Positions 1 through 64,000 of a stretch of DNA of 64,000 bases are shown one piece after another. The notes under the pieces were generated by a model that made no database searches, was not told the DNA's origin, and saw only the letters and a program-made list of their open reading frames with translations. The translations under genes were made by a program, and so were the position numbers. This DNA comes from Phenylobacterium sp. (GTDB lineage: Bacteria > Pseudomonadota > Alphaproteobacteria > Caulobacterales > Caulobacteraceae). The stretch is from the NCBI RefSeq assembly GCF_020253645.1, contig NZ_JADCBG010000066.1, forward strand, positions 1 through 64,000, written 5' to 3'. The first letter of the stretch is position 1, and each line of letters begins with the position of its first letter.

Positions 1-383
1 AGATGTGGAACGAGACCCACAAGATGATCGATCCCGAGATCGCCCTCACCGTCACCTGCGTGCGGGTGCCGGTCATGGTCGGCCATTCGGAGTCGGTGAA
101 CATCGAGTTCCACGAGCCCCTCGACGAGGACGAGGCCCGCGACCTGTTGCGCAACAGCCCGGGTCTGATCGTCATCGATCAGCGGAACGACAAGGGCTAC
201 ATCACGCCCAAGGAGGCCCAGGGCGAGTTCCCGGTCTTCGTCAGCCGCATCCGCCGGGACCCCACCGTCGAGAACGGCCTCAACATGTGGGTCGTGGCCG
301 ACAACCTTCGGAAGGGCGCCGCCCTCAACGCCGTGCAGATCGCCCAGCTCCTCGATGAGCGGGGCCTGATCGGCGCCCGCTGA
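1..383 (+). CDS. asd: Aspartate-semialdehyde dehydrogenase, C-terminal part (cut by window start)
   Basis: The reading frame is open at the left edge and carries the C-terminal third of aspartate-semialdehyde dehydrogenase, which reduces aspartyl phosphate to the semialdehyde in the lysine/DAP, threonine and methionine pathway. The visible part has the family's VTCVRVPVMVGHSESV segment, which includes substrate-binding Arg and catalytic-domain His residues, and the closing stretch WVVADNLRKGAALNAVQIA. The ORF-track Met at base 3 is internal, so the true start lies outside the window. The stop is three bases before the GTG of the next gene. dapF, at the other end of the window, acts later in the same pathway. 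Confidence 0.95.
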   Translation, partial: MWNETHKMIDPEIALTVTCVRVPVMVGHSESVNIEFHEPLDEDEARDLLRNSPGLIVIDQRNDKGYITPKEAQGEFPVFVSRIRRDPTVENGLNMWVVADNLRKGAALNAVQIAQLLDERGLIGAR

Positions 384-386
384 CGG

Positions 387-1298
387 GTGGTCGGGGAGGG
401 CTCGCCTTCGACTGAAAGCGCCTCCCGGGCCGCCTTGGGCGCGGGGGTTCTGTGTTATCTCTTCTGGGGCTTTTCACCCCTTTTCTTCCAGGCCATGGGC
501 CGGCTGGGCGCAGACTCCTGGGAGATCCTCGCCCACCGGGCGGTCTGGGGAACCCTGGCCGCCTGGGTCTTCGTCGTCCTCGCCCGCCAGGGCGCCCAGG
601 TGGCGGCGGTCCTGCGCTCTCCCCGGCTTCTGGGGATGCTCGCCCTGTCGGCCCTCCTGATCGGCGGCAACTGGGCCCTCTATGTCTGGGGCGTCAACGC
701 CGGTCGGGTCCTGGAGAGCAGCCTCGGCTACTATCTCACCCCCCTCCTGAACATGGCCGCCGGGGCGCTGATCTTCCGCGAGCGCTTCGACGCCCTGGGG
801 CTCGGCGCCATCGTCCTGGCCGGGATCGGTGTGGCCCTTCAGGGTGTGGCCCTGGGGCACTTTCCCTGGATGGCGGTGGTCCTGGCCCTGAGCTTCGGCG
901 CCTACGGCATCGTGCGCAAGCAGGTCCAGGCCGACGCCCAGACCGGCCTCTTCGTCGAGTGTCTCTTTCTGGCGGTCCCCGGCGGGCTCTGGATGGCGTA
1001 CCTGGCCCTGACCGGGCAGGGTCATGTGGATGATTCCCCCGCGGCGGCGGCCTGGCTGCTGGCGGCGGGGCCGATCACCGCCATTCCCCTGGTCCTCTTC
1101 GCCTGGGCGGCCCGGCGCATGCCCCTGTCGGCCATGGGCTTCCTGCAGTTCATCGGCCCGACCCTCGGCTTCGGCATCGGCCTGGCCCAGGGCGAACCTT
1201 TCACCGCCCTCAGGGGCGTATCCTTCGCCTTCATCTGGGCCGGGGCGGCGACCTACATCTTTGGCCTCTGGCGGCGGACCCGAACCCTCGGCGCCTGA
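387..1298 (+). CDS. rarD: EamA-family transporter, RarD type
   Basis: A hydrophobic protein of 303 residues with about ten predicted membrane segments. The N-terminal CYLFWGFSPLFFQAM stretch and the AHRAVWG motif are characteristic of RarD proteins, a branch of the drug/metabolite transporter superfamily named for chloramphenicol sensitivity. The substrate is unknown. The GTG start lies three bases after the asd stop, so the two are probably co-transcribed. The first 15 residues are not hydrophobic, and no strong ribosome binding site was seen. Confidence 0.85.
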   Translation: MVGEGSPSTESASRAALGAGVLCYLFWGFSPLFFQAMGRLGADSWEILAHRAVWGTLAAWVFVVLARQGAQVAAVLRSPRLLGMLALSALLIGGNWALYVWGVNAGRVLESSLGYYLTPLLNMAAGALIFRERFDALGLGAIVLAGIGVALQGVALGHFPWMAVVLALSFGAYGIVRKQVQADAQTGLFVECLFLAVPGGLWMAYLALTGQGHVDDSPAAAAWLLAAGPITAIPLVLFAWAARRMPLSAMGFLQFIGPTLGFGIGLAQGEPFTALRGVSFAFIWAGAATYIFGLWRRTRTLGA

Positions 1299-1397
1299 CG
1301 GGCGCTTGCGTATTCCGCCCCCGCGTCTATCGATGTCCCGCAATGAACGGTCGTCCTCGGGACTTCGGCGACGTCTGTGCATTTCCGGAGGAATTCC

Positions 1398-2636
1398 ATG
1401 GCCCGCACCCAGTTCGGCGCCTTCCTGGCGCCCCACCATCCCATCGGCGAGCATCCCCGGCTCCAGTTCCGGAACGACATCAAGTTCGCCGTGCGGCTCG
1501 AGGAGCTGGGCTTCGACGAGTTCTGGGTGGGCGAGCACCATTCCACCGGCTGGGAGATGATCGCCTCCCCCGAGCTCTTCCTCGCCGCCGTCGGCGAGCA
1601 TACCGGCCGGATCCGGCTGGGGACGGGGGTGATCTCCCTGCCCTACCACCACCCCTTCAACGTCGCCCAGCGCATGGTGCAGCTGGACTACATGACCGGC
1701 GGGCGGGTGATCCTCGGCACCGGCCCCGGCGCCCTGCCCTCCGACGCCCACACCCTGGGCATCGATCCCATGACCCAGCGCGACCGGCAGGACGAGGCCA
1801 TCGGCGTGATCAAGCGCCTGCTGGCCGGCGAGCGGGTCACCCACGAGAGCGAGTGGTTCACCCTGCGCGATGCGCGCCTCCAGCTCCTGCCCCTGCAGGA
1901 GGAGATGGAGATGGTGGCGGCCTCCTCCGTCAGCCCCTCGGGCATGACCCTGGCCGGCAAGCATGGCATGGGCGTCCTGTCCATCGGCTCCAACTCCGAG
2001 GCGGGCCTCGCCGCCCTGCCCACCCAGTGGGGCTTCGCCGAGGAGGCCGCCGCCAAGTCGGGCAAGGTCATCGACCGCAAGAACTGGCGGGTCCTGATGT
2101 CATGGCACATCGCCGAGACCCGCGAGGAGGCCCGGGCCCAGGCGGCCAAGGGCCTGATGCACTGGCACAACGAGTACCAGGTCGGCACCCTGATGCGGCC
2201 CGGCGCGGCGCCGTTTATCTCGCCGGAACAAGCGCTTGAGCAGACCGTCGATGTCGAGGGCGCGGCCGCCGTCATCGGCACGCCGGATGACCTGGTGGCC
2301 GCCATCCGCAAGCTCCAGGCCAGCTCCGGCGGCTTCGGCGTGGTGCTCGGCTTCGTCCACGACTGGGCCAACCGCGAGAACACCCTGCGCAGCTGGGACC
2401 TGGTCGGCCGCTACGTCATCCCCGAGATCAACGGCTTCCTCGACGGCTATCGCGACTCCCGAGCCTTCGTGATCGAGAACCGCGAATGGTTCGACCGGGC
2501 CGGCCAGGCGGTGATGAGCAAGATCATGTCGCACGAGGGCGCCGCCGCGGCGCTGAAGGCGGGGATGGAAGCCGGCGTGGCCATGCGCTCGCCCAACGCC
2601 CCCGACCTGAACAAGGCGGCCAAGGGCCTGAAGTAG
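1398..2636 (+). CDS. LLM-class flavin-dependent oxidoreductase (luciferase-like monooxygenase)
   Basis: 412 residues with the bacterial luciferase-like TIM-barrel signature: FDEFWVGEHH near residue 45, then TGRIRLGTGVISLPYHHPFNVAQRMVQLD, typical of FMN/F420-type monooxygenases. I chose the ATG at 1398 because GGAGGA lies seven bases upstream; the GTG at 1377 offered by the ORF track has no such site. The substrate cannot be told. The gene stands alone between rarD and the convergent ahcY. Confidence 0.88.
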   Translation: MARTQFGAFLAPHHPIGEHPRLQFRNDIKFAVRLEELGFDEFWVGEHHSTGWEMIASPELFLAAVGEHTGRIRLGTGVISLPYHHPFNVAQRMVQLDYMTGGRVILGTGPGALPSDAHTLGIDPMTQRDRQDEAIGVIKRLLAGERVTHESEWFTLRDARLQLLPLQEEMEMVAASSVSPSGMTLAGKHGMGVLSIGSNSEAGLAALPTQWGFAEEAAAKSGKVIDRKNWRVLMSWHIAETREEARAQAAKGLMHWHNEYQVGTLMRPGAAPFISPEQALEQTVDVEGAAAVIGTPDDLVAAIRKLQASSGGFGVVLGFVHDWANRENTLRSWDLVGRYVIPEINGFLDGYRDSRAFVIENREWFDRAGQAVMSKIMSHEGAAAALKAGMEAGVAMRSPNAPDLNKAAKGLK

Positions 2637-2647
2637 GGGGTCTCAGG

Positions 2648-2674
2648 GTCGCTTCAGGGTTCCCTCCGGGCGAC
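2648..2674. terminator. Possible terminator hairpin between convergent genes
   Basis: In the 64-bp gap between the LLM gene and ahcY, GTCGC and GCGAC arms flank an inner AGGG-TT-CCCT stem. There is no clear T-run, so termination is only suggested. The position would serve both convergent transcripts. Confidence 0.35.
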
Positions 2675-2700
2675 TGGGGCCAGGAAACGCCCCGGCGCCG

Positions 2701-4092
2701 TCAGTAGCGGTAGTGCTCGGGCTTGAAGGGCCCGGCCACCGGCACGTTGATGTAGGCGGCCTGGTCATCGGTCAGCCGGGTCAGCTTGGCCCCCAGCTTC
2801 TCCAGGTGCAGGAGGGCCACCTTCTCATCGAGGTGCTTGGGCAGGGTGTAGACCTTCTTCTCGTAGGCCTTCCCATTGGTCCACAGCTCGATCTGGGCCA
2901 GGGTCTGGTTGGTGAAGGAGGCGCTCATCACGAAGCTGGGGTGGCCCGTGGCGTTGCCCAGGTTCACCAGCCGGCCCTCGGACAGGACGATGATCTTCTT
3001 GCCGTCCGGGAACTCCACATGGTGGACCTGGTCCTTGATCTTGTCCCAGCGGTAGTTGCGCAGGCCCGCGATCTGGATCTCGGAATCGAAGTGGCCGATG
3101 TTGGCGACGATGGCGTTGTTCTTCATCCGCCGCATGTGGTCGACGGTCAGGACGTCCTTGTTGCCCGTGGCGGTGACGAAGATGTCGGCCTTGTCCGCCA
3201 CGTCCTCCATGGTCTGGACTTCATAGCCCTCCATGGCCGCCTGCAGGGCGCAGATCGGGTCGATCTCGGTGACGATGACCCGGGCGCCGCCGTTGCGCAG
3301 GCTGGCCGCAGAGCCCTTGCCCACGTCGCCATAGCCGAGGACCACGGCGACCTTGCCCGAGAGCATGACGTCCGTGCCCCGGCGGATGGCGTCCACCAGG
3401 CTCTCGCGGCAGCCGTAGAGGTTGTCGAACTTGGACTTGGTGACGCTGTCGTTGACGTTGATGGCCGGGAAGGGCAGCTCGCCCCGCTCGGCCATCTGGT
3501 AGAGGCGGTGGACCCCCGTGGTGGTCTCCTCGGAGACGCCGCCGATGGCGTTGCGGATGGCCGTGTAGAAGCCGGGCTTCTCCTTCAGGTACCGCTTCAT
3601 CACGGTGTAGAGGGCTTCTTCCTCCTCGTTCTGCGGGTTGGCGAGGACCGAGGGGTCCTTCTCGGCCTTGGGGCCCAGCACGCAGAGCAGGGTGGCGTCG
3701 CCGCCATCGTCGAGGATCAGGTTGGGATAGCCGCCGTCGGCCCACTCGAAGATGCGGTGGGCGTAGTCCCAGTACTCCAGCAGGGTCTCGCCCTTCGTGG
3801 CGAAGACCGGCGTGCCGGCGTCGGCGATGGCCGCCGCGGCGTGGTCCTGGGTGGAGAAGATGTTGCACGAGGCCCAGCGCACCTCGGCCCCCAGGGCCTC
3901 CAGGGTCTGGATCAGGACCGCCGTCTGGATGGTCATGTGCAGGGAGCCGGCGATGCGGGCGCCCTTCAGGGGCTGGGAGGGGCCGAACTCGGCGCGCACG
4001 GCCATCAGGCCGGGCATCTCGGTCTCGGCGATCGCGATTTCCTTGCGGCCGAACTCAGCCAGGGAAATGTCCTTCACCACATAGTCGGTCAT
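2701..4092 (-). CDS. ahcY: S-adenosylhomocysteine hydrolase (adenosylhomocysteinase)
   Basis: 463 residues, full length for bacterial AhcY. It hydrolyses S-adenosylhomocysteine to adenosine and homocysteine with a bound NAD, relieving product inhibition of methyltransferases. Visible motifs are GCNIFSTQD-type substrate site ([15 protein letters not shown]), the [13 protein letters not shown] segment with the conserved Lys and Asp, the NAD-binding [13 protein letters not shown], and the C-terminal KPEHYRY. The start ATG is preceded by AAGGA. It has its own promoter and a palindromic operator candidate upstream, described separately, although the CYTH-CHAD gene ends only 88 bases before it in the same direction. 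Confidence 0.97.
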
Positions 4093-4133
4093 GTCGGGAT
4101 TCCTTTCGCGCGCGGCGTCGCAGCTCGGGGAAA

Positions 4134-4162
4134 CCTATAGACCTCAGGCCAGAGTCCTGCAA
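4134..4162 (-). promoter_or_regulatory. Probable ahcY promoter
   Basis: On the minus strand, TTGCAG (4162-4157) and TATAGG (4139-4134) are separated by exactly 17 bases. This places a start site about 34 bases before the ahcY ATG, so the leader would be too short for a SAH or SAM riboswitch. No transcription data are available to me. Confidence 0.55.
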
Positions 4163-4166
4163 CTGG

Positions 4167-4186
4167 ACATAAAGATTGCTTTATGT
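4167..4186. promoter_or_regulatory. Perfect 8-bp inverted repeat upstream of ahcY, candidate operator
   Basis: ACATAAAG-CAAT-CTTTATGT (read on the minus strand) is a perfect inverted repeat with a four-base centre. It is strikingly AT-rich against about 70% GC surroundings. It sits four bases upstream of the ahcY -35 hexamer and overlaps the last codon and stop codon of the CYTH-CHAD gene. A dimeric ArsR-type regulator of methionine-cycle genes such as SahR is the natural candidate, but I cannot confirm the consensus. Confidence 0.55.
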
Positions 4187-5590
4187 GAGGGGTCCGGTCG
4201 AAGTCTCCAGAAGCTGGCGGACCGCCCGTCCCGCCCGGGCGCGGGCGCCCCGGCGGCGGCCCTGCGACGTCAGGCGTTCGGCCTCGCGCCTTGCGGGCCG
4301 GGTCAGGTCCAGGCCCGCAAGGCGCGCCCGGGCGGCTTCGGCGTCATTGTCGGCCCCGAGGGCGTCCTGGGCCTTGCGGAGGGCGGGGACGAGGTCGCTC
4401 CGCAGGCCTCCCCACTGCGGAAGGTCCAGGCTCTCCAGGGCGTAGCGCAGGGCCTTGATGCGCAGCCGAAGGTCGTGACGGCCAGCGGAGTCGAGATCGT
4501 CGAACCGCCGTCCCAGGCGGCGGATCCGCCGCCAGCGCCGCGCCAGGTCCCCGGCCAGGGCGGCGGCCGGCGCGGCGGCGCCCTCGGCCTCCCGCCAGGC
4601 CCCCGCCTCGCCCAGGGCGAGGACGTCCAGAAGCACCCTCCGGGCGGGGGCGGCCTCCAGCCTCCGGACCAGAACGGCAGCGGCCGCCTGACGCGCGGCC
4701 CCGAGCTCTGCGAAGAGGACCCCGGCCGGATCGGCGGCGGCGCGCAGGACGTCCAGCTCCCGGGTGGCGGCGCAGGCGCGGGCCAGGTCGCGCAGTCCCC
4801 GCCGGACCGCCGTCGTCTCCGAAGGCCGAAGCCGCCGGCGGAAGACGGCCAGCAGACTCCGGAGGCGCCGGAGCGCCACCCTCAGGCCATGAACCGCCTC
4901 GGGGGCGGGATCCGCCCCGGCCGCCTGAATCCGGGCGCATGCGTCCGACAGGGCCGATAGCAGGGCGCGCCGGAGCGCCTCGCCGGAGGCGAGGCCGGCG
5001 GGCGGAGGGACCGAGACTTCGCCGCCGGCCAGCCGGTAACCGCGGTCGGACTTGGACCGGAGGGAGAGGGTCAGGGGAAGGTCGGCGGCGAGGTCGACGG
5101 CGAGGGCGAAGAGGTCGCGCACATCGCCGGAGATCAGCTCAAGCTCGGCCTCGCAGACGATGTCCCGCGCCCCGTCCGCGAGAATCTCGCCCTGGTCGAG
5201 CGCCAGTTCGATCCGCGACCCGCCCCGGAGCACCTCGCAGGCGCGCCGTCGCACCTGGACGGTGAAGCGGGGGATGAGGCTTCCGGTCTCCCCGTCCGAA
5301 AGCAGGGCCCGCAGATCGTCGCCGTCCAGGTTCAGCCGGCCCGGCGAGGTCTCCACCTCCGCTTCGCGGCGGGCCAGCCCCGTCCCGCTCTTCAGGGTCT
5401 GGACGGTGCGCCCCGAGTCGTCGGTCCGAAGCCTCAGGGCGGCCCCCCGGGCGGCGAGGGCGTCCCCGGGGGTGTCGTAATAGACCGACACCAGGCGGCG
5501 GTCCCGGCCGGGCCCGGTGAAGACGCGGGCGGCAAGGGCCTCCAGGGTCCCGGCCGTACAGGCGAACTTGATCTCCACCTCGGGCGTCAT
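4181..5590 (-). CDS. CYTH and CHAD domain-containing protein
   Basis: 469 residues. The N-terminal half is a CYTH (triphosphate tunnel metalloenzyme) domain opening with EVEIKF, the ExExK-like signature, followed by VYYDTP and ALRLRTD. The C-terminal half is a CHAD helical domain rich in Arg and His (VHGLRVALRRLRSLLAVFRRRL near residue 255; HDLRLRIKALRYALE near 400). Such proteins are linked to inorganic polyphosphate: the CYTH part can hydrolyse triphosphate and CHAD binds polyphosphate. The gene follows ptsH by 13 bases, so it may be the last cistron of the chvI-chvG-hprK-EIIA-ptsH run. Its function here is inferred from domains only. Confidence 0.88.
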   Translation of the reverse strand: MTPEVEIKFACTAGTLEALAARVFTGPGRDRRLVSVYYDTPGDALAARGAALRLRTDDSGRTVQTLKSGTGLARREAEVETSPGRLNLDGDDLRALLSDGETGSLIPRFTVQVRRRACEVLRGGSRIELALDQGEILADGARDIVCEAELELISGDVRDLFALAVDLAADLPLTLSLRSKSDRGYRLAGGEVSVPPPAGLASGEALRRALLSALSDACARIQAAGADPAPEAVHGLRVALRRLRSLLAVFRRRLRPSETTAVRRGLRDLARACAATRELDVLRAAADPAGVLFAELGAARQAAAAVLVRRLEAAPARRVLLDVLALGEAGAWREAEGAAAPAAALAGDLARRWRRIRRLGRRFDDLDSAGRHDLRLRIKALRYALESLDLPQWGGLRSDLVPALRKAQDALGADNDAEAARARLAGLDLTRPARREAERLTSQGRRRGARARAGRAVRQLLETSTGPLT

Positions 5591-5603
5591 GACCCCTCCG
5601 GGG

Positions 5604-5876
5604 CTATTCGTCTTCTCCGAAACGCGCAGCGACCAGGGCGACCAGGGCGGCGATCGCCGCCTCGGCGTCAGCGCCCCTGGCGCTGATGTCGATGCAGCAG
5701 CCGGGCCCGGCCGCCAGCATCATGAGGCCCATGATGGATCTTGCGTCCACCTCGGCGCCGTCCTTGGCGACACGGATGTCGGCCTTGAAGGCCGAGGCGG
5801 TCTTGACGAACTTGGCGGAGGCGCGGGCGTGGAGGCCGCGCTTGTTGATGATCTCGACCCTCGCCTCGGCCGTCAC
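5604..5876 (-). CDS. ptsH: HPr-family phosphocarrier protein
   Basis: 90 residues, the normal size of HPr. NKRGLHARASAKF holds the phosphorylatable His at residue 16, and EVDARSIMGLMMLA holds Ser47, the site HPr kinase would use. The Pro usual after HAR is Ala here. I placed the start at the GTG at 5876 because it overlaps the EIIA stop (GTGA) and begins just before the first conserved strand; the ORF-track Met would add 28 unlikely residues. With EIIA and HprK but no sugar permease nearby, it probably works in a regulatory phosphorelay. Confidence 0.92.
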   Translation of the reverse strand: MTAEARVEIINKRGLHARASAKFVKTASAFKADIRVAKDGAEVDARSIMGLMMLAAGPGCCIDISARGADAEAAIAALVALVAARFGEDE

Positions 5877-6277
5877 TTGTCCCCCGCCAGGACGTAGGAG
5901 GCGACGGAGATGTATTTCCGCCCGGCCTCCTGGGCCTGGGCCACGCAGTCGGCCAGACACAGCCGCGACCGCACGCTGGCCAGCTTGATCAGCATGGGCA
6001 GGTTGAGCCCGGCGATCACCTCGGCCCGGGTCTCTTCCATCACGGAGATGGCGAGGTTGGAGGGCGTGCCGCCGAACATGTCCGTCAGGAGGATGACGCC
6101 CTGGCCCGCCTCCACCCTGCGGCAGGCGGCGAGAATGTCGCGCCGGCGCTGCTCCATGTCGTCCTCGGGCCCGATGCAGATGGCCGAAATCCCCGACTGG
6201 GGCCCGACCACATGTTCCATGGCCAGGAGAAACTCCTCGGCGAGACGGCCGTGGGTCACGATGACGAGGCCGATCAT
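5873..6277 (-). CDS. PTS mannose-type EIIA component
   Basis: 134 residues beginning MIGLVIVTHGRLAEE, where His9 is the phospho-accepting residue of mannose-family EIIA domains. GVILLTDMFGGTPSN near residue 60 is the other hallmark. I set the start at the ATG at 6277; the ORF-track start adds 30 basic residues that overlap hprK. It lies ten bases after the hprK stop and its own stop overlaps the ptsH start, so the three are translationally linked. No EIIB, EIIC or EIID is in the window, which points to a regulatory role. Confidence 0.93.
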   Translation of the reverse strand: MIGLVIVTHGRLAEEFLLAMEHVVGPQSGISAICIGPEDDMEQRRRDILAACRRVEAGQGVILLTDMFGGTPSNLAISVMEETRAEVIAGLNLPMLIKLASVRSRLCLADCVAQAQEAGRKYISVASYVLAGDK

Positions 6278-6287
6278 GAGAAGGCTT

Positions 6288-6779
6288 TCAAGGGGCTGTC
6301 TCACCCGTTGCAGGCGCCCGCGGCGCCGGAAGGCGATCTTGATACGACTCTTCCGGCCCGGCTCCAAGACGGCAAAGCGCTTCCTGCAGCCGGTGTGGCG
6401 CCGAGGCGTCTGTCAGGCGCAGGCGAAGGCGGGGAACCGCGACGCCGGCCAGGATCAGGACCTCCGGCTCGGGCATCCTCTCCGGCGTTCCCGCCTCCAT
6501 GACGAGGTCGATCCGGCAGAAGTCGAGGGCCGGCGTGCGCAAGACGCCCTGGCCCCGGATCTCCAGCAGCTCGCGAAGGGGGTCGGCCGCCCGCCCGAAG
6601 AGATGTCCGCCGCTGGACCAGACCAGGGTCCTGTCGTCGGCGACCAGCCGGAACCCCATGCCAAGGGCGCGGAGGGCGAGGTCGCTCTTGCCTGACCCCG
6701 AGGGCCCGAGAACGAGAGCCCCGCGCCAGCGTCCCCCCGCCCGCAGCGCCAGCAGCCCCGCGTGAAGGACCGGGCTCAA
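6288..6779 (-). CDS. hprK: HPr kinase/phosphorylase, short alphaproteobacterial form
   Basis: About 163 residues, roughly half the length of Firmicutes HprK: the N-terminal domain is absent and only the kinase domain remains. GALVLGPSGSGKSDLALR is the Walker A loop and GFRLVADDRTLVW the following conserved Asp-Asp stretch. The kinase phosphorylates the HPr serine. The start is the TTG at 6779, which overlaps the chvG stop as TTGA and precedes the first conserved strand; the Met given by the ORF track lies well inside chvG. The order chvI-chvG-hprK-EIIA-ptsH suggests a shared signalling operon. Confidence 0.88.
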   Translation of the reverse strand: MSPVLHAGLLALRAGGRWRGALVLGPSGSGKSDLALRALGMGFRLVADDRTLVWSSGGHLFGRAADPLRELLEIRGQGVLRTPALDFCRIDLVMEAGTPERMPEPEVLILAGVAVPRLRLRLTDASAPHRLQEALCRLGAGPEESYQDRLPAPRAPATGETAP

Positions 6780-8347
6780 GACCGGGACCTCAGGGGAAGA
6801 CGCACGACGAAACGCGCGCCCAGCCTCTCGCCGTCGGGGCCGATCCGGTTTTCGGCCCAAAGAACCCCGCCCTGTGTCTCGACGATCTGGCGGGCGATGG
6901 ACAGGCCGAGGCCGGAGTTCCCGCCGAACGCCGCGCCGGGGGGGCGGGAGGTGTAGAACCGCTGGAAGATGGTCTCCAGGTTCTCCGGCGGTATGCCCGG
7001 GCCGTCGTCATCCACCCGCACCTCGGCCCAGCCGCCCTCGCGGACCAGGGACAGGCGGACGGTCGCCTCCGGCGGGCTGAAGGACCGGGCGTTGTCGACC
7101 AGGTTGCGGAACACCTGGCCGGCGGGCCCCTCGCGCCCCAGGACGGGCGTGTCCCCTTCCGCACCCTCGAGCGTCACCTGCGGCTCACCCTCCCGGCGGG
7201 ATGCGGCGTAGGTCTGGACGATGTCCTCGAGAAGCCGACCAAGGTCGAAGGGCCTCGGCGTCTCCCGGGACAGCTCTGCATCGAGCCGGGAGGCGTTGGA
7301 GATGTCGGTCACCAGCCTGTCCATCCGCTGGATGTCCTGGCGGATGATCCCGTTCAGACGCGCCCGGGCCTCCGGATCGGACACCAGGTCGAGGGTCTCC
7401 ACCGCCGAGCGCAGGGAGGTCAGGGGGTTGCGGATCTCATGGGCGACATCGGCGGCGAAACGCTCGATGGCGCCCATCCTCTCGGACTGGGCGTCGGTCA
7501 TGGCCTCCAGGGCCCGGGTCAGGTCGCCCAGCTCGTCCTTTCGCCGGGAGAGGTCGGGAAGGGAGATGGAGCGGACCCGGGACAGGCGGACCCGGTCGGC
7601 GGCGCGCGCCAGCCGCCGTACGGGCAGGGCGATGAGGCTCGCCAGAAGGGTCGAGGACAGGAGCGCCACCCCGACCGACAGAAGGATGAACGGGGCGAGG
7701 GCCGCCCTCTGCCGGGCGATGATGCTGTCGACATCATCGGCCTCGACGGTCAGGACGCCCAGGACGGCCTGGACATGCCGGACGGGAAAGGAGACCGAGA
7801 CCACGCGCCCCTCCGGGTCGGCGCGCCGGACGCCCGAGACGCGTCGTCCCTCGAGGGCCTGGCGGACCTCGGACCGCAGGGCCTCCTGCCCCGGAGTGGC
7901 GGCGGACCGCTCTTCCGTCGTCTCCCGCGCGGCGCCCCTGGGACGGACCGGCGGCAGGGGTTTCTGTTCCACCCGGTCCGCGATCCAGTCGCTGTCCGCG
8001 ATGAGCTGCCCCTCGGCGTCGAAGAGCCGCGCCCTCTGGACGCCGGGGTTGGCCAGAAGCCGCAGGATCTCGCTGGCCTGGGCGACGTCGAGGGCGGGAA
8101 CGGGCTCGCCCACCGTGGCCGCCTGGTCGATCAGGGTGGCGATCAGCTCGCCCTGGGTGGTGAGGCTGTCGATCCTAGCCTCCACCAGCCCCCGTCGCAG
8201 TTCATTGAGGACCAGCGAGCCGACGATCAGGATCGCCAGGCCCAGCAGGTTGAGAGCCAGAATCAGCCGGACAAGCCGCGACGAGGGGGGCCCGCGCCAA
8301 AGGCGACGGGGCGGCTCAGGACTCGCGGTACCGGTATCCGACGCCAT
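6776..8347 (-). CDS. chvG: Sensor histidine kinase ChvG
   Basis: 523 residues. Membrane segments near residues 25-49 and 218-242 flank a periplasmic sensor domain; a HAMP-like linker follows, then the H-box [13 protein letters not shown] with His303, and the ATPase motifs VDDDGPGIP and [14 protein letters not shown]. ChvG/ExoS kinases respond to acid or envelope stress and phosphorylate ChvI. I chose the ATG at 8347, which overlaps the 3' end of chvI by 32 bases, because residues upstream of it in the ORF are an antisense-like extension. Confidence 0.93.
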
Positions 8348-9020
8348 AGAGGGTTTCGATCGCGTCGAAATCGGGGTCGACCTCCCGGAACTTGCGCCGC
8401 ATGCGCTTGATGTGACTGTCGATGGTGCGGTCATCGACATAGACCTGATCGTCGTAGGCCGCGTCCATCAGGTTGTCCCGGCTTTTCACGAAGCCCGGCC
8501 GCTGCGCCAGGGCCTGGATCAGCAGAAACTCCGTCACCGTCAGCTTCACCGGAAGCCCGTTCCAGAGACAGTCGTGGCGGCCGGGGTCCAGGGTCAGCCG
8601 GCCGCGCCGGAGGGCCCGCGAGGCGACCTCCGAGGCGTCCTCCTCCTCGGGGGCCCCGGCGCCGGCCCGGCGCAGCACCGCCTTGACCCTCTCGATCAGG
8701 AGCCTCTGGCTGAAAGGCTTGTGCATGTAGTCGTCGGCGCCGAGGTTGAAGCCGAGCAGCTCGTCGATCTCGTCGTCCTTGGAGGTCAGGATGATGACCG
8801 GAACATCCGAGGTGCGGCGCAGCCGGCGAAGCACCTCCATGCCATCCATCCGCGGCATCTTGACGTCGAGAATGACCAGGTCCGGCGGATCGTTCTCAAG
8901 GGCCGCGAGCCCCGACGCTCCGTCGTGATAGGCCTTTACGGCGTGCCCCTGGCTCTCAAGCGCAAGGCTCACCGAAGTCACGATGTTTTCGTCGTCATCC
9001 ACCAGGGTGATCCGGGCCAT
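8316..9020 (-). CDS. chvI: Response regulator ChvI, OmpR family
   Basis: 234 residues: a receiver domain with acidic pocket VDDDE and phospho-acceptor Asp in [13 protein letters not shown], the conserved Lys in YMHKPFS, then a C-terminal winged helix ending [24 protein letters not shown] and GVGYRY. It is the partner of the overlapping chvG and the first gene of the run leading to ptsH. CTAGGGTC (9060-9053, minus) lies about 33 bases before its ATG and may be a -10 element. Confidence 0.95.
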
Positions 9021-9130
9021 GGCTCGCGTCTGTTCTGTTTCGTCGCCGACTCGACCCTAGTGCCTGATCGGTCCGGATGGAACCATCTCGACGCCCCGCG
9101 GGGGCGCCTTTCGCCCGGGCGGGCGGGCCC

Positions 9131-9889
9131 TCAGCCCGCCGCGCCGCCGGGTCCGGCCGGGGCCTCCCAGGGCGCCGCCGCCGGCTCCATCGCGCCGAAG
9201 ACCGACCGGAAGGCCGTCCGCAGGGCGTCGTCGGCGTCGTCCATCGTGCAGGTGAGCCCGAGGTCCGCGAGGCTTGTCACCCCGAAATCGGCCTGGCCGC
9301 AGGGGATGATGCCGGAGAAGTGGCCGAGGTCCGGCTCCACATTGAGCGAGACGCCGTGATAGGAGACCCACCGCCGGACCTTCACCCCGATGGCGGCGAT
9401 CTTGTCCTCGCGCGGGGGTGCGCCGGGTTCGCGGCGCTCGATCCAGACCCCGACCCGCCCCTGACGGATCGCGCCATCCACCGCGAATTGCGCGAGGGCC
9501 TCCAGAATCCAGGCCTCTAGGGCCGATACAAAGGCGCGCACGTCCCTGCCGCGGGCCGACAGGTCCAGCATGACATAGGCCACCCTCTGGCCGGGGCCGT
9601 GATAGGTGTACTGGCCACCCCTCCCGCTCGGGAAGACCGGGAAGCGCCCGGCGTCCAGAAGGTCGGAGTCCCGGGCGGACACGCCCGCCGTGTAGAGCGG
9701 CGGATGCTCGAGCAGCCAGACCAGCTCGCCCGCCTCGCCGCTGGCGATGGCCGCCACCCGGGCCTCCATGGCGGCCACCGCCTGAGGATAGGGGACCTGT
9801 CCCGGGGACACCGCCCAGCCACAAGCCGCCCCGTCCCGCCGCCCGAGGCGCGGGGCCGGAATCGCTGGGCTTAACCTCTGGTCAATCAT
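9131..9889 (-). CDS. lipB: Octanoyl-[acyl carrier protein] transferase
   Basis: 252 residues. LipB moves the octanoyl group from ACP to lipoyl domains, the first step of lipoate synthesis. [11 protein letters not shown] holds the conserved His, [22 protein letters not shown] the conserved Lys and following strand, and GIIPCGQ the catalytic Cys. The start is ATG at 9889; the long ORF-track N-terminus runs antisense through the FliN-like gene and the tRNA and is not real. The Ala/Pro-rich tail of about 20 residues is probably disordered. Confidence 0.94.
9871..9885 (+). promoter_or_regulatory. Degenerate CtrA-like box upstream of the FliN-like gene
   Basis: TTAA-CCTCTGG-TCAA has the TTAA-N7-TTAA spacing of Caulobacter CtrA sites with one mismatch in the second half. 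It lies within the first codons of lipB and about 110 bases before the TTG of the FliN-like gene. CtrA commonly controls flagellar genes, but a single degenerate site is weak evidence. Confidence 0.3.
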
Positions 9890-9994
9890 GTTGGGTTCAG
9901 TGTGGGGGTCGCCGAAGCCGGGCGCAAGCCGGCGCCGGTGCGGCTCAGGGCCTGTTCCCCGCGGCCGCCGCCAGCTTTCTCCAGAGGTCGATCC

Positions 9995-10249
9995 TTGGGC
10001 CAGATCAACGCCGTCAACATCGAGCTTTCGGTGGTCATTGGCCGGTCGCACATGCCCATGGCGCAACTGCTGCGCATGGGTCGCGGCGCGGTGATTCCCC
10101 TGGACGCCGCCGTCAACGACGAGGTGTGGATCCTCGCCAACAACCACCCGGTGGCCCGCGGCGAAATCCAGATCAACGACGACAGGATCGCCGTGACGGT
10201 CACGCGGGCGGCCGACGTCTACGACTTCATGGCCGGTTCCGGCTTCTGA
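9995..10249 (+). CDS. Short SpoA-domain protein, FliN-like
   Basis: 84 residues, essentially one SpoA (surface presentation of antigens) domain as in the C-terminus of the flagellar C-ring protein Fli[35 protein letters not shown], then [17 protein letters not shown] and the closing [14 protein letters not shown] chose the TTG at 9995 because AGAGG is eight bases upstream and the domain begins at once; the ORF-track GTG at 9902 adds 31 low-complexity residues. No flagellar genes surround it. It may be a motor-switch subunit or a paralogue. Confidence 0.75.
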
Positions 10250-10255
10250 TCGTGC

Positions 10256-10284
10256 TTCACAAAGCCGTCGGGCTTTGCTAGGCC
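10256..10284 (+). promoter_or_regulatory. Probable tRNA-Leu promoter, with an inverted repeat in the spacer
   Basis: TTCACA (10256-10261, one mismatch to TTGACA) and GCTAGG (10277-10282) match the Caulobacter housekeeping pattern of a TTGAC-type element, about 14 bases, then GCTA. Between them AAAGCC-GTCG-GGCTTT is a perfect hairpin starting 11 bases after the FliN-like stop, so the same bases may also end the upstream transcript. Confidence 0.5.
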
Positions 10285-10299
10285 CCCCGCTCACCACGA

Positions 10300-10384
10300 G
10301 CGGTCGTGGCGGAATTGGTAGACGCGCAGCGTTGAGGTCGCTGTGGGGCAACCCGTGGAAGTTCGAGTCTTCTCGACCGCACCA
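10300..10384 (+). tRNA. tRNA-Leu (anticodon GAG)
   Basis: Acceptor arms GCGGTCG and CGACCGC pair perfectly and the CCA end is encoded (10382-10384). The anticodon stem CAGCG/CGCTG encloses the loop TTGAGGT, giving anticodon GAG for CUC/CUU codons. GGTTCGA-type T arm reads GTTCGAGTC, and a long variable arm is present, as expected for class II tRNA-Leu. Confidence 0.96.
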
Positions 10385-10449
10385 GTGAGCCAGAGAGTCC
10401 GGGGACAGGGTCCGATCAGTCACGCATAGCGCCGGGAGGGCAGGTCCGC

Positions 10450-11877
10450 ATGAGCCGCGACGCTGAACATCCCCTGCGTGACGACCTTGTGGCGACCGAA
10501 GCCGCCGAGGACCTCGAGGACCTCGCCCTCGGCGATGACTACGCCCTCAATCCGGACTTCGTCGCCCTGGTGGTGGACGCCGCCGACCGTGGCGACGCCG
10601 AGCGCCTGCGCGAGCTTCTGGCCGCCCTGCATCCCGCCGATGTCGCCGACCTGATGGGCTTCCTGTCGGCCGCCGACCGGGAGGAGGTGATGGCCCACCT
10701 CGACCCCGAGGCCCTGGCCGAGATCCTGGCGGAGATCGAGCCGGAGATCCGCGAGGACCTGCTGGAGCGCATGCCCTCGGCCACCCTGGTCCGGGCCCTG
10801 GGCGAGATGGACTCCGACGACGCCGTCGACCTGATGGAGGACCTGGAGGCGGACAAGCGCGCCCAGGTGCTGGCGGCCCTGCCGGACATCGACCGCGCGG
10901 CCATCGAGACCTCCCTGGCCTATGAGGACGAAACCGCCGGCCGCCTGATGCAGCGCGAGGTCGCCTCCGCGCCCCAGTTCTGGACCGTCGGCCAGGCCCT
11001 CGACCACTTCCTGAAGGCCGGCGACGAGATGCCGGAGCTGTTCTTCGACGTCTATGTCGTCGACCCCTCGCACCGGCCGCTGGGCGGGGTGCCGGTCAGC
11101 CGCCTGCTCCGCCATGATCGCGACACCCCCCTGGCGCGGATCATGGAGCCCCTGACCGAGATCCCGGTGGGCATGGACCAGGAAGAGGCGGCCTACATCT
11201 TCAACAAGTACCACCTGATCTCCGCCCCGGTGGTGGAGCCCGGCGGGCGGCTGGTGGGCCAGCTGACGGTGGACGACATCGTCGGCGTCATCCGCGAGGA
11301 GGGCGAGGAGGACATCCTGGCCCTGGCCGGCGTGTCCGATTTCGGCCGCGACGCCAGCCTGGCGGGCGCTGTGCGCTCGCGCCTGCCCTGGCTGGTGCTC
11401 AACCTCGGGACGGCGGCCGTGGCCTCCAGCGTGATCGGCGCCTTCCAGGGGGTCATCGCCCAGGTCATCACCCTGGCCATCCTCATGCCCATCGTCTCGT
11501 CCCTCGGGGGCAATGCCGGCACCCAGACCCTGGCGGTGGCGGTGCGCGCCCTGTCGAGCCGCGAGCTGAACGCCGCCAACTCCGCCCGGATCATCCTGCG
11601 GGAGGTGATGGCCGGCCTCCTCAACGGATCGGTGCTGGCCGTCCTGATGGCGGTGGCCGTCCTGGCCCTCTTCCAGGACCCGAGGCTCGCGGTGACGGTG
11701 GGTCTGGCGATCGTGGCCAACTTCTTCGTCGCCGCCCTGGCGGGGATCCTCGCGCCGATCATCCTGGACCGGCTGGGCCGGGACCCGGCGGTCTCGTCCT
11801 CCGTGCTGGTGACCTTCGCCACCGATTTCATGGGGTTCCTGGCGCTTCTGGGCATTGCCAGTCTGATCCTGCTCTGA
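10450..11877 (+). CDS. mgtE: Magnesium transporter MgtE
   Basis: 475 residues with the standard layout: an N-terminal superhelical domain with repeated DLLERMP and DLMEDLEAD motifs, two CBS domains around residues 150-275 that sense Mg2+, and five membrane segments in the C-terminal 170 residues. [19 protein letters not shown] is the pore-region signature. MgtE is a dimeric Mg2+ channel gated by cytosolic Mg2+. It is a single gene downstream of the tRNA. Confidence 0.95.
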
Positions 11878-11878
11878 C

Positions 11879-11902
11879 GGCCCGCCTCGCCCCCTGCGGG
11901 CC
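11879..11902 (+). terminator. Hairpin after mgtE
   Basis: GGCCCGC and GCGGGCC form a 7-bp perfect GC stem one base after the mgtE stop. No T-run follows; instead a second inverted repeat (11905-11918) leads into the next gene. A terminator function is plausible only. Confidence 0.4.
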
Positions 11903-11904
11903 TG

Positions 11905-11918
11905 CGTGGTAATCCACG
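11905..11918. repeat. Short perfect inverted repeat next to the isovaleryl-CoA dehydrogenase start
   Basis: CGTGG-TAAT-CCACG ends four bases before the ATG at 11923. It occupies the place where a ribosome binding site would be, and no purine-rich site is visible. It could be an operator over a promoter giving a very short leader, or an RNA hairpin that limits initiation. Confidence 0.45.
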
Positions 11919-11922
11919 GACC

Positions 11923-13080
11923 ATGAGCCAGCCGACCTTCGACTTCGCCCTGGGCGAGACCGCGGACGCCCTGCGCGCCTCGGTCGCCCGCTTCGCCGCC
12001 GAGCGCATCGCCCCGCGCGCCGCGTCCATCGACCGCGACAACGCCTTCCCCCGGGACCTCTGGCCGGAGATGGGCGCGCTCGGCCTCCTGGGAATCACGG
12101 TGGAGGCAGAGGACGGCGGGGCGGGCCTGGGCTATCTGGAGCACGTGGTGGCCATGGAGGAGATCTCCCGGGCCTCGGCCTCGGTGGGCCTGTCCTACGG
12201 CGCCCATTCCAACCTCTGCGTGAACCAGATCCGCCGCTGGGGGACGCCGGCCCAGAAGGCTCGCCACCTGCCCCGCCTGATCTCGGGCGAGCACGTCGGC
12301 GCCCTGGCCATGAGCGAGGCGGGGTCGGGTTCGGACGTCGTCTCCATGCGCCTGCGGGCCGAGCGGCGGGGCGACCGCTATGTGCTCAACGGGACCAAGT
12401 TCTGGATCACCAACGGCCCCCATGCCGACGTCCTGGTGGTCTATGCCCGCACCGAGCCGGACGCCGGCCCCCGGGGCATCACCGCCTTCCTGGTGGAGCG
12501 CGGCATGGCCGGGTTCTCCACCAGCCCCAAGCTCGACAAGATGGGCATGCGCGGCTCGGACACCGCCGAGCTGGTCTTCCAGGACTGCGAGGTCCCCGAG
12601 GAAAACGTCATGGGACCACTGAATGGCGGCGTCGGCGTGCTGATGAGCGGCCTGGACTATGAGCGGGCGGTGCTGGCCGCCGGGCCCCTGGGCATCATGC
12701 AGGCCTGCCTCGACCTCGTCCTGCCCTATGTCCGCGAGCGGAAACAGTTCGGACAGCCCATCGGCGCCTTCCAGCTCATGCAGGCCAAGGTGGCGGACAT
12801 GTACGTCGCCCTGAACTCGGCCCGGGCCTATGTCTACGCCGTGGCGCGGGCCTGCGACGCGGGCCTGGCCACCCGCCATGACGCCGCCGGCGCCATCCTC
12901 CTGGCCTCGGAGAACGCCGTAAAGGTATCGCTGGAGGCCATCCAGGCCCTGGGCGGCGCCGGTTACACCCGGGACTTCCCCGCCGAGCGCCTCTTGCGCG
13001 ACGCCAAGCTCTACGACATCGGCGCCGGCACCAACGAGATCCGGCGCTACCTGATCGGCCGCGAGCTGATCGGCGCCTGA
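11923..13080 (+). CDS. ivd: Acyl-CoA dehydrogenase, isovaleryl-CoA dehydrogenase type
   Basis: 385 residues. It oxidises isovaleryl-CoA to 3-methylcrotonyl-CoA with FAD, step three of leucine degradation. [15 protein letters not shown] and [16 protein letters not shown] are the FAD and substrate loops of the family; [17 protein letters not shown] carries the Glu placed as in isovaleryl-CoA dehydrogenases rather than in short-chain enzymes; [26 protein letters not shown] is the C-terminal signature. The next pathway enzymes, carboxylase beta and hydratase, lie 3 kb downstream on the same strand, which supports the specificity. Confidence 0.9.
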
Positions 13081-13099
13081 GGCGATTGCCGCCGAGGGT

Positions 13100-13774
13100 C
13101 TATGGCTCGACGACGGATAGGGTCATGCCGTCCCAACCCTTCTCGCCCACCGTCTGCAGGACGGTGGAGAACAGGCGCGGCTCTCGCCCGAGGGTCTCGG
13201 TGAACGTCCGGACTCCGCGGACCCGGTCGTCGTCGGAGTTCACCTCCAAGACCGCGCCGCCGCGAACCACATTGTCGCCAATGATGAGGCCGCCGGGCCG
13301 GGTCAGCTTCAGCGCCCAGTCCAGGTAGGCCGGATTGTTCGGCTTGTCGGCGTCGATGAACACCAGGTCGAAGGCGGGGCCGCCTTCCCGGACCAGGCGG
13401 GCGAGGGTGTCGAGTGCGGGGCCGACGCAGATCTCCACCCGGTCGCCAAGCCCGGCCTGGTCCAGGTTCCGCCGCGCAAGTGCGGCGTAGTCCGGCGAGG
13501 CCTCCAGCGAAATCACCCGGCCTTCGGGCGGCAGGGCCTCAGCCATCCAGCTGGCCGAGACGCCGCCGAGGGTTCCGATCTCCAGAATTCGGCGTGCGCC
13601 TATGGCCTTGACCAGGAGGGAGAGAAATCGGCCCTGCAGGGGCGACACATCGTGGGGGGGAAGGCCTGCCGCGGTGTTCGCCTCCCGAATCCGGGCTCTC
13701 AGGGGATCTGCTCCAACGAGCGCCTTGACGAAGTAGGCGTCCACCGACACCCAATCCTGGCCTTCAGCCGTCAT
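13100..13774 (-). CDS. O-methyltransferase, caffeoyl-CoA/catechol type
   Basis: 224 residues of a class I SAM-dependent methyltransferase. ILEIGTLGGVSASWMAEAL is the SAM-binding motif I, VISLEASPDYAALARRNL the acidic ribose-binding strand, and LVFIDADKPNNPAYLDWAL the metal-binding Asp region of COMT-like enzymes; IIGDNVVRGG follows. The methyl acceptor is unknown. GGAGG lies seven bases before the ATG. It is preceded by an unusual leader with a 20-codon ORF and a hairpin, described separately, and converges with isovaleryl-CoA dehydrogenase. Confidence 0.9.
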   Translation of the reverse strand: MTAEGQDWVSVDAYFVKALVGADPLRARIREANTAAGLPPHDVSPLQGRFLSLLVKAIGARRILEIGTLGGVSASWMAEALPPEGRVISLEASPDYAALARRNLDQAGLGDRVEICVGPALDTLARLVREGGPAFDLVFIDADKPNNPAYLDWALKLTRPGGLIIGDNVVRGGAVLEVNSDDDRVRGVRTFTETLGREPRLFSTVLQTVGEKGWDGMTLSVVEP

Positions 13775-13832
13775 TTCCGGTCCTCCGCATCATCTCGGGG
13801 GCGCTGCCCACTCCGGGGCGCCTGAACGAAAC

Positions 13833-13858
13833 GGGCGGCCTGGTTTCCCGAGCCGCCC
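13833..13858 (-). terminator. Hairpin in the O-methyltransferase leader, possible attenuator
   Basis: On the minus strand GGGCGGC and GCCGCCC form a 7-bp perfect stem around a 12-base loop, followed by GTTTCGTTC. It lies about 50 bases after the stop of the small leader ORF and 58 bases before the O-methyltransferase start. The T-run is weak, so it may be an attenuator, a processing site or a plain terminator for the small transcript. Confidence 0.4.
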
Positions 13859-13907
13859 TGCACCGATCGTGGAAGTCAAAGCTTCGCACAAAGGCGATGG
13901 GAGATTG

Positions 13908-13970
13908 CTACCGCGCAAGCGCGGAGGTCATCAATCCAGCAGCGACTTCCGAGTGATAACGGTGAGACAC
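13908..13970 (-). CDS. 20-residue leader ORF with an extreme Shine-Dalgarno sequence
   Basis: GTG start at 13970 and TAG stop at 13910-13908 encode MSHRYHSEVAAGLMTSALAR, too short for the ORF track. GGAGG is seven bases upstream, the ideal distance. The protein has no membrane segment, no run of a single amino acid and no family I recognise. It lies 133 bases upstream of the O-methyltransferase in the same direction and within its probable leader. It could be a regulatory leader peptide or an independent small protein; translation is strongly suggested by the ribosome binding site but not proven. Confidence 0.6.
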   Translation of the reverse strand: MSHRYHSEVAAGLMTSALAR

Positions 13971-13971
13971 T

Positions 13972-13986
13972 GGATCACCTCCTTTC
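13972..13986 (-). promoter_or_regulatory. 15-base Shine-Dalgarno fully complementary to the 16S rRNA tail
   Basis: The minus strand reads GAAAGGAGGTGATCC, which is the exact complement of the conserved bacterial 16S 3' end GGATCACCTCCTTTC. Ordinary genes in this window pair with four to six bases. The match ends one base before the GTG of the small leader ORF. Confidence 0.75.
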
Positions 13987-14052
13987 AATGGTTGGCCAAG
14001 GCGGCCAGCCTGCGCCTGCTTCGCCGGTCCTGACAAGACGGGCCGGGTCACG

Positions 14053-15798
14053 TCAGGGTGATCGCGGGGAGGTCGGGCGCCGCCTCAGGTCCTCCAGCGG
14101 GCCCTCGATCCGGTCCAGGGCGGCGACGGCGGCGGCATGGCCGGCGGCCACGGCGGGGTCGTAGGCGCTCCAGTCGCGAATCTCCACCCCGGTCAGTTCG
14201 GGCAGGATCAGGACGTCGGCCCCCTCCCGCGCGGCGGCCATGTCCCGGCCCGAGGAGACCGTGGCGGCGCGGATCAACAGGGAGACGATGGGCGGGCCCT
14301 TGCGCCACTGGCCCGACAGGACCCAGCGCAGCAGGGACCGCGGCCGGACGATGTCGGCGGCGGTGATGGACAGGCCCCGGCTGACATCGACCCCGATGAT
14401 GGGACCGGAGAGGCCGCCGCGCATCACATCCACGGGCAGGTTCTTGAGCACCGCCCCGTCCACCAGGACGTTCTGGCCCTGCAGGGCGGGCGGCAGCAGG
14501 CCGGGGAGGGAAATGGAGGCGCGCAGGGCGGCGCGGACGCTCCCCCGGCGATGCACCTGGTGGGCCCCCGTGGTCAGGTTGGAGGAGACGCAGAAGCAGG
14601 GGCGCCAGAGGTCGGCGAACTGGACGTCCCCGAAGTGCTCCTCCAGCCGCCGGGCGACCTTCTCGCCCCGGGTCATGGCCAGCATGGGAAAGGCGATGTC
14701 GTCGAGGGGGCTGGAGGTGACGAAGGCCCTGCGGATTCGCTGGTCCAGCTCGTCCAGGTCCCAGCCGAGGGCCAGGCCCGCGGCGATCACCGCCCCCATG
14801 GAGGCGCCCCCCACATGGTCGATGGGCACGCCGCGCTCGGACAGGGCGCGGATCACGCCGATGTGGGCGTAGGCCCGGGCCCCGCCGCCGGAGAGGACAA
14901 GGCCTACCGCCCGGCCCGTCAGGCGACGCACCAGGCGCGCCAGGTCGCCGGGGTCGCCCCGGCGCAGGTGGGTCAGGCTCACTGCCCCCGTCGCCGTCAT
15001 CCAGGCTTCGCCGCCGCGGGGCCGGCGCACGCCCGCCGGCTGGACCAGGATCAGCTCTGCGCCGGTTCCCAGGGCGGGCGGCGTGTGGGCGGCGGCGCCC
15101 GGCGGCGGCGGGTAGTCGCCGCGCCCGACCCGGAACAGCCCGTCCACCTGCCGCGCGATCTTGGCGGCCCAGGCCCCCTCGCCCTGGCCGGCGACATAGA
15201 GGGCGTAGTCGACGCCATGCTCCAGGTTGGAGAACCAGGAGGTCTCCTCGTCCTGGGCCTCCGATCCGGCGACGGCGGCGGAGAAGCCTGCGGCGCGGAT
15301 GCCCCCGGCGAGGGACTCCACCAGCCCGCGGAGGTCTTCGACCGGCCCCTGGGCGATGAAGCCGAAGACGGTGGGCTCGACCAGCTCGGCGGTCCGCCCG
15401 GCGTTACGGGCCCGGCCGACCATCAGCCGGGCGAGGTCGGTCATGATGTCGGGGTCGGTCTCGCAGGCGGCGAAGAAGGCCTCGCGGTCGAGGGACAGGA
15501 CCTCGGAGTCCCTCAGGGCGGTGAGCCGCCCGGTGTGGACGGCGCCCGCGATCACGCTCATCTCGCCGGCGGGCTCTCCGGGGCGGACCACGCCCAGGAA
15601 CCGGGGTCCGTCGCTCCCGTCGATGCGGAAGGCGCCCAGGCGTCCGGCCCGGAGCAGGTGCAGGTCTGCGGCGGGGTCGCCGGGCTCGAACAGGTGCTGG
15701 CCGGCGGGCAGGCACCACCAGCGCGCCGTCCCGTCCAGGCGGGCGGTCTCGAAGAGCCGGGCGAGGGCTGTCAGGGGCGGGGTCTGCACAGGGGGCAT
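14053..15798 (-). CDS. Patatin-like phospholipase with N-terminal cyclic-nucleotide-binding-like domain
   Basis: 581 residues. Residues 20-135 resemble a cNMP-binding fold ([37 protein letters not shown]), but the phosphate cassette Arg is not where expected, so cAMP binding is doubtful. The patatin domain begins near 300 with the oxyanion loop [12 protein letters not shown], the nucleophile elbow GASMGA and the catalytic Asp in DGAVLKN. This is the layout of the neuropathy-target-esterase family of lysophospholipases. It lies divergently from the carboxylase beta gene, with a 97-bp gap. Confidence 0.9.
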
Positions 15799-15895
15799 GA
15801 TACCCCCGGTTCGGCGACAAACGGAAACCCGGCGTCGGGGCGCCCCGGGTCTTCACGGACTAGTCGCCGGGCCGGCCCCCGGCTATGCCTTGTTC

Positions 15896-17518
15896 ATGCC
15901 CGTCCTGAAGTCCGCCCTCGATCCGGCCTCGGCGGCCTTCCGCGCCAATGCGGAGGCCAACCGCGCGCTTGCGGCGCAGCTCTACGAGCGGACCGCCCGT
16001 GCGGCCCTCGGCGGATCGGAGGACAGCCGGCGACGGCACGAGGCCCGCGGCAAGCTGCTGCCCCGGGACCGGGTGGAGGGCCTGCTCGATCCCGGCGCGC
16101 CCTTCCTGGAGATCGGGGCCCTGGCGGCCTTCGGCCTCTACGAGGACGAGGCGCCGGCGGCCGGCCTGATCGCCGGGATCGGCCGGGTCAGCGGCCGTGA
16201 GGTCATGATCCTGGCCAACGACGCCACGGTGAAGGGCGGAGCCTATTTCCCCATCACGGTGAAGAAGCATCTGCGGGCCCAGGAGATCGCCGAGCAGAAC
16301 CACCTGCCCTGCGTCTACCTGGTGGACTCCGGCGGCGCTAACCTGCCCCACCAGGCCGAGGTCTTTCCCGACCGCGACCATTTCGGCCGCATCTTCTTCA
16401 ACCAGGCGCGGATGAGCGCCAGGGGCACCGCCCAGATCGCCTGCGTCATGGGCTCGTGCACGGCGGGGGGCGCCTATGTCCCGGCCATGTCCGACGAGAC
16501 GGTGATCGTCCGGGGTGCGGGGCCCGAGAGCCAGGGCACCATCTTCCTGGGCGGCCCGCCCCTAGTGAAGGCGGCCACGGGCGAGGTCATCTCGGCCTCG
16601 GACCTCGGCGGCGCCGACGTACACGGACGACGATCGGGCGTGGTGGACCATGTGGCCGAGGACGACCTGCACGCCCTGGCCATCGTCCGCCGCATCGTGG
16701 CGGGCCTCAACACCCGGAAGCCCGAGGGACCCGTCCTGGCCGATCCCCGGCCGCCCCTCTTCGACCCCGAGGAGCTCTACGGGGTGATCCCGCAGGATGT
16801 GCGCGCCCCCTATGACGTGCGCGAGGTGATCGCCCGGATCGTCGACGGCTCGGCCTTCGATGAGTTCAAGGCCCTCTACGGCCAGACCCTGGTCTGCGGC
16901 TTCGCCCGGATCTGGGGCTATCCGGTGGCCATTCTGGCCAACAACGGCATCCTCTTCTCGGAGAGCGCGCTGAAGGGCGCCCACTTCATCGAGCTGGCCT
17001 GCCAGAGGGGCATCCCCCTTCTGTTCCTGCAGAACATCTCCGGCTTCATGGTCGGCGGCCGCTACGAGGCCGGCGGCATCGCCCGGGACGGGGCCAAGCT
17101 GGTCACCGCCGTGGCCTGCGCCGAGGTCCCCAAGCTGACGGTGCTGATCGGCGGCTCCTTCGGGGCCGGCAATTACGGCATGTGCGGCCGGGCCTATTCG
17201 CCGCGCTTCCTGTGGAGCTGGCCCAACAGCCGCATCTCGGTCATGGGCGGCGAGCAGGCGGCCAGCGTCCTGGCGACGATCCGCCGGGACGGGATCGAGG
17301 CCCGGGGCGGCGAGTGGCCCGCCGACGAGGAAGAGGCCTTCAAGGCGCCGGTCCGGGAGCGCTATGAGGCCGAGGGCGATCCCTACTTCGCCACCGCCCG
17401 GCTCTGGGACGACGGGATCATCGACCCGGCCCAGACCCGCGACGTCCTGGGCCTGTCCCTGTCCGCCGCCCTGAACGCCCCCGTCGCGCCGACGCGCTTC
17501 GGCGTCTTCCGAATGTGA
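15896..17518 (+). CDS. mccB: Methylcrotonyl-CoA carboxylase beta subunit (carboxyltransferase)
   Basis: 540 residues. The subunit transfers carboxyl from biotin to 3-methylcrotonyl-CoA. [20 protein letters not shown] and [14 protein letters not shown] in the N-half and [28 protein letters not shown], then [19 protein letters not shown] in the C-half are characteristic of 3-methylcrotonyl enzymes rather than propionyl ones. The ATG at 15896 starts the conserved N-terminus; the upstream part of the ORF track is antisense to the patatin gene. The biotin-carrying alpha subunit is not adjacent but 33 kb away at 50875. Confidence 0.94.
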
Positions 17519-17544
17519 CCGATCCCCGAACCCGGAGCCCCTCC

Positions 17545-18384
17545 ATGTCCAACCCCATCGCCGATCCCCTGGTTGAAGGCCTCGACAGCGACGCCACCTC
17601 CGACCTCGTGCGACTGGACACCACTCAGGAGGGGGTGGCCGTGGTCACCCTGAACCGGCCGGACGCCCGCAACAGCTTCAACGCTGAGCTGATCGGCGCC
17701 CTCCATGAGACCTTCGAGACCCTCCAGGCCGCCGAGGGCGTGCGGGTGGTCTTCCTGCGCGGCGCGGGCAAGGTCTTCTCGGCCGGGGCCGACCTGAACT
17801 GGATGCGCGACGCTGCGCACTGGACCGAGGCCGAGAACCGCGACGACGCCATGGGCCTGGCGCGGATGCTCAAGGCCCTCTGGGACCTTCCCGCCCTGAC
17901 CGTGGCCCTGGTCCAGGGCGGCGCCTGGGGCGGGGGGTGCGGCCTGGCCGCGGCCTGCGACATCGCCGTGGCCGAGCGGGGGGCGAAGTTCGGCTTTTCC
18001 GAGGCCCGGCTGGGCCTGATCGCCGCCACCATCAGCCCCTACATCGTCTCCGCCATCGGCCCGCGGGCGTCCCGCGGCCTGTTCGCCTCGGCCCGGATCT
18101 TCGACGCCGACGAGGCCCTGCGCCTGGGCCTGGTGAGCGAGCTGGTGGAGGACGCCGCCGCCCTGGCCACGGCCGCCGATCGCATCGCCGGTGAGGCCAT
18201 GGCCTGCGCCCCGGGCGCCATCGCCGCCTCCAAGGCCCTGGTGGACGCCGTCGCCTGGCGGGAGATCGACCACGCCCTCATGGAGGACACCGCCCGCCGC
18301 ATCGCCCAGGCCCGGGTCAGCGACGAGGGCCGCGAGGGCGTGGCCGCCTTCCTCGACAGGCGCCGGCCCGGCTGGGCCGGATAG
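17545..18384 (+). CDS. liuC: Enoyl-CoA hydratase/isomerase family, probable methylglutaconyl-CoA hydratase
   Basis: 279 residues of the crotonase fold: VVTLNRPDARNSFNAELI near the N-terminus, FSAGADLNWM as the first oxyanion loop with the conserved Asp, and ALVQGGAWGGGCGLAAACDIAVA as the second. The position directly after mccB supports the leucine-pathway step from 3-methylglutaconyl-CoA to HMG-CoA. I prefer the ATG at 17545 with GGAG upstream to the GTG at 17515 that overlaps the mccB stop. No HMG-CoA lyase is in the window. Its 3' end overlaps an antisense VOC remnant. Confidence 0.88.
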   Translation: MSNPIADPLVEGLDSDATSDLVRLDTTQEGVAVVTLNRPDARNSFNAELIGALHETFETLQAAEGVRVVFLRGAGKVFSAGADLNWMRDAAHWTEAENRDDAMGLARMLKALWDLPALTVALVQGGAWGGGCGLAAACDIAVAERGAKFGFSEARLGLIAATISPYIVSAIGPRASRGLFASARIFDADEALRLGLVSELVEDAAALATAADRIAGEAMACAPGAIAASKALVDAVAWREIDHALMEDTARRIAQARVSDEGREGVAAFLDRRRPGWAG

Positions 18385-18673
18385 CGTTCAACCGACCTCC
18401 AGCGTCCCGACGAGGGATGCGCGGTGCGGACCGACCCTCCCGGGCCAGCAGGAGTTCGCGATAGCCGGTCGGCTCGCCCTTCGGGATCGGCTCGGCATAG
18501 GCGTTGATCTTCAGGACCGATCCGTTGGCGTCGTGGCGATGCTGATCCTGGCCGCGGCGGATTCGCAGCAGATGATCGAAGGGCGTTCCCGCCTCGCCCC
18601 GCCAGAAGGCCAGGACGTCTTGGAGAGTATTGGTCGACATGCCGATGTCGACTCGGGGCTTGGCCAGGTCCAT
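18317..18673 (-). pseudogene. Truncated VOC-family (glyoxalase-like) gene
   Basis: From the ATG at 18673, with GGGAGG just upstream, the first 85 or so residues read as the start of a two-domain VOC protein (KPRVDIGMSTNTLQDVLAFW, VLKINAYAEPIPKGEPTGYRELLLARE). After GRSAPR the expected DPDGNRV metal-site segment is missing and an Arg/Pro-rich tail runs antisense into the liuC 3' end until a stop. The remaining domain is not found in the other frames. A deletion joining it to liuC is the simplest reading. A functional short protein of 118 residues cannot be excluded. Confidence 0.6.
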
Positions 18674-18770
18674 GGGCGCCTCCCTGGGTTTGCCCCCCTC
18701 CGGGCTTGCCCGCGATCCTGGCCCGTGACAAGTCGGAACCTCAGGGAGACAACGAACAGGAGCCAGGCCC

Positions 18771-19736
18771 ATGAAGGCGGCGGTCTATTACGAGAACGGC
18801 GGACCCGAGGTCCTGCGCTACGAGGACGTCCCCGACCCGACCTGCCATCCCAAGGGCGTGATCATCCGCGTCGAGGCCATCGCCATCGAGGGCGGCGACA
18901 CCCTGAACCGCTTCGGCGGCCCCCTGGTCACGAAGCCGCACATCGTCGGCTACCAGGCTGCGGGCGAGATCATCGAGGTGGGCGCCGAGGTCACCCACCT
19001 GAAGGTCGGCCAGAGGGTCGCCACCGTGAACAATTTCGGCAGCCACGCCGCCCTGCGCAGCGTGCCGGCGCGTAACTGCTGGCCGGTGCCCGACGGCTAC
19101 GACATCGCCAAGGCCTCGGCCATCCCGGTGACCTTCGGCACCGCCCACGACTGCCTGTTCGAGTACGGCCGGATGAAGGCGGGCGAGATCGTCCTGGTCC
19201 AGGCCGGGGCCTCGGGCGTCGGCGTCGCCGCCATCCAGCTGGCCCGCCGGGCTGGCGCGAAGATGATCCTGGCCACCGCCAGCTCCGACTCGCGCCTGGA
19301 GCGCCTGAAGTCCCTCGGCATGGACGCTGGCATCAACTACCGCGAGCATGAGGTGCCCCGGGAGGTCCGCCGCCTGACCGACAACCATGGCGCCGACGTG
19401 GTGGTGGACTCCGTCGGCGGCTCGACCCTGCAGGGCTCCATCAACAGCCTGGCCTACCGCGGCCGGGTCTCGATGGTGGGCGCCGCGGGCCGCGAGCCCA
19501 TGGTGGTGGATGTCGGCTCCATGATGGGCGGCAACCGCAGCCTCTCCGGCGTCTTCCTGGGGGCCGAGATCATGACCGACCGGGTCCACGACATGATCCA
19601 GGGCCTGATCGACGACGCCGCCCGGGGCGAGCTGGAGGTGGTGATCGACCGGACCTTCCCCCTGTCGGAGGCCGCCGCCGCCCATGCCTATATCGAGAGC
19701 CGCGCCGCCGTCGGCCGGGTCGTCCTGGTTCCCTGA
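18771..19736 (+). CDS. Zinc-type alcohol dehydrogenase-like / quinone oxidoreductase (MDR family)
   Basis: 321 residues of the medium-chain dehydrogenase/reductase superfamily. The N-terminal GroES-like domain runs to about 110 (GDTLNRFGG, VGYQAAGEIIEVG); the Rossmann domain has VLVQAGASGVGVAAIQLARRAGA, the NAD(P)-binding loop, and ADVVVDSVGG. Cys/His zinc ligands are not evident, which favours a quinone-oxidoreductase-like NADPH enzyme. The next two genes follow within 13 and 20 bases, so the three probably form an operon. Substrate unknown. Confidence 0.88.
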   Translation: MKAAVYYENGGPEVLRYEDVPDPTCHPKGVIIRVEAIAIEGGDTLNRFGGPLVTKPHIVGYQAAGEIIEVGAEVTHLKVGQRVATVNNFGSHAALRSVPARNCWPVPDGYDIAKASAIPVTFGTAHDCLFEYGRMKAGEIVLVQAGASGVGVAAIQLARRAGAKMILATASSDSRLERLKSLGMDAGINYREHEVPREVRRLTDNHGADVVVDSVGGSTLQGSINSLAYRGRVSMVGAAGREPMVVDVGSMMGGNRSLSGVFLGAEIMTDRVHDMIQGLIDDAARGELEVVIDRTFPLSEAAAAHAYIESRAAVGRVVLVP

Positions 19737-19749
19737 GGCGCGGTCGGCC

Positions 19750-20586
19750 ATGCCCTTTGCGACGAACGGCGAGGTGCGGATCTGCTGGGAGAGCTTCGGC
19801 GATCCCGCCGCCCCCGCCATCCTGCTGGTCAACGGCCTCGGCTCGCAGATGACCCGATGGCCGGAGGCCTTCTGCGAGGTCCTCACCGGCCGGGGATACC
19901 GGGCCCTGAGGTTCGACAACCGCGACACGGGCCTGTCGACCTGGTTCGGCGAGAACGACGCCTACACCCTGGAGGACATGGCGGCCGACGCCATGGCGGT
20001 GCTGGACGCCGCCGGAGTGGAGACCGCCCATGTGGCGGGGGTGTCCATGGGCGGGATGATCAGCCAGGTCATCGCCGCGGACCACGGGCGCCGCACCCTG
20101 TCCCTGACCTCCATCATGTCGACCTCCTCGGCGCCCGGCCTGCCCCAGGCGACCCCTCGGGCCATGGCCGTGCTGACCCAGCCGACGCCAGACTTCAGGA
20201 CCGACCCCGAGGCCCATGTCGCCGCGGCGGTGCAGAACGCCCTGGTGATCGGCAGCCCCGCCTATCCCTGGCCCGAAGGCGCCCTGGCGGAGCGGGCCCG
20301 GGCCGAGGCCTCCCGGGCCTGGAACCCGACCGGGTCAGGGCGCCAGATGCGTGCCGTCGGCGCCACCGGCGACCGCTCGGCGCGCCTGGCCCGGATCACC
20401 GCCCCCACCGTCGTCCTGCATGGAGCGGACGATCCCCTCCTGCCCGCCGAGGGCGGCCGGGACACCGCCGCCAAGATTCCCGGGGCGGAGCTCCGGATCA
20501 TCGAGGGCATGGGCCACGACCTGCCCCCCGCCCTGTTCGGCCTCGTCGCCGACGCCATCCTCGCCGCCGCCACGCGCGCCGGCTGA
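19750..20586 (+). CDS. Alpha/beta hydrolase
   Basis: 278 residues. ILLVNGLGSQMTRWP is the oxyanion region, AHVAGVSMGGMISQVIA the nucleophile elbow GxSxG, VVLHGADDPLLP holds the acid and IEGMGHDLP the His. The RFDNRDTGLST segment is shared with a widespread subfamily of esterase-like proteins annotated near polyketide and aclacinomycin methylesterases. The ATG at 19750 begins the conserved strand. Middle gene of a three-gene run with a dehydrogenase and an SDR enzyme. Confidence 0.88.
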   Translation: MPFATNGEVRICWESFGDPAAPAILLVNGLGSQMTRWPEAFCEVLTGRGYRALRFDNRDTGLSTWFGENDAYTLEDMAADAMAVLDAAGVETAHVAGVSMGGMISQVIAADHGRRTLSLTSIMSTSSAPGLPQATPRAMAVLTQPTPDFRTDPEAHVAAAVQNALVIGSPAYPWPEGALAERARAEASRAWNPTGSGRQMRAVGATGDRSARLARITAPTVVLHGADDPLLPAEGGRDTAAKIPGAELRIIEGMGHDLPPALFGLVADAILAAATRAG

Positions 20587-20606
20587 CCCTTTCAAGGAGC
20601 CTCACC

Positions 20607-21389
20607 ATGGGACGTCTTTCCGGAAAATCCGTCGTCATCACCGGCGCCGGCTCAGGCATCGGCCGGGCGGCCTCCCTGCTCTTCGCCGGCGAGGGGGCGA
20701 AGCTGGTCATCGCCGACAAGTTCGACACGGTGGAGGAGACCGCCCGCCAGGTGCGCGAGGCCGGCGGGACGGCCCTGGCCCTGACCGGCGACGCCGGCGA
20801 GGAAGACTTCGTCTCGGCCCTGGTCGACCGCGCCGTGGCGGAATACGGCGCCCTGGACGCCATCTGGGCCAACGCCGGCATCTCCGGCGGCGCCACGCCG
20901 CGGGAGGAGCAGGACGCCGCCCACTGGGCCGAGGTCCTGCGGGTCAACCTGATCGGCCCCTTCCTCGCCATCAAGCACGCCAGCCGGGTCATGGTTCCGC
21001 GCGGCCGGGGCTCCATCGTCATGACCGCTTCGGTGGCCGGCATCCGCTCCGGCGCCGGCGGCCTGCCGTACTCGGCCTCCAAGGCCGGGGTGATCAACCT
21101 GGCCCAGACGGCGGCCAACGACCTGTACGGGACGGGCGTGCGGGTCAACGCTATCTGCCCCGGCCTGATCGAGACCGGCATGACCAAGCCCATCTTCGAC
21201 GGCGCCCGGGCGCGGGGGAACGAGGCCAAGATCGGCCAGCTCAACCCCCTGACCCGCTACGGCGTGCCCTCCGAGATCGCCCACGCCGGCCTCTTCCTGG
21301 CCTCGGACGACGCCTCCTACGTGAACGGCCAGGCCATTGCGGTGGACGGCGGCCTGTCCTCGTCGCACCCGGTGGTGCGGCGGCGGTAG
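20607..21389 (+). CDS. Short-chain dehydrogenase/reductase (SDR)
   Basis: 260 residues of a classical SDR. VVITGAGSGIGRA is the cofactor loop, IWANAGISG the NAG motif, MTASVAG the catalytic Ser and YSASKAG the Tyr-Lys pair; NAICPGLIETGM follows. The acidic residue after the second strand (IADKFD) favours NAD over NADP. AAGGAG lies eight bases before the ATG. The substrate is unknown; it closes the three-gene run and is followed by the repeat region. Confidence 0.92.
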   Translation: MGRLSGKSVVITGAGSGIGRAASLLFAGEGAKLVIADKFDTVEETARQVREAGGTALALTGDAGEEDFVSALVDRAVAEYGALDAIWANAGISGGATPREEQDAAHWAEVLRVNLIGPFLAIKHASRVMVPRGRGSIVMTASVAGIRSGAGGLPYSASKAGVINLAQTAANDLYGTGVRVNAICPGLIETGMTKPIFDGARARGNEAKIGQLNPLTRYGVPSEIAHAGLFLASDDASYVNGQAIAVDGGLSSSHPVVRRR

Positions 21390-21412
21390 GCGGTCCACGG
21401 CCCCTCAGCAGA

Positions 21413-21519
21413 CCCCCTCACCCGGCTTCGCCGACAGCTCCCCCGCAGGGGAACAATTCGCTCCGTAATTCCTCCCCCTTCCAGGGGGAGGTGGACCGCG
21501 AAAGCGGGACGGAGGGGGG
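21413..21519. repeat. Palindrome-rich intergenic repeat, copy 1
   Basis: A 107-bp unit beginning CCCCCTCACCCGGCTTCGCC and ending GGGACGGAGGGGGG. It contains several short hairpins (CCCCCGCAGGGG, CTCCCCCTTCCAGGGGGAG, CCGCGAAAGCGG) and its ends are complementary. It is repeated 19 bases downstream. No ORF of note spans it. It resembles the REP/BIME-type intergenic elements of high-GC Caulobacterales genomes. Confidence 0.85.
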
Positions 21520-21538
21520 CTGCCGAGGGGCCGCAGCG

Positions 21539-21645
21539 CCCCCTCACCGGGCTTCGCCCGGAGCTCCCCCGCAGGGGAGCAATGGCTCCGTAATTCCTCC
21601 CCCTTCCAAGGGGGAGGTGGACCGCGAAAGCGGGACGGAGGGGGG
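21539..21645. repeat. Palindrome-rich intergenic repeat, copy 2
   Basis: Also 107 bp and nearly identical to copy 1. Differences include a restored perfect hairpin CCGGGCTTCGCCCGG where copy 1 has CCCGGCTTCGCCGAC, and compensating changes elsewhere. Both copies point the same way. Together with the 100 bases up to yebC they fill the only gap in the window longer than 300 bases (21390-21748). A GCTAGAAAC at about 21709 may be a yebC -10 element. Confidence 0.85.
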
Positions 21646-21748
21646 CAACGGCGCCTTGGCAGACGCCCTTCGGCCTGCGCCCTGTCTGGTCAGCGGGCGC
21701 GCGGGCGGCTAGAAACCGCTCGGCAACGCCTATTGCGCTCAGGAACCC

Positions 21749-22495
21749 ATGGCCGGACATTCCAAGTTCAAGAACATCATGCACCGCAAGGGCCGCGCCG
21801 ACGCCCAGCGGTCAAAGCTGTTCTCCAAGCTCTCGCGCGAGATCACCGTCGCCGCCAAGTCGGGCATGCCCGACCCGGCCATGAATCCGCGCCTGCGCCT
21901 GGCCGTGGCCAACGCCCGGGCCGAGTCCATGCCCAAGGACAATATCGAGCGGGCCATCAAGAAGGCCTCGGGCGCCGACGCCGCCTCCTATGAGGAGATC
22001 CGCTATGAGGGCTTCGGACCCGGCGGGACCGGCGTGATTGTCGAGGTGCTGACCGACAACCGCAACCGGGCGGCGGCCAATGTCCGCTCGCTCTTCTCCA
22101 AGCACGGCGGCAACCTGGGCGAGACCGGCTCGGTCTCCTTCATGTTCGACCGGGTGGGACGCATCGTCTATCCGGCCTCAGCCGGGGGCGAGGACGCCAT
22201 GATGGAAGCCGCCATCGAGGCCGGCGCCGACGACGTGGAATCCGATGAGGAGGAGCACGTGGTGTTTTCCGCCTTTGAATCCCTCAACGAGGTGGCGGCG
22301 GCCCTGGAGGCGGCCCTGGGCGCGGCCAAGTCCACGGGCCTGGCCTGGCGGCCCAAGAGCCTGACCCCCGTGGAGGGCGACGCCGTCGCCACCCTGCTCA
22401 AGCTGATCGACTCCCTGGAGGACGACGACGACGTCCAGACCGTCTGGGGCAACTACGACATCTCCGACGCCGACCTCGAGGCCTTCGGAGGCTGA
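21749..22495 (+). CDS. yebC: YebC/PmpR family protein (TACO1-like)
   Basis: 248 residues, full length, with the conserved opening [21 protein letters not shown] and the [21 protein letters not shown] and FDRVG-type motifs. YebC proteins were long annotated as transcription regulators; more recent work on YebC/TACO1 ties them to translation of difficult polyproline-type sequences. In many genomes they neighbour ruvC, as here with two genes in between. Confidence 0.96.
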
Positions 22496-22514
22496 CCCCG
22501 CAGGAGGGGCCGTC

Positions 22515-23279
22515 ATGGCCAGAACCGTCCAGTCCGCGACCGGGAATCCCGTCGGCCTGATCCTCCTGGCCTGCCTGGGCTCGGCCTATTTCATGACGGT
22601 CAGCGACTTCCCGCCCCTGACCTTCATCTTCGTCATGCTGGGCTGGATCCTGGCCGTGGCCGTCCACGAGTTCGGCCACGCCTGGGTCGCCTGGCTGGGC
22701 GGCGACCACACGATCGAGGACAAGGGCTACCTGACCTTCGACCCGCGCAAGTACGCGGACCTGCAGACCACCCTGATCTGGCCCCTGATCGCCCTGGCCC
22801 TGGGCGGCATCGGCTTTCCGGGCGGCGCCGTCTGGCTGCGAGAGGACCTGATGCGCGGTCCTCTCTGGCGCTCGGCGGCCTCCCTGGCGGGCCCGGCGGG
22901 GTCCTTCCTTGTCCTCGTCGTGCTGGCGGTCCCCCTGACCCTCTGGTCGCCGGAACCGGGTCAGGAGACCCTGGCCGCGGCCCTCGCCTTCCTGGCCTTC
23001 CTTCAGGCGACGGCGGTGGTCCTGAACCTCCTGCCCGTGCCCGGCTTCGACGGCTTCGGCGTGCTGCGGCCCTTCCTGCCTGTCCGGGTGCGCATCGCCG
23101 CAGCGAAGGTCGAGCCCGTCGCGCCCCTGATCGTGCTCGCCGCCCTCCTGCTGCTGCCGGGCGCCTCGACCCTCTTGTTCGGCCTGGCGGTCGGACTGGC
23201 GCGGGCGGTGGGCCTGCCGACCGACCTGGTCTTCCAGGGCCTGTCCGACTTCCGCTTCTGGACGCAGCTGGGCGGATGA
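22515..23279 (+). CDS. Site-2 protease (M50) family membrane metalloprotease
   Basis: 254 residues with about five to six membrane segments. AVHEFGHAWVAW is the HExxH zinc site inside a membrane helix and NLLPVPGFDGFG supplies the third ligand Asp of rhomboid-unrelated S2P enzymes. The layout fits the short FtsH-independent YwhC/YUP8-type S2P group, with no PDZ domain. AGGAGG precedes the ATG. The stop overlaps the next gene's start (ATGA). Confidence 0.88.
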   Translation: MARTVQSATGNPVGLILLACLGSAYFMTVSDFPPLTFIFVMLGWILAVAVHEFGHAWVAWLGGDHTIEDKGYLTFDPRKYADLQTTLIWPLIALALGGIGFPGGAVWLREDLMRGPLWRSAASLAGPAGSFLVLVVLAVPLTLWSPEPGQETLAAALAFLAFLQATAVVLNLLPVPGFDGFGVLRPFLPVRVRIAAAKVEPVAPLIVLAALLLLPGASTLLFGLAVGLARAVGLPTDLVFQGLSDFRFWTQLGG

Positions 23280-24001
23280 GGCCCGATCCGGCCATCGATG
23301 TCCTGGCCGAGAGGCTGGTCGCAGCCCGCCCCGACGGCCGGACCCTGGTCACCGGCCTGACCGGCGCCGTCTCGGCGGGCAAGAGCACCCTGGCCCAGCG
23401 CCTCGCCGACCGCCTGACGGCCCGGGGCCTGTCCGTCGAGGTGATCTCCACCGACGGCTTCCTCAAGCCCAACGCCGTCCTCGGCGCCGAGGGCGCCCTG
23501 GACCTCAAGGGCTGGCCGCACACCTTCGACACCCCGGCCCTGCTCTCCACCTTGGCGCAGGTCCCGTCAGGTCCGGTGGAGATTCCGGTCCACAGCCATG
23601 TGACCTATGACATCGACCCGGCCCTGGCCCGCCGCATCGACCGGCCCGACATCCTGATCGCCGAGGGGCTGAACCTGCATTTCCGGGCCGAGACCCAGGC
23701 CGGGGCCGATCCCCTTGACCTCCTGGTCTACCTGGACGCCGACGAGGCCGACCTGGAAGCCTGGTACGTGGCCCGGTTCCTGGGTTTCTGGGAGGCGGCC
23801 GAGCACGACCCGGCCTCCTTCTACGCCCGCTTCCGGGGAATGGACCGTGAGGCCGTCACGGGCCTCGCCCGCCGGGTCTGGGAGGGGGTCAACCTGCCCA
23901 ACCTGCGCCAGCACATCCTCCGCGCCCGGCCAACGGCGGACCTGGTGGTGCGCAAGGGGGCGGACCACGCGATCATGGGGATCGGACGGCCCAGCGTCTG
24001 A
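23276..24001 (+). CDS. P-loop kinase related to pantothenate/uridine kinases
   Basis: 241 residues. GLTGAVSAGKSTLAQRLADRL is the Walker A motif; VISTDGFLKPN, HSHVTYDI and ILIAEGLNLHF match type I pantothenate kinase (CoaA), though it is shorter than the roughly 310-residue E. coli enzyme. It could therefore be CoaA itself or a related small-molecule kinase. The ATG overlaps the protease stop by four bases, so the pair is translationally coupled. Confidence 0.78.
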   Translation: MRPDPAIDVLAERLVAARPDGRTLVTGLTGAVSAGKSTLAQRLADRLTARGLSVEVISTDGFLKPNAVLGAEGALDLKGWPHTFDTPALLSTLAQVPSGPVEIPVHSHVTYDIDPALARRIDRPDILIAEGLNLHFRAETQAGADPLDLLVYLDADEADLEAWYVARFLGFWEAAEHDPASFYARFRGMDREAVTGLARRVWEGVNLPNLRQHILRARPTADLVVRKGADHAIMGIGRPSV

Positions 24002-24084
24002 GTTACAGTCGTCCTCGACGCCCCCTTCCCGCCGCCCGCGAACCGGCCTAGGAACACATCACGAACAGTCGCCGGTGGAACCGC

Positions 24085-24585
24085 ATGAGCCCCGCACCCC
24101 TCCGAATCCTGGGCCTTGACCCCGGCTTGCGAAAGACGGGCTGGGGCGTGATCCGGGTCGAGGGCAACCGGCTCTCCCACCTCGGGCACGGGGTGATCGC
24201 GCCGGACGAGAAGGCGCCCTTCTCCGAGCGGCTCCTGGCCCTGTTCGACGGGATCAGCGCGGTGGTCGCCGACTGGACGCCCGATGAGGCGGCCATCGAG
24301 GAGACCTTCATGAACAACAACGCCGCCTCAGCCCTGAAGCTCGGTCACGCACGGGCGGCGGCGCTCCTGGCGCCGGCCAAGGCCGGCCTGCCGGTGGCGG
24401 AGTACGCGGCCCGGTTGGTCAAGAAGTCGGTGGTCGGCACCGGCGCGGCGGACAAGGACCAGGTGGCCTTCATGATCGCCCGCATCCTGCCCGGCTCGGC
24501 CGGCGCCTCGGCCGACGCCGCCGACGCCCTGGCCGTGGCCATCGCCCACGCCCACGCCCGCACCCGGGGGCGGTTGGCGGCATGA
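24085..24585 (+). CDS. ruvC: Holliday junction resolvase RuvC
   Basis: 166 residues. All four acidic catalytic positions are visible: Asp in [13 protein letters not shown], Glu in AAIEETFMN, and two Asp residues in GAADKDQV and [17 protein letters not shown]. RuvC cleaves Holliday junctions delivered by RuvAB. Its stop overlaps ruvA (ATGA), and ruvA overlaps ruvB, giving a compact ruvCAB operon. Confidence 0.97.
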
Positions 24586-25199
24586 TCGGTAGGCTGGCGG
24601 GCAGGGTCCTGGAGACCACGGAGGAAGAGGCCCTGATCGACGTGGGCGGGGTCGGCTGGGTCGTGCGCTGCGGCGCCCGGACCCTGTCGCGCCTGCCCGC
24701 CGCGGGCGAGGCCGTGGTCCTGCGGGTCGAGACCCAGTGGTCGGAAAGCGCCGGCCCCCGCCTCTACGGCTTCCTCGACGCCGACGAGCGCGCCGCCTTC
24801 GTCCTGCTCCAGTCCGTCCAGGGGGTCGGACCCAAGGCCGCCCTGGCCGTGCTGGACGTCCTGACCCCCGCCGCCCTCGCCGAGGCCGTGGCCCGCGACG
24901 ACAAGGCCCAGGTGGGGCGGGCCAGCGGCGTGGGCCCCAAGCTGGCCCAGCGCATCCTGGTGGAGCTGAAGGGCAAGCCCATCGGCGCCGCCAGCTTCAG
25001 CGCTTCCGGCGTCGCCGCCGCCCCTTCGTCCGGCCCCGCCCCGGTCTCCGCCGCCGGCGAGGCCGTCGTGGCCCTCATGGGCCTGGGTGTCGCCGAGATG
25101 CAGGCCCGCCGCCTGGTGGAGCAGGCCGCCGCCGCCCTCGGTCCTGACGCCGCCGTCTCCGACCTCGTCCGGGCCGGCCTGAAGGAGATGGGCCGGTGA
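24582..25199 (+). CDS. ruvA: Holliday junction branch-migration protein RuvA
   Basis: 205 residues. [11 protein letters not shown] begins the OB-fold, [17 protein letters not shown] and [19 protein letters not shown] are the helix-hairpin-helix pair that grips the junction, and the C-terminal domain ([21 protein letters not shown]) contacts RuvB. A flexible Ala/Ser/Pro linker separates the last two. Start and stop overlap ruvC and ruvB by four bases each. Confidence 0.97.
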
Positions 25200-26242
25200 C
25201 CCGGCTGGTTTCCGGCGAACCCGGGCCGCCCGAGCCCGGCGACCGGGCCCTGCGCCCCCAGACCCTGTCCGAGTTCGTCGGCCAGGCGGCGGCCAAGTCG
25301 AACCTGTCCATCTTCATCGACGCCGCCCGGGGCCGGGGCGAGGCCATGGACCATGTCCTGCTGTTCGGTCCGCCGGGTCTGGGCAAGACCACCCTGGCGC
25401 AGATCATCGCCCGGGAGCTGGGGGTGAACTTTCGCGCCACCTCCGGGCCGGTGCTGGCCAAGGCGGGCGACCTGGCGGCCATCCTCACGAATCTCGAGCC
25501 CCGGGACGTCCTGTTCATCGACGAGATCCACCGCCTGGCCGCGCCGGTGGAGGAGATCCTCTACCCGGCCATGGAGGATCACGTCCTCGACCTGATGATC
25601 GGCGAGGGGCCCGCGGCCCGCTCGATCCGCATCGACCTCGCCCCCTTCACCCTGGTGGCGGCCACCACCCGGGCCGGCATGCTGGCCACCCCCCTGCGGG
25701 ACCGCTTCGGCATCCCGATCCGGCTGGAGTTCTATTCGGCGGAAGAGCTGCGGAAGGTGCTGGCCCATGCGGCGGGGCGGCTGGGCCTGAACCTCACCGA
25801 GGACGGCGCCGGCGAGATCGCCGCCCGCGCCCGGGGTACGCCGCGCGTCGCCGGTCGCCTCCTGCGCCGGGTGCGCGACTTCGCCGAGGCCGAGGGCGCC
25901 GCCGCCATCGACAGGCCCGCCGCCGCCCGGGCCCTGGCCCGGCTGGAGGTGGACCCCGCCGGCCTGGACAGCCTGGACCGCCGCTATCTCCAGGCCCTGA
26001 TCTCCAACTACGCCGGCGGGCCGGCGGGGCTGGAGACCCTGGCCTACGCCATCGCCGAGGCCCGCGACGCGGTCGAGGACGTCATCGAGCCCTACCTGCT
26101 CCAGCAGGGCTTCATCCAGCGGACCCCCCGGGGCCGGGTGGCCTGCGCCCGGGCCTATGAGCACCTGGGCCTGACGCCGCCGCCTTCGCCACCCGTCGCC
26201 GGCCAGGGGGGACTTTTTGACGGAGACGAGGATGCCGTCTGA
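25196..26242 (+). CDS. ruvB: Holliday junction branch-migration helicase RuvB
   Basis: 348 residues of the AAA+ motor. [12 protein letters not shown] opens the domain, [15 protein letters not shown] is Walker [10 protein letters not shown] Walker [11 protein letters not shown] sensor 1, and [17 protein letters not shown] the Arg-finger/sensor 2 region; the winged helix ends [12 protein letters not shown]. The GTG start forms a GTGA overlap with ruvA. The tail overlaps the ybgC start by 11 bases. Confidence 0.97.
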
Positions 26243-26693
26243 CCCCCGCGATGCGCCGTCCAGCGGCCGGTTCGAGGGCCGCGAGCACATCCTGCCCGTG
26301 CGCATCTACTACGAGGACACCGACTTCACCGGCGTCGTCTATCACGCCAACTACCTGCGCTTTTTCGAGCGGGGGCGCAGCGACGCCCTGCGGGCGGCGG
26401 GCGTGTCCCACTCCGATCTCCTGGAAGGCGAGCGGCCGTCGGCCTTCACCATTGTTCACATGGAGATCGACTTCCGCCGCCCGGCGCGTATAGACGACGC
26501 CCTGGAGGTGCGCACCCTCTATGAGCGGATCCGCGGGCCGCGCCTGTTCATCCGCCAGCGCATCCTGCGGGGTGCGGAACTGTTGTGCGAAGCGCAGGTG
26601 GAGGCCGCCTGCATCGACCTGTCCGGCCGACCGACCCGGCCCTCTCCGCGCCTGGTGGCGCAGCTGACTCCCATACTGGGCGACGCGGGCTAA
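26232..26693 (+). CDS. ybgC: Tol-Pal-associated acyl-CoA thioesterase YbgC
   Basis: 153 residues of the hot-dog fold. [32 protein letters not shown] carries the catalytic Asp of YbgC/4-hydroxybenzoyl-CoA thioesterases. I chose the ATG at 26232 with GGAG seven bases upstream; the ORF-track TTG lies inside ruvB. YbgC hydrolyses acyl-CoA or acyl-ACP and is the conserved first gene of tol-pal operons, but here 152 bases separate it from tolQ, so the ruv transcript may end with it. Confidence 0.93.
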
Positions 26694-26845
26694 GGGTCTT
26701 TCCAGGCGCCGCCCGGCGGGCGTCCCGGCTCCCGTTAACCAAAAAGTCGGGGCTGTGCGGCTAGGGTCCGCCCTATCTTCGCCATCCTGACCTGTAGTCT
26801 GCGCGGGGCCCTGAACGGGCCTGGCCGATCAGCCCCGGAGAGACC

Positions 26846-27547
26846 ATGGAGCCCGCTGCCATCACGCCGGAATCCTTCACATTCGTCGCCCTGTTCGCCC
26901 GCGCGGACTGGGTTGTGAAGTCCGTCATGATCCTTCTGGGGCTCGCCTCGCTGGCGTCCTGGGGCGTCATCCTGGACAAGGCGATCCGCCTCCGGAACCT
27001 GAACCGGGCGGCGGACGCCTTCGAGGCCGAGGCGGCTTCGGGCCGCAGCCTCGAGGATATCGCCCTCGAGGCGGGGGAGAACCCGCCGCACGCCCTGCAC
27101 CGGATGCTCAAGGCCGCCCTGTTCGAGTGGCGAGAGGCCCGGTCCCGGGGTCCTGTGTCCGAGGCGCAGGCGGCCTTCCTGGTGCAGAGGATCGATCGCG
27201 TTCTGGACGCCTCGATCGCGCGGGAGTCCCTGAGAGTGGAGACCGGACTCTCGGCCCTGGCCATTGTCGCCACCGCCTCGCCCTTCGTCGGTCTCTTCGG
27301 GACGGTCTGGGGGATCATGCACAGCTTCCAGGCCATCGCGGTGCAGAAGAACACCAGCCTGGCGGTGGTCGCCCCGAGCATAGCCGAGGCCCTCTTCGCC
27401 ACGGCCATCGGGCTCATCGCCGCCATTCCGGCCTACATCGCCTTCAACCACTTTTCCTCCGAGGTCAGCCGCTACGCCGCCCGCCTCGAGGGATTTGCGG
27501 ATGACCTGTCCACCGCCGTCCAGCGGCGCCTGGCCTCGAAGGTCTGA
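26846..27547 (+). CDS. tolQ: Tol-Pal system proton-channel subunit TolQ
   Basis: 233 residues. Three membrane segments are visible, near residues 15-40, 135-160 and 175-200, with TASPFVGLFGTVWGIMHSF and the polar Thr-rich helix typical of ExbB/TolQ/MotA proteins. With TolR it converts proton motive force into movement of TolA during outer-membrane constriction. The upstream 152-bp gap holds GTTAACC and GCTAGGGTCC (26760-26769), a possible promoter. tolR follows after three bases. Confidence 0.95.
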   Translation: MEPAAITPESFTFVALFARADWVVKSVMILLGLASLASWGVILDKAIRLRNLNRAADAFEAEAASGRSLEDIALEAGENPPHALHRMLKAALFEWREARSRGPVSEAQAAFLVQRIDRVLDASIARESLRVETGLSALAIVATASPFVGLFGTVWGIMHSFQAIAVQKNTSLAVVAPSIAEALFATAIGLIAAIPAYIAFNHFSSEVSRYAARLEGFADDLSTAVQRRLASKV

Positions 27548-27550
27548 GCC

Positions 27551-28063
27551 ATGGCCCTGTCCGCCCACGACGCCTTCTCGGGATCCGGCGGCGGCGGCCG
27601 GCGGCGGCGCTATGGCCGCGGCCGCCGTTCCGCCCTGTCGGAGATCAATGTCACGCCCTTCGTGGACGTGATGCTCGTGCTGCTGATTGTCTTCATGGTC
27701 TCTGCGCCCCTGCTGTCGGCCGGGGTGCCCCTGGAGCTTCCGAAGACGGAGGCCGGGGCCATCCGCGAGAGCGAGGCCCCCCTCACCGTCTCGGTCCGGG
27801 CCGACGGGTCCATCTTCGTCCAGGAGCAACGGACGCCCTTCGAGGCCCTTGGACCAGCCCTTGCGGCGGCGGCCCGGGACCCCGAGCGGGAGGTCTTTGT
27901 CCGCGCCGATGGCCGGGTCTCCTACGAGGAGGTCGCCCGGGTCATGGCCGCGCTCTCCGTGCGGGGCTTCACGCGGATCAACCTGATCACGGATACCGGC
28001 GGACCCCTCGCGGGACCCCCGGCGGACGCCGCGCCCCCCGCCGGGGAGGTCGCCACGCCGTGA
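27551..28063 (+). CDS. tolR: Tol-Pal system protein TolR
   Basis: 170 residues. A Gly/Arg-rich N-terminus precedes EINVTPFVDVMLVLLIVFMV, the single membrane helix with the Asp that carries protons. The periplasmic domain follows (VRADGRVSYEEVARVMAAL). The C-terminal Pro/Ala tail makes it somewhat longer than the roughly 140-residue enterobacterial TolR. Its stop overlaps the tolA GTG start. Confidence 0.95.
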   Translation: MALSAHDAFSGSGGGGRRRRYGRGRRSALSEINVTPFVDVMLVLLIVFMVSAPLLSAGVPLELPKTEAGAIRESEAPLTVSVRADGSIFVQEQRTPFEALGPALAAAARDPEREVFVRADGRVSYEEVARVMAALSVRGFTRINLITDTGGPLAGPPADAAPPAGEVATP

Positions 28064-28905
28064 CGCTGACGGGCAAGGTCAACCCGGCCTACCTGGCGTC
28101 AACCCTCCTCCACCTGGGGGTGCTGGCGGCGCTCGTCCTTGTCCGGCCGGTCGTGGGCGATCCCGCCGGCGAGGGTCCGCCCGTCGCCGTGCGGCTCGCG
28201 GACTCCGGCGACCTCGCCGCAGCGCTGGCGGCCGCCGGCGCGCCGCAGACGGCGGCCGAGCCCGCCCCGGATCCGCCGGCCCCGGAGGAGAGCGCGCCGG
28301 AGGTCCGCCCGCCCGAGCCCGCCGCGCCGGCCCCGGCGCCGCCCCCGCCCTTGCGAAAGCCCGTCCCCGCGCCGACTCCCAAGCCCGTCCCCGCGCCGGC
28401 CAGGCAGGAGGTCGCCGCACCCAGGCCTGCGCAGGCCGCCCCGAAGCCCCCCGCGACCCGGCCGCCGAACCCCAGGCCGGCCGCCGCCGCCCCCGCCCAG
28501 CCGCGCCCTCCGGGAGGACTGGATCTCGACGCCCTGGCCAGTCAGGTGGCGCGTCTCGGCGGAGCGCGCCCCGGCGCCCCGGCGTCGGGGGGTGCGGCGT
28601 CCGGCCCCAGCGCCGCGGCGCTCGCCGGCCTCCAGGACCAGCTCCAGAGGCGCTGGACTCCGAACTGCGAGGTGGAGGGGGGGCGCGACGTCCGGGTGCG
28701 GGTCAGCTTCCGGCTCGGTCCGGGCGGCGACCTTGACGGGCCCGTCGAGGCCGGCGGACTCGAGCAGTCGGGCAACGCCGTCGTCCGCGCCGCCGCGGAA
28801 CGGGCGATCCGCGCCGTCCATCAAGCCGCTCCATTTCCGGCGCTTTCCGGCGCCTCAGGTCAGCGAATCGCCGTCAACTTCAACGCCCGGGAGGCCTGTT
28901 CATGA
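28060..28905 (+). CDS. tolA: Tol-Pal system protein TolA
   Basis: 281 residues: one N-terminal membrane helix ([19 protein letters not shown]), a Pro/Ala-rich periplasmic linker from about 60 to 165 with PAPAP repeats, and a C-terminal TonB/TolA fold ([33 protein letters not shown]). TolA links the TolQR motor to TolB-Pal at the outer membrane. The GTG start (GTGA overlap) and the ATGA overlap with tolB show tight coupling. Confidence 0.92.
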
Positions 28906-30191
28906 GGATGTCCGCTGCAGCCCTGATCTTCGCAGGTCTCGTCATGACCGGCGCCCTTCTGGGCCCGGCGCAGGCCCGGGCGGAGATCGAGGTGGACGTC
29001 AACCGGGGGGACCTCAGGCCGCTTCCCGTCTCCATCCCCGCCTTCTCCGGCGACCGCGGCGCCGACATCGCGGGGGTGATCGCCGACAATCTCGGTCGAT
29101 CGGGGCTCTTCGCCCCTGTCGACCCCGCGGGGAACCAGGCGGAGGTTTCGACCGAGCCGGATTTCCCGGTCTGGACGGCCCTGGGCGCCCAGGCCCTGGT
29201 GAATGGCGCCGCCACCCTGGTCGACGGTCGGCTTCAGGTTGATTTCCGGCTCTGGGACACCTTCGCCGGCCAGCAGCTCCTGGGCCTGCAGTTCACCTCC
29301 ACCCCCGAGAACTGGCGCCGCGTCGCCCATAAGATCTCCGACGCGGTCTATGAGCGCCTGACCGGCGAGAAGGGCTATTTCGATACCCGAGTGGTCTTTG
29401 TCTCCGAGACCGGCGGGCGGCTCAACCGCACCCTGCGCCTCGCCGTCATGGACCAGGACGGCGCCAACCCCAGCTATCTCACCGACGGCTCGGAGATCGT
29501 GCTGTCTCCGAGATTTTCCGCCTCCAGCCAGCAGATCACCTACATGTCCCTCCGCCAGGATGGCTCGGCGGTCTTCCTCCTGAACCTGGAGACCGGGCGG
29601 CGCGAGAGCCTGGGCCAGTTCTCCGGCATGGTCTTCGCCCCCAGGTTCTCGCCCGACGGATCGCAGGTGGCCTTCGCGCTTGAGCGGAACGGGAACTCGG
29701 ACATCTGGGTGATGAACCTGGTCAATCGCCAGAGCCGGCGCCTGACGTCCGACCCCGCGATCGACACCTCTCCCGCCTTCTCTCCCGACGGAAGCCGGAT
29801 CGCCTTCAACTCCGACCGCGGGGGATCGCCGCAGCTCTATGTCATGGACGCCAATGGCGGCGGCGCCCGGCGGATCTCGTTCGGGGAGGGACGCTACACC
29901 TCTCCGGTCTGGAGCCCGGCCGGCGACTTCATCGCCTTCACCCGGCAGGGAGGGGGCCAGTTCCACATCGGCATCATGCGTCCTGACGGTTCGGACGAAA
30001 GGACCCTGACCTCCAGCTATATGGACGAAGGCCCGACCTGGGCCCCGAACGGCCGGGTCCTTCTCTTCAGCCGGCAGGAGGCGGGCGGCGAACCTCGCCT
30101 CTGGACCGTTGATGTCACAGGCCGCATTCTGAAACCTGCACCCTATGCCGGCGGGGCGTCCGACCCGGCCTGGTCGCCCCTGTTCAACTGA
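28902..30191 (+). CDS. tolB: Tol-Pal system periplasmic protein TolB
   Basis: 429 residues with a signal peptide ending near ARA (residue 26). The N-terminal domain ([23 protein letters not shown]) is followed by a six-bladed beta-propeller with WD-like repeats such as [41 protein letters not shown] and [13 protein letters not shown]. TolB shuttles between Pal and TolA. Overlaps tolA by four bases; pal follows after 32 bases. Confidence 0.96.
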
Positions 30192-30223
30192 CGTCCATCG
30201 ACTAGAGACCCGAGGAGATCCCG

Positions 30224-30784
30224 ATGACCCGAAACAACGCCCTCAGATGGACCGTGCTGCTGGCGGCCGCCTCGGTCCTGGCCGCCTGCCAGTCGGCGCC
30301 CAAGCCCCAGCCGGAGACGTCACCCCCCCCTGCGGCCCCCGCCGCCGATGCGGCCGGGGCGTCCTCCGACGTCCAGACCGTGCGCCGGCCCCCGCCGGTC
30401 TCCGGGACGCCGCTTCCCGGCACGGTGCAGGACTTCGTGATCAACGCCTCCGACCGGGTCTTCTTCGACGTCGACCAGTATGAGGTCCGCCCGGACGCGG
30501 CGGTTGTCCTGGAGAGGCAGGCGGCCTGGCTCAGACGTTACCCGGCGGTCCAGGTGCGGATCGAGGGCAACGCCGATGAGCGGGGCACCCGGGAGTACAA
30601 CCTCGCCCTGGGTTCGCGCCGGGCCAATGCGGTGCGGGAGCACCTCATCGGCCTGGGGATTTCCCCCGCCCGGATCTCGACCATCTCCTTTGGAAAGGAG
30701 CGTCCGCTTGATCCGGGTGCGGATGAGGAGGCGTTCAAGCGGAACCGCAACGCGCGGACCGCGATCGCCAGCGGGGCGCGCTGA
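30224..30784 (+). CDS. pal: Peptidoglycan-associated lipoprotein Pal
   Basis: 186 residues. The signal peptide ends in the lipobox LAAC (Cys near residue 24), so the protein is an outer-membrane lipoprotein. A Pro/Ala linker is followed by an OmpA-like domain: VFFDVDQYEVRPDA, then IEGNADERGTREYNLALGSRRANAV, the diaminopimelate-binding motif. Arg and Asp positions for peptidoglycan binding are intact. In Caulobacter, Pal and Tol are needed for outer-membrane integrity and late division. Confidence 0.96.
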   Translation: MTRNNALRWTVLLAAASVLAACQSAPKPQPETSPPPAAPAADAAGASSDVQTVRRPPPVSGTPLPGTVQDFVINASDRVFFDVDQYEVRPDAAVVLERQAAWLRRYPAVQVRIEGNADERGTREYNLALGSRRANAVREHLIGLGISPARISTISFGKERPLDPGADEEAFKRNRNARTAIASGAR

Positions 30785-30789
30785 TCGCC

Positions 30790-31638
30790 ATGCGAGCGAG
30801 GTCCGCCCGCCCCTGGACAGCCGCCGTCGCCCTGGGTCTTGCGATTGCGCTGGCCGGCGCGGCCTACGCCCAGAGGGTCGCGCCGGAAGATCCCAGGGAT
30901 GTCAGAATCCGTGAGCTTTCGGACCGGCTTTCCGACCTCGAGCGGGCCCTCCAGGGCCTGAACGCCCAGCTGGAGGCGACCACCCGGGCGGCGGACCTGG
31001 CCCGGGGCGACCTGACGCGACTGACGGACAGGGTGTCCGGCCTGGAGGCTGGCCGACCGGGCGGCGCGGTCCCGGCCCCGCCGCAATCCAGCCCTGGCGC
31101 CGCCCCGCCCGTCGCGGCGGGGGCGCCCCCGGGAGTCCCGCCTTCTGGCCCGCCTTCTGGCGCGACTCCTGCCCCGGCTCCTGGCCCGGCTCCCGCCGCC
31201 CAGGCCAACCCGACTCCGGCGCCGGCCCAGACCGCCGGCTCTCCGCCGGCCGCCGTCGAGGACGGCCTCACCGCGGGGCGCCGACAGCTGCAGGGCGGGG
31301 ACCCCGCGACCGCGGAAGCGACACTCACCGCCTGGCTGGCCGCCAACGGGGCCGACCCCAGGGCCGGCGAGGCGACCTACCTGCGGGGCCGGGCGCGGGC
31401 CCTTCGGTCGGCCTGGGCGGACGCCGCCTCGGACTATATCGCCGCACTGAGGGGGTGGCCCCAGACCTGGTGGGCCCCTGACGCCGTCGTGGAACTCGCC
31501 CGGAGCCTTGGGAGGCTGGGCAAGCCGGCGGAGGCCTGCCAGGCGCTGGCGGAGCTCGGGGCCCGCTATCCTGCAGCGACGGAAGGCGCCCGCCGGCGCG
31601 CCGCGGCGCTGGCGGTCCAGACCGGGTGCGGCGCCTGA
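30790..31638 (+). CDS. cpoB: Tol-Pal system protein CpoB (YbgF)
   Basis: 282 residues: signal peptide ending AYAQ, a coiled coil (IRELSDRLSDLERALQGLNAQLE), a long Pro/Ala/Gly linker from about 95 to 155, and a C-terminal TPR-type region (AGRRQLQGGDPATAEATLTAWLA). CpoB coordinates outer-membrane constriction with peptidoglycan synthesis. The linker contains repeated PAPG/PSG motifs. The 3' end overlaps tilS by 13 bases. Confidence 0.9.
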   Translation: MRARSARPWTAAVALGLAIALAGAAYAQRVAPEDPRDVRIRELSDRLSDLERALQGLNAQLEATTRAADLARGDLTRLTDRVSGLEAGRPGGAVPAPPQSSPGAAPPVAAGAPPGVPPSGPPSGATPAPAPGPAPAAQANPTPAPAQTAGSPPAAVEDGLTAGRRQLQGGDPATAEATLTAWLAANGADPRAGEATYLRGRARALRSAWADAASDYIAALRGWPQTWWAPDAVVELARSLGRLGKPAEACQALAELGARYPAATEGARRRAAALAVQTGCGA

Positions 31639-32930
31639 ACCCGGACCTGGACGGCCGGGTCCACGCTCGCCTGGACGCCCGGCTGGCCCGGGACTCCCGT
31701 GCGCCCCTGGCCGTGGCCCTTTCCGGGGGCGGCGATTCCCTGGCCCTTGTGCTGATGGCCTCGGACTGGGCGCGTGCCCGCGGTCGCCCCCTGCGGGTCC
31801 TCACGGTGGATCATGGTCTTCAGCCCGACGGCCGGGCCTGGACCGAGACCTGCGCCGGGATCGCTCGGCGTCTGGGGGCCGGCTTCGAGGCGCTGGCCTG
31901 GCGCGGTCCCTACCCGGAGACGGGGTTACCCGCAGCCGCCCGGCAGGCCCGGCACCGGCTTCTGGCCGAGGCCGCGCGTCGCACCGGGGCGCGGGTTCTC
32001 CTGATGGGGCACACCGCCGACGATGTGGCGGAGACTCAGGTGATGCGGTCCGAGGGCGCCCTCACCCCCTTTCCGCGGGAGTGGTCGCCCTCTCCGGTCT
32101 GGCCGGAGGGCCGCGGCGTATTCATCCTCCGGCCGCTGCTGGGCGTCAGGCGTGAGAGCCTGCGACGCTGGCTTCTGGACCGGGGCGAAGTCTGGGTCGA
32201 GGACCCGGCCAACAGCGACCTTCGCTTCGCCAGAAGCCGGGCGCGCAGGGTGCTGGCGGGGCCCGGAGCGGGCGCCTCCGAGGTCTTCGCGGCTGCGGAG
32301 ACCGAGGGGCTTTCCGAGGCTGCGGAGGCGGCGCTCCAGGTGGAGGGCGGCCGCCAGGGGCTGGTCCTGCCCAGGGAGAGCCTCAGGACGATGAAGTCTG
32401 CGGCGGCGCGACGACTGGTGGCCGCGGCCTGCCTGTCGGCAGGCGGAGGCGGACGCCCGCCGAGGGGTGAGGCCCTCGATCGATTGGTGGGTCGACTGGT
32501 TTCGGAGGCCGGGGTTCGCGCCACCCTCGCCGGCGCCCTCGTCCTGGCGGATGACGACCGGGTGATGTGGGGGCGGACGGCGGGAGAGATGCAGAGGCAG
32601 AGCGCCGGGGGACTGGATCTGCCGGAAGGGGGCGAGGGCGTCTTTGACGGCCGCTTCGAGGTCAGGGCCAGCCGCAACATCCGCCTCTTCCCCCTTGCGG
32701 GGCGGCTCGCCCGGCTGCCCCAAACGGACCGGGCCGCACTCGCCGGGGTTCCGGTCCCCTTCCGGGGGAGCCTCCCGGGGGTGCTCGCGGAGGACGGCGT
32801 TCGGCTGGCCGGCGCGCCCGGTTCGGGCGCCGAGGTGCGCTTTCTGGGGCGGGCCCGACTGGTCTCGGCGTGTGGCGGGGCGCCGGACGAAGGGTCCGCT
32901 GCGGCTCTGGAGCTCAGCGGGCGCTGCTGA
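31626..32930 (+). CDS. tilS: tRNA(Ile)-lysidine synthetase TilS
   Basis: 434 residues. VALSGGGDSLALVLMA is the PP-loop ATP-binding motif (SGGxDS), TVDHGL and LLMGHTADDVAETQVMR are family signatures, and WVEDPANSD follows. TilS converts C34 of tRNA-Ile(CAU) to lysidine so that it reads AUA; the enzyme is essential in most bacteria. It starts at GTG inside the cpoB end. ftsH, a frequent next gene, is absent; instead the 3' end overlaps a convergent hydrolase by 17 bases. Confidence 0.93.
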   Translation: MRRLNPDLDGRVHARLDARLARDSRAPLAVALSGGGDSLALVLMASDWARARGRPLRVLTVDHGLQPDGRAWTETCAGIARRLGAGFEALAWRGPYPETGLPAAARQARHRLLAEAARRTGARVLLMGHTADDVAETQVMRSEGALTPFPREWSPSPVWPEGRGVFILRPLLGVRRESLRRWLLDRGEVWVEDPANSDLRFARSRARRVLAGPGAGASEVFAAAETEGLSEAAEAALQVEGGRQGLVLPRESLRTMKSAAARRLVAAACLSAGGGGRPPRGEALDRLVGRLVSEAGVRATLAGALVLADDDRVMWGRTAGEMQRQSAGGLDLPEGGEGVFDGRFEVRASRNIRLFPLAGRLARLPQTDRAALAGVPVPFRGSLPGVLAEDGVRLAGAPGSGAEVRFLGRARLVSACGGAPDEGSAAALELSGRC

Positions 32931-33789
32931 TTTCCAGGATGTGCTGCACCCCGCGGATCACCCTGCCGGCGTGCCTCGGGCCCAGGAGATTGGCGTGGTC
33001 AGCGCCCTCGACGCGATCGGAGAACCCTGCGCGTGAGGCCCGGGCGGGGGAATCCTGGAGCGCCCTGAGGTCTGGCGGGAGACGGCTCTCCCCGGCGGTG
33101 ATCACCGCGACCGGGAGGTCCGGGTCGAAGGGTCCCTCCCGGCGGCCTTGCTCGGCTGATTCCAGCCATTGCTGAACCTCCCGGGCGGAAGCTCGGGCGT
33201 GGGAGGCCGAGGCGTAGATCCGTCGCTTCTCCCGGGACACCGGGGGAGGCAGGCCGATCCTGTCTCCGGCGACGAGGGACCAGGGGCCCATGACCCCGAG
33301 GTCCGCCACCCGGTCGAGGAGGAACATGGCCTGCCGGAAGCCTCCGATCCAACGGGCGGCCAGCGGATGGTCCACAACCTCGGGCAGGACCGCGTCCACC
33401 AGGACCACCCCCTTCAGCCGGGGCCTGACCCTGGGCGCGAGGACCCGCAGGAAGAGCCCGGCCATGGAGTGACCGGCCAGGATCAGCGGCGAGGGATCCG
33501 CAATGCGATCGAGGAGTCCCTCAAGGTCGTCGGCGATCGCCCGGGCGTCCCGGGGTTCCGGGCCGGGATCGGAGAAACCCAGCCCCGCGCGGTCGTAGGC
33601 CAGGCTGCGGACGCCAAGCCGGGCCAGGCCCTGCTGGACCTCATGCCAGTCGGCGGAACATCCGAAGGCGCCGCATTCGAGGACCACCAGCGGCCCCTCG
33701 CCGGGCCTCTCGGCCCAGGGACCGGCGCGGACCCCCCGCAGGCGCCGGCCGCCGATATCGATCCATTCGCCTCGCGAGAGCTGCTCCAC
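32914..33789 (-). CDS. Alpha/beta hydrolase
   Basis: 291 residues. VVLECGAFGCSADW and AYDRAGLGFSDPG form the N-terminal part; LILAGHSMAGLFLRV is the nucleophile elbow with Ala replacing the usual second Gly; VAVITAGES and DHANLLG hold the acid and His regions. Substrate unknown. Its last 17 bases overlap tilS tail to tail, so there is no space for a terminator between them. A lipoprotein gene lies 42 bases upstream on the same strand. Confidence 0.85.
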   Translation of the reverse strand: MEQLSRGEWIDIGGRRLRGVRAGPWAERPGEGPLVVLECGAFGCSADWHEVQQGLARLGVRSLAYDRAGLGFSDPGPEPRDARAIADDLEGLLDRIADPSPLILAGHSMAGLFLRVLAPRVRPRLKGVVLVDAVLPEVVDHPLAARWIGGFRQAMFLLDRVADLGVMGPWSLVAGDRIGLPPPVSREKRRIYASASHARASAREVQQWLESAEQGRREGPFDPDLPVAVITAGESRLPPDLRALQDSPARASRAGFSDRVEGADHANLLGPRHAGRVIRGVQHILEISSAR

Positions 33790-33831
33790 CGTCTGTCCTT
33801 TCAGAGGTCAACCCTCGGTACATGGGCCCAT

Positions 33832-34341
33832 CTACCGCCAGATGTAGGGCACCGGCCTGTCTTTCGGTCCGAAGGCGATCTCGATGGACGTCACCGCCTT
33901 GGCCCCTTCCGGAGGCTGGAACACCGCCCGGGTCGCTTCCGGCCGCACAGCGACCGGCGGGCCGCCATCGAAAGAGACCCTGACTTCGCGAACACCCTCC
34001 TCGGGCGCGCGCAGGACCGCCGGCGGGGTGACGTCGCCCGGCGACCCGCCGGTGATCTGGAAGTAGCGCTTGGTCTGGCTCTTGCCGGCGAACCAGACGA
34101 CCTTGAAGCCCTCTCCCGTCACCCACCAGGCCGGCGTCATCGCCACCTGAGCTGCGTAGGTTTTCTCCCCCGTGCCGACGAGCACCTGGGCCGAACGGGC
34201 CTCCAGCACGCCGTTGGTGTTAGGCTCGAGGGGAATCGAGAATGCGACGGGCGCCTCAGACTCGGCGGGCGTTTCAGGACCGGAACAGGCGGAAATCAGA
34301 AGAACCGACGCGAGCAACAGCCCGCTAGCAAGATTGCGCAT
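33832..34341 (-). CDS. Putative lipoprotein of unknown function
   Basis: 169 residues. A signal peptide ends in the lipobox ISAC (Cys19), followed by an acidic SGPETPAESEAP linker, so it should be lipid-anchored; no Asp follows Cys, which favours outer-membrane sorting. The rest looks beta-rich (GFKVVWFAGKSQTKRYFQITGG, VREVRVSFDGGPPVAV). I do not recognise the family. It lies between a hydrolase gene and pntB, all on the minus strand. Confidence 0.75.
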   Translation of the reverse strand: MRNLASGLLLASVLLISACSGPETPAESEAPVAFSIPLEPNTNGVLEARSAQVLVGTGEKTYAAQVAMTPAWWVTGEGFKVVWFAGKSQTKRYFQITGGSPGDVTPPAVLRAPEEGVREVRVSFDGGPPVAVRPEATRAVFQPPEGAKAVTSIEIAFGPKDRPVPYIWR

Positions 34342-34387
34342 GGCTTTCCTCCCTGGTTATGGGAGGAGCATGGCCCCTGAAGGCGGT

Positions 34388-34437
34388 TGCGGCAAGCCGC
34401 AGCTCAGACGGCCGGTCATGGCGGAGACCGGGTCTCC
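34388..34437 (-). terminator. Two hairpins downstream of pntB
   Basis: GGAGAC-CGG-GTCTCC (34423-34437) lies immediately after the pntB stop, and TGCGGC-AA-GCCGCA (34388-34401) a little further on. Neither has a strong T-run. They could terminate the pnt operon or protect its 3' end before the lipoprotein gene. Confidence 0.4.
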
Positions 34438-34440
34438 GGG

Positions 34441-35852
<1,412 letters not shown>

Positions 35853-35856
<4 letters not shown>

Positions 35857-36188
35857 TTGGAGGCGTCCTTCTTCGCCGGGTCCTTCTTCTTGTACATGGC
35901 GAGCATCCTCTGGGTGACCAGGAAGCCGCCGAAGATGTTCACGGCGGCGAGGGCCGCGGCGAGCGCGCCCGCGCCCTTGGAGATCATGACGGCCCCGGCG
36001 CCTGCGCCCGGCGCCGCCTGGGCCGCAGCGGCGAGAAGGGCGCCCACGATGATCACGGAGGAGACGGCGTTGGTCACCGCCATCAGCGGCGTGTGCAGGG
36101 CCGGCGTCACGCTCCAGACGACGTAGTAGCCGACGAAGATGGCCAGGACGAAGATGGCCAGCCGGAAGACTGTGGGATCGACGTCCAT
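35853..36188 (-). CDS. pntAB: NAD(P) transhydrogenase subunit alpha, membrane part
   Basis: 111 residues with three membrane helices: FRLAIFVLAIFVGYYVVWSVTP, AVTNAVSSVIIVGALLAA and ALAAALAAVNIFGGFLVTQRML. This is the membrane tail that in E. coli is fused to PntA; here it is a separate gene, as in Rhodospirillum. It overlaps pntB by four bases and follows pntAA after 11 bases. Confidence 0.95.
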
Positions 36189-36199
36189 GAGCGCCTCCG

Positions 36200-37336
36200 T
36201 CAGGACCCGGTGAGGGCCGGGTGCACGATCTTTCCGCCGCTGACGACCAGGGCGGCCTTGAGAATCTCGTCCTCGCGGTCGGGGGCCAGGGCCCCCTCCT
36301 TATCGAGCAGCAGGCCCGAGAAGGCGAGGAGGTTGCGCGCGAACAGGGCCGAGGCGTCCGCGGCGATCCGTCCCGGCAGGTTGGGGATGCCGAGAATCTT
36401 CACGCCATTCGCCGTCTCGATGGTCTCGCCCGCCCGGGCGCCCTCGACATTGCCGCCCTGCTCGACGGCCAGGTCGACGATGACGGACCCCGGCTTCATC
36501 GCGGCGACCTGGGCGGCCGTCACGAGTCGCGGCGCAGGCCGACCGGGGATCAGGGCCGTGGTGATGACGATGTCCTGCTTGCCGATATGGCCGGAGATGA
36601 GTTCGGCCTGCTTGGCCTGGTACTCCGGGCTCATTTCCTTGGCGTACCCGCCGGCGGTCTGGGCGTTGCGGAACTCGTCGTCCTCGACGGCGATGAATTT
36701 CGCACCGAGGGACTCCACCTGCTCCTTGGTGGCCGGGCGGACGTCGGTGGCGGTCACGACGGCGCCCAGGCGGCGGGCCGTGGCGATGGCCTGGAGGCCG
36801 GCGACCCCGACCCCCATCACGAAGATCTTGGCGGCGGCGATCGTGCCGGCGGCGGTCATCATCATCGGCAGGGCGCGGCCATAGGCGGCGCTGGCTTCGA
36901 TCACGGCCCGGTAGCCGGCGAGGTTGGCCTGGGAGGACAGGACGTCCATGACCTGCGCCCGGGTGATGCGGGGAATGAACTCGAGGGCATAGGCCTCTGC
37001 GCCCCGGGCTGCGAGGGCTTCGAGCCCGGCGCGGTCCTGGTGCGGATTCAGGGAGGCGGCCACAATGACGCCGGGCTTCAACGCCCCAAGGGCCTCGGAG
37101 GACGGTGTGCGGACGCCGAAGAGGATGTCGGCGCCTGAGACGGTCTCTTCGACGGAGGCGCTGATCCGCGCGCCGGCGGCGGCGTAGTCGGCGTCGGGGC
37201 AGGATGCGGAAACGCCGGCCCCCGCCTGGACCGAAACCTCGAAGCCGGCAGCGATGAGCTTGCGCACGGTCTCTGGAGTCGCGGCGACGCGGGTCTCCCC
37301 GGGGTGGGACTCACGGATGACGGCGATCACGGCCAT
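36200..37336 (-). CDS. pntAA: NAD(P) transhydrogenase subunit alpha, NAD-binding part
   Basis: 378 residues of domain I, related to alanine dehydrogenase: MAVIAVIRESHPGETRVAATPE at the start, AQVMDVLSSQANLAGYRAV, KIFVMGVGVAGLQAIATARRLGAVVTATDVRP (NAD fold), and VIVDLAVEQGGN. I used the ATG at 37336, where homology begins, rather than the ORF-track Met seven residues earlier. First gene of the pnt operon; a small oxidase subunit gene lies 57 bases upstream on the same strand. Confidence 0.95.
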   Translation of the reverse strand: MAVIAVIRESHPGETRVAATPETVRKLIAAGFEVSVQAGAGVSASCPDADYAAAGARISASVEETVSGADILFGVRTPSSEALGALKPGVIVAASLNPHQDRAGLEALAARGAEAYALEFIPRITRAQVMDVLSSQANLAGYRAVIEASAAYGRALPMMMTAAGTIAAAKIFVMGVGVAGLQAIATARRLGAVVTATDVRPATKEQVESLGAKFIAVEDDEFRNAQTAGGYAKEMSPEYQAKQAELISGHIGKQDIVITTALIPGRPAPRLVTAAQVAAMKPGSVIVDLAVEQGGNVEGARAGETIETANGVKILGIPNLPGRIAADASALFARNLLAFSGLLLDKEGALAPDREDEILKAALVVSGGKIVHPALTGS

Positions 37337-37393
37337 GGCTTGGACCGGTCCTCCCAATGTGCGCCCGAGCGACAGGCGCCTGTTCGTCGGGGC

Positions 37394-37624
37394 CTAGTGG
37401 TCCGACCCGGGCTTGTCGCGCAGCAGGAACACGCCGGCCACCGTCGTGACGAGGGCCGACACAAAGCCCGGTATGAAGCCGGCGGGCGTGCAGAACCAGA
37501 CCGTGAAAAGGACCAGGAGGGCCGCGATGGCCAGGGAGCCCCACTTCGTGAGCGCCATGAAGGCGGCGTAGGTCGCCTTCTGCTCGCTGATCTCCATCTC
37601 GCCGCGGTGGTATTCGGAAGCCAT
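37394..37624 (-). CDS. aa3-type cytochrome c oxidase subunit IV
   Basis: 76 residues. The N-terminus MEISEQKATYAAFMALTKWGSLAIAALLVLF matches the small subunit IV family of Paracoccus-type aa3 oxidases, with one clear membrane helix and a second hydrophobic stretch (GFVSALVTTVAGVFLL). Such genes often sit beside pntAA in Alphaproteobacteria, away from the main cox cluster. It probably shares a transcript with pnt. Confidence 0.85.
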   Translation of the reverse strand: MASEYHRGEMEISEQKATYAAFMALTKWGSLAIAALLVLFTVWFCTPAGFIPGFVSALVTTVAGVFLLRDKPGSDH

Positions 37625-37686
37625 TCGGGACTCTCTCGTTCGGACCCAACGTCTGGAAGTGGGGTTACACGCTCAGGGCGCGCCGC

Positions 37687-38751
37687 TCAAGCCCGGCTCG
37701 CGTCCACAGGCGGCCAGACCGACAGCAGGCCGCGGAGGGCGGAAATGAGGGCGAGGGGCTGGTCGATCATGATGTGATGCGCTGAATCCGGGATGGCGAT
37801 CTCGAGTGTATGCGCCGGCAGGGGCGAGGGCCCGCCCTCCTTGCGCCGGCTGATGATCGCCGACCGGTCGCCGTAGATGTGAACCAGCGGGATCTCCACC
37901 CTGGGCGGGCCCCCGTCCATGAGGCCGCTCATCACGCTGCGGTCGAGCTTGGCCCACATGTTCGGATCGAAGCGCCAGCTCCATCCTTCCCGGCCGTCAG
38001 GCCCGACGCCTTTCTTGAGGGATCGCCTCGCGATGAAGTCCGCCACGAACAGGTTCCCCGCCGCCTGGGGCGGCATCAGCCGGAACCTTGCAAGGGCTTC
38101 CTCCAGGGTTGGGTAGACCTTCTGGGCCCTGTCTCCGGAAGGGATGTTGCGGACCTGTTCGGCCATCCGCTTGCCCTCCGGGGAGTCCGGCGGCGGACCG
38201 CCGAAGCCGGTGTCCACCAGGACGGCGGCGCGCATCCGCTCGGGATGACTGGCCGCGGCGAAGAAGACCTGGGAGCCGCCAAAGGAGTGGCCGATATAGA
38301 TCGGCTTGCCGGCGTCGTAGAGCCCCGCCGCCCGGGCCACCGCCTCGGCGTCGGCGGCGAAGTCCTGAAAGGCGTAGGAGTCGCGCCAGTCCGAGTCGCC
38401 CATGCCGGCGAGGGACATCGAGGCGACCCGGAAGTCCTGGGCCAGGAAGGGGGCGATGAAGCTCCACCAGTCCGCATGCGCGGAGTTGCCGTGAACGAGC
38501 AGCAGACCCGGCTTTCCGCGCTGACCCCAGACAAGCATTTCGATGCGGGCCCCGAGGGACTCCACGTGGCTTCGTTCCGGGGCCTGGGCGATGGCGTTGC
38601 GGAACCACTCCGGAGAGTCCGGCTCCCGACCGCGGAAGGGCGCGAGGGGGGCCTGGACCTCGGGCGGCAGTGCGCCGGGCTCGGAATGGATGGGCCGGTC
38701 GTCATAATAGCCGACGGGCGCGCCTTCCTTGATCGCCGGGTCGATGGCCAT
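37687..38751 (-). CDS. Alpha/beta hydrolase
   Basis: 354 residues with an N-terminal extension of about 70 residues before the hydrolase fold. GLLLVHGNSAHADWW is the oxyanion motif, IYIGHSFGGSQVFFA the nucleophile elbow, VHIYGDRSAII the acid region and DSAHHIMIDQPLALI the His. It resembles epoxide-hydrolase-like and haloperoxidase-like proteins but the substrate is unknown. The thioesterase gene ends three bases upstream, so the two are co-transcribed. Confidence 0.86.
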   Translation of the reverse strand: MAIDPAIKEGAPVGYYDDRPIHSEPGALPPEVQAPLAPFRGREPDSPEWFRNAIAQAPERSHVESLGARIEMLVWGQRGKPGLLLVHGNSAHADWWSFIAPFLAQDFRVASMSLAGMGDSDWRDSYAFQDFAADAEAVARAAGLYDAGKPIYIGHSFGGSQVFFAAASHPERMRAAVLVDTGFGGPPPDSPEGKRMAEQVRNIPSGDRAQKVYPTLEEALARFRLMPPQAAGNLFVADFIARRSLKKGVGPDGREGWSWRFDPNMWAKLDRSVMSGLMDGGPPRVEIPLVHIYGDRSAIISRRKEGGPSPLPAHTLEIAIPDSAHHIMIDQPLALISALRGLLSVWPPVDASRA

Positions 38752-38754
38752 GTT

Positions 38755-39225
38755 CTACTCCTGCGCCTCCCGGTAACCCGCCTTGCGGCGGATCGACCGG
38801 ATCCCCTTGTAAACCCCCGTACCGGTCATCAGCGTCCGGTCGCCGCACCAGATGCGACCCGCGACGGTAAAGATATCGCCATCCTCGGCGATGATCTCGC
38901 TGGTTCCCTCGACCCAGTCGCCCATGAGGCCGGGCGCCATGAAGTCCGTCACCAGGCGTACGGTGACCCAGCCGACCTCCCGCTGGTTCGAGATCACCCG
39001 ACCCCAGGCCATGTCGGCGAAACTCATCAGCATGCCGCCGTGGCAGTTGTTCATGCCGTTGGCGTGGTGCTCCTCAACCCGGAAGGCCATGACCTCCGCG
39101 TTGGTCGCCGGATCCCGCGACGAGTAGAAGGGCCCCACTGTGCGGCCAAAACCCCGCTGCCAGAGGTTGATCACGAAACCCTCGGGCACGACGGCCGTCT
39201 GGCCTTCTGTCAGGTCGTCAGACAT
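38755..39225 (-). CDS. PaaI-type thioesterase (hot-dog fold)
   Basis: 156 residues. NNCHGGMLMSFADMAWGRVI is the PaaI-family motif with the conserved HGG and the downstream Asp; VTVRLVTDFMAPGLMGDWVEGTSEI and VAGRIWCGDRTLMTGTGVYKGI complete the fold. It should hydrolyse acyl-CoA thioesters. It pairs with the adjacent alpha/beta hydrolase and diverges from the amidohydrolase pair across a 108-bp gap. Confidence 0.85.
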   Translation of the reverse strand: MSDDLTEGQTAVVPEGFVINLWQRGFGRTVGPFYSSRDPATNAEVMAFRVEEHHANGMNNCHGGMLMSFADMAWGRVISNQREVGWVTVRLVTDFMAPGLMGDWVEGTSEIIAEDGDIFTVAGRIWCGDRTLMTGTGVYKGIRSIRRKAGYREAQE

Positions 39226-39333
39226 AGCCGGGGGTGACTAACGGACCGACCGAAAATGGCAAGCGCCTTCAGGCTTGGCTTACGGACCGATGCGGTTGAA
39301 GATCATCCCTGCTGATCCTGGAGGGGGAGCCGA

Positions 39334-40776
39334 ATGCCGAGACCTGCAGCGTGGACAGTGGCGCTGGCCGCCCTGGTGCTTTCCTCGTGCGCGACCGCCT
39401 CCGGCGCGCCCCCCAAGGCCCGCCCCGGGGCCGCCGCGACCAAGGCCCTGCCTGCGGGGCTTGATCCGGTCGCCCGGCAGGACGCCTTTCCCTCCACCTA
39501 CAGGCCGCTTCCCTCTGCACCCTTCGCGATTACCGGCGCGCGCGCCTACACCGGGACCGGCGCGGCGCTGGAGAACGCCACGCTCATCGTCCGGAACGGA
39601 CGGATCGCCGCCATCGGGGAGGGGCTGCCGGTTCCCGCCGGCCTGGAGACCCTCGACGCCCGCGGCAGGTGGATCACCCCCGGCCTGATCGACGCCCACT
39701 CCCATCTCGGCGTCTACGCCGCCCCGGCCGTGCCCGCGCACTCGGACGGCAATGAGCTGACCGACCCGACCACGCCCGAAGTCTGGGCCGAACACTCGAT
39801 CTGGCCGCAGGATCCCGGCTTCAACACCGCCCGGATCGGCGGGGTCACCACGGTCCAGATCTTGCCGGGATCGGGCAACCTGATCGGCGGGCGGGGAGTC
39901 ACCCTCAGGAACGTGCCCGCCCGGACCATGCAGGAGATGAAGTTCCCCGGGGCGCCCTACACCCTGAAGATGGCCTGCGGCGAGAACCCCAAGCGGGTCT
40001 ACGGCTCGCGCGGACGGGCGCCGTCCACCCGGATGGGCAATGTCGCGGGATACCGCGCCGCCTGGATCGAGGCGGCGGACTATGTGCGCAAGTGGGATGA
40101 CTACCGCGACAAGGTCTCCCGGGGTGAAAAGGCCGATCCGCCCCGCCGGGACCTCGGGCTCGACACGATGGCCGGGGTCCTGCGCGGCGAGATCCTGGTG
40201 CAGAACCACTGCTACCGGGCCGACGAGATGGCGATCATGATCGATATCGCCAAGGAGTTCGGATACCGGATCTCGAGCTTCCACCACGCCCTGGAAGCCT
40301 ACAAGATCGCCGACCTGCTGGCGCAGAACGGCATCTGCACCGCCACCTGGGCGGGGTGGTGGGGCGGCAAGATCGAAATGTACGACTCGATCGAGGCCAA
40401 TGTTCCCCTGCTTGAGGCCGCCGGGGCCTGCGGGGTCATCAAGTCGGACGACCCGGACCTGATCCAGCGCCTGAACCAGGAGGCGGCGATGGCGCTGGCG
40501 GCCGGCCGGGCCGCAGGCCTGGAGATCTCCGAGGCCGAGGCGATGCGGTGGATCACCTCCAATCCCGCCAGGGCGCTCGGGATCGCGGATCAGACCGGGT
40601 CCCTTGAGGTGGGGAAGCGTGCGGACATCGTGCTGTGGGACCGCAATCCCTTTTCCATCTATGCGCGGACCGAGACGGTCTTCATCGACGGGGCCATAGC
40701 CTGGGACCGTCGTGACGCGCGATACCAGCCGCGGTCCGACTTCGACCTTGGCCAGCCTGGCGAAGGAGCCCGCTGA
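39334..40776 (+). CDS. Amidohydrolase family lipoprotein
   Basis: 480 residues. The signal peptide carries a lipobox LSSC (Cys18). The catalytic domain has GLIDAHSHLG with the HxH metal pair, QNHCYRADEM and FHHALEAYK with further His ligands, and VIKSDDPDL with the Asp, then the closing GSLEVGKRADIVLWDRNPF. This is an intact imidazolonepropionase-like amidohydrolase. GGAGGGGGAG lies just upstream. The next gene overlaps by one base (TGATG) and is a paralogue. Confidence 0.9.
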   Translation: MPRPAAWTVALAALVLSSCATASGAPPKARPGAAATKALPAGLDPVARQDAFPSTYRPLPSAPFAITGARAYTGTGAALENATLIVRNGRIAAIGEGLPVPAGLETLDARGRWITPGLIDAHSHLGVYAAPAVPAHSDGNELTDPTTPEVWAEHSIWPQDPGFNTARIGGVTTVQILPGSGNLIGGRGVTLRNVPARTMQEMKFPGAPYTLKMACGENPKRVYGSRGRAPSTRMGNVAGYRAAWIEAADYVRKWDDYRDKVSRGEKADPPRRDLGLDTMAGVLRGEILVQNHCYRADEMAIMIDIAKEFGYRISSFHHALEAYKIADLLAQNGICTATWAGWWGGKIEMYDSIEANVPLLEAAGACGVIKSDDPDLIQRLNQEAAMALAAGRAAGLEISEAEAMRWITSNPARALGIADQTGSLEVGKRADIVLWDRNPFSIYARTETVFIDGAIAWDRRDARYQPRSDFDLGQPGEGAR

Positions 40777-42134
40777 TGCGCCGTCTGACTCCCCTGGCGG
40801 CCGTCCTGGCCCTGTTCACGACCCCGCCGGCTTTGGCGGAGACCCTCGCCATCACGGGCGGACGGCTGATCACCGCAGGGCCTCAAGGAACCCTCGAGAC
40901 CGGCGTCATCGTGATCCGTGACGGGAAGATCGTCTCCGTGGGGCGCGCCGCCCCGCCGCCCGGAGCGCGGGTTCTCGACGCCAGCGGGGCCGTGATCACG
41001 CCCGGTCTCTTCGCCACGGGCAGCCTCCTGGGCGCCGTAGAGATCAGTGCGCTCGGCGACGACCTTTCGGTGGACAACCCGCAGATCGGCGCCGCCTTCG
41101 ATCTGCGCGAAGGCCTTGATCCGGCCTCGACCCTGATTCCCGTGGCGAGGACCGGAGGCCTAACGAGCGCCGTTGTCCTGCCCCAGCCGGCCGGCGGCGG
41201 CTTTGCGGCCCATGAGCATGACGGCGAGGTGTCCGGCCGGCGCCTGACCGCTGGGGGCGGGCACGAGCCCCGGCCCAACACCCTGTTCGCGGGCCAGGGC
41301 GCCGTGGTCCGGCTCAACGGGGCCCCGGACATGGTCGTGAGGGGGGGAGTCGGAATCTCCGTCGCCTTCGGCGCCACAGGCGCGCAGGCGGGCGGCGGCG
41401 CGCGAGGCGCCCAGATCGCGGCCCTCAGGGCGGTGTTCGCGGACGTCCGGGCCTTCGCCGCCAACCGCAGCGCCTGGGAGACGGGCGCTTACCGGGAACT
41501 GGGACTGTCGAAGGCGGACCTGGAGGCTCTTGTCCCCCTGGTCCAGGGGCGCACCCCCCTGGTCGCCCGGGTACACAGGGCGGCGGACATCCGGGCGGTC
41601 CTCAGGCTCGCCCGCGACGAGAAGCTCAGGCTGATCCTGGAGGGGGCCGAGGAGGGCTGGATGCTGGCCCGCGAGATCGCGGCGGCGGGTGTTCCGGTGA
41701 TCCTCAACCCGATCACGAACCGGCCGGACACCTTCGAGATCCTCGGGGCGACCCTGGAAAACGCCGCCCGGCTGCACGCGGCGGGCGTCACCCTGGCCTT
41801 CACCGCCCCCGAGGGTGCGGCCCACCGGGCTCGGGAGACCCGTTACGGAGCCGGAACCGCCGTGGCCTGGGGCCTGCCCTGGGATGCGGCGCTCGCCGCG
41901 GTGACGATCAACCCGGCGCGGATGTTCGGGGTCGGCGACCGCACGGGCAGCCTGGAGCCCGGCAAGGACGCCGACCTGGTGATCTGGTCCGGAGATCCCT
42001 TCGAACCGCTCTCGACCCCGAGGGCGGTCTATATCCGCGGCCAGGCCCAGGACCTGACGACCCGGCAGACACAGCTGCGCGACCGCTACAAGGACCTCGG
42101 CGGCCCCCTGCCCCCGGCCTATCGCCACCGCTGA
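40776..42134 (+). CDS. Amidohydrolase-like protein lacking the metal ligands
   Basis: 452 residues with a signal peptide ending LAE. The frame and C-terminus (INPARMFGVGDRTGSLEPGKDADLVIWSGDPF) clearly belong to the amidohydrolase family, but where the upstream paralogue has HSHLG this one reads TGSLLG, the later His region reads ILEGAEEGW, and the Asp region FTAPEGA. It is probably non-catalytic, perhaps a partner of the upstream enzyme, with which it is translationally coupled. The fold is otherwise continuous with no frameshift. Confidence 0.88.
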   Translation: MRRLTPLAAVLALFTTPPALAETLAITGGRLITAGPQGTLETGVIVIRDGKIVSVGRAAPPPGARVLDASGAVITPGLFATGSLLGAVEISALGDDLSVDNPQIGAAFDLREGLDPASTLIPVARTGGLTSAVVLPQPAGGGFAAHEHDGEVSGRRLTAGGGHEPRPNTLFAGQGAVVRLNGAPDMVVRGGVGISVAFGATGAQAGGGARGAQIAALRAVFADVRAFAANRSAWETGAYRELGLSKADLEALVPLVQGRTPLVARVHRAADIRAVLRLARDEKLRLILEGAEEGWMLAREIAAAGVPVILNPITNRPDTFEILGATLENAARLHAAGVTLAFTAPEGAAHRARETRYGAGTAVAWGLPWDAALAAVTINPARMFGVGDRTGSLEPGKDADLVIWSGDPFEPLSTPRAVYIRGQAQDLTTRQTQLRDRYKDLGGPLPPAYRHR

Positions 42135-42141
42135 GCTGAAC

Positions 42142-42158
42142 GGCCGCGGGTCGCGGCC
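42142..42158. terminator. Hairpin between the convergent amidohydrolase and M3 peptidase genes
   Basis: GGCCGCG-GGT-CGCGGCC is a perfect 7-bp stem eight bases after the amidohydrolase stop, in the 52-bp convergent gap. No T-run accompanies it on either strand. Confidence 0.4.
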
Positions 42159-42186
42159 GGGCAGCCGTCGCCCGACCCTCAGCGCC

Positions 42187-43980
42187 TCAGCCTACAAGCG
42201 CCTCGAAGGCGTCGACCCGGCGCTCCAGCTGGCGGACGCCCGCGGCCCAGAACTCGGTCTCGCGAGGGTCGAGGCCGAACCTCGCGAGGGCCTCGACGCA
42301 GGTCCGTACGCCCCCCGAGGCGAGCAGGTCCTCGTAGAGAGGCGTGAAGCCTTCGGGGTCCTCGCGCCGCTTTTCCATGAGGGCGCGGACGAGGAGGTCG
42401 CCGAAGGCGTAGGCGTAGACGTAGAAGGGCGAGTGCACGAAGTGGCTGATATAGCCCCAGTAGTGCTCGTAGCCCGGGTTGAGACGGATCGCGGGGCCGA
42501 GACTCTCGCCCATCACCTCCAGCCAGAGCCCGCCGATCGCTCCGGACGACAGCTCCCCGTCCCGGCGGGCGGCGTGGAACCGGGTCTCGAAGCGATGGAA
42601 GGCCATCTGGCGGATCACCGTATTGAGGCCATCCTCGATCTGCCCGGCCAGCAGCCCAAGCTTCTCCCGGGGCCCCGCCTCGGCGAGGAGGCGTTCGAAG
42701 ACCAGTCCCTCGCCGAAGATGGAGGCGGTCTCGGCCAGGGTCAGGGGAGTGTCGGCCAGCAGGGTCCCCAGGGGCGCGCAGAGGCGCTGGTGAACGGCGT
42801 GCCCGAGCTCGTGGGCCAGGGTCAGGACGTCCCGCCGCTCTCCCATGTAGTTCAGGAAGACATAGGGGTGATGCGGGGCGATCACCGGATGGGAATAGGC
42901 GCCGGACTGCTTGCCAGGCCGCGGTCGGGCGTCGATCCAGGGTTGTTCGAAAAGGTCCCGGGCGCTGTCGGCGAACCTCGGGGCGAGGTCGCGGAAGCTG
43001 GACTCCACCACCTCCCGGGCTTCGGCCCAGGACCATAACCGGGGCGCGGAGGTCTCCAGAGGCGCGTTCCGGTCCCAGTGGTCCAGGGCCGGGCGACCCA
43101 TGACCCTGGCCTTGAGCCTGTAGTAACGATGGCTGACACGCTCGTAACCTGCGGTGACGGCGGCCTCGAGCGCCTGCACGGCCTCCCGGTCCACTTCGTT
43201 GGCCAGGTGCCGGGACGCCGCCGGATCGGGATACCGGCGCCAGCGGTCCTCGACCTGCTTCTCGAAGGCCAGGGTGTTCAGGACCAGGGCGAGGGTGGGG
43301 GCCGCCTCGCCAAGGGCCGTGGAAAGACCGCCGGCGACCTTCCGTCGACGGTCCGGATCCGGATCAGACAGGGCGTTCAGGGCCTCGGGAAGGGTCAGGC
43401 GGCTGCGACCCGCCTTGACCGTCATCCGGGCCAGGGTCTCGTCGTGGAGCCGGGTCCAGTTGGCGACCGCCGGGCCTCGGTCCACGAGCAGGCGCTCAAG
43501 GTCGGCGGCCAGCTCATGCGGGCGGAAGGCCCGGACCCGGCGCAGCCAGGGCCGCCAGCGCGCCGCAGCCGGGACCGCAAGGAGGGCGGCCTCGATCTCG
43601 GCGTCCTCCAGCTCGTTGATCTCCAGGGTGAAGAACAGGCTCTCGGCGCCAATGGCCGCAGTGCGCGCGCGGATGTCCGCTTCGAACCGGGCCCAGTCCG
43701 GATCGCTCCTCGCGGTCGAAGCAGCGAGGCCGGCGTAGGCGCCCACCCGCCAGAGCGCATTGGTCGCAGCCTCGTAAAGGCGGACCCCGCGGTCGATGCG
43801 GTCCCCCAGGGTTGGGGGATCGGCGCGGGCGGCGACAAGCTGCCCCTTGAGCGCCAGGAGTTCAGCGTTGGCGGCGGCGGCGGCGTCCAGGTCGGCGTCA
43901 AGACGAGGGTCTTCGCGACCGGCGTAGAGATCGTCGAGTCGCCAGACGGGAAGGCTTTCAGGTGGAACATGAGCAGTCAT
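42187..43980 (-). CDS. M3 family oligoendopeptidase (PepF-like)
   Basis: 597 residues. LTLAHELGHAVHQRLCAPLG is the HExxH zinc motif and AETASIFGEGLVFERLL provides the third ligand Glu, as in oligoendopeptidase F. The N-terminal helical domain (VWRLDDLYAGREDPRLDADL) is typical. It degrades short peptides in the cytoplasm; no signal peptide is present. I used the ATG at 43980 in place of the TTG two codons upstream. Confidence 0.92.
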   Translation of the reverse strand: MTAHVPPESLPVWRLDDLYAGREDPRLDADLDAAAAANAELLALKGQLVAARADPPTLGDRIDRGVRLYEAATNALWRVGAYAGLAASTARSDPDWARFEADIRARTAAIGAESLFFTLEINELEDAEIEAALLAVPAAARWRPWLRRVRAFRPHELAADLERLLVDRGPAVANWTRLHDETLARMTVKAGRSRLTLPEALNALSDPDPDRRRKVAGGLSTALGEAAPTLALVLNTLAFEKQVEDRWRRYPDPAASRHLANEVDREAVQALEAAVTAGYERVSHRYYRLKARVMGRPALDHWDRNAPLETSAPRLWSWAEAREVVESSFRDLAPRFADSARDLFEQPWIDARPRPGKQSGAYSHPVIAPHHPYVFLNYMGERRDVLTLAHELGHAVHQRLCAPLGTLLADTPLTLAETASIFGEGLVFERLLAEAGPREKLGLLAGQIEDGLNTVIRQMAFHRFETRFHAARRDGELSSGAIGGLWLEVMGESLGPAIRLNPGYEHYWGYISHFVHSPFYVYAYAFGDLLVRALMEKRREDPEGFTPLYEDLLASGGVRTCVEALARFGLDPRETEFWAAGVRQLERRVDAFEALVG

Positions 43981-44129
43981 GCCCAAGTCCTAACCCGAGC
44001 CCTCCAGCCGCCGCCAGTCCTTCCGGCCCCCGGACCGGTCAACGCCGTCTCTTGACGAGGCGTGGGGCGCCGCGCGATTTTGAGCCGGGGGCTGGGGTGG
44101 CCGTCCACGCCGCAGGAGTATGACCTGAA

Positions 44130-44522
44130 ATGATGATCCGAGCCGCCGCCGTCGCCGCGGTCCTTCTCGCCGGCGCTGTCGTGACCCCTTCCGCCAAGGC
44201 GGAACAGCCGCGCGCCGCAGACCCGCCCTGCTTCCGCCTCAGCGACCTCGGAGGGCACAAGGTCGCAAGCCCCGACACCCTCTACTACTCGGTGCGCCGC
44301 AAGGAAGTTTACAAGTTCACCTTCAGCGGGTCCTGCCTCGCCGGCGTGACAGCCTCCGACCCCCTGATCCTGGAGCCTCTTGGCGCGTCCAGCCGGATCT
44401 GTCGTCCCCTGGACCTGAACCTGAGCGTGGGCGGAACGATTCCCCGCCGCTGCATCATCAAGTCGATCGAGCGCCTGACCCCCGAGCAGGTCGCGGCCCT
44501 GCCGAAGAAGCTCAAGCCCTGA
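44130..44522 (+). CDS. Exported DUF6491-like protein
   Basis: 130 residues with a signal peptide (AAAVAAVLLAGAVVTPSAKAE). The mature part has CFRLSDLGGHKVASPDTLYYSVRRKEVYKFTFSGSC and two further Cys residues (SRICRPL, RRCIIK), allowing two disulfides. The pattern matches small periplasmic proteins common in Caulobacter and Sphingomonas that I recall as DUF6491. Function unknown. It stands between divergent and convergent minus-strand genes. Confidence 0.75.
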   Translation: MMIRAAAVAAVLLAGAVVTPSAKAEQPRAADPPCFRLSDLGGHKVASPDTLYYSVRRKEVYKFTFSGSCLAGVTASDPLILEPLGASSRICRPLDLNLSVGGTIPRRCIIKSIERLTPEQVAALPKKLKP

Positions 44523-44532
44523 GGTCTGGGCC

Positions 44533-45225
44533 TCACCGGGCCTGAGGGAGCGGCTCCAGGCCCAGGCAGACCGAGACGCATCGACGGGCCAGTTCTTCTC
44601 CCGCGTCGATGAAGGGGACCTCAGAGTCCGCCGGCTGCAGCACCAGCGGGACCTCTGTGCAGCCGGCGATCACGGCCTCGGCGCCCTCCCGGACCAGGGT
44701 TTGCGCGAGGCCGGCCATGCCCTCGCGTACGGCGGGGCCGACGTCTCCGGCCTTGATGCGCGCCAGCAGGTCCATGAAGCGCGCCTGATCCTCCCGGGAG
44801 AGGGTGACGAGACCCATCCCCTGCGCGGCGATGTACTCGTGATAGAGACGTACGGCGTCCCGCGTTCCCAGGACGCCGGCCCGCCGGGCGCCGGTGTCAC
44901 GGGCCGCCCGGGCGGCGGTCTCGATCATGTCGACAAGGGGCAGGTCCGAGGCCCGGCTGATCAGGTCGGCGTGGAGGTGGGCGGTGTTGCAGGCGATGGC
45001 CAGCACCTCGGCCCCGGCGCCGCGCAGTCCGCCCGCCATTTCGGCGAGGACGGGCCCGGGGCGGGCGAAGGGATCATTCCGGTCGGGGACCTGCGGATTG
45101 ATGTCGACGATCACCCGGATATGGTCTGCGTCCTTCTGGGCCGGAGTCATGGCCTGCAGCTTGGCCAGGAAGTCGAGGGTGGCGGCGGGGCCCATGCCCC
45201 CGAGGACGCCGAGAACGCGGCTCAT
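44533..45225 (-). CDS. Aspartate/glutamate racemase family protein
   Basis: 230 residues. VLGVLGGMGPAATLDF opens the family; the two catalytic Cys residues are in AIACNTAHLHADLI and VIAGCTEVPLVL, so a two-base racemase mechanism is possible. The ATG at 45225 overlaps the stop of the upstream PLP enzyme gene (ATGA). Coupling to an enzyme acting on D-cysteine or L-cysteate suggests racemisation of a related sulfur amino acid, but aspartate is the family default. Confidence 0.9.
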   Translation of the reverse strand: MSRVLGVLGGMGPAATLDFLAKLQAMTPAQKDADHIRVIVDINPQVPDRNDPFARPGPVLAEMAGGLRGAGAEVLAIACNTAHLHADLISRASDLPLVDMIETAARAARDTGARRAGVLGTRDAVRLYHEYIAAQGMGLVTLSREDQARFMDLLARIKAGDVGPAVREGMAGLAQTLVREGAEAVIAGCTEVPLVLQPADSEVPFIDAGEELARRCVSVCLGLEPLPQAR

Positions 45226-46226
45226 TCGAGATGTCCCTCCAGAACGGACGTGTATCCAGCCAGACCCTGAGCCCCGCCGGTGTGAAGGAAGACGACGGTC
45301 TCGCCCGCCCAGCGGCCCTTCCGGGCGTAATCGACAAGCCCCTTCATGGCCTTGCCCGAATAGACCGGATCGAGGAGCAGACCCTCCGTCCGGGCTGCGA
45401 GGCGCAGGGCCTCGAAGACCCCTTCGTCGGCGATCCCGTAGCCCGCGCCGACACAATCACAGTCGGCGACGATCATCTCGCGCCGCACCCGGTCGCCGTG
45501 GCCGAGCCGGGCGGCGGTCTTGACGGCGAGGGCGTGGACGTTGGCCTCCTGCCTCTCCTTCGGCGCGCGGACGCCAAAGCCGTGGACCGGGATCTCGGCC
45601 CCGATCACGGCGAGTCCTGCGACGAGGCCCGCGTGGGTGCCTGCGCTTCCCGTGGCGGTGACGATCCTGTCGATCCTGAGACCCTGCGCATCCGCCTGGG
45701 CGACCAGCTCGCGGGCGCAATCTGCATAGCCCAGGGCCCCGACGGCGTTCGATCCGCCCCCCGGGATCACATAGGGCCGACGACCCTGCGCCCGGACCTC
45801 CTCCGCGACCCGTTCGAGGGCCGCGTCCATGTCGGTCCCTGCCGGGACCCGCCGTAACCGCCCGCCCAGAAGCCGGTCGAGCAGGACGTTGCCGGACAGA
45901 TTGTAGTCCTCGGCGTCCGTGTTGAGCCGCTCTTCCAGGACGATCTCGCAGGCCAGGCCGAACCGGGCGGCCGCAGCGGCGGTCTGGCGCGCATGGTTGG
46001 ACTGCACCGCGCCGTGGGTCACCAGGGTGTCGGCGCCTTCCCGGAGGGCCTCGCCAAGCAGGAATTCCAGCTTGCGGGTCTTGTTGCCCCCGCCGGCCAG
46101 GCCTGTGCAGTCGTCCCGCTTCACCCAGAGCGAAGGCCCCCCGAGGGCTTCGCTCAGCCGGGACATGGGTTCCAGCGGCGTCGGAAGATGGGCGAAGCGG
46201 ACACGGGGAAAGCGGGCCAGATGCAT
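45222..46226 (-). CDS. D-cysteine desulfhydrase / L-cysteate sulfo-lyase type PLP enzyme
   Basis: 334 residues of the fold-type II PLP family related to ACC deaminase. LWVKRDDCTGLAGGGNKTRKLEFLLGEAL holds the PLP Lys, THGAVQSNHARQTAAAAA the Ser-Asn substrate loop, and PVYSGKAMKGLVD and FLHTGGAQGL the C-terminal part. D-cysteine desulfhydrase (DcyD) and L-cysteate sulfo-lyase (CuyA) share these features, and the sequence alone does not separate them for me. No sulfite exporter or sulfite dehydrogenase is adjacent, which slightly favours DcyD. Confidence 0.85.
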   Translation of the reverse strand: MHLARFPRVRFAHLPTPLEPMSRLSEALGGPSLWVKRDDCTGLAGGGNKTRKLEFLLGEALREGADTLVTHGAVQSNHARQTAAAAARFGLACEIVLEERLNTDAEDYNLSGNVLLDRLLGGRLRRVPAGTDMDAALERVAEEVRAQGRRPYVIPGGGSNAVGALGYADCARELVAQADAQGLRIDRIVTATGSAGTHAGLVAGLAVIGAEIPVHGFGVRAPKERQEANVHALAVKTAARLGHGDRVRREMIVADCDCVGAGYGIADEGVFEALRLAARTEGLLLDPVYSGKAMKGLVDYARKGRWAGETVVFLHTGGAQGLAGYTSVLEGHLE

Positions 46227-46337
46227 GCGCGACTCCTGAACTTCGCCCCTTACACCGGCCCGGCCGGACGCGCATCCCGCCGACGCACCCCGGCGGCGGG
46301 ATATTCCCCCGGGACGGCTGCAGCCCTAGATAGGGTC

Positions 46338-47010
<673 letters not shown>

Positions 47011-47021
<11 letters not shown>

Positions 47022-49536
47022 CCCTGCGCTTCCGCGGACCCTCTTGTCCTGGATGGTCCGCGGCGAGTGGCGGGCCCACCCGATACGGACCCTCGTGGCG
47101 GTCCTGGCCATTGCGGTGGGCGTGGCCCTTGGTTTCGCCGTCCACCTGGTCAACCGCTCGGCCCTTGCAGAGTTCGACGCCGCCGTTCGCACTGTGACGG
47201 GCTCTGCTGACCTCCGCGTGGAGGCGGTGTCGGCGGAAGGCTTCGATGAGTCGCTCTATCCCAGGGTCGCGCGGCTTGGGGTGCTGTCGGCGACCAGCCC
47301 CGTCGTGGTGGTCAACGCCCGGGCGAAGGACGGACGCAGCCTCACGGTCCTGGGCCTTGACCCCCTGAGGGCTGCGCGGGTCACCCCGGCCCTGGCGGTC
47401 GGCGCCGGCCCGGCCTTTGGTGCGGGCGGCGCGGCGTCGGGGGAGGATTCGGTCTGGCTCTCGCCGGCCCTCGACGCCGGCGCCGGGGAGCGACTGGAGG
47501 TCCGCGAGGGCGGACGGCGGGTCTCCCTGCCGGTCGCCGGCGGACTTCCGTCCGTCGAGACGGGCCAGAGGCTCGTCGTCGGAGACATCGCCGCCATCCA
47601 GATGAAGTTCGACCGGATCGGTCGCCTCGACCGACTCGATCTCCTGATCGCCCCGGGCGTCAGTCCGGCCGCAGCGGCAAAGGCCGTCGCCGCTGTCCTG
47701 CCCCCGGACGCCCGGGTGGTCACGCCCGAGGCGGAGAGCCGGCGGAGCGGCGACCTCTCCCGGGCCTACCGGGTCAATCTCGGCATGCTGGCCATGGTCG
47801 CCCTCCTGACCGGCGGCTTCCTCGTCTTTTCCGCCCAGTCCCTTTCCATCGCTCGCCGACGGTCCGCCTTCGCCCTCCTCCAGGTGCTGGGCCAGCGCCG
47901 CGAGGGCCTGTTCCTGCAGGTTCTGGCGGAAGGGGCGGTCCTCGGGCTTATCGGGTCTGTCGCGGGCCTTCTCGCCGGCGCCGCCCTGGCCTGGTCGGTG
48001 CTTGGCCTGCTGGGCGGCGACCTGGGCGGCGGCTACTTCAGCGGCAGCCGTCCGCCCCTTGAAATCTCTCCGGCCTGGACCGTCCTGCACGGCGCCCTCG
48101 GCCTTATCGTCGCCCTGGCCGGAAGTCTCATTCCCGCCCTCGACGCCGCGCGCATCCCTGCCGCCCAGGCGTTGAAGTCCGCCGGCCAGGCCGGGGATCC
48201 GGGCCGCCGGCCGCCCCTGGCGCCGGCCCTTTTCCTGGGCGCGACGGGACTCGCCGCCGCCTTCGCTCCGCCGGTCGGGGGGCTTCCCCTGTTCGGCTAT
48301 GCGTCCATCGCCCTGATCCTTGCCGCGGGCGTGGCCGCCATGCCCTGGCTGGCCCGGCTGATGATCGCCCCGCTGGCCCGCCTTCCCGCCCCGGTCCCGG
48401 TGCGCCTCGCCGCCGCCCGTCTTGCAGGTGCGCCGGACCAGGCCGCGGTCGCTCTGTGCGGCCTCGTGGCCAGCGCCGGGCTGATGGCCGCCATGGGGCT
48501 CATGGTGTCCAGCTTCCGGGGTTCGGTGGACGAGTGGCTGGGGGCCATCCTGCCCGCCGACGTCTATCTCCGGGTGGCCAATGCCGAAACATCGGGCCTT
48601 GATCCCGCCCTGCAGGCGGCGCTCGCCGCCCTGCCCGGGGTCGACGCCATGGAGTCGCGCCGGTCCCTGACCCTGACCCTGGCCGCCGAGCGGCCCGCAG
48701 TGACGCTTCTGGCGATACCTCCGGGGGAGGGAGGCGCGCCGGACCTGCCCTGGCGAGCCCCGCCGCGCGCCTGGGGCGAGGGCGAAGTCCCGGCCTGGAT
48801 CTCCGAGCCCCTGTCCCGCCTCTACGGCCTCTCTCCGGGCGACCGCATGGACCTTCCGCTGGCCGGCCGGACAATCACGGTGCGCGTCTCCGGGGTCTGG
48901 AGGGATTATGGCAGACAGTTCGGCGCAGTCGTGCTCCGCCGGTCCGATTACCTGCAGATCACAGGCGACGCCGGGGCCAACGAGGCGGGCTTCACCCTCG
49001 CGCCCGGCGCCGACCGGACGGAGACCCTTCGCCGGATCCGCCAGGCCCTGCCGCCGGACCTCGCCGCCCAGACCGAGGTCGCGCCCTCGGCGGAGATCCG
49101 CGCCGTGGCCCTGCGGATCTTTGACCGAAGCTTCGCCGTGACCTACGCCCTGGAGGCGGTGGCGGTGCTCGTGGGCGTCGCCGGAGTGGCCGCCACGGTG
49201 TCGGCGCAGACCCTGGCCCGGAGACGGGAATTCGGCATGCTGCGGCATGTCGGGGCCGGTCGCGGCCAGATCCAGGCCATGCTGGTCCTCGAAGGCGCCT
49301 TCCTCGGGGCCGTGGGCGCGGTCGCCGGCCTCGCCCTGGGCGCGGTGATGGGTCAGATCCTGATCCACGTGGTGAATCCCCAGTCCTTCAACTGGACCAT
49401 GGACACCCGATGGCCCTGGGGCCTCCTTGGCGGCCTTGCCCTCGCCCTGACTCTGGCCTCGTCCCTCACCGCCCTGCTGGCCGGGCGAAACGCGCTTTCT
49501 TCGGACGCGGTCCGCGCCGTCCGGGAGGACTGGTGA
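47011..49536 (+). CDS. FtsX-family ABC transporter permease
   Basis: 841 residues with two FtsX domains: an N-terminal helix (RTLVAVLAIAVGVALGFAVHLV), a periplasmic domain, three helices near 260-380, further helices near 400-530, a second periplasmic domain, and three final helices (VLVGVAGVAATVSAQTLARRREFGMLRHVGAGRGQI). This matches YbbP/AttF-like permeases that work as mechanotransmitters or lipid/lipoprotein exporters. The ATG at 47011 overlaps the ATPase gene. The lipocalin-like gene follows after one base. Confidence 0.9.
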
Positions 49537-49537
49537 C

Positions 49538-50620
49538 ATGGACAGGCTGACACGCAGAGGCCTGCTGACCGCCGCGGCCGTCGCCGGGATCCTTCCACCA
49601 AGCGGCGCGACCGCCTCGACCGCCTTCGCCCAGGTCATCCCTGGCCGTCACCTGGTCTTTCCGAGGGACCATGGGGCCCACCCGGACTTCAGGACCGAGT
49701 GGTGGTATGTGACCGGCTGGCTGGAGGGGCCGACGGGTCCCCTCGGTTTCCAGATCACCTTTTTCCGGACCCGCACGGGTCTTGGTGAAACCAACCCGAG
49801 CCGATTCGCGCCCCGCCAGGTTCTCTTCGCCCACGCCGCCCTCTCGGATCCCCGGATCGGCAAGCTCCTGCATGGCCAGCGGATCGCGCGACAGGGCTTT
49901 GGCCTCGCGGAGGCGTCGGAGCGCGACATGGACGTCGTCCTCGACGACTGGCGTCTGGTGCGAGGGCGCTCCGGGGCGATGCGCGCCCGCGCCGGAGGAG
50001 AGGGCTTCGACCTGGACCTGGTCCTCACGCCGACCCAGCCCATCCTGCTCCAGGGCGAACAGGGCTTCAGCCGCAAGGGACCCAAGCCGGAACAGGCCAG
50101 CTGGTACTATACACTTCCCCACCTCGAGGTCTCCGGACGCCTGGCGAGGGATGGCCGCTGGGCCCCTGTGAGGGGCAGGGCCTGGCTGGACCGGGAGTGG
50201 TCCTCCACCCTGCTGGACCCGTCCGCGGTCGGCTGGGACTGGACCGGGATCAATCTCGACGACGGAGGCGCCCTGACCGCCTTCAGCGTGCGCGACGCCA
50301 GGGGCCGGGCCGTCTGGACCGGGGGCTCCCTGCGGACGGCGGACGGTCGACTGTGGACCGCACCCAACGGCGCCGTGGCCTTCGAACCCGGGCGGACCTG
50401 GCGCTCGCCCCGGACGGGAGCCGTCTATCCGGTGGCCCCGACGGTGCGCCTGAAGACTGTGCGAGGGGAAAGGCGCTGGACCCTGAAGCCGCTCTTCGAC
50501 GACCAGGAGCTGGACAGCCGGCCCTCCGGCGGCCCGGTCTACTGGGAAGGCGCGGTGCGGGTCCCGGGCGGCTCCGGCTACCTGGAGCTGACGGGCTATG
50601 CCGAGCCGCTGCGGCTCTGA
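49538..50620 (+). CDS. Tat-exported lipocalin-like protein (AttH/CrtC-like)
   Basis: 360 residues. The N-terminus has a twin-arginine signal (LTRRGLLTAAAVAGIL). The body reads HPDFRTEWWYVTGWL, LGFQITFFRT, WYYTLPHLEVSGRL, RAWLDREWSSTLL and GWDWTGINLDDG, characteristic of the AttH/carotenoid 1,2-hydratase lipocalin superfamily (COG5621 predicted hydrolases). With the ABC ATPase and FtsX permease it forms an att-like operon. The ligand is unknown; a hydrophobic molecule is inferred. Confidence 0.88.
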   Translation: MDRLTRRGLLTAAAVAGILPPSGATASTAFAQVIPGRHLVFPRDHGAHPDFRTEWWYVTGWLEGPTGPLGFQITFFRTRTGLGETNPSRFAPRQVLFAHAALSDPRIGKLLHGQRIARQGFGLAEASERDMDVVLDDWRLVRGRSGAMRARAGGEGFDLDLVLTPTQPILLQGEQGFSRKGPKPEQASWYYTLPHLEVSGRLARDGRWAPVRGRAWLDREWSSTLLDPSAVGWDWTGINLDDGGALTAFSVRDARGRAVWTGGSLRTADGRLWTAPNGAVAFEPGRTWRSPRTGAVYPVAPTVRLKTVRGERRWTLKPLFDDQELDSRPSGGPVYWEGAVRVPGGSGYLELTGYAEPLRL

Positions 50621-50845
50621 AGGACGTGGACCGGCCGGAGGCGGTCGCCCCGCAAGCCGCCTGCCGGCGCCATCCCGCGAAGGGGGGCGCCGCCGGCCTG
50701 ATCTCCGCACCACGTGCAACAGGCATTCAGCATGTCCCGAGAGTGGGCTAGGGTTCCCCGCCCGCTGGGAGCTGACCTGAAGATGCGTATGCTCCCGCCG
50801 GGCGCCCATGTGATTCTGTTCGGTCTCCCGCCAGGAGTTTTCGCC

Positions 50846-50867
50846 TTGACCTTCGTCCAGCCCTAGG
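50846..50867 (+). promoter_or_regulatory. Possible promoter immediately upstream of mccA
   Basis: TTGACC (50846-50851) and CCTAGG (50862-50867) lie ten bases apart, slightly shorter than the 10-14 bases after TTGACGS in the Caulobacter housekeeping consensus. A start about seven bases on would coincide with the mccA GTG, giving a leaderless message. The rest of the 254-bp gap (50621-50874) shows GC-rich hairpins and GCTAGGGTT at 50747 but no supported gene. Confidence 0.3.
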
Positions 50868-50874
50868 CGCGCCC

Positions 50875-52755
50875 GTGTTCCGCTCCGTCCTTGTCGCCAA
50901 CCGGGGCGAGATCGCCCGCCGGATCTTCCGCACCGCCCGCCGCATGGGGATCGAGACGGTGGCCGTCTGTTCTGACGCCGACCTGGAGGCGGCCCATGTG
51001 CGCGAGGCGGACCGTGCGGTCCGGATCGGACCGGCGCCGGCCGCGGAGAGCTACCTGTCCATCCCCGACCTCATCGCCGCCGCCGTCGAGGGCGGCGCAG
51101 AGGCCGTGCATCCGGGCTACGGTTTTCTGTCCGAAAACGCCGCCTTCGCCGAGGCCGTGCAGGCGGCGGGCCTGATCTGGATCGGGCCCTCGCCGGACGC
51201 CATCCGCGTCATGGGGCTGAAGGACTCCGCCCGCGAGCGGATGATCGCCGCCGGCGTGCCGGTGACGCCCGGCTGGCAGGGGGACGACGGCGCCGAGACG
51301 ACCCTGCTTGCCGCGGCCCGTGAGCTTGGCTGGCCTGTCCTGATCAAGGCGGCGGCCGGCGGCGGCGGGCGCGGCATCCGGCGGGTGGATGACGCCGCCG
51401 ATTTCGCCGCCGCCCTGGCGGCCTGCCGGCGCGAGGCCCTGGGCGCCTTTGGCGACGACCGCGTCCTGCTGGAGCGCTGCATCGAGGCGCCCCGGCACAT
51501 CGAGGTCCAGGTGTTCGGCGATTCCCAGGGCGGCCTCGTCCACCTGTTCGAGCGTGACTGCACCCTGCAGCGCCGCCGCCAGAAGGTGATCGAGGAGGCG
51601 CCCGCCCCGGGCATGACGGCGGAGGTTCGCGAGGCGGTCTGCGCCGCCGCCCTCGCCGCCGCACGGGCCGTGGACTATGTGGGCGCAGGCACGGTGGAGT
51701 TCATCGCCGACGCCCGGGACGGCCTGCGCGCCGACCGCATCTGGTTCATGGAGATGAACACCCGGCTGCAGGTCGAGCACCCTGTCACCGAGGCCGTGAC
51801 CGGGGTGGACCTGGTGGAGTGGCAGTTCCGGGTCGCCGCCGGAGAGCCCCTGCCCCTATCCCAGGACCGGATCGCCCTGAACGGCTGGGCCTTGGAGGCC
51901 CGGCTCTGCGCCGAGGTCCCCGAGCGCGGCTTCCTGCCCTCGACGGGCAGGCTGGAGCACCTGTTTCTGCCGGAGGGCCTGCGCGTGGATTCGGGCGTCG
52001 AGGCCGGGGACGAGGTCGGTCCCCACTACGACTCCCTGATCGCCAAGCTCATCGCCTGGGCGCCCACCCGGGAGGGGGCCACCGAGGCCCTGGCGGAGGC
52101 CTGCGGGGCGGTGGAGACCTGGCCGATCCGCACCAACGCCGCCTTCCTCGCCCGCTGCCTGGACGACCCCGATTTCCTCGCCGGGCGCATCGACACCGGC
52201 TTCATCGGCGACCGGCTGGACCGCCTGGCCGCCGCCCCGGAGCCCTCAGCAGATCTCGCCGCAGCCGCCGCAGCGGCGCTCTCCGCCCTTTCTTCCGATG
52301 GTGCAAGCGCCCCCTCCCACGATCTCGCCGGCTTCCGCCTCAACGCCCCGCCCCGGGAGCAGGTGCGGATCTGGTGCGACGGCCAGCCCCTCCTCGCGGC
52401 ACTCGACGGCGGGCCGGAGGAGGCCGACCTCCTGGACGCCGGCGAGACCCTGATCCTCTTCGAGGGCGGCTCCGCCTTCGCCTTCTCGGCCACGCCGCCT
52501 GACCCAGAGGGCGGGGCGGCGGCGGGTGGCGACGGCGCGGTCAGCGCGCCCCTTCCCGGCAAGGTCGCCGCCGTCTCCGTGTCGGAGGGGGCCCGTGTCC
52601 TGCGGGGCGATATCCTGCTGGTGGTCGAGGCCATGAAGATGGAGCACGGCCTGGCCGCGCCCTTCGACGGGGTGGTGGAGGTCCTTTCGGCCTCGGTCGG
52701 CGACCAGGTCCGCGAGGGCGAGGTCCTGGCGCGGGTGCGGAGCGAGGCCTCGTGA
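50875..52755 (+). CDS. mccA: Methylcrotonyl-CoA carboxylase alpha subunit (biotin-containing)
   Basis: 626 residues. The biotin carboxylase domain has FRSVLVANRGEIARRIFRTARRMG, HPGYGFLSENAAFAEA, LIKAAAGGGGRGIR (ATP grasp), ERDCTLQRRRQKVIEEAPAP and EMNTRLQVEHPVTE; the C-terminal biotinyl domain carries the acceptor Lys in VEAMKMEHG. Length and the short linker fit methylcrotonyl rather than geranyl or propionyl enzymes, but substrate rests on the presence of mccB in the genome. The start is GTG with no clear ribosome binding site. DUF1489 overlaps its stop. Confidence 0.9.
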   Translation: MFRSVLVANRGEIARRIFRTARRMGIETVAVCSDADLEAAHVREADRAVRIGPAPAAESYLSIPDLIAAAVEGGAEAVHPGYGFLSENAAFAEAVQAAGLIWIGPSPDAIRVMGLKDSARERMIAAGVPVTPGWQGDDGAETTLLAAARELGWPVLIKAAAGGGGRGIRRVDDAADFAAALAACRREALGAFGDDRVLLERCIEAPRHIEVQVFGDSQGGLVHLFERDCTLQRRRQKVIEEAPAPGMTAEVREAVCAAALAAARAVDYVGAGTVEFIADARDGLRADRIWFMEMNTRLQVEHPVTEAVTGVDLVEWQFRVAAGEPLPLSQDRIALNGWALEARLCAEVPERGFLPSTGRLEHLFLPEGLRVDSGVEAGDEVGPHYDSLIAKLIAWAPTREGATEALAEACGAVETWPIRTNAAFLARCLDDPDFLAGRIDTGFIGDRLDRLAAAPEPSADLAAAAAAALSALSSDGASAPSHDLAGFRLNAPPREQVRIWCDGQPLLAALDGGPEEADLLDAGETLILFEGGSAFAFSATPPDPEGGAAAGGDGAVSAPLPGKVAAVSVSEGARVLRGDILLVVEAMKMEHGLAAPFDGVVEVLSASVGDQVREGEVLARVRSEAS

Positions 52756-53153
52756 CCCTGCACATGATCCGCCTCTGCGTGGGCTGCGACACCATCGAGG
52801 ATCTCGTCGCCTGGCACGAGGACAGCCCCGATCCGTGGCCCCTGTTCACCCGGATGGCGCCCAAGCGCGTCGACGAGCTGCTGGACGGCGGATCCCTCTA
52901 CCGGATCTTTCGGGGCCTGATCCTCTGCCGCCAGCGCATCCTGTCGGTCTCCCGGGCGGAGGCGGGCGGCGAGAGCCATTGCCGGATCGATCTGGAGCCG
53001 CGCATCATCCGGGTGGCGCCGACCCCCCGGCGGGCCTTCCAGGGCTGGCGCTACCTTGACCCTGCCGACGCGCCGCCGGATCTGGACGAGGTCGGCGGGG
53101 AGGGGATTCCGGACGACCTCGCCCGCCGTCTGCGCGAGGCCGGCGCCTGGTAG
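52752..53153 (+). CDS. DUF1489 family protein
   Basis: 133 residues opening LHMIRLCVGCDTIEDLVAWH and containing RMAPKRVDELLDGGSLYRIFRGLILCRQRIL, features of the DUF1489 family restricted mainly to Alphaproteobacteria. It has Cys residues near positions 9, 12 and 61 but no recognised catalytic motif. The GTG start overlaps the mccA stop (GTGA), so it is translated with the carboxylase. Function unknown. Confidence 0.85.
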   Translation: MTLHMIRLCVGCDTIEDLVAWHEDSPDPWPLFTRMAPKRVDELLDGGSLYRIFRGLILCRQRILSVSRAEAGGESHCRIDLEPRIIRVAPTPRRAFQGWRYLDPADAPPDLDEVGGEGIPDDLARRLREAGAW

Positions 53154-53159
53154 GCGGCG

Positions 53160-54017
53160 TCAGGCGGCCATGTTGTCGATGAGTCTGGCGCGGCCCAGCC
53201 AGGCCGCGGCGAGGATGCGCGCGGAGCGTCCGGGGAGAAGGCGGCCGGGGCCCAGCCGCGACAGGTCCGCCGCGTCGCGGACCTCCACATAGTCCACCGG
53301 CCCGAAGCCCGCCGCCCGCAGGCGTCCGACCGCGCGGGCCTCGACCCCCGCCACCTCCGCCCCTGCCCGGAGGTTGCTGACAGCCTCCGTGAGGGCCGCC
53401 GCCAGTTCGGGCGCCCGGCGGCGCTCGTCGTCGGTCAGGTAGGCGTTGCGGGAGGACAGGGCCAGGCCGTCCTGCGCCCGGGCGGTCGGGGCGCCGAGGA
53501 TCTCCACGCCAAGGTCGAGGTCGGCGGCCATGCGCCGGATGACCTGGAGCTGCTGGTAATCCTTTTCGCCAAACACGGCCACATCGGGCCGCGCCTGGTT
53601 GAGCAGCTTGGCCACTATGGTGGCCACGCCTGCAAAGTGCCCTGGCCTCGCCTGCCCGTCGAGGGGCTCCGAGACGCCGGAGACCGTGACCACCGTGGCC
53701 ACCCCGGGCGGGTACATCTCGGCCACGGAGGGGGCGAAGAGAAGATGGCAGCCTGCGTCAGCCAGACGTGCGGCGTCGCCCGCCTCGTCGCGGGGATAGG
53801 CGGCCAGGTCCTCGTTCGGGCCGAACTGGGTCGGATTGATGAAGATCGACGCCACGACCCGGTCGGCGCGGGCCAGGGCCAGCCGGACCAGCGAGATGTG
53901 CCCTTCATGCAGGGCGCCCATGGTGGGGACGAAGCCCACGGTCAGGCCCTCCCGACGCCAGCCGGCGACAGTGCGGCGGAGGTCCGCCACGGTGCGGGCG
54001 GCGGGAAGGGGGAGCAT
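53160..54017 (-). CDS. panC: Pantothenate synthetase
   Basis: 285 residues. VGFVPTMGALHEGHISLVRLA contains the HxGH motif, SIFINPTQFGPNEDL and FGEKDYQQLQVIRRMAADL the pantoate and ATP sites, and LALSSRNAYL the SSRN variant of KMSKS. It joins pantoate and beta-alanine, feeding coenzyme A. The ATG at 54017 starts the conserved region; the rest of the long ORF is antisense to mipZ. panC and mipZ diverge across 177 bases, an arrangement known in Caulobacter. Confidence 0.96.
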   Translation of the reverse strand: MLPLPAARTVADLRRTVAGWRREGLTVGFVPTMGALHEGHISLVRLALARADRVVASIFINPTQFGPNEDLAAYPRDEAGDAARLADAGCHLLFAPSVAEMYPPGVATVVTVSGVSEPLDGQARPGHFAGVATIVAKLLNQARPDVAVFGEKDYQQLQVIRRMAADLDLGVEILGAPTARAQDGLALSSRNAYLTDDERRRAPELAAALTEAVSNLRAGAEVAGVEARAVGRLRAAGFGPVDYVEVRDAADLSRLGPGRLLPGRSARILAAAWLGRARLIDNMAA

Positions 54018-54194
54018 GGCGGTCTCCGGCGGGGCAATGGGCGGCGCGCTTATGCCCTGCAGGCGGGCCAGTCGTCCATCCATCCACAGGCGATCCGGAC
54101 GTGTCCGTTGACGCCCCGGCGCCGGACGACAAGGCTGTGCAGCGACGGGAATCGGTCCGGGCGCTCCGGCCGGTCGCTCCGGCGGAGGCAGCGG

Positions 54195-55004
54195 ATGGCC
54201 GACATCATCGTCGTGGGTAATGAAAAGGGCGGTGCGGGGAAGTCGACCCTCGCCATTCACCTCCTGACCGCCCTGCTTCATGAGGGCGCCCGGGTCGGCG
54301 CCCTGGATCTGGACGTCCGCCAGCAGTCCCTCGCCCACTTTCTGGACAACCGCGCCACATGGCTGGCCGCCAACGGCGCCTCGGCGCCCATGCCGGAGAG
54401 CGTCCGGCTGGAGGCCGCCCTGGCCCGCGCGCCCGAGGACGAGGCCGGCGCCCGACTGGACGCCGCCTTCGAGACCCTGTCCACCTGCGACCTCATCGTC
54501 GTCGATACGCCCGGCGCGGACACCTTCCTGAGCCGCGCCGCCCATGCCCGGGCGGACCTCATCGTCACCCCCATGAATGACAGTTTCGTCGACTTTGACA
54601 CGCTCGGCGTGGTTGACCCGGTCACCCTGGAGCTCAAGCGTCCCAGCCTGTACTCCGAGACGGTCTGGAACAGTCGCAAGGTCCGGGCCGCCTCCTCGGG
54701 GCGGACCATCGACTGGGTGGTCCTGCGAAATCGACTGGCGCCGGCCGACGCCCGGAATCGCCGCCGGGTGGACGAACGCGTCCAGGCCCTGTCCAGACGC
54801 GCCGGATTCCGCGTGGGACCCGGCCTCCGCGACCGGGTCATCTACCGAGAGCTTTTCCCCTTCGGCCTGACCATCGCCGACCTCTCGCCCGCGATCCGAC
54901 CGGTCTCCATGAGCCTGCAGCATGTGGCCGCCCGCCAGGAACTTCGGGACCTTATGGGATTCATCGGCCTGACCTCGGACGGCGCCCAACTGGCGGCCCA
55001 GTAG
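54195..55004 (+). CDS. mipZ: Division-plane positioning ATPase MipZ
   Basis: 269 residues of the ParA/MinD superfamily. IIVVGNEKGGAGKSTLAIHLL is the deviant Walker A with the signature Lys, LDLDVRQQSLAHFLDNR and LIVVDTPGADTFLSR follow, and WVVLRNRLAPADARNRRRV and FGLTIADLS match Caulobacter MipZ rather than Soj/ParA. MipZ dimers form near ParB at the poles and inhibit FtsZ, placing division at mid-cell. The gene is followed by a membrane J-domain gene with a one-base overlap. Confidence 0.93.
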   Translation: MADIIVVGNEKGGAGKSTLAIHLLTALLHEGARVGALDLDVRQQSLAHFLDNRATWLAANGASAPMPESVRLEAALARAPEDEAGARLDAAFETLSTCDLIVVDTPGADTFLSRAAHARADLIVTPMNDSFVDFDTLGVVDPVTLELKRPSLYSETVWNSRKVRAASSGRTIDWVVLRNRLAPADARNRRRVDERVQALSRRAGFRVGPGLRDRVIYRELFPFGLTIADLSPAIRPVSMSLQHVAARQELRDLMGFIGLTSDGAQLAAQ

Positions 55005-55447
55005 TGAGCTGGCTTCTTCTCGCCGCCGTCGCCGCCTTCGCCGTCCTCATCTGGGCGGGCCGCAGGGGCGACCGGACAGGGCGGCGGGAATGGCGCCTTA
55101 TCGCCGGGGGCCTGGCCCTCGCCGCGGTGGTTGGCGGGACGGTGCTGGCCCTGAGGGGCGCCTGGCCTGCAGGCCTGGTGCTGATCTTCACCGGCCTCGG
55201 TCTCGCCGGTCTTGCGCGATCGCCGGGGCCGCGACCGGGGCCCGCCCCGACTGCGCCTTCCCCGGATCCGGACGGAATGAGCCTCTCGGAGGCGCGGTCC
55301 GTCCTGGGCGTCGGGCCGGATGCAAGCCGTGAAGAGATCCTGGAGGCCCACGCCCGGCTGATCCGGCGGACTCATCCGGACGCCGGCGGAACCGACGGCC
55401 TCGCCGCCCACCTGAACGCCGCCCGGGACCGGCTGCTCGGGCCTTGA
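55004..55447 (+). CDS. Membrane-anchored J-domain protein
   Basis: 147 residues. Two N-terminal membrane helices (LLLAAVAAFAVLIWAG; LIAGGLALAAVVGGTVLAL and a following hydrophobic stretch), a Pro-rich linker, then a short C-terminal J-domain: SLSEARSVLGVGPDASREEILEAHARLIRRTHPDAGG with the HPD motif. The layout recalls Tim14/Pam18-like J-proteins that recruit an Hsp70. The GTG start shares a base with the mipZ stop. Its client is unknown. Confidence 0.85.
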   Translation: MSWLLLAAVAAFAVLIWAGRRGDRTGRREWRLIAGGLALAAVVGGTVLALRGAWPAGLVLIFTGLGLAGLARSPGPRPGPAPTAPSPDPDGMSLSEARSVLGVGPDASREEILEAHARLIRRTHPDAGGTDGLAAHLNAARDRLLGP

Positions 55448-55464
55448 TCGGACCCGTCGTCCGA
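55448..55464 (+). terminator. Hairpin after the J-domain gene
   Basis: TCGGAC-CCGTC-GTCCGA begins directly after the stop of the J-domain gene. The T-run is absent. It would separate the mipZ transcript from folE, which starts 124 bases downstream; TGTAGGGTCC near 55515 may belong to the folE promoter. Confidence 0.4.
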
Positions 55465-55571
55465 CGCCGGCGACCCTGCGCCGGACAATTGCGCGACAAG
55501 GTGGGGAATTGCGGTGTAGGGTCCTTCCGACCGGGCCCGGACCCGGCGAACTGAAAGTGGAATAGCCCGCT

Positions 55572-56273
55572 GTGAAGCCTCCGGCAGACCCCGAACAGGA
55601 GCCCGTCTCCGCCCGTATCCGCGCCCGGATCCAGAAGTCGAGGAAGCGGTTCTTCGCCAACGACAACATCTCTGCGTTCATCCGAGAGGGCGAGCTTGAA
55701 GCCCTGCTCTCCGAAGTGGAGGGCAAGTTCAGGGATGTGCTGAAGAGCCTGGTGATCGACACGGACGCGGACCACAATACCCAGGACACGGCGAAACGCG
55801 TGGCCAAGATGTATGTCACCGAGGTCTTCCGGGGTCGCTATACGAGCGCCCCGCCGGTGACGGAGTTCCCCAACGCCTCCTCGCTCAACGAACTGATGAT
55901 CGTGGGGCCGATCACGGTCCGAAGCGCCTGCAGCCACCACTTCTGCCCGATCATGGGCCAGATCTGGATCGGCCTGATGCCGAACGAGCACTCCAACCTC
56001 ATCGGCCTGTCCAAGTACTCCCGCCTGTCGGACTGGGTGATGTCCAGGCCGCAGATCCAGGAAGAGGCCATCACCCAGTTGGCGGACCTTTTGATGGAGA
56101 AGGTCCGGCCCGACGGCCTCGCGGTGGTGATGAGAGCCGACCACTTCTGCATGCACTGGCGCGGCGTGAAGGACAGCGAGACCATGATGATCAACTCCGT
56201 CATGCGCGGTTCGTTCCTCAAGGACCACACCCTGCGCTCCGAATTCCTCTCCCTGATCAAGCAAAGGAACTGA
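55572..56273 (+). CDS. folE: GTP cyclohydrolase I
   Basis: 233 residues. GPITVRSACSHHFCPIMGQIWIGLMP holds the zinc Cys and His residues, SKYSRLSDWVMSRPQIQEEAITQLAD the conserved helix and MRADHFCMHWRGVKD the second zinc Cys. It converts GTP to dihydroneopterin triphosphate for folate. The FCPIMG sequence differs from the usual FVPFxG, marking a distinct FolE branch. The start is GTG at 55572. A BLUF gene begins five bases after the stop. Confidence 0.93.
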   Translation: MKPPADPEQEPVSARIRARIQKSRKRFFANDNISAFIREGELEALLSEVEGKFRDVLKSLVIDTDADHNTQDTAKRVAKMYVTEVFRGRYTSAPPVTEFPNASSLNELMIVGPITVRSACSHHFCPIMGQIWIGLMPNEHSNLIGLSKYSRLSDWVMSRPQIQEEAITQLADLLMEKVRPDGLAVVMRADHFCMHWRGVKDSETMMINSVMRGSFLKDHTLRSEFLSLIKQRN

Positions 56274-56278
56274 ACGGC

Positions 56279-56707
56279 ATGCTCGTTCGCTGCCTCTATG
56301 CAAGCCGACCCGCCGAGGCCATGAGCGGCCCCCTGCTCGATGCGATCCTCGACCAGTGTCGCCGGAATAACCCGCGACAGGGCGTAACGGGTCTGCTCTG
56401 CGTGGCGGATGACCTATTCATCCAGGTCCTCGAGGGCGGCCGGGACGAAGTCTGCGAGATCTTCAACGCCATCGTGCGGGACGACCGGCACAAGAATGTC
56501 CGGCTGCTGTCCTACGAGGAGATCACCGAGCGCCGGTTCGGCAACTGGACCATGGGCCATGTGTCCATTTCCCGGGTCAATCCTTCCCTGCTGCTGAAGT
56601 ATTTCAAGCGGGTGGAACTCGACCCCTTCGATGGCCCAGGCCAGGCGACCCTGGCCCTTCTGGGAGAACTTGTCGCGACGGCGTCCATCATCACGCGCGG
56701 AGACTAG
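56279..56707 (+). CDS. BLUF-domain blue-light sensor protein
   Basis: 142 residues, a single BLUF domain plus a short helical tail. The flavin-site residues are all present with the spacing of AppA: Tyr7 in LYAS, Asn31 in RRNNPRQGVTG, Gln49 in FIQVLEGG, and Trp90-x-Met92 in GNWTMG. It should bind FAD and show a blue-light red shift. There is no output domain, so it must act through a partner protein. Five bases separate it from folE, implying co-transcription. Confidence 0.93.
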   Translation: MLVRCLYASRPAEAMSGPLLDAILDQCRRNNPRQGVTGLLCVADDLFIQVLEGGRDEVCEIFNAIVRDDRHKNVRLLSYEEITERRFGNWTMGHVSISRVNPSLLLKYFKRVELDPFDGPGQATLALLGELVATASIITRGD

Positions 56708-56708
56708 C

Positions 56709-56724
56709 AGGCCTCCGCCGGCCT
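56709..56724 (+). terminator. Hairpin after the BLUF gene
   Basis: AGGCC-TCCGCC-GGCCT followed by TCT begins one base after the BLUF stop. The remaining 120 bases up to the convergent carboxypeptidase gene include a second CAGAC/GTCTG inverted repeat near 56767. Termination is plausible. Confidence 0.45.
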
Positions 56725-56844
56725 TCTCCGTCATGCAGCGCGCCTCAAGGATGGAGGTCCGGCCCGCAGACCGTTGACGGGGTCTGTGGCCGTGCGGTCA
56801 TCCCGCAGGGCGGGAGCGGAGTTCAGGCGCCGCCGTTGAGCCGC

Positions 56845-58158
56845 TCAGGCTGAGGGCGGGAGCACCATGCACGGCTGGCCACGGCTCTTCAGGGCGCGGC
56901 AGGCGGCCCGAGCCTCGGCTTCGGAGTATCCGGTGAACCGGGTCCTCCAGGACGAGCCGGCCCTCTCGGCGCGGCCTGCGGCGTCGAAGTGGGAAGGGGC
57001 CAGCCTTCGGACAATGGAGGCCTGCTTCCGGGCCAGCTCCTGGGACTTGAAGGCGCCCACCTGGACCGACCAACGGCCCGTCTCGCCCCGCGTCGGTTGA
57101 CGGAGCCCGCTGGACGCCCCATCGACGATCTCGAACCCGGAGAGGTTCCGCGGCGGCGGCGCGCTCGTCAGCACCACGCGATCGGGGGGAAGGGCTCCGG
57201 TCTCGGTCCGGGCCTGCGCCAGTCCGACGGCGGGCGCCGCCTCGCTCTCAAAGCTGGCCTGGGCGAACTGGACCCGCTCTCCGCGGTCGCGCCGCTCCGC
57301 CAGGTCGAACGCCGTGAGCATCAGGCTTTCGACCTTCGCGTTCCTGCGGGCGTTGGACGGCCCGCCCAGGACCACCGCGATGAGCCTCCGGTCTCCGCGC
57401 ACCGCAGAAGCCGCCAGATTGTAGCCGGACGCGCTTGTGAAGCCGGTCTTGAGGCCATCCGCCCCGGCCATGCGCCAGAGGAGGCCGTTGTGATTGTTCA
57501 TCCGGCGGCCCTGGAAGGTGAAGCCCTGCTGGCTGAACAGGGCGTAGTGCTGGGGGAAATCCCTCAGGACGGCGCGGGAAAGGATGGCCAGGTCCCGAGC
57601 GGTGCTGACCTGGCGGACATCCGGCAGGCCGGATGCGTTCGTGAAGTGAGTATTCACCATGCCGAGTTCGCGGGCGCGCAGGGTCATCATGGCGGCGAAG
57701 CGTCGCTCGCTGCCCTCGCCGAGCCGCTCGGCCAGGGCCACGGCGATGTCGTTGGCCGACTTGATGGCCAGGGCCTGCATGGCTTCGGAAACCGTCAGGG
57801 TGGCCCCGACGGGCAGTCCGAGCTTGGTGGGGCTCTGGGCGGCGGCGCGGGGCGAGATGACGATCGGGTCGTCGGGCGACAGGCGGCCGGTGGAGAGGGC
57901 CTCGAAGGTCAGATAGAGGGTCATGACCTTGGTGATCGAGGCGGGATACCGAAGGCTGTCGCCGCGCCGTGAGAAGAGGACCTCCCCGGTCTCGGCATCC
58001 ACCACGACGGCCGCATACCGCATGTCCTGGAAGGGCGGGGTGGGCGCTGCAACCGCGCCGGGAGTGAAGAGTCCGGCGCCGAGGGCGAGGGACAGGGCCG
58101 CCGCAAGCCCGGCGATCCAGGGGCGAGTACGGGCGGGACGGCGATTGGCGGTCGGCAA
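56845..58158 (-). CDS. D-alanyl-D-alanine carboxypeptidase with SPOR domain
   Basis: 437 residues. After a signal peptide (AALSLALGAGLFTPGAVAA), the penicillin-binding fold of family S11 has PASITKVM (SxxK), SAND (SxN) and DGLKTGFT (KTG). The C-terminal 75 residues (GRWSVQVGAFKSQELARKQASIV, AGSSWRTRFTGYSEAEARAACRAL) are a SPOR domain, which binds denuded septal glycan. It trims pentapeptides in the periplasm and is probably directed to the division site. Confidence 0.93.
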   Translation of the reverse strand: MPTANRRPARTRPWIAGLAAALSLALGAGLFTPGAVAAPTPPFQDMRYAAVVVDAETGEVLFSRRGDSLRYPASITKVMTLYLTFEALSTGRLSPDDPIVISPRAAAQSPTKLGLPVGATLTVSEAMQALAIKSANDIAVALAERLGEGSERRFAAMMTLRARELGMVNTHFTNASGLPDVRQVSTARDLAILSRAVLRDFPQHYALFSQQGFTFQGRRMNNHNGLLWRMAGADGLKTGFTSASGYNLAASAVRGDRRLIAVVLGGPSNARRNAKVESLMLTAFDLAERRDRGERVQFAQASFESEAAPAVGLAQARTETGALPPDRVVLTSAPPPRNLSGFEIVDGASSGLRQPTRGETGRWSVQVGAFKSQELARKQASIVRRLAPSHFDAAGRAERAGSSWRTRFTGYSEAEARAACRALKSRGQPCMVLPPSA

Positions 58159-58277
58159 GTCGGGCGTCCCTGTCGTCTCCGGCTCGGCCGGCGGGTTTCA
58201 GGATGAAGGAACATCTTAGACCGCGCCGCATTGCGGGAAAGTAAATTCGACCTGAATCCTCATCACGGCCTGGTTAT

Positions 58278-58324
58278 GTTGCGCTGCACAATCAGCTTGA
58301 CTGCTGCGTTGCAACATGAGATAT
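58278..58324 (+). promoter_or_regulatory. Probable phasin promoter with TGC-rich palindromes
   Basis: TTGACT (58297-58302) and AGATAT (58319-58324) form a sigma70-like pair with a 16-base spacer. The spacer contains the perfect palindrome GTTGCAAC (58308-58315), and GTTGCGCTGCACAA lies just upstream (58278-58291). TGC-rich elements of this kind are what the polyhydroxyalkanoate regulator PhaR is reported to bind, so these are candidate operators. Confidence 0.45.
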
Positions 58325-58428
58325 GGCGGTGCAGCAAAACCGAGCCCCGGGGTGTCCGTCGCAGGCCCCCGGAGTTCAGCCCGAACCTTCCCGGCCCAAA
58401 CACCTGGGCCTGAACCCTGGAGCACCCC

Positions 58429-58866
58429 ATGGCCGCCGCCAAGACCGCCGCACAGTCCGCCGCCGACAAGATCGCCAACGCCGGGAACGAAGCCCTGCGG
58501 GACGCCATGGAAAAGGGCATGGCGGGCCTGAATGACGTGACCGCCCACTCGCGGAAGAACCTGGAGGCCGTCATCGCCTCCGTGACGGCCGCAGCGAAGG
58601 GCGCCGAGGCCCTCGGGTCCGAGGCCGTGACCTTCTCGAAGGCCGCCGTCGAACGCCAGACCGCCGCCGTTCAGTCCCTCTCTGGCGTCCGCAGCGTTCA
58701 AGACCTGATCGAAGTTCAGACTGACCTCGCCAAGACGCACATGGAGGCCTGTGTCGCCCAGATGGGCAAGACCACCGAGCTCATGACGGCCATGTTCCGT
58801 GACGCCTATCAGCCCTTCAGCGCCCGCATGACCGCGGCGGTGGAGAGCCTGCAGTCGGGACGCTGA
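58429..58866 (+). CDS. Phasin family protein
   Basis: 145 residues, almost entirely helical and amphipathic, with RKNLEAVIASVTAAAKGAEALGSEAVTFSKAAVE and RSVQDLIEVQTDLAKTHMEACVAQMGKTTELMTAMFRDAYQP, the core of the alphaproteobacterial phasin family. Phasins coat polyhydroxyalkanoate granules. The gene stands alone with its own promoter candidate and a strong terminator. No PHA synthase is in the window. Confidence 0.9.
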   Translation: MAAAKTAAQSAADKIANAGNEALRDAMEKGMAGLNDVTAHSRKNLEAVIASVTAAAKGAEALGSEAVTFSKAAVERQTAAVQSLSGVRSVQDLIEVQTDLAKTHMEACVAQMGKTTELMTAMFRDAYQPFSARMTAAVESLQSGR

Positions 58867-58900
58867 TCTTCAAGCCCCCTGAGGGCGCCGAAGACTTTCC

Positions 58901-58941
58901 AGAGGCGCGGTTCCTTCGCGGGGGCCGCGCCTCTTTCGTTT
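58901..58941 (+). terminator. Rho-independent terminator of the phasin gene
   Basis: AGAGGCGCGG pairs with CCGCGCCTCT over ten bases around a 14-base loop, followed by TTCGTTT. It begins 35 bases after the phasin stop and is the best terminator in the window. Confidence 0.75.
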
Positions 58942-58976
58942 GACTCGGCGGTCACGGCCGTGAAAGTCGGGGCCGC

Positions 58977-59873
58977 ATGCTTCCGACCCTTCGGCAACTC
59001 CAGTACCTCAAGCTCCTGGTGGAGCACGGCGGCTTCGGCAAGGCGGCGGAGGCGGCGCATGTCACCCAGCCCACGCTCTCTGCGGGCATCCAGGAGCTGG
59101 AGAGGATCCTCGGCTCCCCGGTCGTCGACCGGACCCGCTCGGGGGTGATCCTCACCGACGCGGGCGAGGCCGCCCTGGCCAAGGCCCGGATCATCCTCAA
59201 CGAGGCGGACGAACTGGTCCAGGCGGCGCGCAGCGCCGGCCAGCCCCTGACGGGCCGATTTCGCCTCGGTGTGATCCCGACCATCGCCCCCTTCCTCCTT
59301 CCCAGGGCCCTGCCCCTGCTGAGGTCGAGGTTCCCCGACCTGCGGCTGTACCTGAAGGAAGACCTGACCCAGAGGCTGATCGCCGCCCTGAAGTCCGGAC
59401 ATCTCGACGCCGCTCTCATCGCCCTGCCCTTCGACCTTTCGGGGCTGGAGTGCGCCCACGTCTCCGATGACGAGATTCTCGCCGCACTGCCGGCGGGTCA
59501 CCGGCTTGCGGCGCAGGATCGCACCCGGCCTTCGGAGCTCGAGGAAGGCGACCTGATCCTCCTTGAGGATGGACATTGCCTGCGCGACCACGCCCTGGCC
59601 GCCTGCGGCCTGAGACCGCCGCGCGCGGGCGACACGTCAATGACCTTCGCCGCCACCTCCCTGCCGACCCTGGTCCAGATGGTGGGATCCGGTCTGGGGG
59701 TCACCTTCCTGCCTTCCATGGCCGTCGCGGCGGGCCTGACAGAAGGGGCGTCCATCGAGATCCGACCCCTGCAGGCAGAGGATCCCACCCGCGAGATCGT
59801 CGTCGCCTGGCGGTCCGGATCCATCCGCGGCGCCGAGGGCCGGCTGCTCGCCGAGACCCTTCGGCAGGCCTGA
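58977..59873 (+). CDS. oxyR: Hydrogen-peroxide-sensing LysR regulator OxyR
   Basis: 298 residues: an N-terminal LysR helix-turn-helix (FGKAAEAAHVTQPTLSAGIQELERILG) and an effector domain with LLEDGHCLRDHALAACG. Cys201 and Cys210 match the redox pair C199/C208 of E. coli OxyR, so disulfide activation by peroxide is expected. No catalase or peroxiredoxin gene is adjacent. The stop codon touches that of the convergent S9 peptidase with no base in between. Confidence 0.92.
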   Translation: MLPTLRQLQYLKLLVEHGGFGKAAEAAHVTQPTLSAGIQELERILGSPVVDRTRSGVILTDAGEAALAKARIILNEADELVQAARSAGQPLTGRFRLGVIPTIAPFLLPRALPLLRSRFPDLRLYLKEDLTQRLIAALKSGHLDAALIALPFDLSGLECAHVSDDEILAALPAGHRLAAQDRTRPSELEEGDLILLEDGHCLRDHALAACGLRPPRAGDTSMTFAATSLPTLVQMVGSGLGVTFLPSMAVAAGLTEGASIEIRPLQAEDPTREIVVAWRSGSIRGAEGRLLAETLRQA

Positions 59874-61952
59874 TCAGTCCATCAGCCGGCGGGCGAGATA
59901 GACATAGTGCCGGGCCCAGCGCCGGGCGTTCAGCTCAGGGTCGGAGTCGTTGGAATGCCCGCCCAGGGTCTGCTCGTGGTAAAGATAGGGGACCCCCAGC
60001 GCTTCGAGCCGGGCCGCGAACTTGCGGGCGTGCCCCGGATGGACCCGGTCATCGCGCGTGTTGGTGGTGATGTAGGCCTCGGGGTAGGCGACTCCGGGCT
60101 TGAGGGCCTGGTAGCCCGAGTACCTGGCGATGAAGGCCGCGTCCGCCGGGACATCCGGGTCGCCGTACTCGCCGACCCACGAGGCGCCCGCCGAGAGCTT
60201 GTGGTAGCGCAGCATGTCCACGAGCGGGCTTTCCACCACCACGGCGTTCCAGAGCCCGGGATTCTGGGTCATGGAGACCGTCGTCAGGACGCCGCCGTTT
60301 GATCGGCCATAGATGCCGAGGCGACGCGGCGATGTCAGCCCCCGGGCCGAAAGGTCCCTCGCCACCGCCGCGAAGTCGTCAAAGGCCAGCTGGCGCTTCT
60401 CGCGCAGGACCGACTGGTGCCAGGCGGGCCCGAACTCGCCCCCGCCCCGGATGTTGGCGATCACATAGGCGCCGCCGCGCGACAGCCACAGGCGGCCCAT
60501 CTCCGGCATGTAGACGGGGGGCTTGGCGATCTCGAAGCCGCCATAGCCATACATCAGGGTGGGGGTGGAGCCATCCTTACGGGCGTCAGGCGGCGAGACC
60601 ACGAAGTAAGGAATCCGGGCCCCGTCGCTGGAAGTCGCCCAGTACTGGGCCACGCGGGCGCCCTCGGTCGGGAAGCGCGGAGGCAGGGCTGCGACCCGGG
60701 TCGACTCTCCGGTGGCGGCGTCGACCCGCCAGAGCGAGGGGGGATCAAGGAAGCCCTCCGCGGAGATCATGACGACATCGTCGACCTCGCTGGCCGAGAC
60801 CACCTGGAAGGTGGCGTCCTTCGGCAGGGCCAGCCGCTCGGCCGTCCACCGGCCGCCGGTCATGTCGAAGACCTCCACCGCGCCCCTCACATCATCCAGC
60901 AGATTGATGACCACGAGGCCGGCCGTCACCCTCACGTCCTGGACAGCCTGGCGGGGACCGGGTGCGAAGACAAGTTCGGGCGCCCCGCCCGGATCGTCGC
61001 GGCGCAGGGCCACCACTGATCCGGCTCCAAAGCCCTTCCAGTCCTCCTTGATGATGAAGATCATCCGCCCCTGAGCCGAGCCCTGGTAGGTCGTCCGGAG
61101 CGGCAGGGGCAGACGGATCAGGCGGCCGTCTCGCCAGAGGCTGAACTCGGACCGGAAGAAGTCCACCGCCCGATTGACCACGAGACCCCTGGCCTGCCCG
61201 TCCTCGCCCCGCAGGACGGCGGCGCTGACCCCAACGTCGGAGGGCTGTCCGCGGAAAATCTCCCGGGTCTGACCGCGGCGGTCCACCGTCCTGACGACAA
61301 AGGGATATCCCGAGGCCGTGATCTCTTCCGGGGTCCAGTCGCGTGCGACGACCAGGGTGTCGACATCCAGCCAGTCCAAGGTCAGCTTGAAGGCCGGGAA
61401 GCGGAACCCGCCCTCCACGAAGGTGCGGCGGGCGATGTCGAACTCGCGGATCTCCACGGCGTCGCCGCCCCCGTCGGACAGCCGGACGAGGCATCGGGTT
61501 GCAGCAGGGGGCAGGCAGGTCGCGCCCTTGAAGATCCAGTTCCGCCCCTCGGCCTTCGACAGGGCGTCGAGGTCCAGGAGGGTGGTCCATTGCGGCCGGC
61601 CTGCGGCGTAGGCTGCGGCGTCCGAGGTGCGCCAGATTCCCTGAACGTGGGAGGCGTCCTGCCAGAGGTTGTCCACCGCCGCGCCGCGGAGTTCCGGCCA
61701 GGCGATCCGGTCCGGCGCCGTGAAGATTGCGCGCGCTTCCTGCAGGAAGACGGCATAGCGGGGATCACCTTCGAGGACCTCTGCAGTACGGGCGTTCTGG
61801 CGGTTCACCCATTCCAGCGCCCTCGGGGACTCGATGTCCTCGAGCCAGAGGAAGGGATCCTCGGCCTGCGCCGCAGCAGGCGGGCCGGCGAGGGCCAGGG
61901 CCAGGAGGAGGGTGCGGAGGGCGTCGCCCAGGAGCTTCAAATGCGTCTTCAT
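59874..61952 (-). CDS. Prolyl oligopeptidase family serine peptidase (S9)
   Basis: 692 residues with a signal peptide (LLLALALAGPPAAAQAE), so periplasmic. An N-terminal beta-propeller precedes the alpha/beta hydrolase domain: IYGRSNGGVLTT holds the catalytic Ser, with Arg in place of the usual Gly before it, VHPGHARKFAARL the Asp region, and TLGGHSND the His. It cleaves after Pro in short peptides. I used the ATG at 61952, which gives a proper signal peptide; the upstream residues of the ORF overlap the dapF start. Confidence 0.92.
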   Translation of the reverse strand: MKTHLKLLGDALRTLLLALALAGPPAAAQAEDPFLWLEDIESPRALEWVNRQNARTAEVLEGDPRYAVFLQEARAIFTAPDRIAWPELRGAAVDNLWQDASHVQGIWRTSDAAAYAAGRPQWTTLLDLDALSKAEGRNWIFKGATCLPPAATRCLVRLSDGGGDAVEIREFDIARRTFVEGGFRFPAFKLTLDWLDVDTLVVARDWTPEEITASGYPFVVRTVDRRGQTREIFRGQPSDVGVSAAVLRGEDGQARGLVVNRAVDFFRSEFSLWRDGRLIRLPLPLRTTYQGSAQGRMIFIIKEDWKGFGAGSVVALRRDDPGGAPELVFAPGPRQAVQDVRVTAGLVVINLLDDVRGAVEVFDMTGGRWTAERLALPKDATFQVVSASEVDDVVMISAEGFLDPPSLWRVDAATGESTRVAALPPRFPTEGARVAQYWATSSDGARIPYFVVSPPDARKDGSTPTLMYGYGGFEIAKPPVYMPEMGRLWLSRGGAYVIANIRGGGEFGPAWHQSVLREKRQLAFDDFAAVARDLSARGLTSPRRLGIYGRSNGGVLTTVSMTQNPGLWNAVVVESPLVDMLRYHKLSAGASWVGEYGDPDVPADAAFIARYSGYQALKPGVAYPEAYITTNTRDDRVHPGHARKFAARLEALGVPYLYHEQTLGGHSNDSDPELNARRWARHYVYLARRLMD

Positions 61953-62031
61953 GGCCGTCTTCTTGCGCAAAGGCTCGCCAATGTCTTCTGAAAGTCGCCC
62001 GGAAGACGCCGGCGGACTATATAGGAGCGCC

Positions 62032-62844
62032 ATGGAGCGCCCCTTCCTGAAAATGAACGGCCTTGGCAACGACTTCATCGTCGTGGACGCCCGCAGCGAG
62101 GCCTATGACCCGCACCCGGACCAGATCCGGCGGCTGGCCTCGCGGTCGGCGGGGATCGGCTGCGACCAGTTCGTGGTGATCGGGCCATCCGAGGCGGCGG
62201 ACGCCTCCGTTCGCTTCTGGAACCCGGATGGCGGCGAGGCCGGCGCCTGCGGCAACGCGACGCGCTGCGTCGCCTGGCGGTTGATGGAGGAGTCGGGCGC
62301 AGACGAGGTCCGCCTCGCCACCACCGGCGGTCTGCTTCACGCTTGGCGCCGGGGCGACCTGCGGGTGTCGGTGGACATGGGCCGTCCGCGCCTCCATTGG
62401 CGGGCCATTCCGCTGTCGGGTCCCGCCGACACCCTGTCCGTGACCGTGCCCGAGGCTCCGGAACCTGGCCCGGCGACCTGCGTCTCCATGGGAAATCCCC
62501 ACGCTGTCTTCTTCGTCCCCTCCGCCGAGGCCGTGGACGCCGTCCGGATTGGCCCGGCCGTGGAGACCAGCGCCCTTTTCCCCGAACGCGTCAATGTGGG
62601 TTTCGCCGAGGTCCGCACCCGCACCCGCGTCCGCCTGCGGGTCTGGGAGCGGGCCGCGGGCCTGACCCGGGCCTGCGGCTCCGGCGCCTGCGCCGCCCTT
62701 GTGGCCGGGGTCCGGAGGGGCCTGCTGGATCCGGCCGCCCGGCTGGAGCTGGATGGCGGCGAGCTGGAGATCGTCTGGGGCGCCGACGGCCATGTCCTGA
62801 TGACCGGGGACGTCGAGCTTGAGTACGAGGGCCGGCTGCCATGA
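62032..62844 (+). CDS. dapF: Diaminopimelate epimerase
   Basis: 270 residues. KMNGLGNDFIVVD opens the fold; the two catalytic Cys residues are in GGEAGACGNATRC and TRACGSGACAALVAG. It turns LL-DAP into meso-DAP for lysine and peptidoglycan. TATATAGGAGCGCC directly precedes the ATG, supplying a ribosome binding site. The stop overlaps the mtaB start (ATGA). Confidence 0.97.
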   Translation: MERPFLKMNGLGNDFIVVDARSEAYDPHPDQIRRLASRSAGIGCDQFVVIGPSEAADASVRFWNPDGGEAGACGNATRCVAWRLMEESGADEVRLATTGGLLHAWRRGDLRVSVDMGRPRLHWRAIPLSGPADTLSVTVPEAPEPGPATCVSMGNPHAVFFVPSAEAVDAVRIGPAVETSALFPERVNVGFAEVRTRTRVRLRVWERAAGLTRACGSGACAALVAGVRRGLLDPAARLELDGGELEIVWGADGHVLMTGDVELEYEGRLP

Positions 62845-64000
62845 GCGGGTCCGAGGTCCGCGTGGTCACCTTCGGGTGCCGTCTGAACGCCTACGAGAGT
62901 GAGGTGATCCGCGCCCGTGCGGCCGAGGACGGCGTGACGGACGCGGTGGTCTTCAACACCTGCGCGGTGACCGGCGAGGCCGTGCGTCAGGCCCGCCAGG
63001 CCATCCGCAAGGCGCGCCGGGAAACCCCAGGCGCCCGGCTCATCGTCACCGGCTGCGCCGCCCAGATCGAGCCCGGGACCTTCGCCGCCATGCCGGAGGT
63101 GGACCTCGTGCTCGGCAACGCCGACAAGGCGCGGCCCGGCGCCCTCTCGCCGCAGGCGGAGGGTCCCCGTGTCCGCGTCAACGACATCATGAGCGTGCGC
63201 GAGACCGCCGGCCACCTGATCGCCGGGGTCCGCGACCGGGCCCGGGCCTATGTCGAGGTCCAGAACGGCTGTGACCACCGCTGCACCTTCTGCGTGATTC
63301 CCTTCGGCCGGGGGAACTCGCGCTCCGTTCCCGCCGGCGAGGTGGTGGAGCAGGTCCGCCGGCTCACCGCCGAGGGTTGCCGGGAGGTGGTGCTGACCGG
63401 CGTCGACGTCACAAGCTGGGGGGCGGATCTGCCGGGCGCGCCCTCGCTGGGCCAGCTGGCGGGCCGGATCCTTCGCCTCGTCCCGGACCTGCCGCGCCTG
63501 CGCCTGTCTTCCATCGACGCCGCCGAGATCGACCCGGACCTGATGGCGCTCCTGGCCGGCGAGCCCCGCCTCATGCCCCACCTGCACCTGTCCCTTCAGG
63601 CGGGCGACGACATGATCCTGAAGCGGATGAAGCGACGCCACAACAGGGCCGATGCGCTCAGGCTCGTCGCCGACGTCCGCGCCGTACGGCCAGACACCGC
63701 CTTTGGCGCGGACCTGATCGCAGGCTTCCCGACCGAGACCGAGGCCATGTTCCGCAACACCCTCGAACTTGTCGAGGAGGCGGGCCTGGCCTTCCTGCAC
63801 GTCTTTCCCTACAGCCCCCGCCCTGGGACGCCGGCCGCCCGCATGCCGCCGGTTCCCAAGTCCGAGGTGCGCGAGCGCGCGGCCCGGTTGCGGGCCGCGG
63901 GCGAGGCCGCGCTGGCGCGCCATCTCGCCGCACAGGTCGGCCGGGAGGTCAGCGGTCTGGTCGAGCGCCCTGGCCTCGCCCGGGCCGGAGACTTCTCCGA
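62841..64000 (+). CDS. mtaB: tRNA t6A37 methylthiotransferase MtaB (cut by window end)
   Basis: At least 386 residues are visible; the frame is still open at base 64000, which is why the ORF track omits it. The N-terminal UPF0004 domain has VVTFGCRLNAYES, NTCAVTGEAV and VTGCAAQ with the three cluster Cys residues; the radical SAM motif is NGCDHRCTFCVIPFGRG; HLHLSLQAGDD and GADLIAGFPTET follow. MtaB adds methylthio to t6A37 in tRNAs reading ANN codons. Only part of the TRAM region is missing. Confidence 0.95.
   Translation, partial: MSGSEVRVVTFGCRLNAYESEVIRARAAEDGVTDAVVFNTCAVTGEAVRQARQAIRKARRETPGARLIVTGCAAQIEPGTFAAMPEVDLVLGNADKARPGALSPQAEGPRVRVNDIMSVRETAGHLIAGVRDRARAYVEVQNGCDHRCTFCVIPFGRGNSRSVPAGEVVEQVRRLTAEGCREVVLTGVDVTSWGADLPGAPSLGQLAGRILRLVPDLPRLRLSSIDAAEIDPDLMALLAGEPRLMPHLHLSLQAGDDMILKRMKRRHNRADALRLVADVRAVRPDTAFGADLIAGFPTETEAMFRNTLELVEEAGLAFLHVFPYSPRPGTPAARMPPVPKSEVRERAARLRAAGEAALARHLAAQVGREVSGLVERPGLARAGDFS

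Follow-up and report, generated by a model that had tools for sequence, protein, structure and literature searches.

The mRNAs of type I toxins, among them hok and aapA1, contain a short ORF, a hairpin that masks the Shine-Dalgarno sequence (SD) in the nascent RNA, and a long-range pairing between the 5' and 3' regions. The dual-function sRNAs SgrS and RNAIII are stand-alone RNAs with a short ORF that encodes a functional peptide. No ORF is known to begin at the cry3A STAB-SD. The STAB-SD of cry3A (Agaisse and Lereclus 1996, as cited in PMC7509114) is described there as a near-complete complement of the 16S rRNA 3' tail near the RNA 5' end. In icaR mRNA, pairing between the 5' and 3' UTRs is reported to bear on translation (PMC3868564).

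RF01867 (CC2171) is an Rfam sRNA entry in which no ORF is recorded, and its consensus structure contains no pairing between an SD and an anti-SD. The name CC2171 suggests an origin among the sRNAs reported by Landt et al. 2008. Gene numbering, orientation and the arrangement of neighbours make CCNA_R0051 the probable RF01867 RNA of Caulobacter. This 209-nt RNA has its own promoter, lies between CCNA_02253 and CCNA_02254 in the orientation > > <, and was increased 4.4-fold with mitomycin, not specifically and in a comparison made with stationary phase (PMC6237742); a start site with the G1 pattern is also listed for it (PMC5988900). Neither a study of the function of RF01867 nor an RNA motif of this kind used in such a context turned up in our survey of the openly accessible literature.

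Here we describe a homolog of RF01867 in a 64,000-nt stretch of Phenylobacterium sp. DNA (the window). It is linked to RF01867 by a full-length model match, the same long-range helix, a terminator and the family neighbourhood, and differs from it in a sub-threshold score and in an ORF and an SD:anti-SD pairing that the Rfam entry lacks. Homology is claimed to RF01867 only, while in its predicted working the element appears somewhat similar to a STAB-SD, a type I toxin mRNA or a dual-function sRNA. Like a STAB-SD, it complements nearly all of the 16S tail close to the RNA 5' end, but it also has a start codon, an ORF of fixed length and a covarying anti-SD in cis. With type I toxin mRNAs it shares the short ORF, a predicted local masking of the SD in the nascent RNA and the long-range 5'/3' pairing, but its peptide is unconserved and its long-range helix leaves the SD outside. 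As in icaR, 5' and 3' parts of one transcript pair, although icaR is an ordinary protein mRNA and not a short stand-alone RNA. SgrS and RNAIII are likewise stand-alone RNAs with a short ORF, whereas the peptide here appears neutral.

Results

A cmscan search at a relaxed threshold matched window positions 13994-13832 to the whole RF01867 model (1-159) with 61.7 bits and an E-value of 1.8e-12, below the family's gathering cut-off of 75 bits. Because the score is formally under this threshold, we name the predicted small RNA gene (13832..13994, minus strand) a divergent ortholog of the family on the strength of sequence comparison. Despite a large change in sequence, the window copy keeps the RF01867 long-range helix, with CACCG/CGGTG in place of CATTG/CAATG, and the terminator, and it shares its locus with accepted members of the family. 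The RNA at the same locus in L050 scores 102.6 bits, and of 14 loci from the same genus, 11 score above the threshold. The statement in the initial annotation that no described system has this peptide thus needs qualification, since RF01867 is a homologous family; it stands insofar as our survey of the openly accessible literature met no account of the ORF.

Of 149 genomes in the window's taxonomic family, 120 have RF01867, and these cover 21 of 22 genera; among 289 genomes sampled from the class Alphaproteobacteria, 61 have it. By DNA search, 33 of the 35 genomes from the same genus contain the element, which argues against a chance occurrence. Most of these matches rest on a core of ~25 nt, and all homologs come from searches that this conserved core favours. 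Start, frame and motif, on whose conservation in close relatives the initial annotation had staked its reading, are conserved. Among the matches listed, the strict motif occurs in Brevundimonas, Methylobacterium, Bosea, Microvirga and Kaistia. The strict-motif matches listed also include a MAG labelled Ramlibacter (L149), which is not an alphaproteobacterium and is possibly mis-binned. A search for plasmid homologs returned none.

The element opens with an extended SD, the 15-mer GAAAGGAGGTGATCC (13972..13986, minus strand), which, as noted at the outset, is the complement of a 16S 3' tail; the real tail was read in G153, a member of the family (locus L093: AGAAAGGAGGTGATCCAGCCGC...). The 15-mer occurs once in the 2.87-Mb assembly, where ~0.005 occurrences are expected from length alone. 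A single A separates it from a GTG at 13970-13968, so that the spacing of seven bases first given for this site holds from the GGAGG core, but not from the end of the 15-mer, where the gap is one base. The GTG opens a predicted 20-codon ORF, MSHRYHSEVAAGLMTSALAR, that ends with a TAG stop at 13910-13908 (ORF 13908..13970, minus strand). Downstream, a terminator-like hairpin, GGGCGGC...GCCGCCC (13833..13858, minus strand), is followed by GTTTCGTT, a weak T-run; homologs have a GC stem of 12-17 bp and a T-rich tail at this position. Both the ORF and the hairpin of the initial annotation are real and conserved. An artefact of an rRNA gene on the opposite strand was rejected, as the match comprises the short tail only and Rfam detected no rRNA in the window. 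The sole RNA gene in the window above Rfam gathering scores is a tRNA-Leu (GAG) at 10300-10384 (plus strand). A two-mismatch match to the motif, ATTGGAGGTGATCC at 40550-40563 (minus strand), is at chance level.

An O-methyltransferase gene (13100..13774, minus strand) lies beyond the hairpin, outside the element. It starts at 13774 with its own GCGGAGGACCGGAA site ahead of the ATG, as previously annotated. Its position on the same strand, the ~60 nt from hairpin to ATG and the weak T-run would suit a translation-dependent attenuator or leader of this gene, one of the functions first proposed. However, comparison of loci revealed a different conserved order. In the window's family, the RNA lies between a same-strand patatin-like gene upstream and a convergent acyl-CoA dehydrogenase gene (gene names from sequence), and only in the window's subclade (L001, L003 and L004) is the O-methyltransferase gene found between the RNA and the acyl-CoA dehydrogenase gene. 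The closest canonical relative, L050 (97.9% identity for the acyl-CoA dehydrogenase, 92% for the patatin-like protein), carries the RNA but lacks the O-methyltransferase gene, and in other families the neighbours of the RNA differ. Because the gene follows the RNA in a small subclade only and is missing from this relative, and has its own ribosome binding site, the attenuator reading is unsupported and appears extremely unlikely. A leader of the O-methyltransferase was rejected on synteny, and on these comparisons the element is independent of that gene. A search for conserved linkage to a putatively regulated downstream gene failed, the O-methyltransferase gene being absent behind the RNA outside the subclade, and none common to the whole class was found; shared neighbours recur in small groups only. 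In the window's subclade, where the O-methyltransferase gene was inserted or kept, the RNA has also diverged sharply from that of L050.

Analysis of 90 distinct homologs revealed that the frame after the SD runs for 18-26 codons (mean 22.1, sd 1.6), against scattered stops in the other frames (sd 19-22). A further homolog reaches 27 codons, and such an ORF is absent from a few weak matches. With one sequence per family, the stop falls within this range in 24 of 24, against a shuffle null of ~0.14 each, although these sequences share ancestry and the product of the probabilities is not a true p-value. The start codons are GTG (73) and ATG (16), with no other, the stops are TAA (35), TGA (34) and TAG (20), and the GAAAGGAGGTG core of the SD and C19 are invariant in a 31-sequence alignment. 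The ORF bodies are only ~33% identical across families in ungapped comparison, the peptides are unconserved and not obviously hydrophobic, and no peptide conservation was found between distant families. In-frame pN/pS was 0.95-1.0 in three groups, values limited by short sequences and by RNA constraint overlapping the ORF. Because the length is conserved and the in-frame pN/pS is close to 1, we infer that the ORF is under selection for length, and that the peptide is apparently free of selection.

These results bear on the proposal that the locus is a small-protein gene, highly expressed in the initial annotation, with the 20-26 aa peptide as its product. The strong SD and the fixed start and length would agree with this, as would a W and an A-S pair that recur in many family-level peptides. 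A paralogous RNA subtype with CATTTGTC/GACAAATG arms also has a more similar peptide, SHLSI..ALE.SVK. However, the pN/pS of this subtype is 0.79, not clearly apart from that of its other frames, and the recurring W lies in the anti-SD described below, so RNA pairing can explain it. With a ratio near 1 in three groups and a peptide that is lost between distant families, a functional small protein seems very unlikely. The paralogous subtype was seen at L011, L221, L228, L229, L231, L234, L235 and L237; its 3' arm lies close behind the stop rather than beside the terminator, and at some loci ACCTCC follows the stop immediately. At L218, the 16S 3' end in the locus's own assembly (contig C56) reads GGCTGAATCACCTCC, not GGCTGGATCACCTCC, possibly from a contaminant contig in the bin.

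Two helices covary across the homologs, according to the alignments, and the window copy retains both despite its divergence. The first, present in the Rfam consensus, is a long-range helix between codons 3-5 and the stretch just ahead of the terminator. In the window, its 5' arm is CACCG with ATC (codons 3-6; 13955..13964, minus strand) and its 3' arm is GAT with CGGTG, directly ahead of the terminator (13861..13868, minus strand). The paired arms elsewhere include CATTGTC/GACAATG, CATAGT/ACTATG, CATGGTT/GACCATG and CGAGATC/GATCTCG. In the 31-sequence alignment, both sides change in 6 of 7 pairs, and the covariation score was reached in 0 of 500 shuffles and fell away when the helix was slid out of register. 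Matched arms had a pairing energy of −9.15 kcal/mol, against −5.47 kcal/mol for mismatched arms (0/5000).

The second helix, outside the Rfam consensus, pairs the 3' half of the SD with an anti-SD at about codons 12-18. In the window, this predicted anti-SD is the 16S-tail-like CTGGATTGATGACCTCC (13923..13939, minus strand), and its duplex with the SD is −18.5 kcal/mol (p about 0.01 against shuffles). SD variants GATCCAG, GATCCTG, GATCCCG and GATCCGA are matched by CTGGATC, CAGGATC, CGGGATC and CGGATC in the ORF, respectively. Both sides change in 5 of 6 pairs, with the score reached in 0 of 500 shuffles, and permutation gave 0/5000 across the class, or 43/5000 when each SD type was represented by a single sequence. 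The homologs are related, so the shuffle counts for either helix are not probabilities, and the covariation tests covered loci with a reliably placed terminator hairpin, leaving aside about 20. Caulobacter-type genera have a weak anti-SD or none; where the anti-SD is strong, a median of 14 nt separates its end from the stop.

Most canonical members were predicted to fold into a rod that leaves the SD on a freer 5' tail (z −5.3, −5.7), and forcing the SD:anti-SD pairing cost 0 to 17 kcal/mol in folding without pseudoknots. The window copy is an exception, with the SD closed, the long-range helix improbable and a z of only −1.6. These folds are relevant to a ribosome-protected or ribosome-capturing RNA, in which the long SD would hold a 30S subunit at the 5' end and either shield the RNA from decay, as a STAB-SD does, or titrate 30S subunits in slow growth, the ORF being incidental. 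The SD left on the freer tail in canonical folds is consistent with this, as is the duplex of the SD with the 16S tail, near −32 kcal/mol versus −12 to −21 kcal/mol for the cis pairing. The non-specific rise of the probable Caulobacter ortholog after mitomycin, in that comparison with stationary phase, also fits (PMC6237742). However, capture would leave both the conserved start codon, ORF length and stop and the covarying cis anti-SD unexplained, and we consider it rather unlikely.

Discussion

The conserved ORF length, the drifting peptide and the two helices suggest an RNA that probably responds to ribosomes rather than serving as the source of a useful protein. The best explanation, whose chances we put at roughly even, is a stand-alone, terminated sRNA whose conformation would be gated by ribosome loading and whose output would be the RNA itself. 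In this pathway, the local SD:anti-SD hairpin would form first in the nascent RNA, and the finished RNA would in most members adopt the rod, which the long-range helix closes and in which the SD is less constrained. The cis anti-SD and a 30S subunit would then compete for the SD, and an initiating ribosome would melt the long-range helix, cross the anti-SD and terminate just past it. Through this competition and melting, ribosome loading would set the conformation of the RNA, and hence its lifetime or its ability to pair in trans. Of the functions first proposed, a ribosome-sensing RNA thus survives in the form of a ribosome-dependent RNA, while the attenuator of the O-methyltransferase does not. 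Counting against the gated model are the weak or absent anti-SD of Caulobacter-type genera, the fold of the window copy with its closed SD and improbable long-range helix, and, as the chief caution, the general remark in a Caulobacter profiling paper that most intergenic ncRNAs are untranslated (PMC4117421).

An RNA in which translation has no role could also be envisaged. A trans-acting base-pairing sRNA or sponge might use GAAAGGAGGTG or the freed arms to pair with other RNAs, for example the CCUCC-motif sRNAs SisA-D, which bear UUUCCUCCCU and for which CrfA acts as a sponge in Caulobacter (PMC12559287), and Rfam classes RF01867 as an sRNA. However, the length and start codon of the ORF are conserved, and the Caulobacter RIL-seq and Hfq papers do not mention, in their main text, the genes flanking CCNA_R0051, by which we looked for it. 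We regard this alternative as unlikely.

A broader form of the ribosome-gated model is that an alphaproteobacteria-wide RNA acts as a sensor of ribosome availability. The SD would pair with the full 16S tail and the ORF would contain a mimic of that tail, translated only to displace the mimic, with the peptide discarded; free ribosomes would flip the RNA between two folds. We offer this as a tentative possibility. As far as the openly accessible literature goes, the ORF and the covarying anti-SD are undescribed. If the ORF is translated, an sRNA kept across much of the Alphaproteobacteria would offer a case, open to experiment, in which translation acts as a signal and not to make a product. 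The covarying SD and its mimic of the 16S tail in cis provide ready point mutants in laboratory Caulobacter.
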